This document shows positions 1-36,944 of a stretch of DNA of 36,944 bases, piece by piece; within the stretch, counting starts at the first letter, position 1; the number at the start of each line of letters is the position of its first letter. The stretch lies in the NCBI GenBank assembly GCA_020720455.1, contig DYOQ01000003.1, positions 1 through 36,944 on the forward strand, in the 5' to 3' direction. This stretch comes from Bdellovibrio sp. GTDB lineage: Bacteria > Bdellovibrionota > Bacteriovoracia > Bacteriovoracales > Bacteriovoracaceae. Under the pieces are notes generated by a model that searched no databases, had not been told where the DNA came from, and saw only the letters and a program-made list of their open reading frames with translations. Position numbers and translations under genes: made by a program.

Positions 1-126
1 TCACGTGTTAACGTTATGTGTTAATATTTTTCTCTGGAAAATTGCGCTGATCTGTATTTTTTATAGTGTGTCATTATTTTTAAAATGAATATTTTTAAAA
101 GACTAAGCGTTTTATTTCTATTGTTT

Positions 127-321
127 TTAGTAGTTACTAATAATGTTACCATTTTTATCTTTTGCATTACCTCTTCCAGAATTATCTATTCTGGCAGGTT
201 TAATATTTTTACATTCTGTGACTTGTTTATTAACTGTACTTAGCGACATTGGAACGACCTCACCTAAAATGTCTGTAACGCTAGTTAGTTCGATTTCTAC
301 AAGCCTTCCATCATTGCTAAT
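127..321 (-). pseudogene. possible decayed minus-strand coding remnant
   Basis: The first 417 bases hold no convincing intact gene. On the minus strand a 64-codon open stretch ends in TAA at 127-129. It reads like protein (mixed, hydrophilic, for example SNDGRLVEIELTSVTDILGE) but has a TAG directly upstream at 322-324 and no ATG, GTG or TTG near its beginning. A second minus-strand frame, from a GTG at 395-397, gives another short plausible peptide (KLNKNLTACKDFKKLAQLLL) that ends at the same spot in a different frame. One frameshift near 322 would join the two. I read this as the 3' end of a broken gene; a chance open frame is also possible. The plus-strand frame over the same bases is probably its shadow. 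Bases 1-126 show nothing recognisable. Confidence 0.25.
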
Positions 322-417
322 CTATAAGAAGCAATAGCTGTGCCAGTTTCTTAAAATCTTTACAGGCGGTTAGGTTTTTGTTAAGTTTACGTTTCACCTA
401 TTTATTGAGGATTGTTC

Positions 418-1812
418 ATGATTAATTACATCAAAGGGTATTTTTCTGAGTTTAAAGTTTTGAAAACTGCTTCGAAAGAGTTTTGGTTAGTCAACGGCAT
501 CAATTTCTTTGACTGCTTGGCCTACTTCTCGATGATCAATGTTCTGAGCCTCTATTTAACAAGTAATATTGGCTTTAGTGATATGGATTCAGGGGCATGG
601 GTAGGAATTTATACACTGTATATTACAGCTTTTATTTTTGCTGTTGGATCTATTGCAGACACTATTGGACTCAAAAAATCGTTCTATATTGGTATGGGGA
701 TTTTGATGTTATCAAGACTAGCACTAGGGGTACTTCCTTTAATGTTAAAAGGTGAAGCATTGAAATATGGTGTTATGGGTGCAATCGTTGTCATGTCATT
801 TGGGACGGCCTTTATGAGTCCAATCGTCACAATGGGTCTTCGAAAATTTACCACTAAAGAGAATAGATCTACTGGGTTTAATGTTTACTATTTGATTATG
901 AACGTAGCTGCAATTTTTGCTGGGTTTGCGGTAACCGATGGATTTAGAAACTGGCTAGGTGAGATTAAAGGTAATATGGCAATTTTGGACTTTGGTTTTA
1001 TTATGTCACTTGGCTGTATGGTTCTTGCTTATTTTATCAATGAAGCGAACATGGATGCTAGTGAGATGGTGAAAGAGGATGCAGAGACTAGACCTCTTAA
1101 AATATTTAAAGAGGTTTGGAAAGAGAGTGCATTTAGAAAACTGGTTCTATTTTTAGTTCTTACATTAGGTGTAAGACTAGTTTTTACTAACCAGTTTTTA
1201 GTAATGCCAAAATATTATACAAGAGTTTTGTATGCTGATTATGATCTAGGGTTTGCTAACTCAATCAACCCAGCAGTAATTATTGTTGGCCTAATAGTTC
1301 TTATTCCAATTTTGAATAAGTTTAAAACGTTTAATTTAATGGTTTGGGGAATGGGAATTTCGGCACTCTCTTTGATTTCAATGTCTGTTCCAATTGAGTG
1401 GATAATGAAGATACCTGGTATTACAAATTTGAATCAGGCATACATGTTTGCAATCTATGCTCAAATCTTAATTTTTGCGTTTGGAGAACTTCTTTTTAGT
1501 CCGAGATTTGTTGAGTATACATCAATGGTTGCACCAAAAGATAAGGTTGCCTCATACATGTCTCTTTCTGCGTTACCGATGTTTATAGCAAAACCAATTA
1601 ACGGTTTTATTGGTGGAGCTCTTGTTGCTGCGTTTTCTTATGAGGGGATAAGGCCGAAAATTGATGCAGGCCATATTGGTTATTTTGATTCTCCTGAGTA
1701 TATGTGGCTAATCTATTTTGCGGCAGCAATTATTAGTCCAGTTGCAATTTTGTGGATGAAAAAAATGCTTACATCTGAACATCAAAGAATTGAAGATGAA
1801 AAGAACGCCTAG
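418..1812 (+). CDS. MFS transporter
   Basis: A 464-residue polytopic inner-membrane protein with about 12 hydrophobic segments, the usual size of a major facilitator superfamily permease. A motif-A-like loop, GSIADTIGLKKS, lies between the second and third helices (about residues 78-89), where MFS proteins carry GxLaDrxGrkk. MFS proteins move small solutes, often coupled to protons; the substrate cannot be read here, though the overall look recalls POT/PTR-like or drug-export members. The open frame extends to a TTG at 412, but the ATG at 418 is preferred because TGAGG at 406-410 sits 7 bases before it. A membrane-anchored ankyrin protein follows 66 bases downstream on the same strand and may be co-transcribed. 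Confidence 0.8.
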   Translation: MINYIKGYFSEFKVLKTASKEFWLVNGINFFDCLAYFSMINVLSLYLTSNIGFSDMDSGAWVGIYTLYITAFIFAVGSIADTIGLKKSFYIGMGILMLSRLALGVLPLMLKGEALKYGVMGAIVVMSFGTAFMSPIVTMGLRKFTTKENRSTGFNVYYLIMNVAAIFAGFAVTDGFRNWLGEIKGNMAILDFGFIMSLGCMVLAYFINEANMDASEMVKEDAETRPLKIFKEVWKESAFRKLVLFLVLTLGVRLVFTNQFLVMPKYYTRVLYADYDLGFANSINPAVIIVGLIVLIPILNKFKTFNLMVWGMGISALSLISMSVPIEWIMKIPGITNLNQAYMFAIYAQILIFAFGELLFSPRFVEYTSMVAPKDKVASYMSLSALPMFIAKPINGFIGGALVAAFSYEGIRPKIDAGHIGYFDSPEYMWLIYFAAAIISPVAILWMKKMLTSEHQRIEDEKNA

Positions 1813-1878
1813 GGCAGTTCTAGTGGCGTCGATGATACTAAACCTGTTGAAGCGTAGATATTGTTTAAGGAGAGTAAA

Positions 1879-2529
1879 ATGAGTGCGAAAAAAGATTATA
1901 AAGTAATATTTCAAGATGGCCTGGTTCTAGTTTTAGCGTCGACACTATTTGTTGTCATTTTAAACTCAGGTTTTAAGTTGGTGAAGAAAGACGTGGCACT
2001 TGATCCAATTGTTACAGCAATTCGTCAAAACGTAAAAGAGGATGCATTGACTATTTTAAAAAGTGCAACTGATCAAAATAGAGCTAATATGAAAGATGAG
2101 TTTGGAAGAACTCCTCTTATGATGGCATCATATGCTAACTATAACGATGAAAAAAGAGTAATTGAAAGTGACGATAAAGGTGTTGAGTGGGTCAATTTGT
2201 TAAAAGAAAACGGAGCGGATATAAGTTTGAAGGATAATAATGGATGGAATGCTCTTATGTGGGCATCATGGAGTGGATTAACAAAAGTTGCCACTCAGCT
2301 TGTTCAACTAGGAATAGACGTTAAAGACGTGGATAGTAAAGGTAATAACGCTTTAATGTTGGCCTCTGCTAGAGGTAATCTCGTGATTGTTCAAAATCTT
2401 GTGTCAGTTGGTGTAGACAAGAGTGCTGTAAACTTAGATGGAAAAACCGCTTTAGATTTGGCCAAAACTGGCAAAGATCAGCATCCAGATAAAGCAGAAC
2501 TCTTCGAACAGATAATTCAACTCTTATAA
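1879..2529 (+). CDS. membrane-anchored ankyrin-repeat protein
   Basis: 216 residues. A basic N-terminus and one hydrophobic segment (about residues 13-31) anchor the protein, with the rest probably in the periplasm. Ankyrin repeats follow: about 72-90 (DEFGRTPLMMAS), 117-147 (DNNGWNALMWAS), 151-180 (DSKGNNALMLAS) and a final one at 185-215 (NLDGKTALDLAK). Ankyrin repeats bind other proteins and have no catalytic role of their own; the partner is unknown. The start is the ATG at 1879 with AAGGAG at 1867-1872, rather than the in-frame TTG at 1861. It lies 66 bases after the MFS gene, so a shared transcript is likely. Its last 6 bases overlap the 3' end of the convergent methyltransferase gene. 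Confidence 0.8.
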   Translation: MSAKKDYKVIFQDGLVLVLASTLFVVILNSGFKLVKKDVALDPIVTAIRQNVKEDALTILKSATDQNRANMKDEFGRTPLMMASYANYNDEKRVIESDDKGVEWVNLLKENGADISLKDNNGWNALMWASWSGLTKVATQLVQLGIDVKDVDSKGNNALMLASARGNLVIVQNLVSVGVDKSAVNLDGKTALDLAKTGKDQHPDKAELFEQIIQLL

Positions 2530-3684
2530 TTTTTGAAAGAGATACCAGGTCACTGGAATATTTGAATTTTTAAAATCAATTTTCTCTATTAGTTGAAATT
2601 TCTTCGCAGCAGGAAGTGACGCAATTCCAATATTTTTAGGAATGATAATCCCAAAAAAGATTGGTTGATATTTTTTCTGTATTGTTTCAATTATGCGATT
2701 AAAATAAATAGATGGTTTTGAGTCTATTTTTATTCTTAATCCATACGGTGGATTGACGACAACACAACAGTTTTTCTCTTCTAAATTAGAATCTTCAAAG
2801 AGGTCTGCAATATCAAATTTAATCTCAGATGTTTTATAAGAAGCGGCATTGGTTTTGGCGGCATTAATTGCAGTTTGATCAATATCAAAACCTTGATAAG
2901 CGGAAAAAATCGGATTGTCCTCTTCATGCTCAGTTAAATTTTCAAGATGGAGTTGCTTTATAATATGATCAATTGAAAATGTACGACCACTGCTTTGTTT
3001 ATAAAAATTTTGGGCCTCGAATAAAAAAGTTCCACTCCCACACATTGGATCAATTAATGTCATATTAAAATTTTTAAGCTGTCTGCTGATAGAATAGATT
3101 AATCCTGCGGCCAAATTTTCTCGGATAGTAGCAATTGTTGTTGCATATTTACTTCCTCGTAAGGATAGGCGATCACCAGAGCTATCAATTGATAAGGTAC
3201 AAAGATCGTTTTCAAAGCGGACAAATAAAAAGATAGGTGCTTTATTATGTTCTTCACCTGATATAACTATTTTTTTCTTTGGTGGCCGTTCAACATATCT
3301 TCGCTTTATTCCATCAATGATACTGTTTTCAATTTTACGAGAGTCAAAAACTCTTGATTTAGATGAACTGCTTTTAATTTTTGGAATATTTCCAGCAAAC
3401 CAAAGGCCCCAGTCAATTTTCCTGATTTTATTGTAGAGTTTTGGTAGGTCTTTGCATTTGAATTCATCGACACGAATAAGTATTCTGGTTGGAATTTTCA
3501 GGTATAAATTCATCAACCGTATTTCTATTAAGTTAGAATTTATGGTGATTCCACCTTTCGTGCAACATGATATTGGAACTTCTTTTTTAAATTTTACTTC
3601 CAACTCATGCTTGGCAAGCTCCTCCATTCCTGGGGGAACAATAATAAAAGCTACTAGTTCAGAATCTGTTTTATTTGTAGACAT
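2524..3684 (-). CDS. THUMP-domain RNA methyltransferase (RlmL/YcbY-like)
   Basis: 386 residues. The N-terminus (about 10-160) matches the ferredoxin-like plus THUMP arrangement of the RlmL/Trm14 group, starting with the PPGMEELAKHEL stretch typical of these proteins. The C-terminal Rossmann methyltransferase has motif I DPMCGSGTFLFEA at 212-224 and the catalytic motif IV NPPY at 311-314, which in this family marks N2-guanine methylation of RNA. The likely activity is SAM-dependent m2G modification of 23S rRNA. E. coli RlmKL has a second methyltransferase domain that is absent here, as in many other bacteria. The final codons overlap those of the ankyrin gene by 6 bases. A tRNA m2G enzyme (Trm14-like) is the main alternative. 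Confidence 0.85.
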   Translation of the reverse strand: MSTNKTDSELVAFIIVPPGMEELAKHELEVKFKKEVPISCCTKGGITINSNLIEIRLMNLYLKIPTRILIRVDEFKCKDLPKLYNKIRKIDWGLWFAGNIPKIKSSSSKSRVFDSRKIENSIIDGIKRRYVERPPKKKIVISGEEHNKAPIFLFVRFENDLCTLSIDSSGDRLSLRGSKYATTIATIRENLAAGLIYSISRQLKNFNMTLIDPMCGSGTFLFEAQNFYKQSSGRTFSIDHIIKQLHLENLTEHEEDNPIFSAYQGFDIDQTAINAAKTNAASYKTSEIKFDIADLFEDSNLEEKNCCVVVNPPYGLRIKIDSKPSIYFNRIIETIQKKYQPIFFGIIIPKNIGIASLPAAKKFQLIEKIDFKNSNIPVTWYLFQKL

Positions 3685-3802
3685 AATACCTGAGTAGCAT
3701 ACTTGTATATTGGTAGTCTAAATATTCGATGATTTAATTTTTTACTAGAGTTATACTTAATAACTAGTACGCCAGTTTTACTGAATTTACGGAAAATAAG
3801 TT

Positions 3803-4153
3803 ATGAATATTGAAGTTGAATTAGAAGATGACATTAATAGATGCCCAATGTGTTTTGAAGAGTGGGGAACTCTTGATAATATTATTTATAATAAAGATGT
3901 TGTTTTTGTTGGTTACCAAGCAAACCATAGACGGCCAGAACATGGGATGTTTCTGTTTCTTCACCAAAAATCTTGTTGCGGGACAAGTTTTATAGTTTAT
4001 GCATATAAAATTGCACGTTATTTGAAATTGCAGGTGCCATATGCTACTAATAATTTAGATTTTTGCGAAGTAAACAGTTGCGGAGGAAAGGCGATAAGAG
4101 ATCTTATTCAAGTTTTAAAAGAAAAAAAAGTTATTTATAAAAAGATTGGTTAA
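3803..4153 (+). CDS. small Cys-rich protein of unknown function
   Basis: 116 residues, no signal peptide or membrane segment, so probably cytosolic. Not a family I recognise. It has a CPMC pair (C14, C17), a HQKSCCGTSF block (H54, C58, C59) and two further cysteines (C88, C93). The Cys/His spacing suggests a zinc-binding fold or redox site. It lies 5 bases upstream of a response-regulator gene, so the two are almost certainly co-transcribed and may act together. The ATG at 3803 has only a weak GGAAAA-type ribosome site. The 118-base gap to the divergent methyltransferase gene must hold promoters for both, but I could not place convincing -35/-10 pairs. Confidence 0.65.
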   Translation: MNIEVELEDDINRCPMCFEEWGTLDNIIYNKDVVFVGYQANHRRPEHGMFLFLHQKSCCGTSFIVYAYKIARYLKLQVPYATNNLDFCEVNSCGGKAIRDLIQVLKEKKVIYKKIG

Positions 4154-4158
4154 TACTT

Positions 4159-4527
4159 ATGAGAAAACTTTCTGAAATTTCAGTTCTTATTGTTGAAGAC
4201 GATAGAGACATTCAACAAATTATGAAAAAATTTTTAGAGAAAATTGTAAAAGAGTTACATCAAGCTTTCGATGCTGAATCTGGATTAGACTTGGCCATTA
4301 ACAAAGATCCTGACATCATCATTACTGACTTAGAGCTTCCAAATATGAATGGATTAGATATGATATTAGATCTCAGGAATAAATTAACATACGACAGGCC
4401 AATTATTGTAACAACATCACATAGTGGCGGACAATATTACTCATCACTTGCAGATGAATATCTCTATAAACCAGTAGATCTTCAGAAGCTATTAGACAGT
4501 ATGAAGCGTTTACTATGGGCCCAATAA
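4159..4527 (+). CDS. single-domain response regulator (CheY-like receiver)
   Basis: 122 residues comprising one receiver domain and no output domain. The acidic pair (E13, D14, D15), phosphoacceptor D57 in ITDLELPNMNG, the switch residues T86/S87 in VTTSH and K104-P105 in YLYKPVD are all present, so it should be phosphorylated by a histidine kinase. Stand-alone receivers act by protein contact, for example with motors, kinases or phosphotransfer partners. No kinase gene is adjacent; the nearest, at 32463, is far away and need not be the partner. The gene follows the Cys-rich protein gene by 5 bases. Confidence 0.9.
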   Translation: MRKLSEISVLIVEDDRDIQQIMKKFLEKIVKELHQAFDAESGLDLAINKDPDIIITDLELPNMNGLDMILDLRNKLTYDRPIIVTTSHSGGQYYSSLADEYLYKPVDLQKLLDSMKRLLWAQ

Positions 4528-4682
4528 CATGCAATATAAAAAAAATTCGCGAATCTCGTAAATCTAAAGGCCATACAAACAAAACTTTAAAAAGTAATTT
4601 TTTTTACCAATCAAGAGCTAAATTTGGAGGAATTCTTATTGAAAAACGAGATTCAACGAAAAGTTCTCAAATCAAAAGCTGA
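4515..4682 (+). CDS. possible 55-residue basic small protein
   Basis: An ATG at 4515 lies inside the last codons of the response-regulator gene in another frame and opens 55 codons ending in TGA at 4680-4682, one base before the convergent RRM gene's stop. The product is very basic (KKIRESRKSKGH, many K/R), without membrane segments. For it: it fills the 155-base gap exactly and overlaps in the way of translationally coupled genes. Against it: no clear ribosome-binding site and an AT-rich composition that easily gives Lys codons. I see no family. Confidence 0.28.
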   Translation: MGPITCNIKKIRESRKSKGHTNKTLKSNFFYQSRAKFGGILIEKRDSTKSSQIKS

Positions 4683-5003
4683 TTAACGTCGTCTAAAGCC
4701 ACCGCCGCCGCCGCCGCCGCCATTACCACCTCTGCTACCACCACCGGTAGTTGGAGCCTTAGGCTTCGCTTCATTAACTTTAATTGGTCGGCCACCAAAA
4801 TCATGACCGTTCAATTTGTCGATGGCCTCTTGTGCTTCATCGTCTGTTGCCATTTCAACAAATCCAAAACCTTTACTCTTTCCTGTCTCTTTGTCAGTGA
4901 TGATTTTTGCTGAATCAACAGTACCATACTGAGAGAATGTGTCAGTCAACAGCTCCTCAGTAGCTGTGAAAGGAAGGTTTCCTACATACAATTTCTTACC
5001 CAT
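4683..5003 (-). CDS. RRM-domain RNA-binding protein
   Basis: 106 residues forming a single RNA-recognition motif. RNP2 is LYVGNL at 5-10 and RNP1 is KGFGFVEM at 44-51, with aromatic residues placed for stacking on RNA bases. The C-terminus (about 83-106) is a glycine-rich linker ending in FRRR, as in the short bacterial and cyanobacterial Rbp proteins that resemble eukaryotic glycine-rich RRM proteins. It probably binds single-stranded RNA as a chaperone or post-transcriptional regulator. AAGGAG lies just before the ATG. An A/T-rich leader (5004-5030 region) precedes it; I see no defined riboregulatory structure. Confidence 0.92.
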   Translation of the reverse strand: MGKKLYVGNLPFTATEELLTDTFSQYGTVDSAKIITDKETGKSKGFGFVEMATDDEAQEAIDKLNGHDFGGRPIKVNEAKPKAPTTGGGSRGGNGGGGGGGGFRRR

Positions 5004-5164
5004 TACTTTTCTCCTTAAAAAAAAAATGCATCAAGCTCAGGAGAAATTAGACAGACGATCTGAGAAATATTCCGGAACAAGTGCACACTTACTGCCTCTA
5101 TTTATCACACGATGTTTTGCTTTACAAATAGTTTATTCAAAAAAAATAAGTATTTTTGGATTAT

Positions 5165-5257
5165 TTAAAAAAAACCACTTCTAAAATATAATGTGCCGGC
5201 AAATAGCATGATTCCAAGAGCTAGCGCGATAAGAATTAGCAAGACATCTTTTTCCAT
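5165..5257 (-). CDS. 30-residue single-pass membrane peptide
   Basis: An ATG at 5255-5257 opens 30 codons ending in TAA at 5165-5167. The product is MEKDVLLILIALALGIMLFA followed by GTLYFRSGFF: a short acidic/basic N-terminus, one hydrophobic helix of about 20 residues and a short tail, a classic small membrane protein layout. It begins 4 bases after the stop of the upstream barrel gene, suggesting translational coupling; a weak TGGTGA serves as ribosome site. It is too short for most gene finders. The function is unknown, and a chance ORF cannot be excluded. Confidence 0.5.
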   Translation of the reverse strand: MEKDVLLILIALALGIMLFAGTLYFRSGFF

Positions 5258-5261
5258 TATA

Positions 5262-6047
5262 TCACCAGCTGGAGATGTAACTTATAATTGTTGAGTAAGC
5301 ATATCCAGTAAGATCCTCGTAACCAAAAGTTGAGCTACTGATTGGCCTATAATCCGATGTATATTTGTCAAAAAAGTTAACTTTGTGGAGTAAAAATTCG
5401 ACTCCTATGTAGGACTTGCGAATTTCAATTGGAAATTCAAGGCCGGCCCCAGCTCCAAATCCAAATGCTCCACCGCTTTGTTTTGGCATTCGTGATTGCT
5501 CGGTAAAATTGTTTGTCTGGTACCAATACTCCAATCTTCCAACGAAGTATGGGTTAGAAAATGTGATAGCTGTCCCAAGATCACTTGTATCAATGTAATG
5601 TCTTAAATCAAAAAAGAATCTCATCATTGAGACCTCGATCATTCCTGGTGGATTTCCATCGTAGGCTTTAACCGACTCATCTATAAACATGTAGTGCTTT
5701 GAATATTCAAGTCCTAATCCATAAGCGGTATTAAAATCTAAAAATTGGTGCACAGATAAGTTATAGCTCGGGTGTTCATCTTCGTAAGCGGCCCCTCTTG
5801 TGCCCGTAAAGGATGTTACTCCAACTCCAATGCCGGCGGTAAAAAAACGGCCATATTGGTAATACCTTTCATCTTCAGTTACTTGACTGTTTTCTAAATC
5901 TTCGCTGTAATCAGTAAAGATGTCGGAGCCAGCAGTAAGGTCATCATCTTCAACGTTGATTGATCCCCATGTTGAGTTTTGTCCGTTTGCAACCAATGGA
6001 AGGGCGAGACAAAAAAACAGGATAAAGGTTTTGCTTTTGCTTATCAT
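5262..6047 (-). CDS. outer-membrane beta-barrel protein, unknown
   Basis: 261 residues with a clear signal peptide (about 1-22, ending VANG-QN), a short acidic linker (about 30-60) and then alternating aromatic/polar strands rich in Gly and Tyr, for example FGFGAGAGLEFP and YIGVEFLLHKV. This is the look of an 8-stranded-type outer-membrane barrel. I recognise no specific family. The ATG overlaps the upstream gene's TGA (ATGA at 6044-6047), so the two are translationally coupled. It is the second gene of a minus-strand envelope operon that ends with a 30-residue membrane peptide. Confidence 0.7.
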   Translation of the reverse strand: MISKSKTFILFFCLALPLVANGQNSTWGSINVEDDDLTAGSDIFTDYSEDLENSQVTEDERYYQYGRFFTAGIGVGVTSFTGTRGAAYEDEHPSYNLSVHQFLDFNTAYGLGLEYSKHYMFIDESVKAYDGNPPGMIEVSMMRFFFDLRHYIDTSDLGTAITFSNPYFVGRLEYWYQTNNFTEQSRMPKQSGGAFGFGAGAGLEFPIEIRKSYIGVEFLLHKVNFFDKYTSDYRPISSSTFGYEDLTGYAYSTIISYISSW

Positions 6048-6541
6048 AAATAAAAATGTACCCCAGCAACAATGAAATGGTTGCCAACAGTTTCGAAGGC
6101 AAATTCTCCTAATTTGTTCATTGAGATACCAAATTCAAAACTAAATCCGATACTCTCTAATCCTTGAAAATGAAACTCTGGCCCAAATGTCAAATCGCAC
6201 TGAAACCCTGTTTCACTCACAGAAGACGAGGTTTTTTCGTTTAATAGTGCAACCATCGCAGAGGCGTAAAAATTGAGTTGTGGCTCTTCAAAAATTATCT
6301 TGTAAACTTTTAATCCAAGCCCATAACCACCACCGGCCTCCTTAGTGCTAACCCCTGCAAGACCACCAATTGCGAATGACCTCGATTGCTGAAGTTTTAA
6401 TGAAAGCGCTGGAAGAGAGTTAATTAGTTGGTCATTAACTCCAACACCTAGGCGTCCCTGTTTACTTACTGCGTATGATGCTGTCGGTATTATCATGAGA
6501 ACGCAAAGCGACATTAGTAATTTTTTAAACGGTTGCATCAT
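6044..6541 (-). CDS. small outer-membrane barrel-like protein
   Basis: 165 residues with a signal peptide (about 1-24, ending SYA-VS) and Gly/aromatic alternating strands to a C-terminal FIVAGVHFYL. Such a terminal aromatic strand is typical of outer-membrane proteins recognised by the Bam complex. No family is recognised. GGAGG lies 7 bases before the first of two adjacent ATG codons (6541 and 6538), so either may be used. It is the first gene of the operon; an extended -10 element sits about 35 bases upstream. Confidence 0.68.
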   Translation of the reverse strand: MMQPFKKLLMSLCVLMIIPTASYAVSKQGRLGVGVNDQLINSLPALSLKLQQSRSFAIGGLAGVSTKEAGGGYGLGLKVYKIIFEEPQLNFYASAMVALLNEKTSSSVSETGFQCDLTFGPEFHFQGLESIGFSFEFGISMNKLGEFAFETVGNHFIVAGVHFYL

Positions 6542-6574
6542 CCTTAATCCTCCACTAATTTCTCGATCAAAAAT

Positions 6575-6580
6575 ATTATA
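6575..6580 (-). promoter_or_regulatory. extended -10 element for the barrel operon
   Basis: On the minus strand TGTTATAAT reads as a perfect TATAAT preceded by TG-n, the extended -10 form that tolerates a poor -35. No good -35 box is present at 16-18 bases. It lies 34 bases before the first ATG (6541). Confidence 0.5.
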
Positions 6581-6610
6581 ACAAAAAATTGAAGGTTAAT
6601 CTTTAGAATT

Positions 6611-6639
6611 TTGACAACTCAGCTTGGTATTCTTAGAAT
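6611..6639 (+). promoter_or_regulatory. sigma-70 promoter of the yfgM-like/bamB operon
   Basis: A perfect -35 TTGACA (6611-6616) and -10 TAGAAT (6634-6639) are 17 bases apart. Transcription should start near 6646, downstream of the TTG at 6643 but upstream of the GTG at 6679, which supports the shorter protein start. Confidence 0.75.
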
Positions 6640-6678
6640 TACTTGTTTAATTCAGTTGGAAATAATGGGAGACGCAAA

Positions 6679-7314
6679 GTGATTGAGAAAAAAGAGTTTA
6701 GTGATGTTTTTATTGAGAATAGAGTTTTGATAGTTGCGATAGGAATTTTTGTCTTATTTGTTGTCATTATGGGAGGTGTTTATAACTCCATAAGTGATAA
6801 AAATAGTGATGAACGCCTTGTAAAGATATTTAAATTTAAAGAAGAGAGTCTCGTAAAGTACCAGAATAAAGGGTTGAGCGACGTTCAGTATGTCGATGAG
6901 TTGGTGAAGTTTTCTAAAGAGATTGGAAGTTCGGTAAATTTATTCCCGCTATATATAGACTCTGTTGATACTTTAATAAAAAATAGATCGCTAGAAAAAG
7001 CGCTCGAGGTTTTAAATAGTGCAGAGGCAACATTCGCAAGTAAGAACGAGTATATGTTGTATTTTATCTTTGTAAGAAAGGCCGTAGTACTCGAAGATTT
7101 AAATAAAGTTGATGAAGCGATTGATCTTTTAAAAAAATTAAGCAGTTCGCCACTTAAAATTCTTCCAGGTAAGCCTTATCTTGATATGGGTAGACTTTAT
7201 TTGAAAAAAGGTGATAGCGTGAATGCGAAAGTAAATTTTGAATACGTAGTGAATAATTACGGTGCTGAAGAGTTCGCAAAGCTTGCAAAAGCTTTTCTTT
7301 CTGAAATTAATTAA
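6679..7314 (+). CDS. YfgM-like periplasmic TPR protein
   Basis: 211 residues: short cytosolic N-terminus, one membrane anchor (about 15-35, VLIVAIGIFVLFVVIMGG), then a helical periplasmic domain with TPR-like pairs (about 85-205), including the terminal LDMGRLYLKKGDSVNAKVNF repeat. This is the architecture of YfgM, an ancillary SecYEG-associated periplasmic factor whose gene precedes bamB in enterobacteria. The same order here (bamB starts 24 bases later) strengthens the call, since the sequence itself is weakly conserved. The start is the GTG at 6679, with GGGAG 7 bases upstream and a promoter whose +1 falls after the alternative TTG at 6643. Confidence 0.7.
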   Translation: MIEKKEFSDVFIENRVLIVAIGIFVLFVVIMGGVYNSISDKNSDERLVKIFKFKEESLVKYQNKGLSDVQYVDELVKFSKEIGSSVNLFPLYIDSVDTLIKNRSLEKALEVLNSAEATFASKNEYMLYFIFVRKAVVLEDLNKVDEAIDLLKKLSSSPLKILPGKPYLDMGRLYLKKGDSVNAKVNFEYVVNNYGAEEFAKLAKAFLSEIN

Positions 7315-7338
7315 GTGAAATAAGTGAAATAGGTGTTT

Positions 7339-8454
7339 ATGAAATTTTCTCTCTTGTTTGGTTTGTTTGGTTTGTTTGTATTGGCTGGATGTTCTTCTGT
7401 GAAAAAGATAGAGATTGCTGGAGTAAGAGAGGTCAACGGGATCTTCATACCGGCTTGGACAAAAAATCTTGATCCTGAATATAATTCTGGAAATTTGCCA
7501 ATTGCGTATAATGCACCTCTTATCCATGAATCCATTTTGTATTTAAATACACCGGAAGGTTCGTTTGTTGCTTACGATCTAAAAAATGGTCGTGAGCTTT
7601 GGAATAAGTTTGATGGAAGTTCAGCTAATGCTGCTCCAATAATTTTCAAAGAGTTTGTCATATATGGAAACAGTGATGGTAGTGTAGTTTCTAGAAATTA
7701 TTTATCAGGAGAAGAAAAATATATAGTGGATGTTGGGGCATCGGTTGAAGCTGAACCTTTTGTATATAATTCTAGAATGTTTCTTCATTTGAGAGATCAC
7801 AAAATTGTTGCAATGGATGTTGAGACTGGAAAAGTTTTGTGGGTATATAAACGATCAATTCCGTTCTTGACAACACTTCAACGAGTGTCTGGCCCTCTTG
7901 CATACAATAATAAACTTTTTGTTGGTTCGGCCGATGGATATTTGCTAGCGTTTTCAATTGAGGATGGAACGCTTATTTGGGAGCAAAAAATAGTTGAGGG
8001 GAATAAATTTATCGATATTGATAATGCCCCTGTTGTATTTGAAGACAAGTTAATAGTATCCTCGGCCTCTGGAGAGACAGTCGTTTTAGATCCTAATACT
8101 GGGGCGATAATTAGAAAACTTCCTTTTATTTCTACAAGAAAACCAGTCGTCGCTAAGTCAGCGCTTGTCTTTGGAACAGATAGAGGCGAGATTGTTGTTG
8201 TTGATCAAGGTTTTAACATTATTGATAAGAAAAAAGTTTGTGATGATGCGATTTCAGCTATTGCTATGTGGAAAAATGGATATGTTGTGGCCGACCTAAA
8301 AGGGAATTTGAATTTTGTAGATGGAATTAGTTTTAAAGTTCTAGAATCTTCTAATTTGGGGCATAGCTATTCTACAGTGTTTGGGAAGTTGGCCGTAGGA
8401 GATGAAGCACTTGCAGTGCTCTCTTCAAGAAATAGACTCTATGTTTTCAAATAG
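7339..8454 (+). CDS. bamB: outer-membrane assembly lipoprotein BamB
   Basis: 371 residues. The signal peptide ends in lipobox VLAGC (C18), giving an outer-membrane lipoprotein. The body is a beta-propeller of PQQ/WD-like blades with repeated patterns such as YDLKNGRELW, MDVETGKVLWVYKR, FSIEDGTLIWEQK and LDPNTGAIIRKL. BamB is the scaffold lipoprotein of the BAM complex that helps BamA insert barrels, fitting the many barrel genes nearby. Length and the upstream yfgM-like gene agree with bamB. The ATG at 7339 is chosen over GTG 7333 because it begins a normal signal peptide. Other PQQ-propeller lipoproteins are the alternative. Confidence 0.82.
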   Translation: MKFSLLFGLFGLFVLAGCSSVKKIEIAGVREVNGIFIPAWTKNLDPEYNSGNLPIAYNAPLIHESILYLNTPEGSFVAYDLKNGRELWNKFDGSSANAAPIIFKEFVIYGNSDGSVVSRNYLSGEEKYIVDVGASVEAEPFVYNSRMFLHLRDHKIVAMDVETGKVLWVYKRSIPFLTTLQRVSGPLAYNNKLFVGSADGYLLAFSIEDGTLIWEQKIVEGNKFIDIDNAPVVFEDKLIVSSASGETVVLDPNTGAIIRKLPFISTRKPVVAKSALVFGTDRGEIVVVDQGFNIIDKKKVCDDAISAIAMWKNGYVVADLKGNLNFVDGISFKVLESSNLGHSYSTVFGKLAVGDEALAVLSSRNRLYVFK

Positions 8455-8497
8455 ATTTTAGATATTTTTTTTAATGTTGCTTATTAGGAGGTTTGTT

Positions 8498-9526
8498 GTG
8501 ACGAGATCAAGCAGTTTTCGAGATTTTGAAACTTTAGAAAGCTATATTACAAAACAACAAAAGCTTCATGTTAATGTTAGAGGAACATTTTCTCAAGTTT
8601 TAAGAAGAATTGGAGTCGCTTCAAAAATTATTGAGTCCAAGGTAAGAAAGGCCGGCCTGGTTGATATCCTTGGGGTTAATGGTAGTGTTAATGTTCAAGG
8701 TGAACATCAAGTAAAACTAGATGATATGGCAAACAGTATTATGAAAGCTGCCTTTAGCGTTATTCCATCTATTGCAGGAATGGCGACAGAAGAGGAAGAA
8801 GATTTCACTGCGTTTGATAATATTGAGTTTGATGGTAGTAGATACCTTGTGATGTTTGACCCACTTGATGGATCTTCAAACGTTGATGCCAATGTTTCAA
8901 TAGGAACTATTTTTGCTGTCTTAAAATATGATAAAGCAACTTCAAAGAGCAGCGTTACCAAAGAAGATTTTTTTAAACCGGGCCGTACTTTATCAGCTGC
9001 CGGTTATGTTATTTACGGTTCAAGTACTATGTTTGTTTATACAACTGGACAAGGGGTTCATGGTTTTACTTTAGATCCCGAAATTGGAGAGTTTGTTCTC
9101 TCTCACGAAAATATTAAGATTCCAGATCAGTGTAAATGTTTTTCTGCTAATGAGACAAATTACAATAAATGGGATCAGGCCACGAAGGAGTTTGCTGATA
9201 CCATTAGATATAGTGATGACAAGCGTTATCAAAAGGCTTCTAGTCGGTATATTGGTTCATTGGTCGCAGACTTTCATCGAAATTTACTTTACGGCGGTAT
9301 CTATATGTACCCAACAGATGTAACAACTAATAAACCAAAACTAAGGCTTTTGTATGAGTGTGCGCCACTTGCAATGATTGCTGAACAGGCCGGAGGTATG
9401 GCGAGCACTGGAACTCAAAACATACTAGATATCGTTCCAAATCAGCTTCATCAAAGAGTCCCTATCGTAATAGGGAATAAAAAAGATGTTGAGTTTTATG
9501 AGGAGTTAGTAAAAAAATATAGTTAG
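8498..9526 (+). CDS. fbp: fructose-1,6-bisphosphatase class I
   Basis: 342 residues, close to the usual 332-340 of class I FBPase. It hydrolyses fructose-1,6-bisphosphate to fructose-6-phosphate in gluconeogenesis, in the cytosol. The metal/phosphate motif DPLDGSSN (121-128) is intact, as is the C-terminal block LLYECAPLAMIAEQAGG that includes substrate and metal contacts. The frame is open from ATG 8474, but AGGAGG at 8486-8491 lies 6 bases before GTG 8498, which is the better start. It follows bamB by 43 bases. Its stop overlaps the convergent lipoprotein gene by 4 bases. Confidence 0.95.
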   Translation: MTRSSSFRDFETLESYITKQQKLHVNVRGTFSQVLRRIGVASKIIESKVRKAGLVDILGVNGSVNVQGEHQVKLDDMANSIMKAAFSVIPSIAGMATEEEEDFTAFDNIEFDGSRYLVMFDPLDGSSNVDANVSIGTIFAVLKYDKATSKSSVTKEDFFKPGRTLSAAGYVIYGSSTMFVYTTGQGVHGFTLDPEIGEFVLSHENIKIPDQCKCFSANETNYNKWDQATKEFADTIRYSDDKRYQKASSRYIGSLVADFHRNLLYGGIYMYPTDVTTNKPKLRLLYECAPLAMIAEQAGGMASTGTQNILDIVPNQLHQRVPIVIGNKKDVEFYEELVKKYS

Positions 9527-9804
9527 TTCACTTCTTTGCATTTATATGCAACGCCCTCTATTGTAATCATTCTACCATTTTGGACGTTGTCTCTGACTAG
9601 CAATGTATCGCCATCAAGATCTTTGACTTTGTCTTTTGCAATATTAATCGCAAGGTCTTCTATGCCTTCTTCGTTTGTGCCGATAACTTTTCCGATGGCG
9701 CTACACCGTTTTAACTCTTTACCATAAATGACATCAATTTTAATTTTGCTACTAGAGCATGAAGTAATAAATGTAACAGCAACTAATAATGTGATAATTT
9801 TCAT
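9523..9804 (-). CDS. small lipoprotein, DUF4156-like
   Basis: 93 residues with lipobox FITSC (C16). The mature part contains a Cys-flanked pattern (RCSAIGKVIGTN ... DLDGDTLLVRDN ... EGVAYKC) like DUF4156-type lipoproteins, where a late Cys pairs with an early one and the middle helix carries an Ala/Asn-rich stretch. The function of this family is not known. GAGG precedes the ATG. It is probably in the same transcription unit as nothing else: the upstream minus-strand lipoprotein gene ends 34 bases before it, so co-transcription with that gene (9839-10735) is possible. Confidence 0.65.
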   Translation of the reverse strand: MKIITLLVAVTFITSCSSSKIKIDVIYGKELKRCSAIGKVIGTNEEGIEDLAINIAKDKVKDLDGDTLLVRDNVQNGRMITIEGVAYKCKEVN

Positions 9805-9838
9805 AAAAGCCTCTAAAGTTGATCAATAGTATTAAAAA

Positions 9839-10735
9839 TTAATTATGTTTTAGTTCTTTGAAATAGTCTAGGGCCCATTTTGCCTTCAATCTGTTTGATA
9901 TCTCTATCATCATTGGGTTGGTATAGTTCCAAGACTTATTATTTTCTGTGGCCACGGTTCTTAATGTAGCAAATCTTCCAAGAGAGCTTAATACTGCGTG
10001 ATTAGCAAATACAGATGTCTTAAGAAGAGTACTCATGTCTTTTGGTACAGGCTTCATTGATCTTTCTGTCTGGGCATAATTAATAAGATTTTCAAATGCA
10101 AAATAATTATCACTTGAACCTGTTTGACAAAGTTCGCTTAGTTCATTGTAATTTGTGCTAGTAAAGTTTTGGATCGCAGCTATTAGGTACTCTTTATGTT
10201 CGCTTGGTAGGGCCGCTGTTGCAATTGATTCTGCTAGTGTTGGGTGCTCATTTGTAGCGAGAACACTTAGAGATAGCTCTGGGTGAGTTGCTAGGTAATC
10301 CGGTAAGCTGACCAACTTTGAATCAATACTCCATTTGGAGGTAACGTCACCATTACTAGATGGTAGTTTAAACGTTTTGTTATATTCAAGTAGTGTCCCG
10401 TGGAAATGCGGGCAGGTTGTTATACTAGGAGCACTTGCATGTGAGAGAGGCCTTAGGTGATTATATTGATAAAGTAATGTTAAAAAATAGATTTTTTTAT
10501 TATTTAATGATTGGTAATCATTTGGGGTATTAACTTCCTCCGCAGATGCTGGTGCTCTTGTGCTTTGATATTCCCAATTTTGGTTTATCGTTAATCTTGG
10601 AATTATGCCTGAGTTGTTTGTTCGTGGTGAAAATCTTCTCATCTTTTCTTCAACCGACTCTGGTTTTTGATAAGTTGATGAACATGCAACAGCAAATATA
10701 ATAATTAGAGAAGTGATTAAAGAGTACCTATACAT
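9839..10735 (-). CDS. lipoprotein of unknown function
   Basis: 298 residues. Signal peptide with lipobox FAVAC (C18) followed by a charged, Ser/Thr-rich linker (about 20-75), then a mostly helical domain. I recognise no family or catalytic motif. A TTCPHFHGTLLEYN stretch with Cys and two His may be a distinguishing block for homology searches. TGGAGGGATC gives a strong ribosome site before the ATG. It is divergent from the 691-residue secreted protein gene and precedes the small DUF4156-like lipoprotein on the same strand. Confidence 0.65.
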   Translation of the reverse strand: MYRYSLITSLIIIFAVACSSTYQKPESVEEKMRRFSPRTNNSGIIPRLTINQNWEYQSTRAPASAEEVNTPNDYQSLNNKKIYFLTLLYQYNHLRPLSHASAPSITTCPHFHGTLLEYNKTFKLPSSNGDVTSKWSIDSKLVSLPDYLATHPELSLSVLATNEHPTLAESIATAALPSEHKEYLIAAIQNFTSTNYNELSELCQTGSSDNYFAFENLINYAQTERSMKPVPKDMSTLLKTSVFANHAVLSSLGRFATLRTVATENNKSWNYTNPMMIEISNRLKAKWALDYFKELKHN

Positions 10736-10908
10736 GATCCCTCCAGATTTAAAATGGGCATCACAACCTTGTCGGTGATTTTTTAAAAAACATTATCGGG
10801 ATTTTCTATGATTTTATGTTATTGAATGTTTAGATTTCAATGAGTTGTCGGTGTCTGGAAAATTTACAATTTAAACACCGCAAATTTTTTTTTTGATAAT
10901 ATCTTTAA

Positions 10909-12984
10909 ATGTCAAAAAAAATTAAACGGTTTATTTTAGCTTGGGTTCTAATTTGTAACGGCCAGATATGGGCCGAGAGTCTTAAAACTTATTTTGTTGG
11001 GGAGTATGTCTTAAAGAAGAGTGCTCTTGCTGGTTACACTGGAACAGGCGTTTCTGAACATTATGGTATCTTTGATATAATGATGGAAAATGGAAATGTT
11101 GTTTCGGTTCCAGATTTATTGTATCCAGTAAGTTCAGATGGAAGAGTTGGAATTCGAGTTCTGCCTGTTAGCGATAAAGATGCATTTGGATCAGAATATG
11201 TAGATAAATATTTAAAGTCTATTTTATATAATGATCCAGAATCAGAAAAAGATATTTTTTCTTTAATTGTCTATCACCATCCAGAATTAGGTTCAGCTAG
11301 GCTTGATCGGCTAGATGAGGCCCTTCGCTTAGAGCGTGGAATGACCCATACCGGAAGTTATATTGGACTTGGAAGAACGAGGAATTCGCCGGTAGATTAT
11401 CACAATAAGAAATGGGAACTTTTCGATGGCGGGGCATATGGTTATCCTGCACACATATATACGGTTGGCCTAAAAGGTGTTGATCAAGAGGTATTAAATA
11501 AAAATATCTTGATTGGGCTTACTATTCTTAGTGGACACAATGGAGGTCCGGAGTTTCCAAGAGATTATAAGTTTGATTACCTTAGAACATTTAATTTGAA
11601 GGAAGTTTTAGATTTTTATCGTGCATGGATTGATCCAACGTTTGTAAGAAGTGATGTAAACCAAGCTCTTGGTTTAGAGTTAAATACCCCATATATTAAA
11701 ATTTTAAAAACCCATCAGGGATATTCGACTTACTGTAATGAGTTTTTGACTATTGCTATAAATCTAGGAATCAACTTAGTTCAAACAGAGCAAGGGTATA
11801 TTGATGTTTGGGGAGAGAATCTTGGTCGTGATCTATTTTGGAAGGCAAAGAAAATTTATAATGATGTTACAAAGCAAGATTTAGAGCAGGATAAAATTGG
11901 TAAAGAGGAAGAGATTCCTGAAGCGTTGTTAAGTAGTTTTACTAATCCACTTTGGAAGAGAGATTTGTCGATAGGAAGACAAAGCGTGGCCCTTTATTCG
12001 AGCGAAAAAATAAAAGAGTTTGGTTATGCCTTAGCGTGGAGGCCGCAGACAACTGCGGATATTATTGCAGCTTTCATGGAGCTATATGCTGATTTTACGA
12101 AAATTAATATTGTTAGAAGTTCATTTGCTCTTTTAGCATTTGCAAAAGAAGCATCTCGTCGAATGGGACTACGGCCTGATGAATATTACGCTTTAGCTTT
12201 GAAGTTTATTCAAAGCATGATTAAACATGATATTAGGTATCAGTCTACTATTTTGCAGCAAGGAGTTGTTGTCTCGAAACTTCCAGCTGGACACCTCGGT
12301 AGAGAGATGTTTGTAACGATCTATTTTAAAAAAGTAACAGAAGGGTTTGCGACGATATTAAACGGCAAGGAAAAAATGGAAGGTGCCATTGTTGCTTTAA
12401 ACGCGAAAATTGAAGAGTTGCAGCTAGAGCTTACTAAAATTGAAGAAAAAATCAGGGCAGGAGATGAGAGTAAGGAGATTAACGAAGCAAAAGATAAAAT
12501 AAAAGTGAAAATCAGTGATGCTAAATTATCAATTGATGTTACCTTTGCTCAGATTGCATTAATTCCAAGATTTCAAAAGATGATAGAATATTTAAAAAAC
12601 ATAACTCAAGATTTGATCGATAATCCTATTGAAATGGTTGATAAGAAATTTATAAATAGAGATACCGTATTGATGCTTACTAAAAATATTAAATTTAAAA
12701 AACTTCAAAATCTTACGATCTCTGAGCAAGCTTGGCTGTCGTTTGCCGTTGATGTTAGCAAGCGTAATGGCGGTAAACAGTCGTTAATGGATGAGGCAAG
12801 ATTTATTAAACCTGCGATCAAATTTGAGGATCAGTTTCAAAATAGTGTTAAGTATGTTCAGTATTACTCTCCTCCGTCGCTAATTCATAAGATTGCTTTA
12901 GGCGATTACGAAGGTGCAAATCCAGATCTGATTATTACAGCAGTTGGTACTGCGTTTGATGCTGTCGAAGTTGAAAGAAAGTAA
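10909..12984 (+). CDS. secreted protein with permuted NlpC/P60-like site
   Basis: 691 residues with a signal peptide (about 1-22, IWA-ES). Residues about 140-300 carry two blocks typical of circularly permuted papain-fold enzymes (YiiX/LRAT-like NlpC/P60 group): an early THTGSYIGLG with H147 and a late YCNEFL with C276, matching the His-first, YCSEL-type Cys-second order. That would make it a candidate hydrolase or acyltransferase acting on peptidoglycan or lipid in the envelope. The remainder is helical, with a charged coiled coil at about 485-540. No ribosome site is obvious before the ATG. The 173-base gap upstream (10736-10908) holds the divergent promoters but no box pair I trust. Fold assignment is inference. 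Confidence 0.55.
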   Translation: MSKKIKRFILAWVLICNGQIWAESLKTYFVGEYVLKKSALAGYTGTGVSEHYGIFDIMMENGNVVSVPDLLYPVSSDGRVGIRVLPVSDKDAFGSEYVDKYLKSILYNDPESEKDIFSLIVYHHPELGSARLDRLDEALRLERGMTHTGSYIGLGRTRNSPVDYHNKKWELFDGGAYGYPAHIYTVGLKGVDQEVLNKNILIGLTILSGHNGGPEFPRDYKFDYLRTFNLKEVLDFYRAWIDPTFVRSDVNQALGLELNTPYIKILKTHQGYSTYCNEFLTIAINLGINLVQTEQGYIDVWGENLGRDLFWKAKKIYNDVTKQDLEQDKIGKEEEIPEALLSSFTNPLWKRDLSIGRQSVALYSSEKIKEFGYALAWRPQTTADIIAAFMELYADFTKINIVRSSFALLAFAKEASRRMGLRPDEYYALALKFIQSMIKHDIRYQSTILQQGVVVSKLPAGHLGREMFVTIYFKKVTEGFATILNGKEKMEGAIVALNAKIEELQLELTKIEEKIRAGDESKEINEAKDKIKVKISDAKLSIDVTFAQIALIPRFQKMIEYLKNITQDLIDNPIEMVDKKFINRDTVLMLTKNIKFKKLQNLTISEQAWLSFAVDVSKRNGGKQSLMDEARFIKPAIKFEDQFQNSVKYVQYYSPPSLIHKIALGDYEGANPDLIITAVGTAFDAVEVERK

Positions 12985-13005
12985 ATGGTTGAAATCTTGT
13001 TAACC

Positions 13006-13044
13006 TTGACGGTTATAGTTATTGGTGTTACACTTAAGTAACAC
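13006..13044 (+). promoter_or_regulatory. toxin-antitoxin promoter with overlapping operator
   Basis: -35 TTGACG (13006-13011) and -10 TACACT (13029-13034), 17 bases apart, precede the antitoxin gene. A perfect 7-base inverted repeat, GTGTTAC at 13025-13031 and GTAACAC at 13038-13044, overlaps the -10. This is where an antitoxin or toxin-antitoxin complex usually represses its own operon. Confidence 0.65.
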
Positions 13045-13072
13045 TAATGCTAGAGGGTGGAGGGGCCAAAAG

Positions 13073-13300
13073 ATGAGTACTGTGAAAAAAAGAGTAAACT
13101 TAACAATTGAAGACGATCTGTATAGTGATTTTGAAGCTGTTAAAGAACTGAGAAAAGAGTCATCTCTGTCGAGTGTTATTTTAGATCTTGCGAAAGAAGC
13201 TCTGGAAATAAATGAAGATTTGTATTTTTCAAAAATAGCAGGCCAAAGACTAAAAGAAAAAAGGCTTTCTCATAATCAAGTGTGGTCAAAGAAGAAATGA
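13073..13300 (+). CDS. RelB-type antitoxin
   Basis: 75 residues. The N-terminus KKRVNLTIEDDLYSDFEAVK looks like a ribbon-helix-helix strand and first helix used for operator binding, followed by a helical, charged C-terminus that would wrap and neutralise the toxin. The ATG at 13073 is chosen over an upstream in-frame TTG at 13022, because the latter lies before the likely promoter -10 and GGAGGGG precedes the ATG. The stop overlaps the toxin start (ATGA at 13297-13300), the standard coupled arrangement of type II toxin-antitoxin operons. RelB, DinJ-like or RHH/CopG-like labels are all possible at this level. Confidence 0.8.
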   Translation: MSTVKKRVNLTIEDDLYSDFEAVKELRKESSLSSVILDLAKEALEINEDLYFSKIAGQRLKEKRLSHNQVWSKKK

Positions 13301-13590
13301 GCACTCAAAACAAGTGGAGCATTGAATATGCTGCATCTGCTGCCAAAGAAATATTTGCGCTTGATGGATCAATTAAAAAAATTATTAAAAAGGCCATAGA
13401 AGATAAGCTTGTAACAAATCCTTTAAAGTTTGGCCTACCGTTAAGAAGAAATCTCTTAGGTTTGTTTAAATTGAGAGTTGGGAATTATCGAATAATTTAT
13501 CAAGTGAAAAAGAGCGAGATTGTAGTGTTGATTATAGCTGTTGGTCACAGAAAACAAGTTTACGAAGACTCAAATTCTACCAGCTTTTAA
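13297..13590 (+). CDS. RelE/ParE-superfamily toxin
   Basis: 97 residues, typical size. The beta-sheet core block LRRNLLGLFKLRVGNYRIIYQV (residues about 49-70, shown in part: GLFKLRVGNYRIIYQV) and the closing VGHRKQVYE (82-90) are hallmark RelE features. R59-R65 and the C-terminal H-R-x-x-x-Y are in the positions used by ribosome-dependent mRNA interferases, so RelE is favoured over ParE (gyrase poison). The start is ATG 13297 overlapping the antitoxin TGA. The last 21 bases overlap the 3' end of the convergent symporter gene, which hints at an insertion or drift of the cassette next to that gene. Confidence 0.88.
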   Translation: MSTQNKWSIEYAASAAKEIFALDGSIKKIIKKAIEDKLVTNPLKFGLPLRRNLLGLFKLRVGNYRIIYQVKKSEIVVLIIAVGHRKQVYEDSNSTSF

Positions 13591-14955
13591 ATCTGCTTTG
13601 TATTTTTTAAACTGCGGATAGAGTTTTGGCATTAATAAAATGTTTGCCAGGATATTTGGAATTGCCATTAGTCCAATCAGAGCGTCAGAGATGTCTAATA
13701 CTGTTTGAAGTTTGATGATTGCACCAATAAAAACAAATGCTGAAAAAAGGTATCTGTATGGAGTAATAAGTTTATCACCAAATAAAAAGGCAACGCCTTG
13801 TTCTCCATAATATGACCATGAGATAATAGTTGAAAATGCAAATAGAATAACAGAAATCATAACTATATATGTTCCAAAATTTCCGTAGACTAGGTTAAAC
13901 GCATGAGCAGTAAGCTCGCTTCCAGCAAGTCCGCCAGTGTTTGACCAGACTCCTGTCGTAAGAATTACGAACGCTGATAAACTACAAACAACAATTGTGT
14001 CTAAAAATGGCTCTAGCATTCCAACAATACCTTCTTGAATAGGTGTAGATTTTGCAGCAGCATGTGCCATTGCAGATGAACCAAGGCCGGCTTCATTTGA
14101 AAAAACTGCCCTTCTAACACCTTGGATGACAACTTCTTTAAAACCAACTCCCGCAAATCCTCCGATGGCAGCAGTTCCTGTGAATGCATCTGTGAATATT
14201 TGAACTATTAAATCTGGGATTTGATTTATATTAACAAGGATGATTCCTAGTGAACCGAGTAAGTAAATAACAACCATTGACGGGACTAGGGCGCTTGCAA
14301 CTTTCCCAATTCTTTTTATTCCTCCAATTAGAACAAGCGATGCTAGAATCGCAAAAATAATTCCGGAGGCATATTCAGGTAGGGAGGTTACATTTTTTAC
14401 AATGGATGCCATCTGGTTTGATTGAAACATATTACCAATTCCAAGTGCTCCAAGAAGAGTAAAAATTGCAAATAGATATGCAAGTGGTCTAAACGGTTTT
14501 GGTAGACCGTTTTTTATTGTATACATCGGGCCACCATGAATCACTCCGGTTGCTTTGTCGTGATTTCTATATGTAAGAGATAATGAGATGGAGACTAGTT
14601 TTGTTGTCATTCCAAGAAATCCAGCGGCCCACATCCAAAAGACTGCCCCTGGCCCTCCCGCGACTATTGCCACAGCAACGCCAGCAATATTTCCAAGTCC
14701 AATTGTTGCAGATAGGGCCGTACAAAGAGCTTGGAAATGGGATAGCTCTCCAACGTCAGAAGTTGCTACCTGTTTTCCGAAAATTATCATTATAGAGTGT
14801 TTGAACATTTTAATTTGAGGAAATAAGAGCCAGAATGAGAACAAAATACCTGCTGAAAATAGTAGGATAACAAGAGGTAATCCCCATACAGCGCTTGAAA
14901 AACTTGCAGCAAACTCAGATAAAACGGTTTGGAATGTTGACTCAGCTTTATTCAT
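13570..14955 (-). CDS. sodium:alanine/glycine symporter (AGCS family)
   Basis: 461 residues, about 11 membrane helices. Family signatures are present: FQALCTALSATIGLGNIAGV near residues 74-93 with the ion/substrate-binding GxGNIAGVA loop, FWMWAAGFLGMTTK, and GGPMYTI after the third helix region. AGCS proteins import alanine or glycine with sodium, sensible for an amino-acid-consuming organism, especially in seawater. AGGG lies before the ATG at 14955. The C-terminus overlaps the toxin gene's end by 21 bases. No neighbouring metabolic gene narrows the substrate. Confidence 0.92.
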   Translation of the reverse strand: MNKAESTFQTVLSEFAASFSSAVWGLPLVILLFSAGILFSFWLLFPQIKMFKHSIMIIFGKQVATSDVGELSHFQALCTALSATIGLGNIAGVAVAIVAGGPGAVFWMWAAGFLGMTTKLVSISLSLTYRNHDKATGVIHGGPMYTIKNGLPKPFRPLAYLFAIFTLLGALGIGNMFQSNQMASIVKNVTSLPEYASGIIFAILASLVLIGGIKRIGKVASALVPSMVVIYLLGSLGIILVNINQIPDLIVQIFTDAFTGTAAIGGFAGVGFKEVVIQGVRRAVFSNEAGLGSSAMAHAAAKSTPIQEGIVGMLEPFLDTIVVCSLSAFVILTTGVWSNTGGLAGSELTAHAFNLVYGNFGTYIVMISVILFAFSTIISWSYYGEQGVAFLFGDKLITPYRYLFSAFVFIGAIIKLQTVLDISDALIGLMAIPNILANILLMPKLYPQFKKYKADLKAGRI

Positions 14956-15049
14956 TACAATTACCCTGTTACAATTATTAGTATAACTCTAATTCTTTTT
15001 TTTTAGATTGCAAGGGATTGGAGAGGTAGTCAAAAAAAAAGGAGTTTTT

Positions 15050-15802
15050 TTGATATTACAAAAATTAGTCGTTTCTTTGGGTTTGCTCTCTTTTATTTTG
15101 TTTCCAACTATTGCTGCTGATAGTGAACTCTGTGCTAAAACATGGAGTGAGTTATTAAGTAAGCATGAAATTAGAGATGAGTATAAATCGCTTGTTGGCC
15201 TGTGCGAAAACAGCTTTCGCACAAAATTACAGAGTATCATTTCGAAGCAACGCTCGCTAAGTTACGATCAGGCAAGACTCTATATGTTTTCACGGTTAGA
15301 TAATGTTGATGGAGTTGTTTGTGCTGTATATTCTGGGATTTGTATTGAGACCGAAGGTATTCCTGATTCAAGGGTAATGAATTGTGAGCACTCTTGGCCA
15401 CAGAGTAAAGGTGCTGTAGGTGCTGCAAAAAGCGATTTACACCATTTGTATCCAGCAGCATCTGATATGAATTCAAGAAGAGGTAATTTGCCATTTTGTG
15501 AAGTAGTTAATGTTGTATGGGAAGGTTATGGGTCACTTCTTGGACAATCGGAAGAAAATACTAGATGTTTTGAGCCACCACTAATACATAAAGGAGATCT
15601 TGCTAGGGCGATGATTTATTTTGCGACTAGGTATAATTTTAAAATTGATAGTGAGCAGGAGAAATATTTTAGAAAATGGTACGTAGAAGATTCATTGTCA
15701 GATAAAGAGATTACAAGAAACAATGAAATTGAAGCAATCCAGCAAAATAGAAATCCTTTTATCGACCACCCATGGTTTATCGAGCTAATAACGGATCTCT
15801 AG
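15050..15802 (+). CDS. secreted endonuclease I (EndA/Dns/Vvn-like)
   Basis: About 250 residues with a signal peptide (to about 23, TIAA-DS) and seven mature cysteines for disulfides. The beta-beta-alpha-metal active site is clear: NCEHSWPQSKG at 111-121 (E113, H114) and KSDLHHLYPA at 127-136, followed by the conserved MNSRRGN-type Asn region. The family degrades extracellular or periplasmic DNA and RNA with Mg2+; in a predator it could digest host nucleic acid. The open frame begins at TTG 15008, but AAGGAG at 15039-15044 followed by TTG at 15050 gives a normal signal peptide and is preferred. It is divergent from the symporter gene. Confidence 0.9.
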   Translation: MILQKLVVSLGLLSFILFPTIAADSELCAKTWSELLSKHEIRDEYKSLVGLCENSFRTKLQSIISKQRSLSYDQARLYMFSRLDNVDGVVCAVYSGICIETEGIPDSRVMNCEHSWPQSKGAVGAAKSDLHHLYPAASDMNSRRGNLPFCEVVNVVWEGYGSLLGQSEENTRCFEPPLIHKGDLARAMIYFATRYNFKIDSEQEKYFRKWYVEDSLSDKEITRNNEIEAIQQNRNPFIDHPWFIELITDL

Positions 15803-15812
15803 TACTTATAAT

Positions 15813-17456
15813 TTAATACTTAAATGAACTTCCACCAATAAACTCTTTAAGTAGTGAATTTTTTGGTGCCATGTCTGGGTCTATTGGTAGAAAGTATGAG
15901 AGAAATTTTAGAAGTCTTCTCGCTTCAACATAGCTTGAGTCAGTAGTAGGGACTTTTAGTAGTTCTTTTTCGGCATCTTTTTTTAGTACTGATAGCTCAT
16001 AAAAAAGAGAAGAGTTAAAAATGATATCAGCTTCTTCTTGAAGAGGAAAAATATATTTTTCTTCACCTGCTCTTACAGAGTGCCAACGTCCAAGTGTTTC
16101 GCCTGCACTGTATCCTCTAAAAAAACTGTCTCTTACAATTCTTCTAAGTACCCTAGTATCGGTTGCAGGAATTCTGTCGTGATCGTGAAGATTTAACTGA
16201 GTAAGAGGGGAAATATAAATTTTAAACTTGTCTTTTTTATCGATAGAGGATGTTAGTCTTGGGTTTAACCCGTGAATTCCTTCAATAATTATAATCTGAT
16301 TAGCAAGTAGCGTTAACGTTTCTCCAGGAGATCTACTTCCCGTTTGAAAATTAAATTTAGGAATGACGACAGTTTTGCCTTCAAGTAAATCTTTTAATTG
16401 TTGATTGAAAAGGTTTAGGTCGAGCGCCTCTAGTGCCTCAAAATCGTAGTTGCCATGTTCATCTTTTGGAGTCTCTTCTCTGCTTTTAAAATAGTGATCA
16501 AGAGATATTGTAATTGGTTTAATTCCATTTACTCGTAGTTGAACCTCCAATCTTTTTGAAAATGTTGTTTTCCCAGATGAGGATGGGCCTGCAATTAGCA
16601 CTACTCTTGGCATGTGTTCTTGCTTTGTAATTCTATCTGCAATTTCAGCTACCTTTTTTTCGTGTAAAGCTTCTGCAATTTTAATTAGATCATTAATTCC
16701 ACCACTCATGATGTGGCCATTTAGATCTCCGACAGTTCTAACTTTTAAAATTTTACTCCACCGTTGGTATTCATCGAAGCTTTCAAAGATTTTAGTTTTT
16801 TTTAGCTGAACTTTTTGAGTAGATTCTGGTGAGTCCATTAAAATTACAAGTCCATCAGCAAATTTTTGCAAGTCAAATTTATCGATGAACCGAGTATTTG
16901 GTAGTATAGGTAAATAAAGTACTTCTTCAATATCTTCTAGTTTATAAGTTTTAAAAGCGTTTGGTGGGTGAAATTTAAAAAGATTGGTAACATCTTTTCT
17001 TCCTTGTCTTGCCATTCTTTGTAGCGAGACATCCCAATCATCAAGACATCTTTCAATTGGTATCCAGCCATTAACAAGTGCCATCATATGACCTTTGAGA
17101 TCATCGATCTCTTTATTAGTTAGTGGGCGTGGAGATATCTCTGCATATAATCCATCATGAATCGAGTGTTGGATGAAAACATCTAGCTTAGGGAATTTTG
17201 TTTTAAACGCTATGATAAAAAGAAAAAGGACGCTATTTTCATACACCCTTTTTCCCTGGATGGAATTAAGTGTTATTACGTCTAGTACTGTGTCGACACG
17301 AATAGGTTTGTTAATTCCAGTGAAGTGGCCATTGATAATTACTGCTACGGGATCTTTGATAGGGAGATCATATTTATTGATCAAATCAAGTAGGGTTGAC
17401 CCCGGTGCTATTTGGTACTCTTTGCCATGATATTTTACGTTTACTAATCCTTTCAT
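15813..17456 (-). CDS. TGS/ThrRS-like + uridine kinase-like fusion protein
   Basis: 547 residues. Residues 1-65 form a TGS-like beta-grasp domain (APGSTLLDLI). About 75-270 resembles the threonyl-tRNA synthetase second additional domain, including HSIHDGLYAEI at 97-107. About 283-510 is a P-loop kinase of the uridine kinase/phosphoribulokinase group: Walker A GPSSSGKTT (290-298), SLDHYF (318-323), DFEALEALDL (338-347), IIIEGIHGLNP. This layout is a known bacterial family labelled uridine kinase or nucleoside kinase. Phosphorylation of a nucleoside is expected; the role of the ThrRS-like part is unclear. The ATG at 17456 is chosen over TTG 17474, though neither has a good ribosome site. Confidence 0.85.
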   Translation of the reverse strand: MKGLVNVKYHGKEYQIAPGSTLLDLINKYDLPIKDPVAVIINGHFTGINKPIRVDTVLDVITLNSIQGKRVYENSVLFLFIIAFKTKFPKLDVFIQHSIHDGLYAEISPRPLTNKEIDDLKGHMMALVNGWIPIERCLDDWDVSLQRMARQGRKDVTNLFKFHPPNAFKTYKLEDIEEVLYLPILPNTRFIDKFDLQKFADGLVILMDSPESTQKVQLKKTKIFESFDEYQRWSKILKVRTVGDLNGHIMSGGINDLIKIAEALHEKKVAEIADRITKQEHMPRVVLIAGPSSSGKTTFSKRLEVQLRVNGIKPITISLDHYFKSREETPKDEHGNYDFEALEALDLNLFNQQLKDLLEGKTVVIPKFNFQTGSRSPGETLTLLANQIIIIEGIHGLNPRLTSSIDKKDKFKIYISPLTQLNLHDHDRIPATDTRVLRRIVRDSFFRGYSAGETLGRWHSVRAGEEKYIFPLQEEADIIFNSSLFYELSVLKKDAEKELLKVPTTDSSYVEARRLLKFLSYFLPIDPDMAPKNSLLKEFIGGSSFKY

Positions 17457-17509
17457 GGCTAAAATGCTAAGCAATCTGAGCTACAAAATCAAGAATGGAA
17501 AATAATCCC

Positions 17510-17538
17510 TTTTCAAGAGTATATTTGCACCATATAAT
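17510..17538 (+). promoter_or_regulatory. sigma-70 promoter of the small membrane protein gene
   Basis: -10 TATAAT (17533-17538) is perfect; -35 TTTTCA (17510-17515) matches four of six bases at 17-base spacing. The start point would be near 17545, leaving a short leader with AAGGAGGGG before GTG 17561. Confidence 0.6.
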
Positions 17539-17560
17539 TTATTAGTTACAAGGAGGGGTT

Positions 17561-17746
17561 GTGACAAAGGATAAAGCTGAAAAAAGAAGAAAACGAGAGA
17601 TGAAGCTTAAGCATGAGAAGATGTATCAAGAGCAAAAATCTGCTACTGGGTCATCTGTTAGCAAGACCGAGGTTAGTCTTAAAATTTATCTAATGGTAGC
17701 AATAGTTTTTGCGACAGCATTTTTTGTATTTTATAACATGAGATAA
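17561..17746 (+). CDS. small C-tail-anchored membrane protein
   Basis: 61 residues. A strongly basic, charged N-terminal half (KDKAEKRRKREMKLKHEK) is followed by one hydrophobic helix (about 41-58) and a terminal MR. Topology would be N-terminus in the cytosol with a C-terminal anchor. No family recognised; the basic part could touch nucleic acid or anionic lipid. The GTG start has a very strong AAGGAGGGG ribosome site and the gene has its own promoter, so I am confident it is expressed. It stands alone, convergent with the next gene 7 bases on. Confidence 0.75.
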   Translation: MTKDKAEKRRKREMKLKHEKMYQEQKSATGSSVSKTEVSLKIYLMVAIVFATAFFVFYNMR

Positions 17747-17753
17747 ATCGCCA

Positions 17754-18332
17754 TTATCTGTAAACTTTTTGTTCAAGTTGGATGCTATTTACCCAAATTA
17801 CTTCTATTGATTTTTTGTTATCATCTTTTATATTACTAGAAATGGTTTTTTCTCCTCGGGAGAGCGTTGCTCTTTGTCCGACTATTTTGATTGAACTATT
17901 TTCAGTGATATTTCTTAAGCCAGATTGAACAATTTCTGAATTGCTATACATTTCTAGCGTAGCGTACGTTTCTGCGTTTAAAATTTTATTTTTATATTTT
18001 TCATGTATTCGAGTTGTAGGATCTAATGAAAAATTTCCCCAGCCAGCAATAATAGAGTAAGGGCCGACATCATTGATACTTCTTTTGACAATAATTGCTA
18101 TTCCACTAAAAACTATTTTTTCAGCAAGCGTGATATTTATTTTTTTTCCACTAATTTCAGTAATAAGTTGTGACGATTTAGAGCTTGAGAGACTGTTTGC
18201 CTTACTAAAAGGGCCAAACCCTTTTTGAACTTGAACGACATCTTTAGTTGGAAACACGCCTGGTCCAAAACGGTTCATAATGTCAGAAATTGCATAACCT
18301 ACGCATGCTAGTAGTACTATCCATCTAATCAT
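17754..18332 (-). CDS. membrane-anchored protein of unknown function
   Basis: 192 residues from the ATG at 18332: an N-terminal hydrophobic anchor (about 2-16, IRWIVLLACVGYAIS), a short linker and a soluble beta-rich domain, probably periplasmic. Notable blocks are GPYSIIAGWGNFSLDPTTRI in the middle and the Ser/Thr/Lys-rich C-terminus. I recognise no family. The frame is open upstream to a TTG at 18389 that would add 19 residues; the ATG is preferred because it puts the hydrophobic segment at the start, but no ribosome site decides it. It is divergent from the membrane-protein/vWA/chemoreceptor operon, with palindromes in the shared upstream region. Confidence 0.55.
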   Translation of the reverse strand: MIRWIVLLACVGYAISDIMNRFGPGVFPTKDVVQVQKGFGPFSKANSLSSSKSSQLITEISGKKINITLAEKIVFSGIAIIVKRSINDVGPYSIIAGWGNFSLDPTTRIHEKYKNKILNAETYATLEMYSNSEIVQSGLRNITENSSIKIVGQRATLSRGEKTISSNIKDDNKKSIEVIWVNSIQLEQKVYR

Positions 18333-18413
18333 TATAATTGTGCCCAGTATGTTTATCTCAAGAGTATTGGAGATTGTTGATCTTATCAAAAGGGGGGCAT
18401 TTTTTGCCCGACT

Positions 18414-18434
18414 CCAAACAGGTTATCTGTTTGG
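18414..18434. repeat. 8-base inverted repeat in divergent intergenic region
   Basis: CCAAACAG (18414-18421) and CTGTTTGG (18427-18434) are perfect inverted arms around GTTAT. A second small palindrome, GCAAC-TT-GTTGC, follows at once (18435-18446 region). They lie between two divergent genes, 54 bases before ATG 18488, so a regulator-binding site is plausible. No T-run follows, so it is not a typical terminator. Confidence 0.4.
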
Positions 18435-18487
18435 CAACTTGTTGCTAGAATATATCTGTTAAGCAACTGTAACGGAAGGATTTTTTA

Positions 18488-19681
18488 ATGAACAATCTAG
18501 AACAACTGTTCCCTGAGAATTTGCGTTTTATTTATCACACAATTTTTTTTCCAACAACTTGGATGGAGTGGGTTACTCAGCAACAAGGGTATAGCTTTAT
18601 TCTATGTTTAATTTTTTTAGTTTTGCCGATTCTTCTTTTTATTGTTGCTTCGATTTCTACTGCGCTATCATTAATTTTTTTTCTCTTTCGCTCTAATCGG
18701 ACAAGTTTCATGGCCTCAATTATGATCTCATGGATTGATGGAGGGAAATCAGTTCTGTTATACTGGTCTGGGATTTTTAAATTTCTATTTTTTACAATCG
18801 GTTGGATTGGTGCTGCGTTTAGGATTTTTGTATATGGAGTGTTTCAAACAGTTAAAGATGTTATTTTTTCCCCGTTAACATTTTTATTACATCTAATAAA
18901 AGGTTATGCAAGGCCAGGTATCCCGTGGATTGCAGTATTAATGACACTTCTTTGGATCTGTGTTGAAGGGGCGGCGTTTACATTTTTTAGCATGCATCTA
19001 GTATTAGATACTGTTTCTGCTATGACAGAATTGCAGATAAGTCCTGTTTATCTAGCACCCATTATGTTTGTTTGCATATCATTGGTAGTCGGCGGAAGCT
19101 TTGCTTTAATGCATGTCCTTGTTGACGCTATAAAGCAACGAAGGATTTTTAACATCATCAAGTTGCTTCTGATTGAGGGTGTTGTTATGGGATTAGAGGT
19201 ACTTTTCTTTTATAAAGAGTTTGTCCACTCAGCTCTTTCGCAACTTTCTCAAATGACTGAAGAGAGCGGATTTGTTCCAGGGTTTATAACGATTCTTGTT
19301 TTGGCCGCTGCTGCTTGGTCTGGTATTAGGGCCGTTACGTGGTTTTTATTTGCAAGATACGGAACACCAACACTACTTCTTATTATATCAAGAGAGGGGA
19401 TAGATGAGAGCATGGGTAAAAAAGGTAAACCTTTAATAGGAGCACCTCTTACATGGATAAAAGAGATTACTGCAACTCTGCAAGGGGAGTTGGACTGGTT
19501 TTCTAAAAAAGGAGAGGAGATTACCGCTGCTTTTATTTTGCCACCAATTCAAGTAATTGCAGCAATGATTAATTTTATCATGGTGTTACTTACAGGGAAG
19601 TTTTTATTTAACTTACCAATTAAGAGTATGAGTGATCTGAAAGATACAAAACAGATGCTTGGGCAGGTAGCTGATGAGTAG
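18488..19681 (+). CDS. polytopic membrane protein of unknown function
   Basis: 397 residues with roughly seven to eight hydrophobic segments (about 36-68, 94-118, 145-172, 187-212, 222-242, 262-290, 346-376) and few charged loops. It resembles an inner-membrane protein without transporter motifs I recognise. GGAAGGA precedes the ATG. The end overlaps the vWA lipoprotein gene by 8 bases, and a chemoreceptor gene follows, so the three form one translationally coupled operon. By analogy with other membrane-protein/vWA pairs, it may be a membrane platform whose periplasmic side contacts the vWA protein; that is inference. Confidence 0.65.
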   Translation: MNNLEQLFPENLRFIYHTIFFPTTWMEWVTQQQGYSFILCLIFLVLPILLFIVASISTALSLIFFLFRSNRTSFMASIMISWIDGGKSVLLYWSGIFKFLFFTIGWIGAAFRIFVYGVFQTVKDVIFSPLTFLLHLIKGYARPGIPWIAVLMTLLWICVEGAAFTFFSMHLVLDTVSAMTELQISPVYLAPIMFVCISLVVGGSFALMHVLVDAIKQRRIFNIIKLLLIEGVVMGLEVLFFYKEFVHSALSQLSQMTEESGFVPGFITILVLAAAAWSGIRAVTWFLFARYGTPTLLLIISREGIDESMGKKGKPLIGAPLTWIKEITATLQGELDWFSKKGEEITAAFILPPIQVIAAMINFIMVLLTGKFLFNLPIKSMSDLKDTKQMLGQVADE

Positions 19682-20426
19682 AATATTAGCAGTAGTATTT
19701 CTTTTTTGCTTACAACTTGTTTCTTGCAAATTAGACGATTTTCAGAGTGAGAGAAGAAACGAGATCATGTTTATAGGAATAGATGTAAGTGGTTCATTTA
19801 CTAAAACGGATCTTTTTAAGGATGGTGTAAGTTTTTTATCACACTATATACATGGCCATTTATCAAATAAAGGGAACTTAAGTAATTTAAAAGATCTTTA
19901 TGTTGGTGGTATTGGAGGCAACCAAAAAGAGGAGCCTCAGTCTTTTTTTCCTATTCATGACTTTGCCGGAAAAACGCCTGAGGAGATTGAAAAAAAATTG
20001 AAATTAGAATTTGCTAATCAAAAAGATAATCTGACAGATTTTAATACGTTCTTTGAAAGAACGAAGACGATTGTGAAGCAAAAAAATTTAACTCTGTTAC
20101 CACTTTCTATGGTTTTGTTAACAGATGGTGTTCCAGAGATTGAGGGTGATAAATCAAAAAAAGCTGTGAAGCAGGCTTACTCTAAAATTGATATGTCTCC
20201 ACTTGAGAATCTCACAAAAGAGGTCACGTTAAGGATGTTATATATTGGGCCCAAAGTAGGGTTCAATTGGAGAAATTATGTTCCAACCAATAAAATTCGT
20301 GTCTGGACAGTTGAACCGAAGGTTATGTATGGATGGAAAGAACAGTTAAAAAGAAATGGTCAAGAAGGGCTGTGGAAATGGATTGGTGACAATATTGATT
20401 TGAAAGTTAGGTCTCGTGGGATTTAG
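19674..20426 (+). CDS. vWA-domain lipoprotein
   Basis: 250 residues. Lipobox LVSC puts the lipidated Cys at residue 18. The domain starts FIGIDVSGSF (33-42), where D37-x-S39-x-S41 is the MIDAS metal-ion motif of von Willebrand factor A domains. The later VLLTDGVPE (147-155, D151) is the fifth-strand TDG motif. vWA domains bind protein ligands through the metal ion. The lipid anchor places it on the periplasmic side of the inner or outer membrane. The ATG lies inside the end of the membrane-protein gene (8-base overlap) with GCAGG upstream, and the chemoreceptor gene starts 14 bases after its stop. Confidence 0.75.
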   Translation: MSRILAVVFLFCLQLVSCKLDDFQSERRNEIMFIGIDVSGSFTKTDLFKDGVSFLSHYIHGHLSNKGNLSNLKDLYVGGIGGNQKEEPQSFFPIHDFAGKTPEEIEKKLKLEFANQKDNLTDFNTFFERTKTIVKQKNLTLLPLSMVLLTDGVPEIEGDKSKKAVKQAYSKIDMSPLENLTKEVTLRMLYIGPKVGFNWRNYVPTNKIRVWTVEPKVMYGWKEQLKRNGQEGLWKWIGDNIDLKVRSRGI

Positions 20427-20440
20427 AATACGGAGAGTTG

Positions 20441-22333
20441 ATGAAAACCTGGAGTTTAAGTAAAAAAATAGTGGTTTCATTAGTCGTTGTTATGCTTGTT
20501 ATGACGATTGTATTATCAGTTGTAGTTGTTGTCGGAGTAACCAGTAGTCAAAATAGTGTACAACGGCCACTAGTTGAACTGATTGAAAAAAGACAGCAAC
20601 AAATTGCAAAAAATGATAAGGACTTAATCGATAATGAGGCAGACTCAAAGGTGGATTTGTTGGTGGCCCTTGGTGGTTACTTTGTAGCAAATTATAATTA
20701 TGAGGCATTAACGAATATTGCTACGGTGCTTGAGCAGTCTCCAGAAGTTGCTAAGGTTTTGTTTATAGATATTCAAGGGAAGGTGATGGTTGATACCAAA
20801 AAAGCTTACGATGAAAAGAGTAGTGATATTCGTATAATTGAGAAAGAGTTCGTTGTTGAAGGGACTAAGATTGGTGCTTTAAAATTTGTTTTAGATTATG
20901 GCCCTTCGATGGTTAAGTTAGGTGAGGATATTAAGAGATCAAAAGAAAAGTTGGGTGAAATTGAAGATAGTGTAAATAGTAAAAAAAGTTTTTTTGTTGT
21001 GGCATCAACTGGCGGCATGGTCTTGGCATTTATTCTATTTTCAGTTCTAGCAATGTTATTTTTTAGAACGACTGTGATTAAGTTTCTGATAGAGTTATCG
21101 AGGACCTTAGAGCGTGTAGCTTCCAAGGTTGATCAGAAATCCATGGAGACTAAGGCCGCAGGAAAAAAATTGGCAGCCTCTTCAAGTGAGCAAATATCAT
21201 CATTGCATATATGTATTTCAGCTATTGAAGAGATGCAGTCACTTGTTGCGCAGACTGAAGGGAGTACTAAGAATTCATTAAATGTAATTAAGGGCGTTAC
21301 GGGTCTTACGGATGACGGGACGAAGGCCATGGGCAGACTTGGAAATGCGATGGAGCATTTTGAAGCATTTGGTACTAAGTTGCAAGAGGTAGTGGATGTA
21401 ATCAACGATATATCAACTAGGACAAAAGTTATTAACGATATTGTTTTTAAAACACAACTCTTGTCATTTAACGCTTCAATTGAGGCAGCAAGGGCAGGGC
21501 AACATGGCCGAGGCTTTTCTGTTGTTGCTGAAGAGGTTGGAAAGCTTGCTAAAATTAGTGGTAGTGCTGCAGCTGATATTCGTCAGTTATTAGAAAAGAG
21601 TAAGGCAAGAGTTCAAGCGCTTGTTGAGATTACAACGAGTAATATAAAAGAGGGTAAGGATGTCTATAATGATGCACGTGAGATTTTTACTCAGATCTCT
21701 TCGAGTGTAGTTTCGGTTAATTCCAATATTGGTGGCATTGTAACTGCTACAAGTGAACAGGGACAAGGAATACGTCAAGTCAGTGAGACTATTTCTACTG
21801 TGGATGATCTTGCCAATGAAAACTCGAAAGGTGCAAATGAATCACAAAAAATTGCGGAAGAGCTTCTGTTTGCAGTCGATGATTTAAAAAAATTGTTTAA
21901 AGATGTAAATAGTTATGTGTTTGGTGGTAATCGAGAAACTTTTGTGAAAGATGTTGTTGGTGATGAAAATAGTATGAATGAGTTATCAGATTTTGATAAT
22001 GATAATGATTATGATTATCAGAGTGAGCGTGAAGACGAAGATGAGAATAGTGTAGAAGCAGACTCGGAGAGAGCAACAGTTAGCTTAGGGACATCTACAG
22101 ATTATAAGAGTTTTGACGAGCTTGGAATTCCATCTGCAGATGAATTTCATGGAGATCACTCATGCCAAGAGAGAAAAAAAGATGTGCATAGTTCTAAACC
22201 TGGAGATGGTGAGAGTAAAAAACTAGATAAGATTATAAACGATCTTGTTAAGAAAACTCACTCGTCAATCCATATAGAACAAGAACCAGCTGTAGTTGAA
22301 GAGTTGAAAAAAATAGATCCAGATGATTTTTAA
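20441..22333 (+). CDS. methyl-accepting chemotaxis protein
   Basis: 630 residues. TM1 about 11-34, periplasmic sensor domain about 35-183 with a PAS/Cache-like segment (VAKVLFIDIQGKVMVDTK at 103-120), TM2 about 184-208, then a cytoplasmic coiled coil. The receptor tip, which binds CheA and CheW, is clear: FKTQLLSFNASIEAARAGQ (336-354) and GRGFSVVAEEVGKLAK (356-371). No distinct HAMP domain is obvious after TM2. The C-terminus is unusual: about 150 residues rich in Asp, Glu and Ser (DNDNDYDYQSEREDEDEN), with no NWETF-type CheR pentapeptide at the end. GGAG lies 5 bases before ATG 20441. The vWA lipoprotein gene just upstream suggests that the receptor may sense a state of that envelope complex. 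Confidence 0.92.
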   Translation: MKTWSLSKKIVVSLVVVMLVMTIVLSVVVVVGVTSSQNSVQRPLVELIEKRQQQIAKNDKDLIDNEADSKVDLLVALGGYFVANYNYEALTNIATVLEQSPEVAKVLFIDIQGKVMVDTKKAYDEKSSDIRIIEKEFVVEGTKIGALKFVLDYGPSMVKLGEDIKRSKEKLGEIEDSVNSKKSFFVVASTGGMVLAFILFSVLAMLFFRTTVIKFLIELSRTLERVASKVDQKSMETKAAGKKLAASSSEQISSLHICISAIEEMQSLVAQTEGSTKNSLNVIKGVTGLTDDGTKAMGRLGNAMEHFEAFGTKLQEVVDVINDISTRTKVINDIVFKTQLLSFNASIEAARAGQHGRGFSVVAEEVGKLAKISGSAAADIRQLLEKSKARVQALVEITTSNIKEGKDVYNDAREIFTQISSSVVSVNSNIGGIVTATSEQGQGIRQVSETISTVDDLANENSKGANESQKIAEELLFAVDDLKKLFKDVNSYVFGGNRETFVKDVVGDENSMNELSDFDNDNDYDYQSEREDEDENSVEADSERATVSLGTSTDYKSFDELGIPSADEFHGDHSCQERKKDVHSSKPGDGESKKLDKIINDLVKKTHSSIHIEQEPAVVEELKKIDPDDF

Positions 22334-22336
22334 AGA

Positions 22337-22367
22337 ACCGGCTTCTTTAGAAGAAAAAGAAGCCGGT
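22337..22367. terminator. bidirectional hairpin between convergent genes
   Basis: A perfect 12-base stem, ACCGGCTTCTTT (22337-22348) with AAAGAAGCCGGT (22356-22367) around a 7-base loop, lies between the stops of the chemoreceptor and the subtilase genes. Neither side has a long T-run, so termination may be partial or the hairpin may protect transcript ends. Confidence 0.65.
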
Positions 22368-22383
22368 ATAAATTTAGATATAA

Positions 22384-23676
22384 TTAATTTCTGATATTCA
22401 TTAATGCTCTATAAGCATCAATTCTTCCGCCTGAGACAGTATATTTACTTAACGATCCGTTGTTGACAGATGTGGCAATGACACGTTCTTTAATCTCGAT
22501 TGGAGTTAGATTGGGTTCGTGAGATAGAATTAAGCCGACAATTCCTGCAACAAATGGAGTTGCCATCGATGTTCCAGAGATACTCTGATAACCACCTCCG
22601 GTCCATGTTGAGTAGATGTTACTACCTGGTGCCATTACGTGGACCGATTTTTTTCCATAGTTTGAAAATGATGATTTTGTTCCAGATGAAGCAAATGAAC
22701 CAACTGCAACTAGGTTGTCTAAGTTATAGTTAGCAGGAAATGTTCTCGATGAATCATTGTTGGCATTATCATTTCCAGCGGCAACAACAAAGGTTATCCC
22801 TTTTTCACCTGCGGCCTTAATAGCATCTTTTAGCGCTTGAGAATCCTCATCTCCTCCCCATGAATTTGACATTAGATTTGCACCATTTTTGATTGCATAA
22901 TCGACTGCTCTAATCGCGTCTTCTGTTGTACCTTCATTTCCATTGATAAAACGAATCGGCATTATTTTAACGTTATCCATGACACCGGCCCCACCAGTTT
23001 TGTTATTATGAACGGCACCAATTACGCCAGCACAGTGAGTTCCATGTCCATTTGAATCCATTGGATCACTGTTTTTTCCACCAAAACCAAAGCCGTGAAC
23101 ATCGTCTATGTATCCATTGTTATCATCATCAATACCAAGTCTTCCATTTAGTTCAGCGGTGTTTGTCCAGATGTTTCTTTTTAGATCTGGATGATTGTAG
23201 TCAACCCCTGTGTCGATAACAGCTACTACAATATCGTTATCACCTTTTGTAACGCTCCATGCGTTCTCAGCGTTGATATCTTCCCCTTTTTTTCCAGGCG
23301 AAAAGATTGATCCACCATTAAAACCTGTGTTCTTTAAACCCCATTGTCTGCCGAAATCTTTATCGTTTATGGTTGCTGTCGCCGTATCTATTGCTGGCCG
23401 CTCGCTAAATACGGGAGAGATTCTGTATGTATGATTTAGTTCAATATACTCAACTTCTGGCAAGTTTTTTAGACTACGAATCATTGTTTCAGATGTTTCG
23501 ATTGCAGCATATTCTCCATAGGAGACATTTAGAGGTCTGATATCGCTAATAGCACGAAATCCTCTACTTAAAAAGTTTGTTGAGGCCCCTGGTTTTAATT
23601 TCACAATATAACTGCTAGCAAATGTGAGCTGAGTTGAGATCATTAAGCAGGAAAATAGCATTACTTTGCGTTTCAT
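22384..23676 (-). CDS. secreted subtilisin-like serine protease (S8)
   Basis: 430 residues: signal peptide (about 1-20), an inhibitor-I9-like propeptide (about 21-88, YIVKLKPGAS ... LPEVEYIELNH), then the S8 catalytic domain. The triad is complete: D155 in VIDTGVDYNHPDL, H211 in GHGTHCAG, S370 in GTSMATPFVAG; oxyanion N302 sits in AAGND. The enzyme should be exported and self-processed, degrading protein outside the cytosol, for example prey or debris. An EF-hand-like calcium segment, GIDDDNNGYIDD (181-192), lies inside. GGATG precedes the ATG; a promoter is marked upstream. It is divergent from the porin gene. Confidence 0.95.
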   Translation of the reverse strand: MKRKVMLFSCLMISTQLTFASSYIVKLKPGASTNFLSRGFRAISDIRPLNVSYGEYAAIETSETMIRSLKNLPEVEYIELNHTYRISPVFSERPAIDTATATINDKDFGRQWGLKNTGFNGGSIFSPGKKGEDINAENAWSVTKGDNDIVVAVIDTGVDYNHPDLKRNIWTNTAELNGRLGIDDDNNGYIDDVHGFGFGGKNSDPMDSNGHGTHCAGVIGAVHNNKTGGAGVMDNVKIMPIRFINGNEGTTEDAIRAVDYAIKNGANLMSNSWGGDEDSQALKDAIKAAGEKGITFVVAAGNDNANNDSSRTFPANYNLDNLVAVGSFASSGTKSSFSNYGKKSVHVMAPGSNIYSTWTGGGYQSISGTSMATPFVAGIVGLILSHEPNLTPIEIKERVIATSVNNGSLSKYTVSGGRIDAYRALMNIRN

Positions 23677-23712
23677 AAATTACATCCTTTGTAGTTGTTT
23701 TTTTGATATGGA

Positions 23713-23742
23713 ATTCTAACTAAGTAAAAAATGTTCTGACAA
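23713..23742 (-). promoter_or_regulatory. sigma-70 promoter of the subtilase gene
   Basis: On the minus strand -35 TTGTCA (23737-23742) and -10 TAGAAT (23713-23718) each match five of six consensus bases, 18 bases apart, 37 bases before the ATG. Confidence 0.55.
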
Positions 23743-23797
23743 CAACTGTAAGATTGTTTTAGATATTTGCGTTAACTCTGAGATAAAACCCTCTTTC

Positions 23798-23826
23798 TTG
23801 ACAAAGAATTGGTCATCAATTAGTTT
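23798..23826 (+). promoter_or_regulatory. possible promoter of the porin-like gene
   Basis: A perfect -35 TTGACA (23798-23803) is followed at 17 bases by a poor -10, TAGTTT (23821-23826). The position, about 28 bases before GTG 23854, suits a promoter but the -10 is weak. Confidence 0.35.
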
Positions 23827-23853
23827 ATTTAATCTTTATCAAGAGGTGGAGTT

Positions 23854-24945
23854 GTGAAATACCTTTCTTTAATCATTGTTTTTCTTTTTTTCTTCTTAAT
23901 CTCAGGTAGTACTTGGGCCGGGAAAGGAATTTCATTTGGCGGATTCATGTCTCTAGATCTGGTTGATTATCAAAAACAACAGGGGCGAGTTGATGAGTTT
24001 AACTCTGGAATTGGAGTTTTAGATTTAAAGGTCTATGGAGATTACGATAAGTTTAGTTCGAAGGTTAAATTAGATCTTGACGATAGCAAAATAAATGAAG
24101 CTTATAACATATTTGAAGAGGTGACCGCTACTTACCACCACTCTAATAAGGTCAAAGTTACTGCCGGTAAAGGTGTTGTGCCATTTCATAGTCTGCATTG
24201 GGGAGTGCTTCAAAACTGTTACATCGATTCGGGCAGCCTTTTAGGAGCAAGTAACTCTTGGAGAGATCTCGATAATAATGTTGTCACTATCGTTAAATAT
24301 GGAAACAAGGAGATGGGCCACATCTCTAGTTTTACCTATTACGGTAAGAGTAAAGAGATCGACTTTGATTCACATGGAGAACCAAGAAGAAATAGCTATG
24401 GAGAGGTTCAGTATGAGGTCAAAAAAACTTTCAGTAGCAAAATACAAAGAGGGTTAGCTTATAAATTAGATTTTTTTCCTCTAAACAGTTTAGAGCTTAG
24501 TGTCGCTGCAACTCATTATCATCACGATTATAATCCTCGTGATAGTTTTGCTTTTGATTTTGGTGGTGTTTATAAAAAATCAGCAATGGAGATCTGGTTT
24601 GAGTTTATTCACGGATTTACCTCCTCTTTTGAAGGGGCAAGTCGTTATGCTGCCTTAAAGGTTTATGAATCACTAGGAGAGGGTGGTTTTGAGTATTTCT
24701 TAAAAAATGATCTCTCTCTTCTTTTTAATACTGGTGTAGTATTTGTAAATCAGGTTAATTTTGATGGAAGTGAGGATCGAATTGATAACTATAAAGTTGA
24801 TCTTGGACTTGGAATTTATCTATCAAAAGAGAGCTTAATTACGGTTGGTGCATTAGGAGAGCTTCAAAAGAAAAATGATGGAGGCGCTCAGCTAGAAGAT
24901 AGAAGGATAGTTGAGCTCGCCAGTAAACTATCTTTTTGGTTTTAA
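23854..24945 (+). CDS. porin-like outer-membrane beta-barrel protein
   Basis: 363 residues with a signal peptide (about 1-22, STWA-GK) and a run of amphipathic strands with aromatic girdles (FGGFMSLDLVDY, VKVTAGKGVVPFHSLHWG, LELSVAATHYHH) ending in the terminal Phe of KLSFWF, the C-terminal aromatic recognised by BamA. The segment around residues 95-125, with conserved GKGVVPF, recalls short-chain or phosphate-selective porin families. Substrate unknown. GAGGTGGAG precedes the GTG start. It stands between a divergent subtilase gene and the cyclase gene. Confidence 0.72.
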   Translation: MKYLSLIIVFLFFFLISGSTWAGKGISFGGFMSLDLVDYQKQQGRVDEFNSGIGVLDLKVYGDYDKFSSKVKLDLDDSKINEAYNIFEEVTATYHHSNKVKVTAGKGVVPFHSLHWGVLQNCYIDSGSLLGASNSWRDLDNNVVTIVKYGNKEMGHISSFTYYGKSKEIDFDSHGEPRRNSYGEVQYEVKKTFSSKIQRGLAYKLDFFPLNSLELSVAATHYHHDYNPRDSFAFDFGGVYKKSAMEIWFEFIHGFTSSFEGASRYAALKVYESLGEGGFEYFLKNDLSLLFNTGVVFVNQVNFDGSEDRIDNYKVDLGLGIYLSKESLITVGALGELQKKNDGGAQLEDRRIVELASKLSFWF

Positions 24946-25065
24946 TTAATTTAAAAAATTCTCAAGCCAAGAAAGAAGTGCGATCAAACTTGCCCACACT
25001 TTTATTTGCCATTAGACGTATGAGACAATGTTAACTGAATGTAACGTTTAGAGCTGTGAATTGTA

Positions 25066-27279
25066 ATGGTAAAAAAGAAAAAAATTAAAACCGAAGAGAT
25101 CCTGCCAAGTCCTGCCCCTGTCGCGGTCGGTAATTCTGCTGCTGATTGGAAGATAAAGATTGCAACTGCTGTGACCTCTTTTTTTATCAATCAGTTTGAG
25201 CGGGCGTTTGTTCTAATAATAGTTGCTCTAATTTTTCTAATTAGTTATATGTTCGAGCAGAAGCTGACATTTTTAAATCTTTTTTACCTGCCTGTCATTG
25301 TCGGTGGATATCTTTTAGGGACAAGGTTTTCAGTAATAGGTGCCTTCTTTTGTGTTTTATCTGTAGCATTTTTTTGTATTTTATATCCAGAAAAATTTGC
25401 AATTTCATACAGCGTTGATGATCTCTATTTATACATCTCAGCTTGGGGTGGCTTTCTTATTTTGGCAGGTTTTGTTGTTGGGAAATTACAAGAAAAATTG
25501 GTTTTAACAGTTGAGTCAGAGAAGGCATTAAATAAAGATTTGGCCAGTTCAAGACAAGAGCTTGAAACGGTAAACCAGTCGTTAAAAGATTATACGGTTA
25601 ACTTGGAATCAATGGTAAAGCAAAGGACACAGGCATTAGAGAAATCCCACGCCTCAATAAAGGAACTTAAAAATAAAGTTGAAGAAACTTTATATAATAC
25701 TATGGATCCTGAAGTTGTTAATCAAATTATTTCTGGAAGACTCAGAAATGAGAAGAGAGACATTAGTTTGATGTTTTCAGATTTAGTTGGTTTTACTAGC
25801 TACTCTGAAGGACTAAGTCCAGAGCTCGTTGTTCGCGACCTGAACCGCTATTTAAAGCAGATGGAACCTATTTTAAATAGATTTAAAGGACATGTTGATA
25901 AACTAATTGGTGATGGAATAATGTGTGAGTTCGGAGCTCCTGTTGGCCATGGACAATATCGACTTCTTGCAGTTTTAGCTGGACTAAAAATGCAAGAAGA
26001 GCTTCAAAAAAATAATTTTCCTTGGAAAATGAGAATTGGTATCGCTTCTGGCCCAGCAATCGTTGGGATGATTGGTTCAAAAAGGCAGACGTATACTGCA
26101 ATTGGAGATGTTGTAAATCTTGCATCACGGCTAGAGGGACTTGCACCTCCAGGCATGGTTCTTATCGATAGCGAAACATACAATGGTGTTGAGCACTGGA
26201 TAAATGCTAAGCCAGTTCGGCAGATGGTTCATGATAGTTCAGCAGAAGATGAGGAGAAATTTGCTGAGATTGATCGATATGAGAAAAAATTGAGAGGGAT
26301 TGAAAATAGTGTAGAGCGGGCGCAACTACTCTATCAACTAGGCCACGCTTTTATCTCGTTAAAGGATCATGAAGAGGCACTTCTAAGATTAAAAGAGGCA
26401 GTTAAGTTGGCCCCTTCGGTTGTAGAGTATAAACTTGCTTTTGCAGAAGCCTCTGTTCAGGTTGAGAAGAATAAAGAGGTCAAAGTAAAGGGGTTGAAAA
26501 AGACTGTTTTAGCGTATGAAGTTATTGGTGTAAAAGATTTATTAGCAGACGGATCGCTTATTCAGACTCATGTTTATAATAAATATTCAAACTGTTTATC
26601 TGCGCTTGATTTTAGTGAAGATGATTTAATCGGAGTAGAGGCGCTAGATGGTAGCATCGGTCATGGAAAAATAGTGGCGCTCTTAGTTTATGCTGTTTGT
26701 AAAGAGCTAGGCGTTGCAGAAAATACTGCTCGAATTATTATGAATGCCGGTTATGTTGCAGATATAGGAAAGCAGATTGTTCCGCATGAATTGCTAAATA
26801 GAAGTGGGCCACTTAGTAGTGAAGAGTATTTAGAAGTAATTCATCATGCGGAAGAGTCAGTTAGGATTTTAAAACGGATGGGGATAGAGTCTAAAGAGCT
26901 TTTAAATATTATAAAACACTCACATGAGACATTGGATGGTAAAGGATACCCAGATGGACTAACTGCGGCCCAAATTCCTGCCGGGTCAAAAATTATTTTA
27001 GTTGTGGACTGTTATTCGGCACTTGTTTCGTGGCGGCCATATCGTGAGTCATGGGACCCGATTGTTGCGTTTGATGAATTATCAAAAGGGGTTCGTGATG
27101 GAAAATATGATGCTAGGGTTGTTTCTGCCTTAAAAGCTGTTATAGCTCAGAGTGATGCAATAATAAATAAGGGAAGTGTTACTAATATTGAAGCACAACC
27201 AAAAACTCTTCCACCTGTTTCACTTCCGAGTACAGGCAACATTCAGAAGAAGGTAAAAAAGCGATTACCGACAGAGTAA
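25066..27279 (+). CDS. class IIIb nucleotide cyclase fused to degenerate HD-GYP
   Basis: 737 residues. About three membrane segments (48-65, 70-106, 122-139), a coiled coil (145-208), the cyclase (about 225-372), a helical linker and a C-terminal HD-GYP-like domain (about 520-665). Cyclase metal residues D239 (FSDLVGFT) and D283 (KLIGDG) and the R355 region are intact. K279 with T344 (YTAIG) is the class IIIb pattern, indicating ATP and cAMP, a subgroup with known bicarbonate-responsive members. In the HD-GYP part GYP (627-629), H533, H593-H594 and H618/H620 are present, but the HD signature is A565-D566, so c-di-GMP hydrolysis is doubtful. It may bind c-di-GMP to tune cAMP output. The ATG at 25066 has only a weak ribosome site. 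Confidence 0.85.
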   Translation: MVKKKKIKTEEILPSPAPVAVGNSAADWKIKIATAVTSFFINQFERAFVLIIVALIFLISYMFEQKLTFLNLFYLPVIVGGYLLGTRFSVIGAFFCVLSVAFFCILYPEKFAISYSVDDLYLYISAWGGFLILAGFVVGKLQEKLVLTVESEKALNKDLASSRQELETVNQSLKDYTVNLESMVKQRTQALEKSHASIKELKNKVEETLYNTMDPEVVNQIISGRLRNEKRDISLMFSDLVGFTSYSEGLSPELVVRDLNRYLKQMEPILNRFKGHVDKLIGDGIMCEFGAPVGHGQYRLLAVLAGLKMQEELQKNNFPWKMRIGIASGPAIVGMIGSKRQTYTAIGDVVNLASRLEGLAPPGMVLIDSETYNGVEHWINAKPVRQMVHDSSAEDEEKFAEIDRYEKKLRGIENSVERAQLLYQLGHAFISLKDHEEALLRLKEAVKLAPSVVEYKLAFAEASVQVEKNKEVKVKGLKKTVLAYEVIGVKDLLADGSLIQTHVYNKYSNCLSALDFSEDDLIGVEALDGSIGHGKIVALLVYAVCKELGVAENTARIIMNAGYVADIGKQIVPHELLNRSGPLSSEEYLEVIHHAEESVRILKRMGIESKELLNIIKHSHETLDGKGYPDGLTAAQIPAGSKIILVVDCYSALVSWRPYRESWDPIVAFDELSKGVRDGKYDARVVSALKAVIAQSDAIINKGSVTNIEAQPKTLPPVSLPSTGNIQKKVKKRLPTE

Positions 27280-27411
27280 TTACGTGATACGTGATGCGGC
27301 ACGGTGGTTAAGAATAATTAGAAATTGCTACGGATGTATGGTATCAAATTAGGGTTTATTGTTTTTATATTGGATAGAATTTTTTGTTTACGGAGATAGT
27401 GTTGGTGTCGT

Positions 27412-28074
27412 TTGAGTGATGATAACGATGTAATAAATGATGGTTCCAAAGCTTCTAGGCATGATGTTCAGCTTGGCAGAAGATTTTTTCACATGTCGAT
27501 GGGTGCAATTGTTGGAACAATCTATAATGTGTTAGCAACACATCAACAGGCCGTATACGCTCTAGGAACGGTTGCCTGTTTACTTTATCTTTTTGAACAG
27601 ATTAGAATAAATTATCCAGAATATGCCAAAAAATTTTCAATAGTTAACCATTATTTTCTAAGGGCCGAAGAGCAGCTACAAGAGTCTGCAGCAATGCCAT
27701 ATTCAATTGCGATCTTACTTACGATTATTACTTTCCCTAAGTCGGTTGCTGTGGCATCCATATATGTATTAGCATTTGCGGATCCGTTGTCAGCGCTAGT
27801 TGGAATAAAGTATGGCCACAGAAAAATTGTCCCACACAAAACTGTTGAGGGGAGTTTGGCTTTTTGTATTGCGGCATTTGCCTCGATATATTTTGTATTT
27901 GCTTCAATCCCAGAGATTACGTTTGCTCAACTCTGGATTGTTGCACTATTTTCTTCGGTATGTTGTGCGCTTTTTGAGATGGCCCCGATTCGTTTAGATG
28001 ACAATCTGACAATCCCTCTTTTTACAGCGTTCATTCTTTCATTAATATCTTACACACTGGGTGTAAACATTTAA
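27412..28074 (+). CDS. dolichol/phytol kinase-like CTP-dependent kinase
   Basis: 220 residues with about six membrane helices. Signature blocks of the polyprenol kinase family (SEC59/VTE5/VTE6) are visible: GRRFFHMSMGAIVG (22-35), AFADPLSALVGIKYG (121-135) and HKTVEGSLAF (142-151), then APIRLDDNLTIPL. These enzymes phosphorylate long-chain or isoprenoid alcohols using CTP. In bacteria this may feed lipid-alcohol or polyprenyl phosphate recycling. The only available start is a TTG at 27412, because an in-frame stop lies at 27397-27399; a GGTG lies just before. The SlyD-like gene follows 11 bases later. Confidence 0.75.
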   Translation: MSDDNDVINDGSKASRHDVQLGRRFFHMSMGAIVGTIYNVLATHQQAVYALGTVACLLYLFEQIRINYPEYAKKFSIVNHYFLRAEEQLQESAAMPYSIAILLTIITFPKSVAVASIYVLAFADPLSALVGIKYGHRKIVPHKTVEGSLAFCIAAFASIYFVFASIPEITFAQLWIVALFSSVCCALFEMAPIRLDDNLTIPLFTAFILSLISYTLGVNI

Positions 28075-28085
28075 CTGGAGTTATT

Positions 28086-28517
28086 ATGGTTATAAAGAAA
28101 TTGAAAATGGTAACGATTGACTACACGGTTACTGATAGTAGCGGTGCAGTTCTAGATTCAAGCGATGGAAAGGGGCCTTTGATGTATATTCACGGTATGG
28201 GTGAGATACTACCGGCCCTAGAATTAAATTTAGAAGGAAAAAAAGTTGGAGAGAGTTTCAAAGTTGTAATCCCTCCTAATGGTGCTTATTTGCCAGATGA
28301 CGACCCAATGGCCAATGAGACATTGACATTTGAAGTTGTTGTTCTTGAAGTAAGAGATGCTACAGATGAAGAGCTGGATTCTCTTTCAACTTCTGGTTGT
28401 GGTGGCGGATGTTGTGGCCATGATGGTGGTTGCGACGATGAGTGCGGAGATGATTGTGATGATGACTCTTGTGGTAGTGGTGGGTGCTGCGGTAGCGGGG
28501 GGAGTTGCTGTTCATAA
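28086..28517 (+). CDS. SlyD-like FKBP prolyl isomerase, insert-free, Cys-rich tail
   Basis: 143 residues. The FKBP core follows SlyD: TIDYTVTDSSGAVLDSS, PLMYIHGMGEILPALE (31-46), EGKKVGESFKVVIPPNGAY (50-68) and FEVVVLEVRDATDEEL at the core's end. In E. coli SlyD about 50-60 residues of the insert-in-flap chaperone domain come between the AYG and the last strand; here the gap is only about 10 residues, so that domain is missing. The last 40 residues hold 11 Cys and one His (GCGGGCCGHDGGC...), replacing the His-rich metal tail of SlyD. Expected roles are prolyl isomerisation and metal (nickel, zinc or copper) binding in the cytosol. TGGAG precedes the ATG. Confidence 0.85.
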   Translation: MVIKKLKMVTIDYTVTDSSGAVLDSSDGKGPLMYIHGMGEILPALELNLEGKKVGESFKVVIPPNGAYLPDDDPMANETLTFEVVVLEVRDATDEELDSLSTSGCGGGCCGHDGGCDDECGDDCDDDSCGSGGCCGSGGSCCS

Positions 28518-28540
28518 ATAGTTTGTGGTAGATTGTTAGT

Positions 28541-30265
28541 ATGGATAGTTTGGATAAATTTTTATTTAATGGACATTTAAAAAAACTTAAATTTATTTTT
28601 AGGTTTTTCTTTACATACGCGCCCTTTGTTCAATCAAAGCTATGGGTTGGCTGGGTGCTTATGTCTGTCATAACTATTTTTACAACTGTTGCAATGCTTG
28701 TTACTATCTCTACTTTGATGGTATCAACTTCTGAAAATCTTGATAAGATGTTCTGGGCCATAATCGCTTTCGTCGCTTTTTTTGTATCTTCGAAATTTAG
28801 GGTAAAGTTTAAATCAGTTGCCTGTGATGTTATCCATGAGCTGTTAAAGATTAAGGACAAGTCTAGTCAGCCAGAAAATATCTCATATTTTGGAGAGTAT
28901 AAAAGGAGGGTAAAGGAGTCTAAAAAAAATAAGAGTATTCCTGGAAGCGTTGCTCTGTGGGAGTATGATTTAATCTCTAGCAAATGGTTAACGGGTGTCG
29001 TTGATGGCGCAATTGTTGGAAAAATTTTCGAGAAAAATTTTAGTGGGCTTTCAGAGATTGCTCCGGCGATTGGCCGGTTTTTGTTACCAGCATTAATTTA
29101 CGATAACGGCCATAAAGAAAAAGATATTTATGAAAAGATTAAGGCCATTGCTGATAAACTGCCAGAAGCGTATCGACTAGTTGTTAAAGCTGATGAAACT
29201 AGTTTAGATAGTGAGAATAATACTAGCACTGATATTATTATGTTAGGAGATAAAAAACAAGGATCGTATTACAGTGAATTTTTTGATCTTCAGATGAGCA
29301 GAGTTTTTGTTGCTATAGTTATAATTCCACTTGTCCTTGCTATAGTTATTAATCTTTTACTCTTTCCAGATGCCACTACTCTTGTCGTCGGTGGGTTTGG
29401 TGTTGGATTGGTCTGCTCTAGAATTTTTAAAAACCTTATTGATTACTTGGTGAATATTTATTTTTCGGTTCTGTATCTGAAAGTATATCATGTGGATACT
29501 TTAGATAGTACACAGTTAAATAAATTGGCTCCATTTTTGGTCGCCACTGCTGGTGGTAATATTGATACCGATAATGAGATAGAAGAATCAGATGATTTAG
29601 AGGAAGAAATTGTCGATGATGAAGTCGGTACTAAAATTGTCGCAGTAAAAACATTAGAAGAGATCAAAAAAGATAGGTATGAAGCTCTTTCAAAAGAGAC
29701 TGAGTCAGATAAAACTGATTTTACAATTATTGATGATATTGGTGATGATAAGTCGCCGGAGAAATTTGAAGAGAAATTATCTCTTACAAAAAGGATTACA
29801 TTAATAGGGTCAGCGTTTGAACGAATAAATAGTGTTTATAAAGCATTAAAGATAAATACAGATAAGGGACATACTCTTGATACAATCGAAAAGTTTTTAC
29901 TAAAGAAAGGGTTTACCAAAGAGGAGTTTATTCTTGGGAAAGAGGTGATGCTTGAAAAAGAGCAATCTTTTCGAGAGTTCGAATATGATAAGGGAAAAGA
30001 TATGACATCTGTCACTGATGTCATAAATAAGAAGCAATCAGACGTAGCTAATACCCATCAAGATTTAAAAAATGAGTCTTCGGCCGAAAGATTAAATAAA
30101 TTAATAGATTTTATTCAAAAAAATCTAGAAAAGGGCAATTCTAAAGAGTTGATTATAAAATTTTTAAGAAGTAAAAAATATGCAAGAGTCAGAATTGAAG
30201 AGGCCTTTGCGTTGGTTAGTAACATAAAAAAAGTCAGTAGCAATAACCATTCTAAAAAGAGTTAA
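28541..30265 (+). CDS. large membrane protein of unknown function
   Basis: 574 residues. Membrane segments at about 35-60 and 70-84, a soluble part (about 90-250), two more at about 254-274 and 279-293, then an acidic linker (340-362, EIEESDDLEEEIVDDE) and a helical C-terminus. The C-terminus holds two similar helical motifs: DTIEKFLLKKGFTKEEFILG (447-466) and ELIIKFLRSKKYARVRIEEA (536-555), both ending in an acidic helix. I recognise no family. It starts the tight run that includes the Hsp20-like, cupredoxin-like and CpaF genes; 5 bases separate it from the next gene. The start ATG has only a weak ribosome site. Confidence 0.62.
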   Translation: MDSLDKFLFNGHLKKLKFIFRFFFTYAPFVQSKLWVGWVLMSVITIFTTVAMLVTISTLMVSTSENLDKMFWAIIAFVAFFVSSKFRVKFKSVACDVIHELLKIKDKSSQPENISYFGEYKRRVKESKKNKSIPGSVALWEYDLISSKWLTGVVDGAIVGKIFEKNFSGLSEIAPAIGRFLLPALIYDNGHKEKDIYEKIKAIADKLPEAYRLVVKADETSLDSENNTSTDIIMLGDKKQGSYYSEFFDLQMSRVFVAIVIIPLVLAIVINLLLFPDATTLVVGGFGVGLVCSRIFKNLIDYLVNIYFSVLYLKVYHVDTLDSTQLNKLAPFLVATAGGNIDTDNEIEESDDLEEEIVDDEVGTKIVAVKTLEEIKKDRYEALSKETESDKTDFTIIDDIGDDKSPEKFEEKLSLTKRITLIGSAFERINSVYKALKINTDKGHTLDTIEKFLLKKGFTKEEFILGKEVMLEKEQSFREFEYDKGKDMTSVTDVINKKQSDVANTHQDLKNESSAERLNKLIDFIQKNLEKGNSKELIIKFLRSKKYARVRIEEAFALVSNIKKVSSNNHSKKS

Positions 30266-30270
30266 AAATT

Positions 30271-30762
30271 ATGTTTAGTAAAAGAGAATTACTAATTGTA
30301 GTGTTTTTTTTATTTTTTAATTTTGTAAGTGCTAGTGAAGAAAGTTTATGGAGTGATCGTGAGTTAATAAAGAAGATGCTAGGGAGAGATGATTTTTTTA
30401 AAAATGCAGAGGAAGAGTTTAAATGGTCAGAGACACCAACAGAGAGGATTTTAGTTGTTAAAGTAAAATCAATAAAAGATGGCCCGTTAGATATTAAAAT
30501 AGAAAACGGATTAATCTCAATCTCTAGAACAATAGAAAGAGAGGAAGAGCAATCTACTCCATCATCAGGAACAGTTCAAAAGAGTTATAGTACAAAATCG
30601 TTTTCGAAATCGTTATCCGTACCTAATGATACTGATGGAGAAAGGGCGATTATAGAGAATAATAAAGCCAATGAGATTGTCATCAGGTTGCCAAAACTTA
30701 AGAAACAAGCTGATGATATTGATAGAGTACCTGTAACTCCAAATGCCGGCATCAATATCTGA
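30271..30762 (+). CDS. exported Hsp20/alpha-crystallin-like protein
   Basis: 163 residues. Signal peptide 1-20 (VVFFLFFNFVSA-SE), then an acidic helical N-terminal arm and an alpha-crystallin-like beta-sandwich (about 52-141): ERILVVKVKS, PLDIKIENGLISISRT, FSKSLSVPND, AIIENNKANEIVIRLPK. The A-x-x-x-n-G-v-L motif near the end of Hsp20 domains appears as IIENNKANEIVIRLP. Small heat-shock proteins hold unfolded proteins in the cytosol; a signal peptide is unusual and would place this one in the periplasm. It follows the unknown membrane protein by 5 bases. Fold call is by pattern only. Confidence 0.6.
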   Translation: MFSKRELLIVVFFLFFNFVSASEESLWSDRELIKKMLGRDDFFKNAEEEFKWSETPTERILVVKVKSIKDGPLDIKIENGLISISRTIEREEEQSTPSSGTVQKSYSTKSFSKSLSVPNDTDGERAIIENNKANEIVIRLPKLKKQADDIDRVPVTPNAGINI

Positions 30763-30848
30763 TTTTAATCATAAAAAAATGGACAAGATTCTCAAGGAAA
30801 ACAGTCAAGTATTTTCATTAACTTCCGATAAGTAGTCAAAGAAGAAGT

Positions 30849-30863
30849 AAAGGAGGAGTTATT
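30849..30863 (+). promoter_or_regulatory. strong ribosome site before a non-standard ATT start
   Basis: AAAGGAGGAG, the best Shine-Dalgarno match in this part of the window, is followed after TT by ATT (30861-30863), which opens the signal-peptide frame. No ATG, GTG or TTG lies at a workable distance in that frame. AUU starts are known from infC and pcnB in E. coli. Confidence 0.6.
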
Positions 30864-31322
30864 AAAGCTTCAGTTTACACACTATTTGTTCTCTTGTTAT
30901 TGCTTCTGATTGGGCCAACGTTTGCAAAAGAAAATGAAGAAACAGGTATTAAATCAGAAATAATAAGTAGAGAGATTGCGATAGTAGCTTCGGATAGTGG
31001 ATTCTATCCGTCAACCATTCCAATTTTTGTTGGAGAAAAAGTTTTAATATACTTAACTTCGACTACAAATAATCCGAGTTGTTTGATGATACCTGAACAG
31101 AGCATATTTTTGTCCGCGGAAAAGGGCAAGATATCTGAGAAGGTGACCTATTTTGATAAAAAAGGGGTTGTGAAATTTTCATGCCCTAATGGTAACATTG
31201 CAGGAGAGTTTGTGGTTTTGGAACGAAAAAACTCTATCTCTGATGGACTAGACAAGAGGCAGCGGGCCTCTTTAGAAGCAGTTGATACGTCAATCAAAAT
31301 TTGGTCGCCAAAGGATGAGTAA
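30861..31322 (+). CDS. cupredoxin-like periplasmic protein with ATT start
   Basis: 153 residues from a proposed ATT start at 30861. Reading from it gives an ideal signal peptide (IKASVYTLFVLLLLLLIGPT, cut near FA-KE). From the first usable TTG at 30894 the basic n-region would be lost and no ribosome site remains. AAAGGAGGAG (30849-30858) sits just before ATT, and the frame upstream to the TAA at 30819 has no ATG, GTG or TTG. The mature part has cupredoxin traits (FYPSTIPIFVGEKVLIYL, VVKFSCPNGNIAGEFVVL), but the His and Met copper ligands are absent; C74 and C108 are the only cysteines. So copper binding is doubtful. Its TAA overlaps the CpaF start (TAATG). Confidence 0.6.
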   Translation: MKASVYTLFVLLLLLLIGPTFAKENEETGIKSEIISREIAIVASDSGFYPSTIPIFVGEKVLIYLTSTTNNPSCLMIPEQSIFLSAEKGKISEKVTYFDKKGVVKFSCPNGNIAGEFVVLERKNSISDGLDKRQRASLEAVDTSIKIWSPKDE

Positions 31323-32461
31323 TGTCTGTATTTAGCGACGCTATTTCCAATTTTCTTGCACCGATCAAGAATTTACTTGATGACGATTCAGTTACGGAAA
31401 TTATGATTAATGGACCTAAGGAGATATTTGTTGAAATAAAAGGCCAAGTTTATAAAACACCAAATCAGTTTGAAGATGAGGCAACGCTATTATCTGCCGT
31501 TAGAAGTATTGCGCAATCAGTAAACCGAATTATCGATGGAGATAACCCTCGCCTAGATGCTCGACTTCCAAATGGTTCAAGGATTCATGCAGTTTTGCCA
31601 CCTATGGCAAAATGTGGAACAACTGTTGCCATTCGAAAATTTTCTAAAGAGAAATTATCATTTAAGGATCTTGTCAATTTTGGATCGCTATCTTCTGCTG
31701 CTGCTAGGTTTCTTGATGTGTGTGTTCATCTCGGGAAAAATATTATTGTTTCAGGTGGTACTGGATCTGGAAAAACAACAATGCTTAATGTCCTTGGTAC
31801 TAGAATTCCAAAAACAGAAAGATTAATCATCATTGAAGATGCTGTGGAACTGCAAATCCATGCTGAACATGTTGTCCAGTTTGAGACTAGAAAGCCTGAC
31901 GAAATGAGAGGTATTGGCGAGGTTAGCATCAGGGAACTGGTGTTGTCTGCAATGAGACTTCGTCCAGATCGAATTATTGTAGGTGAGGTTAGGGGTGACG
32001 AAGCATTAGATCTTATTCAAGTAATGAACACAGGCCATAGTGGAAGTATGGGAACGGTTCACGCAAATAGTCCGGTTGATGCTTGTACGAGGCTTGAAAC
32101 TCTTTGCTTGATGGGTGATACAAAAGTACCAGCAGATGCGATAAGAAAGATGATTGCAAGTGCAATGCAGATTATTGTTCAGTGTTCTCGTTATCATGAC
32201 GGTGGAAGAAGAACAGCTCAGATATCAGAAATTTTAGGTATTGATGAGCATGGCAGATATATAGGAAGAGATATTTTTAAGTGGGTTCAAACAGGAAGAG
32301 ATGAAGCGACAGGTAAATATATCGGGGAGATGATTGGTTGTAACTACGTTCCTACATTTTATAACGATATTGTTGTTAATAAATTTCCATTTCAGAAAAA
32401 TCTGTTTGCTCCTCCTGAGTGGGCAGCAGAAAATGGCACAGTCAAAAAGAAGGCGGCTTAA
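31322..32461 (+). CDS. cpaF: CpaF/TadA-type secretion ATPase
   Basis: 379 residues of a type II/IV secretion hexameric ATPase. Walker A SGGTGSGKTT (144-153), Asp box IIIEDAVEL (169-177), Walker B RIIVGEVRGDEALDL (217-231) and His box TGHSGSMGTVHANS (237-250) are all intact, so it should hydrolyse ATP. CpaF powers Flp/Tad pilus assembly or retraction in the cytosol at the inner membrane. It is shorter at the N-terminus than typical CpaF (about 450-500), starting directly with the DDDSVTEIMINGP block. No CpaE, TadB, TadC, secretin or pilin gene is adjacent. Its start overlaps the stop of the cupredoxin-like gene, and a sensor kinase starts 1 base after its stop. Confidence 0.88.
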   Translation: MSVFSDAISNFLAPIKNLLDDDSVTEIMINGPKEIFVEIKGQVYKTPNQFEDEATLLSAVRSIAQSVNRIIDGDNPRLDARLPNGSRIHAVLPPMAKCGTTVAIRKFSKEKLSFKDLVNFGSLSSAAARFLDVCVHLGKNIIVSGGTGSGKTTMLNVLGTRIPKTERLIIIEDAVELQIHAEHVVQFETRKPDEMRGIGEVSIRELVLSAMRLRPDRIIVGEVRGDEALDLIQVMNTGHSGSMGTVHANSPVDACTRLETLCLMGDTKVPADAIRKMIASAMQIIVQCSRYHDGGRRTAQISEILGIDEHGRYIGRDIFKWVQTGRDEATGKYIGEMIGCNYVPTFYNDIVVNKFPFQKNLFAPPEWAAENGTVKKKAA

Positions 32462-32462
32462 A

Positions 32463-33779
32463 ATGAAAGTAAGTAGTAGCGATAGCACATTGTCACTTTC
32501 GTTATGGAGAAGATACGTCATTTTTTCATTGGCAGTGTCAGTGATGATAATGTTTGTAGATATCGCTAGGTATAATTTTGAAGCGATCTCATTCTTTCCT
32601 TCTCTGTTTGTTCTTATTAACTATTTTTATTACATGAACATTAAAGAGTACGATGAATCAATGAATGCTAATATTCTTTTTTTCACTCAGATTATAGCAC
32701 TAGTAGGAATGGGTTTTGAGCATAACTATTTGGCCCCATTTTTTGTCACGGTCGTTCCGGTCTCTTTTGGTATATTGTATTGTTTGCTTAATTTTCAAAT
32801 GTTAAGAAGACATTGTGATAATTATACAAGAAGGGCAGTGTTACCCTTTATTGTTTTATTTTGTAGCTACCTTGCCGGATATGGAATAACTAAGGTGACA
32901 CCAATGGTGCTAGTTGAACTTTCACTTTGGATGTTCTTTTTATTGTGGGCAGGGGCCATTAGTTACTATGGTGGAAAAGAGGTACAGGATCGTCACTACC
33001 CCAAGTTTGGTGGACAAAGAAGTCTTGGTGAAAATGGTCTTAGTGAAGTTTCGGTAGATAGAATTTTTTTTCATGACATAATAAATTCGACACATGGGAT
33101 GTCGCTGTTTCTTTCTAATAGGATAAATTCAGGAAGTGGTGTTAGTGCTAAAGAGTGCAAAAGGATCGATGAAGAGATAAAGTTAATTCAGATAATGTTG
33201 AAAGACCATTTTGGAATGAATCATCGAAATTTGGAAAAAGTTGAGCAGATGGTTCCGCTGGTATCTGTTGCTGAGCGGTTGATTGGTTATGTTAGAAATT
33301 ATCTTCCGGAATCAGAAGTTAACTGTAAGATGACTTTTAATGGAATGGTTGCGCCAGGAGGCATTGAGTTTATTCCATTAAATGTCATGGTTGACTACCC
33401 ATCGCTCTATAGGATTATTGTTAATTTAGTAAAAAATATTAAAGAGGAAGGTTCTAAAGATATCATGTTTGATATTTCGGTTGACGGTGGTTGGTTACGC
33501 TTAAAAACAATGAATAAAATTTTTAAGTTATCATCAGATGGCGAAAACATGATAGACAATCTTAAAGATATGATCACGGGAAAAGTTGGTGTCGATTACA
33601 AAAGTAAGAAGCTAGAGCGTGGTGTTGGGCTAGAGTCAATTTTTTCAATCTGTGCAGCTTGTGGTGGTAAGTTTGATTTTTGTCTTGAAGATGGCCATTG
33701 GGCAAATAGAGTTGATCTGCCTATCAAAATAGTTGACGATAGCGTTCACGATAAGAATGAGCATAAAAAAGCCGCTTAA
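32463..33779 (+). CDS. membrane histidine kinase with HDxxN motif
   Basis: 438 residues. Five to six membrane helices (about 16-165) form the sensor part, followed by a short linker. The phosphoacceptor block FFHDIINSTHGM (203-213; H204) is the HDxxN type seen in SpoOB/CitA/LytS-like kinases. An ATPase domain follows: N-box IIVNLVKNIKEE with N321 and N325, and GVGLESIFSICAACGG (387-402) as the G-box. The D-box (G1, DxGxG) is not clear, so ATP affinity may differ from typical kinases. No response-regulator gene is adjacent. The ATG at 32463 is chosen over in-frame upstream starts inside cpaF, since it follows the cpaF stop (32461) by one base. Confidence 0.75.
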   Translation: MKVSSSDSTLSLSLWRRYVIFSLAVSVMIMFVDIARYNFEAISFFPSLFVLINYFYYMNIKEYDESMNANILFFTQIIALVGMGFEHNYLAPFFVTVVPVSFGILYCLLNFQMLRRHCDNYTRRAVLPFIVLFCSYLAGYGITKVTPMVLVELSLWMFFLLWAGAISYYGGKEVQDRHYPKFGGQRSLGENGLSEVSVDRIFFHDIINSTHGMSLFLSNRINSGSGVSAKECKRIDEEIKLIQIMLKDHFGMNHRNLEKVEQMVPLVSVAERLIGYVRNYLPESEVNCKMTFNGMVAPGGIEFIPLNVMVDYPSLYRIIVNLVKNIKEEGSKDIMFDISVDGGWLRLKTMNKIFKLSSDGENMIDNLKDMITGKVGVDYKSKKLERGVGLESIFSICAACGGKFDFCLEDGHWANRVDLPIKIVDDSVHDKNEHKKAA

Positions 33780-33826
33780 AAATATCCTCATATTGCAAAA
33801 TATCCATATTAAGTTAATCTGTTTGT

Positions 33827-35014
33827 ATGGTTAGATTAAGTTTGTTTTTTATTTTGCTGATATTTTATTCTAGCAATCTTTTTGCTAAGGCAAAGGTATA
33901 CAGAATTGCTCCAGAAACAGTTAACATCGAAGGGGTTGAGTTTAGTTTTGATGCAAGTCGTTTTTCTACTAATGGTTGGTATGATAGCGAAGGGAACAAA
34001 ACAGGGATGTCATCTGATCTAAGTTATACCAGTACATCGGGAGAGATTATTGGTAGATATGGCTTTTCTCATAGCTTAGAATTTAGAGGAGGTGTTAGAG
34101 GTCGCAGAAATAACTCCTATACTGAGGGCGTTCACGATCTTTATCGAACAGGCCTCGAATCATTTCTACTTGGTGGTAAATACTATCTTCCACAGGAAAA
34201 CCACTGGGATTTGGGGTTTGATGTTCAACTAAGAAGGTCATTTTATACAAATCCAGATTCACAAAGTGGAACCGTTCCAGCTGATGAGATAACTCTAGGT
34301 GACGATGGAATGGATCTCTTTGCGAATGTGCTTCTAGGGCATCGATCAACAATCTTTAATCTATCTATGAACCTTGGATATAGAAGACCTGCAAACGATC
34401 TTAGTGATGAAATAATTTTTGGTGCTGAGGCCGCTTGGGCATATTTTAATAGAGCAGCACTTGTTCTTGGAGTTAAAGGTTCACTCTCTTTAGGAACTGA
34501 TCAATATAGTGAATCACCAAGTTTAAAGCCGACAGAAAATACAGGCAATACGAGACTTTTTAATAGCATAAATCAAAGTTACACAGCTCCATATGCAGGA
34601 ATTAATTTTTTAATTGGTGAAGTGCGACTATCTGGAAGGGTTGCATATTATGCTGCAGGAGTCTCAACTGATAGTGGTATCGAAACATCTCTGAAATTAG
34701 AAATTAGTTCTGGTGGAAAAACTATAGAGAAAATAATTGATAATAAGTTTAAAGAGTATGATATAGAAGCCTCTGTGGTTAAAGTCTCCCCTCGTGGTGT
34801 GTTTTTAAAGATTGATAAAGGACAGACATCAGCGATAGAAAAAGGGATGAAAATTGATATTTATAAAGCCGACTATTTTGATAAGAATATATTGGTAGCG
34901 CACGGTTATATTCATGAGGTAAAACCTGAGTTTGCGATTGTAAAAGTTGTCAAAACCTATCGGGAAAACATTTCGATTGAGATAGGTTTTTTGGCAAGAG
35001 GATACGAAGAATAA
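33827..35014 (+). CDS. outer-membrane barrel with C-terminal beta domain
   Basis: 395 residues. Signal peptide about 1-20 (SSNLFA-KA), a barrel-like region (about 30-290) with long alternating strands such as DLGFDVQLRRSFY and FNLSMNLGYRRP, then a C-terminal domain (about 305-393): IEASVVKVSPRGVFLKIDKG, GMKIDIYKADYF, FAIVKVVKT. This last part resembles the small beta domain at the end of FlgT-type and other envelope proteins (pattern: V..V...g..v.l..G....v..G....vy). No family recognised for the barrel. It follows the kinase gene by 47 bases, so it may or may not share the transcript. Confidence 0.65.
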   Translation: MVRLSLFFILLIFYSSNLFAKAKVYRIAPETVNIEGVEFSFDASRFSTNGWYDSEGNKTGMSSDLSYTSTSGEIIGRYGFSHSLEFRGGVRGRRNNSYTEGVHDLYRTGLESFLLGGKYYLPQENHWDLGFDVQLRRSFYTNPDSQSGTVPADEITLGDDGMDLFANVLLGHRSTIFNLSMNLGYRRPANDLSDEIIFGAEAAWAYFNRAALVLGVKGSLSLGTDQYSESPSLKPTENTGNTRLFNSINQSYTAPYAGINFLIGEVRLSGRVAYYAAGVSTDSGIETSLKLEISSGGKTIEKIIDNKFKEYDIEASVVKVSPRGVFLKIDKGQTSAIEKGMKIDIYKADYFDKNILVAHGYIHEVKPEFAIVKVVKTYRENISIEIGFLARGYEE

Positions 35015-35082
35015 AAAACTTAGTTTCATTTATTTAAACGATGAAGTATCATTAAATGGTAACTTTAAAAGAGGATATGTTT

Positions 35083-35823
35083 GTGATGTGTATTAAAACT
35101 GTTGTCGCCTTACTTATTATGTTGCTCTTATCCACACCAGTTTTGGCCAAGAGATTTAGTAGCCAGTACTGTGAGTTTGAATTACCTGCTGGTTGGTCAT
35201 GTGCTCTTGAAGGGGCCGAGTGGGTTTGTCAAGCAAGTAGCAAGGATCGTCAAAAAGAAGCAATTATTATTTTGGCAGCAAAGCATAGAGGGACACAGGA
35301 TTCACTAGAATCGTATGAGGATTACTTAAAAAAAGTAAAGACATTTACAATCCCTGGCGGCAAAACACAAATATCTGAACCAAAATATACAAAGAGTATG
35401 AAAGTAAACGATCAAACATGGATCGATTCGCTACATATGGCCAGTGAGGTTCCAGGTTTTTTCACTAGATACCTTGCAACAGTTAAAGAGGATCTAGGTG
35501 TTGCTGTTACTTTCTCCGTAGCAAAAGACCATTACGATAGCTACAAAGGTGTTTTTGATAATATCATCAACAGTATGAGGGTTTTTAGAAATAAAGGGGC
35601 AACTAGTGGTGTCTCTGTTTTAAAAACAAATGAGCATGCTGATGGAGATCTTCCAATTTTTATTCCTGAAGATGGTACTGCTGGACAAAGACAAGGCAAG
35701 GGTAAATCAGCAGGTGCGGGTGCTGGTGCTACTGCAAATCTAATTTTGATAGTGCTAGCAGCAGCTGGTGTAGGTGGCTTCCTATATCTTAAAAAGAAAG
35801 GTAAGAATAAGAAGAAAAAATAA
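35083..35823 (+). CDS. exported protein with C-terminal anchor and basic tail
   Basis: About 246 residues. Signal peptide (VVALLIMLLLSTPVLA), then a domain of roughly 150 residues (FELPAGWSCALEGAEWVCQA ... VAVTFSVAKDHYDSYKGVFD), whose FELPxGW opening and closing helix recall the PsbP/DcrB/MOG1-like fold, then a Gly/Ala-rich linker, a hydrophobic helix (LILIVLAAAGVGGFLYL) and a lysine-rich tail KKKGKNKKKK. The tail after the helix suggests a periplasmic domain tethered with its end in the cytosol. Start choice is uncertain: AGAGG at 35070-35074 lies 8 bases before GTG 35083; ATG 35086 and ATG 35056 are also open. Function unknown. Confidence 0.62.
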   Translation: MMCIKTVVALLIMLLLSTPVLAKRFSSQYCEFELPAGWSCALEGAEWVCQASSKDRQKEAIIILAAKHRGTQDSLESYEDYLKKVKTFTIPGGKTQISEPKYTKSMKVNDQTWIDSLHMASEVPGFFTRYLATVKEDLGVAVTFSVAKDHYDSYKGVFDNIINSMRVFRNKGATSGVSVLKTNEHADGDLPIFIPEDGTAGQRQGKGKSAGAGAGATANLILIVLAAAGVGGFLYLKKKGKNKKKK

Positions 35824-35825
35824 TC

Positions 35826-36944
35826 TTACTTAGCATCTTTTTCTAGCAAAATAGGATACGCTGATTTTAAATATCTAGTAGTAATAATTTTAAAGATTGG
35901 CGTATCGTCCTTTGCATTTATATCGCTTTGAGTATCAAACTTATAATTTTGTTTCATATACTCACTATTTTCTTCTCCACCTTCAGATGCTCCATTGTTA
36001 CTTAATCCTTGTTTTTTGTAATCAAATTCAAAACCAGGAATATCAACTGCCCCACTTTGTTTTTCAGGAGCCTCCTTTTCTGCTTTTTTATCACCACTGC
36101 CTTGAGATTCACTGGTAGTTGATGTATCAGTAAGTGACAACGATGATGGCCGAATAGGTGGGACCGCATCCTTTAATGTATTAAGATCAGTTGGAGACAA
36201 TTTTTTCAATCCATCTTTGATAATATCCTTAAATTTTGCAGCTGCAAGATTTTTACCTTCATTAAAATTAAGTTTTCCAGCATCTGCTTTATTTTTATTA
36301 ATTTTGCCTTCAAGCGCAGAAATCTCTTTGCTTATCCCTTTTGCTAGTTTTCCAAACTCAGATTTATCAAAAGTTGATTTGTCGTATGTATTACCTTTGT
36401 ATTTGTTATTTGCAAATCCAGACAGCTTGCTCATCGCATCTGTTGCAACGCTACCATCTCCCAAGTTTCCTGTTTTTATGGTGCTTAGTTCTGAAACCTT
36501 ACATGTATCAGTCAGAGCACAGTTACAATTTTCATCTGTATTTGCCTCTCCTGTACTACCAGTAATACATCCAGTCGCCTTTGCTTCAATTGGATCTTTG
36601 TCGCTATCATCATGTGCCGCTATAGTGTTACTTGCATCTGTGGCCGCCATACTTCCGCCGCCTCTACCAGATAATCCACTTCCTGTTGTATTGCTTTCCA
36701 TCGCACTTACTAGTTCATTGTATTGCTCTGCTCTTTTCTTAAGTGCTTCAGCAATTTTTTCATGCTTTGTCGATACGTAGTATGACATACCTGCGAGTGC
36801 TCCAAATACTACGGCCCTAGTCGTCGCACTTTCTAAACTCTTTTTCATATATATCTGAATTGGCCCATACAGAGTTGCTAATGCTGCTGCCGCTCCTCCT
36901 ACAAGCCCTGTTTGAGCTGCACTAAATGCAATTGCGCTTGGGAA
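35826..36944 (-). CDS. low-complexity membrane protein, 5' end off the window
   Basis: The frame is open from the right edge at 36944, so the gene is partial. An internal ATG at 36848 would give 340 residues, but 32 further codons (FPSAIAFSAAQTGLVGGAAA ...) continue upstream in the same frame. That adds a Gly/Ala-rich segment before a second hydrophobic stretch (VVFGALAGMSYYVS). After it come a helical stretch, a Gly/Ser/Thr-rich part with a four-cysteine cluster (CITGS..., CNC, CK), long charged Lys-rich helices (about 150-230 of the 340) and a C-terminal LKSAYPILLEK block. No family recognised. Its stop is 2 bases from the stop of the convergent gene. Confidence 0.6.
   Translation of the reverse strand, partial: FPSAIAFSAAQTGLVGGAAAALATLYGPIQIYMKKSLESATTRAVVFGALAGMSYYVSTKHEKIAEALKKRAEQYNELVSAMESNTTGSGLSGRGGGSMAATDASNTIAAHDDSDKDPIEAKATGCITGSTGEANTDENCNCALTDTCKVSELSTIKTGNLGDGSVATDAMSKLSGFANNKYKGNTYDKSTFDKSEFGKLAKGISKEISALEGKINKNKADAGKLNFNEGKNLAAAKFKDIIKDGLKKLSPTDLNTLKDAVPPIRPSSLSLTDTSTTSESQGSGDKKAEKEAPEKQSGAVDIPGFEFDYKKQGLSNNGASEGGEENSEYMKQNYKFDTQSDINAKDDTPIFKIITTRYLKSAYPILLEKDAK

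Follow-up and report, generated by a model that had tools for sequence, protein, structure and literature searches.

A conserved operon of an exported cupredoxin-fold protein and a CpaF-type ATPase in Bdellovibrionota, possibly encoding an accessory Tad-pilus motor

Five adjacent genes of this region had been grouped into one envelope module in a preliminary description made from the DNA sequence. The robust unit among them is a two-gene operon, found Bdellovibrionota-wide, that encodes an exported cupredoxin-fold protein and a CpaF-type ATPase. We tentatively propose, with a probability of about 0.4, that this ATPase is an accessory second Tad-pilus motor working on a single TadB/TadC platform, that the cupredoxin-like protein is its periplasmic partner, and that both the motor and a nearby sensor kinase are subject to tail-driven turnover of the ClpXP type.

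The window, by which we mean the whole 36,944-nucleotide stretch of DNA that was analyzed, is contig C46 of an assembly of 2.70 Mb in 92 contigs, which we assign to the phylum Bdellovibrionota on the strength of a named relative (L150) in the CpaF clade. All five genes were found again in the places and in the single direction previously given, as plus-strand ORFs at positions 28541-30265, 30271-30762, 30894-31322, 31322-32461, and 32463-33779. The described coupling of cpaF to the upstream cupredoxin-like gene was seen as a TAATG overlap, and the kinase gene does lie right behind cpaF, starting 1 base past the CpaF stop and carrying an HDxxN motif that reads HDIIN. The gaps had been put at no more than about 100 bases, which is correct unless the cupredoxin gene starts at the TTG at position 30894 given by the mechanical ORF call, in which case one gap is 131 bases. 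Profile searches of the window from 25.1 to 36.8 kb recognized no CpaE, TadB, TadC, or secretin, so that the absence of these proteins, originally claimed for all 36.9 kb, holds for the searched part. The term "orphan" for this CpaF needs qualifying, as a tad locus is present elsewhere in the same genome.

To assess the conservation of the gene order, we clustered the ORFs called in the regions around the best CpaF matches of 29 more genomes of this family and 19 from other families; because of contig breaks, absences at these loci can be claimed only with caution. The cupredoxin-like gene was directly upstream of cpaF and on the same strand in 48 of the 49 loci, with a gap of -22 to 71 bases. 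The sole exception (L105) came from genus g33, where CpaF was present without a detectable cupredoxin; none was found in the genomes of this genus that were checked. In genome G218 (locus L149) the only CpaF found was the tad fusion, yet the cupredoxin gene was kept near enolase. Among the 30 family loci, the Hsp20 gene was upstream of cpaF in 16 and the kinase gene was downstream in 11, as were genes for a 395-aa protein (33827..35014, plus strand) in 18, a 255-aa protein (35056..35823, plus strand) in 19, and enolase in 16. The neighborhood seen at the family level thus extends past position 33779, up to 35823. Neither the Hsp20, the kinase, nor the 395-aa and 255-aa proteins were present in any of the 19 other-family loci. 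Where the kinase gene and the genes for the latter two proteins follow cpaF, they usually come after enolase. Neither of these two proteins had a Pfam match; the 395-aa protein is exported and, judged by inspection of its sequence, probably forms an outer-membrane barrel followed by a soluble domain at its C terminus, and the 255-aa protein is an exported single-pass protein with a Lys-rich C terminus. A cluster that was at first taken for the missing partner gene turned out to be enolase.

These neighborhood counts led us to reject a conserved five-gene module. The tight spacing, the TAATG coupling, and a rare C-terminal tail common to the kinase and CpaF (described below) are what such a dedicated envelope device would lead one to expect, but the Hsp20-like protein (30271..30762, plus strand), which has a signal peptide and scored just above the Pfam HSP20 cut-off (21.7 versus 20.8 bits), is an optional neighbor at the family level, and the membrane protein encoded at 28541..30265 (plus strand) is apparently species-specific, having no relative in 58 other genomes and no match above the cut-off in Pfam, NCBIfam, or PHROG. 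In addition, the kinase gene sits directly behind cpaF in the window, with no enolase in between, while in relatives enolase, MurI, and other genes normally separate cpaF from the kinase unit, or the kinase is located elsewhere. We therefore regard the five-gene device as very improbable. A viral origin of the 28541 gene was considered and rejected, as no relatives were found in IMG/VR viral contigs or PHROGs. For relatives with longer contigs, a split-off tad locus just beyond the window was also rejected, since enolase, PhoH, MurI, and similar genes are found there.

The association of the ATPase with the exported cupredoxin-like protein, by contrast with the five-gene order, proved to be phylum-wide and far beyond chance. 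When 97 family genomes were scored for both genes, a close CpaF orthologue was present in every one of the 85 with the cupredoxin, and of the 12 without the cupredoxin, 7 were also without the CpaF paralogue and 4 of the other 5 belonged to one genus (Fisher P of 6e-8, with related genomes treated as independent). For the situation outside the phylum we relied on 79 other CpaF loci, from a foreign comparison set of 80 loci among the matches listed, and no convincing cupredoxin was found near CpaF in any of these 79. In the literature searched, we found neither bd3308 nor a second Tad-system CpaF described.

The cupredoxin-like protein is probably translated from the ATT at position 30861 (30861..31322, plus strand), because no other start yields a normal signal peptide. 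This start lies a few bases past a strong AAGGAGG sequence and gives the full signal peptide IKASVYTLFVLLLLLLIGPTFA. The AlphaFold model of the protein had a pLDDT of 85.5, and a Foldseek search with it returned the Cupredoxin_1 structure 4hcf (rmsd of 1.5, E value of 2e-9) as well as CuA domains. The protein thus has the fold of the Cupredoxin_1, CupA, and CuA proteins, and in an alignment its two cysteines coincide with the cysteines of the CupA Cu(I) chaperone. Unlike these proteins, it is without the usual His ligand, the His-Cys-His-Met set of copper ligands is incomplete, and the cysteines are not present in all families: the Cys-Cys pair was found in 40 of the 48 sequences, and in the remaining 8, from Bdellovibrio-like families, one or both were replaced by serine. 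Metal binding is therefore not universal in this group. Since the ligands are not conserved, a role in copper electron transfer is weakened, and a structural or sensing role is likelier.

The ATPase paralogue (31322..32461, plus strand) is approximately 43% identical to the CpaF structures (Caulobacter CpaF, PDB 8rjf and 9e24) over the shared NTD-ATPase region, and its alignment starts at query residue 12, opposite residue 148 of the 501-residue CpaF chain. Just 11 to 25 aa precede the shared domain in all 49 orthologues versus 353 aa in the CpaE-CpaF fusion, and the paralogue is without the N-terminal disordered region and the three-helix bundle of Tad CpaF, the latter of which is described as belonging to the minimum architecture of a bacterial CpaF (PMC12019362). 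The Walker A and B motifs are intact, and by these motifs the paralogue is judged catalytically intact. Its best NCBIfam model was TIGR03819, with a score below the cut-off (277 versus 373 bits). CpaF structures were the best structural match to its model (pLDDT of 86.9), in which disorder is predicted for the last five residues. In phylogenetic trees, the orthologues formed a clade (SH-like support of 0.996 over 50 tips, SH-aLRT of 99 over 19 rows) that was separate from the Bdellovibrionota tad fusions. The paralogue shares its fold, Walker motifs, NTD, and ATPase domain with Tad CpaF/TadA but differs in the loss of the bundle and disordered region, in its location outside a tad locus, and in its cupredoxin-like partner. 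Its two domains without a three-helix bundle also resemble those of VirB11 ATPases; however, its match to TIGR02788 was below the cut-off, it is nearer to CpaF in both structure and sequence, and no type IV secretion genes were found around the loci read. A CpaF without the bundle was also seen in a Verrucomicrobia MAG (L183, 3974-5041), where it has no cupredoxin and is followed by PP2C-type phosphatase and kinase genes. Loss of the bundle is thus not by itself a unique feature of the paralogue.

A second cpaF copy is present in the same genome in a separate tad locus on contig C71, which encodes a 709-aa CpaE-CpaF fusion together with TadB, and a TadC-like gene is found on contig C79. In 8 of 8 near-complete genomes checked, the T2SSF matches consisted of a PilC pair, a GspF pair, one TadB, and one TadC, with the PilC and GspF names assigned by size and pairing. 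The same six matches recurred, so that two or more CpaF proteins typically go with a single pair of Tad platform proteins. Both the tad locus on other contigs and the lone TadB/TadC set fit the other possibility raised at the outset, that of a module supplying an ATPase to pilus genes elsewhere. TadB/TadC-type genes are kept in the near-complete genomes G089 and G023, which are without the paralogue, and in G026. In several of the genomes that have the paralogue but no tad fusion, TadB lies at the edge of a contig, and other such genomes are incomplete; the missing fusion is for these reasons probably an assembly loss. Two further observations concern this gene set. G023 (contig C27) and G089 (contig C26) have additional T2SSF genes, among them a pair resembling TadB/TadC, and the genome studied here (G000) has a third and a fourth divergent CpaF-like ATPase at C63:11911-12789 (L003) and C43:5519-6097 (L004), with the C43 copy adjoining a secretin-like gene.

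Whether the paralogue uses the Tad platform can be considered from the residues whose roles in platform contact have been shown or predicted (PMC11300603, PMC12019362). Most of the platform-facing residues of loop 8 were retained, R205 in 48 of 49 orthologues and D208 in 43 of 49; R206, the pore-loop contact E331, and the neighbors of E331 were not conserved in the paralogue clade. The latter result could mean a different platform, and with the three-helix bundle the paralogue has lost a predicted contact to the platform, both of which count against the accessory-motor reading. They would instead suit a motor that has changed its platform and that powers, with the cupredoxin-like protein as a structural or redox part, some other envelope device. 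The divergence of the extended pore-loop tip, the separation of the clade from Tad CpaF, and the existence of the related bundle-less CpaF beside phosphatase and kinase genes in the Verrucomicrobia MAG all point the same way, but R205 and D208 are largely kept and no extra T2SSF platform gene was present in the 8 near-complete genomes checked. We consider such a device unlikely.

CpaF and the kinase have a common C-terminal tail, conserved as -K-K-A/V-A/S, which in the window is KKAA-stop in both cases (32447..32461 and 33765..33779, plus strand). Among CpaF orthologues, 37 of 49 end in -AA and 42 of 49 in [ASVL]A, and the corresponding numbers for kinase orthologues are 14 and 18 of 19; only 1 of 782 other ORFs of more than 150 aa in the same loci ends in -AA. 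Variants include AS, VA, and AG, some orthologues (e.g., that of L150) have no tail, and the tad fusions checked have different C-terminal endings. The conservation in CpaF is restricted to the last four positions, and the ending is encoded by 24 codon/stop combinations, so that selection appears to act on the protein end. Pattern searches of the whole genome found 20 KAA-stop sites versus 5 in the reversed control; 7 of the 20 are real ORF ends, and 2 of these are CpaF and the kinase. The rare tail gives the earlier grouping of CpaF with the kinase independent support.

Published ClpX C-motif-2 tails include those of YbaQ (RAKKVA), PncB (HIKKAS), and MuA (RRKKAI) (PMC9775585), and the KKAA, KKVA, and KKAS variants match them closely in having K-K-[AV]-[ASI] at the C terminus. 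At the level of sequence we strongly predict that the tails are ClpX-type degrons, by which CpaF and the kinase would be degraded. The variants AS, VA, and AG could also be read as showing that the tails serve for binding to some other cytoplasmic partner or as a positioning mark, which we find somewhat doubtful given the likeness to the published tails and the fact that the organism's own tmRNA tag ends in -AMAA. Both the clpX-clpP operon and the TAD operon belong to the four core operons of the attack phase that are syntenic in these predators (PMC5430801).

The kinase (32463..33779, plus strand) is a membrane sensor kinase-like protein with weak GHKL/HATPase profile matches. In the family alignment the N box and the GLG motif of its ATPase domain are retained, but the G1 box is without its usual DxG, so the kinase may be divergent or inactive. 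It could be a chance neighbor of a functional cupredoxin-CpaF pair, with the tail being a general feature of signaling proteins in this phylum; we give this alternative some weight, though we incline against it. Near-complete genomes G089 and G023 have relatives of the kinase and no CpaF paralogue, and KKAA ends are also found on PilZ, HD-GYP, PAS, and receiver proteins, as chance placement would allow. However, the chance probability of any adjacency among the approximately seven KAA-ending proteins of the genome is about 0.016, and wherever one contig carries the kinase and CpaF no more than about 30 kb apart, the kinase lies downstream of CpaF and in the same direction. KKAA or KAA C termini, which are rare genome-wide, were also seen at G000:C12:90266-90277, C57:26677-26688, C62:2077-2088, and C81:27266-27277 (L231, L244, L245, and L248) and at L253-L282, and in several Bdellovibrionota genomes they occur on GAF-HD-GYP proteins, PilZ proteins, PAS sensors, receiver proteins, and a small conserved acidic family. 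The signaling proteins with these ends may possibly form a C-degron set.

In the accessory-motor reading that we favor, the paralogue would use the same single TadB/TadC platform as the CpaE-CpaF fusion of the tad locus, perhaps favoring retraction or a different operating mode of the Tad pilus. The cupredoxin-like protein would be the partner of the motor across the membrane, on the periplasmic side, and ClpXP-type degradation, acting through the -KKAA tails that the motor and the nearby kinase have in common, would control how much of each is present. To our knowledge, Tad pili have otherwise been described as single-motor systems. A leaner second motor beside an assembly motor is reminiscent of the type IVa retraction ATPases PilT and PilU, but this is an analogy only: by sequence the paralogue belongs to CpaF and not to PilT, and a role in retraction is hypothetical. 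In a more specific version, the Tad pilus would have two motors, a CpaE-fused assembly motor and a bundle-less motor with its cupredoxin-like partner, and ClpXP would remove the latter and its cognate kinase at life-cycle transitions; we hold this to be distinctly unlikely as a whole. An expression lead comes from Bdellovibrio bacteriovorus, in which the cpaF gene bd3307, located outside the TAD locus, is, like bd0108-0121 and tadC, downregulated in host-independent strains (PMC3818213). From its relative position, bd3307 is a putative orthologue of the paralogue. Its expression pattern is also seen for type IVa genes and is thus not specific to Tad.

The way in which a single CpaF drives both extension and retraction of Tad pili is still to be explained (PMC11300603, PMC12019362), and a phylum where almost all genomes combine a lone TadB/TadC set with an additional CpaF of reduced length would offer a natural test of divided labor. 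The group includes predatory bacteria that require Tad pilins for prey killing (PMC5430801), and the degron-like tail common to the ATPase and the kinase may bear on the timing of the motor.
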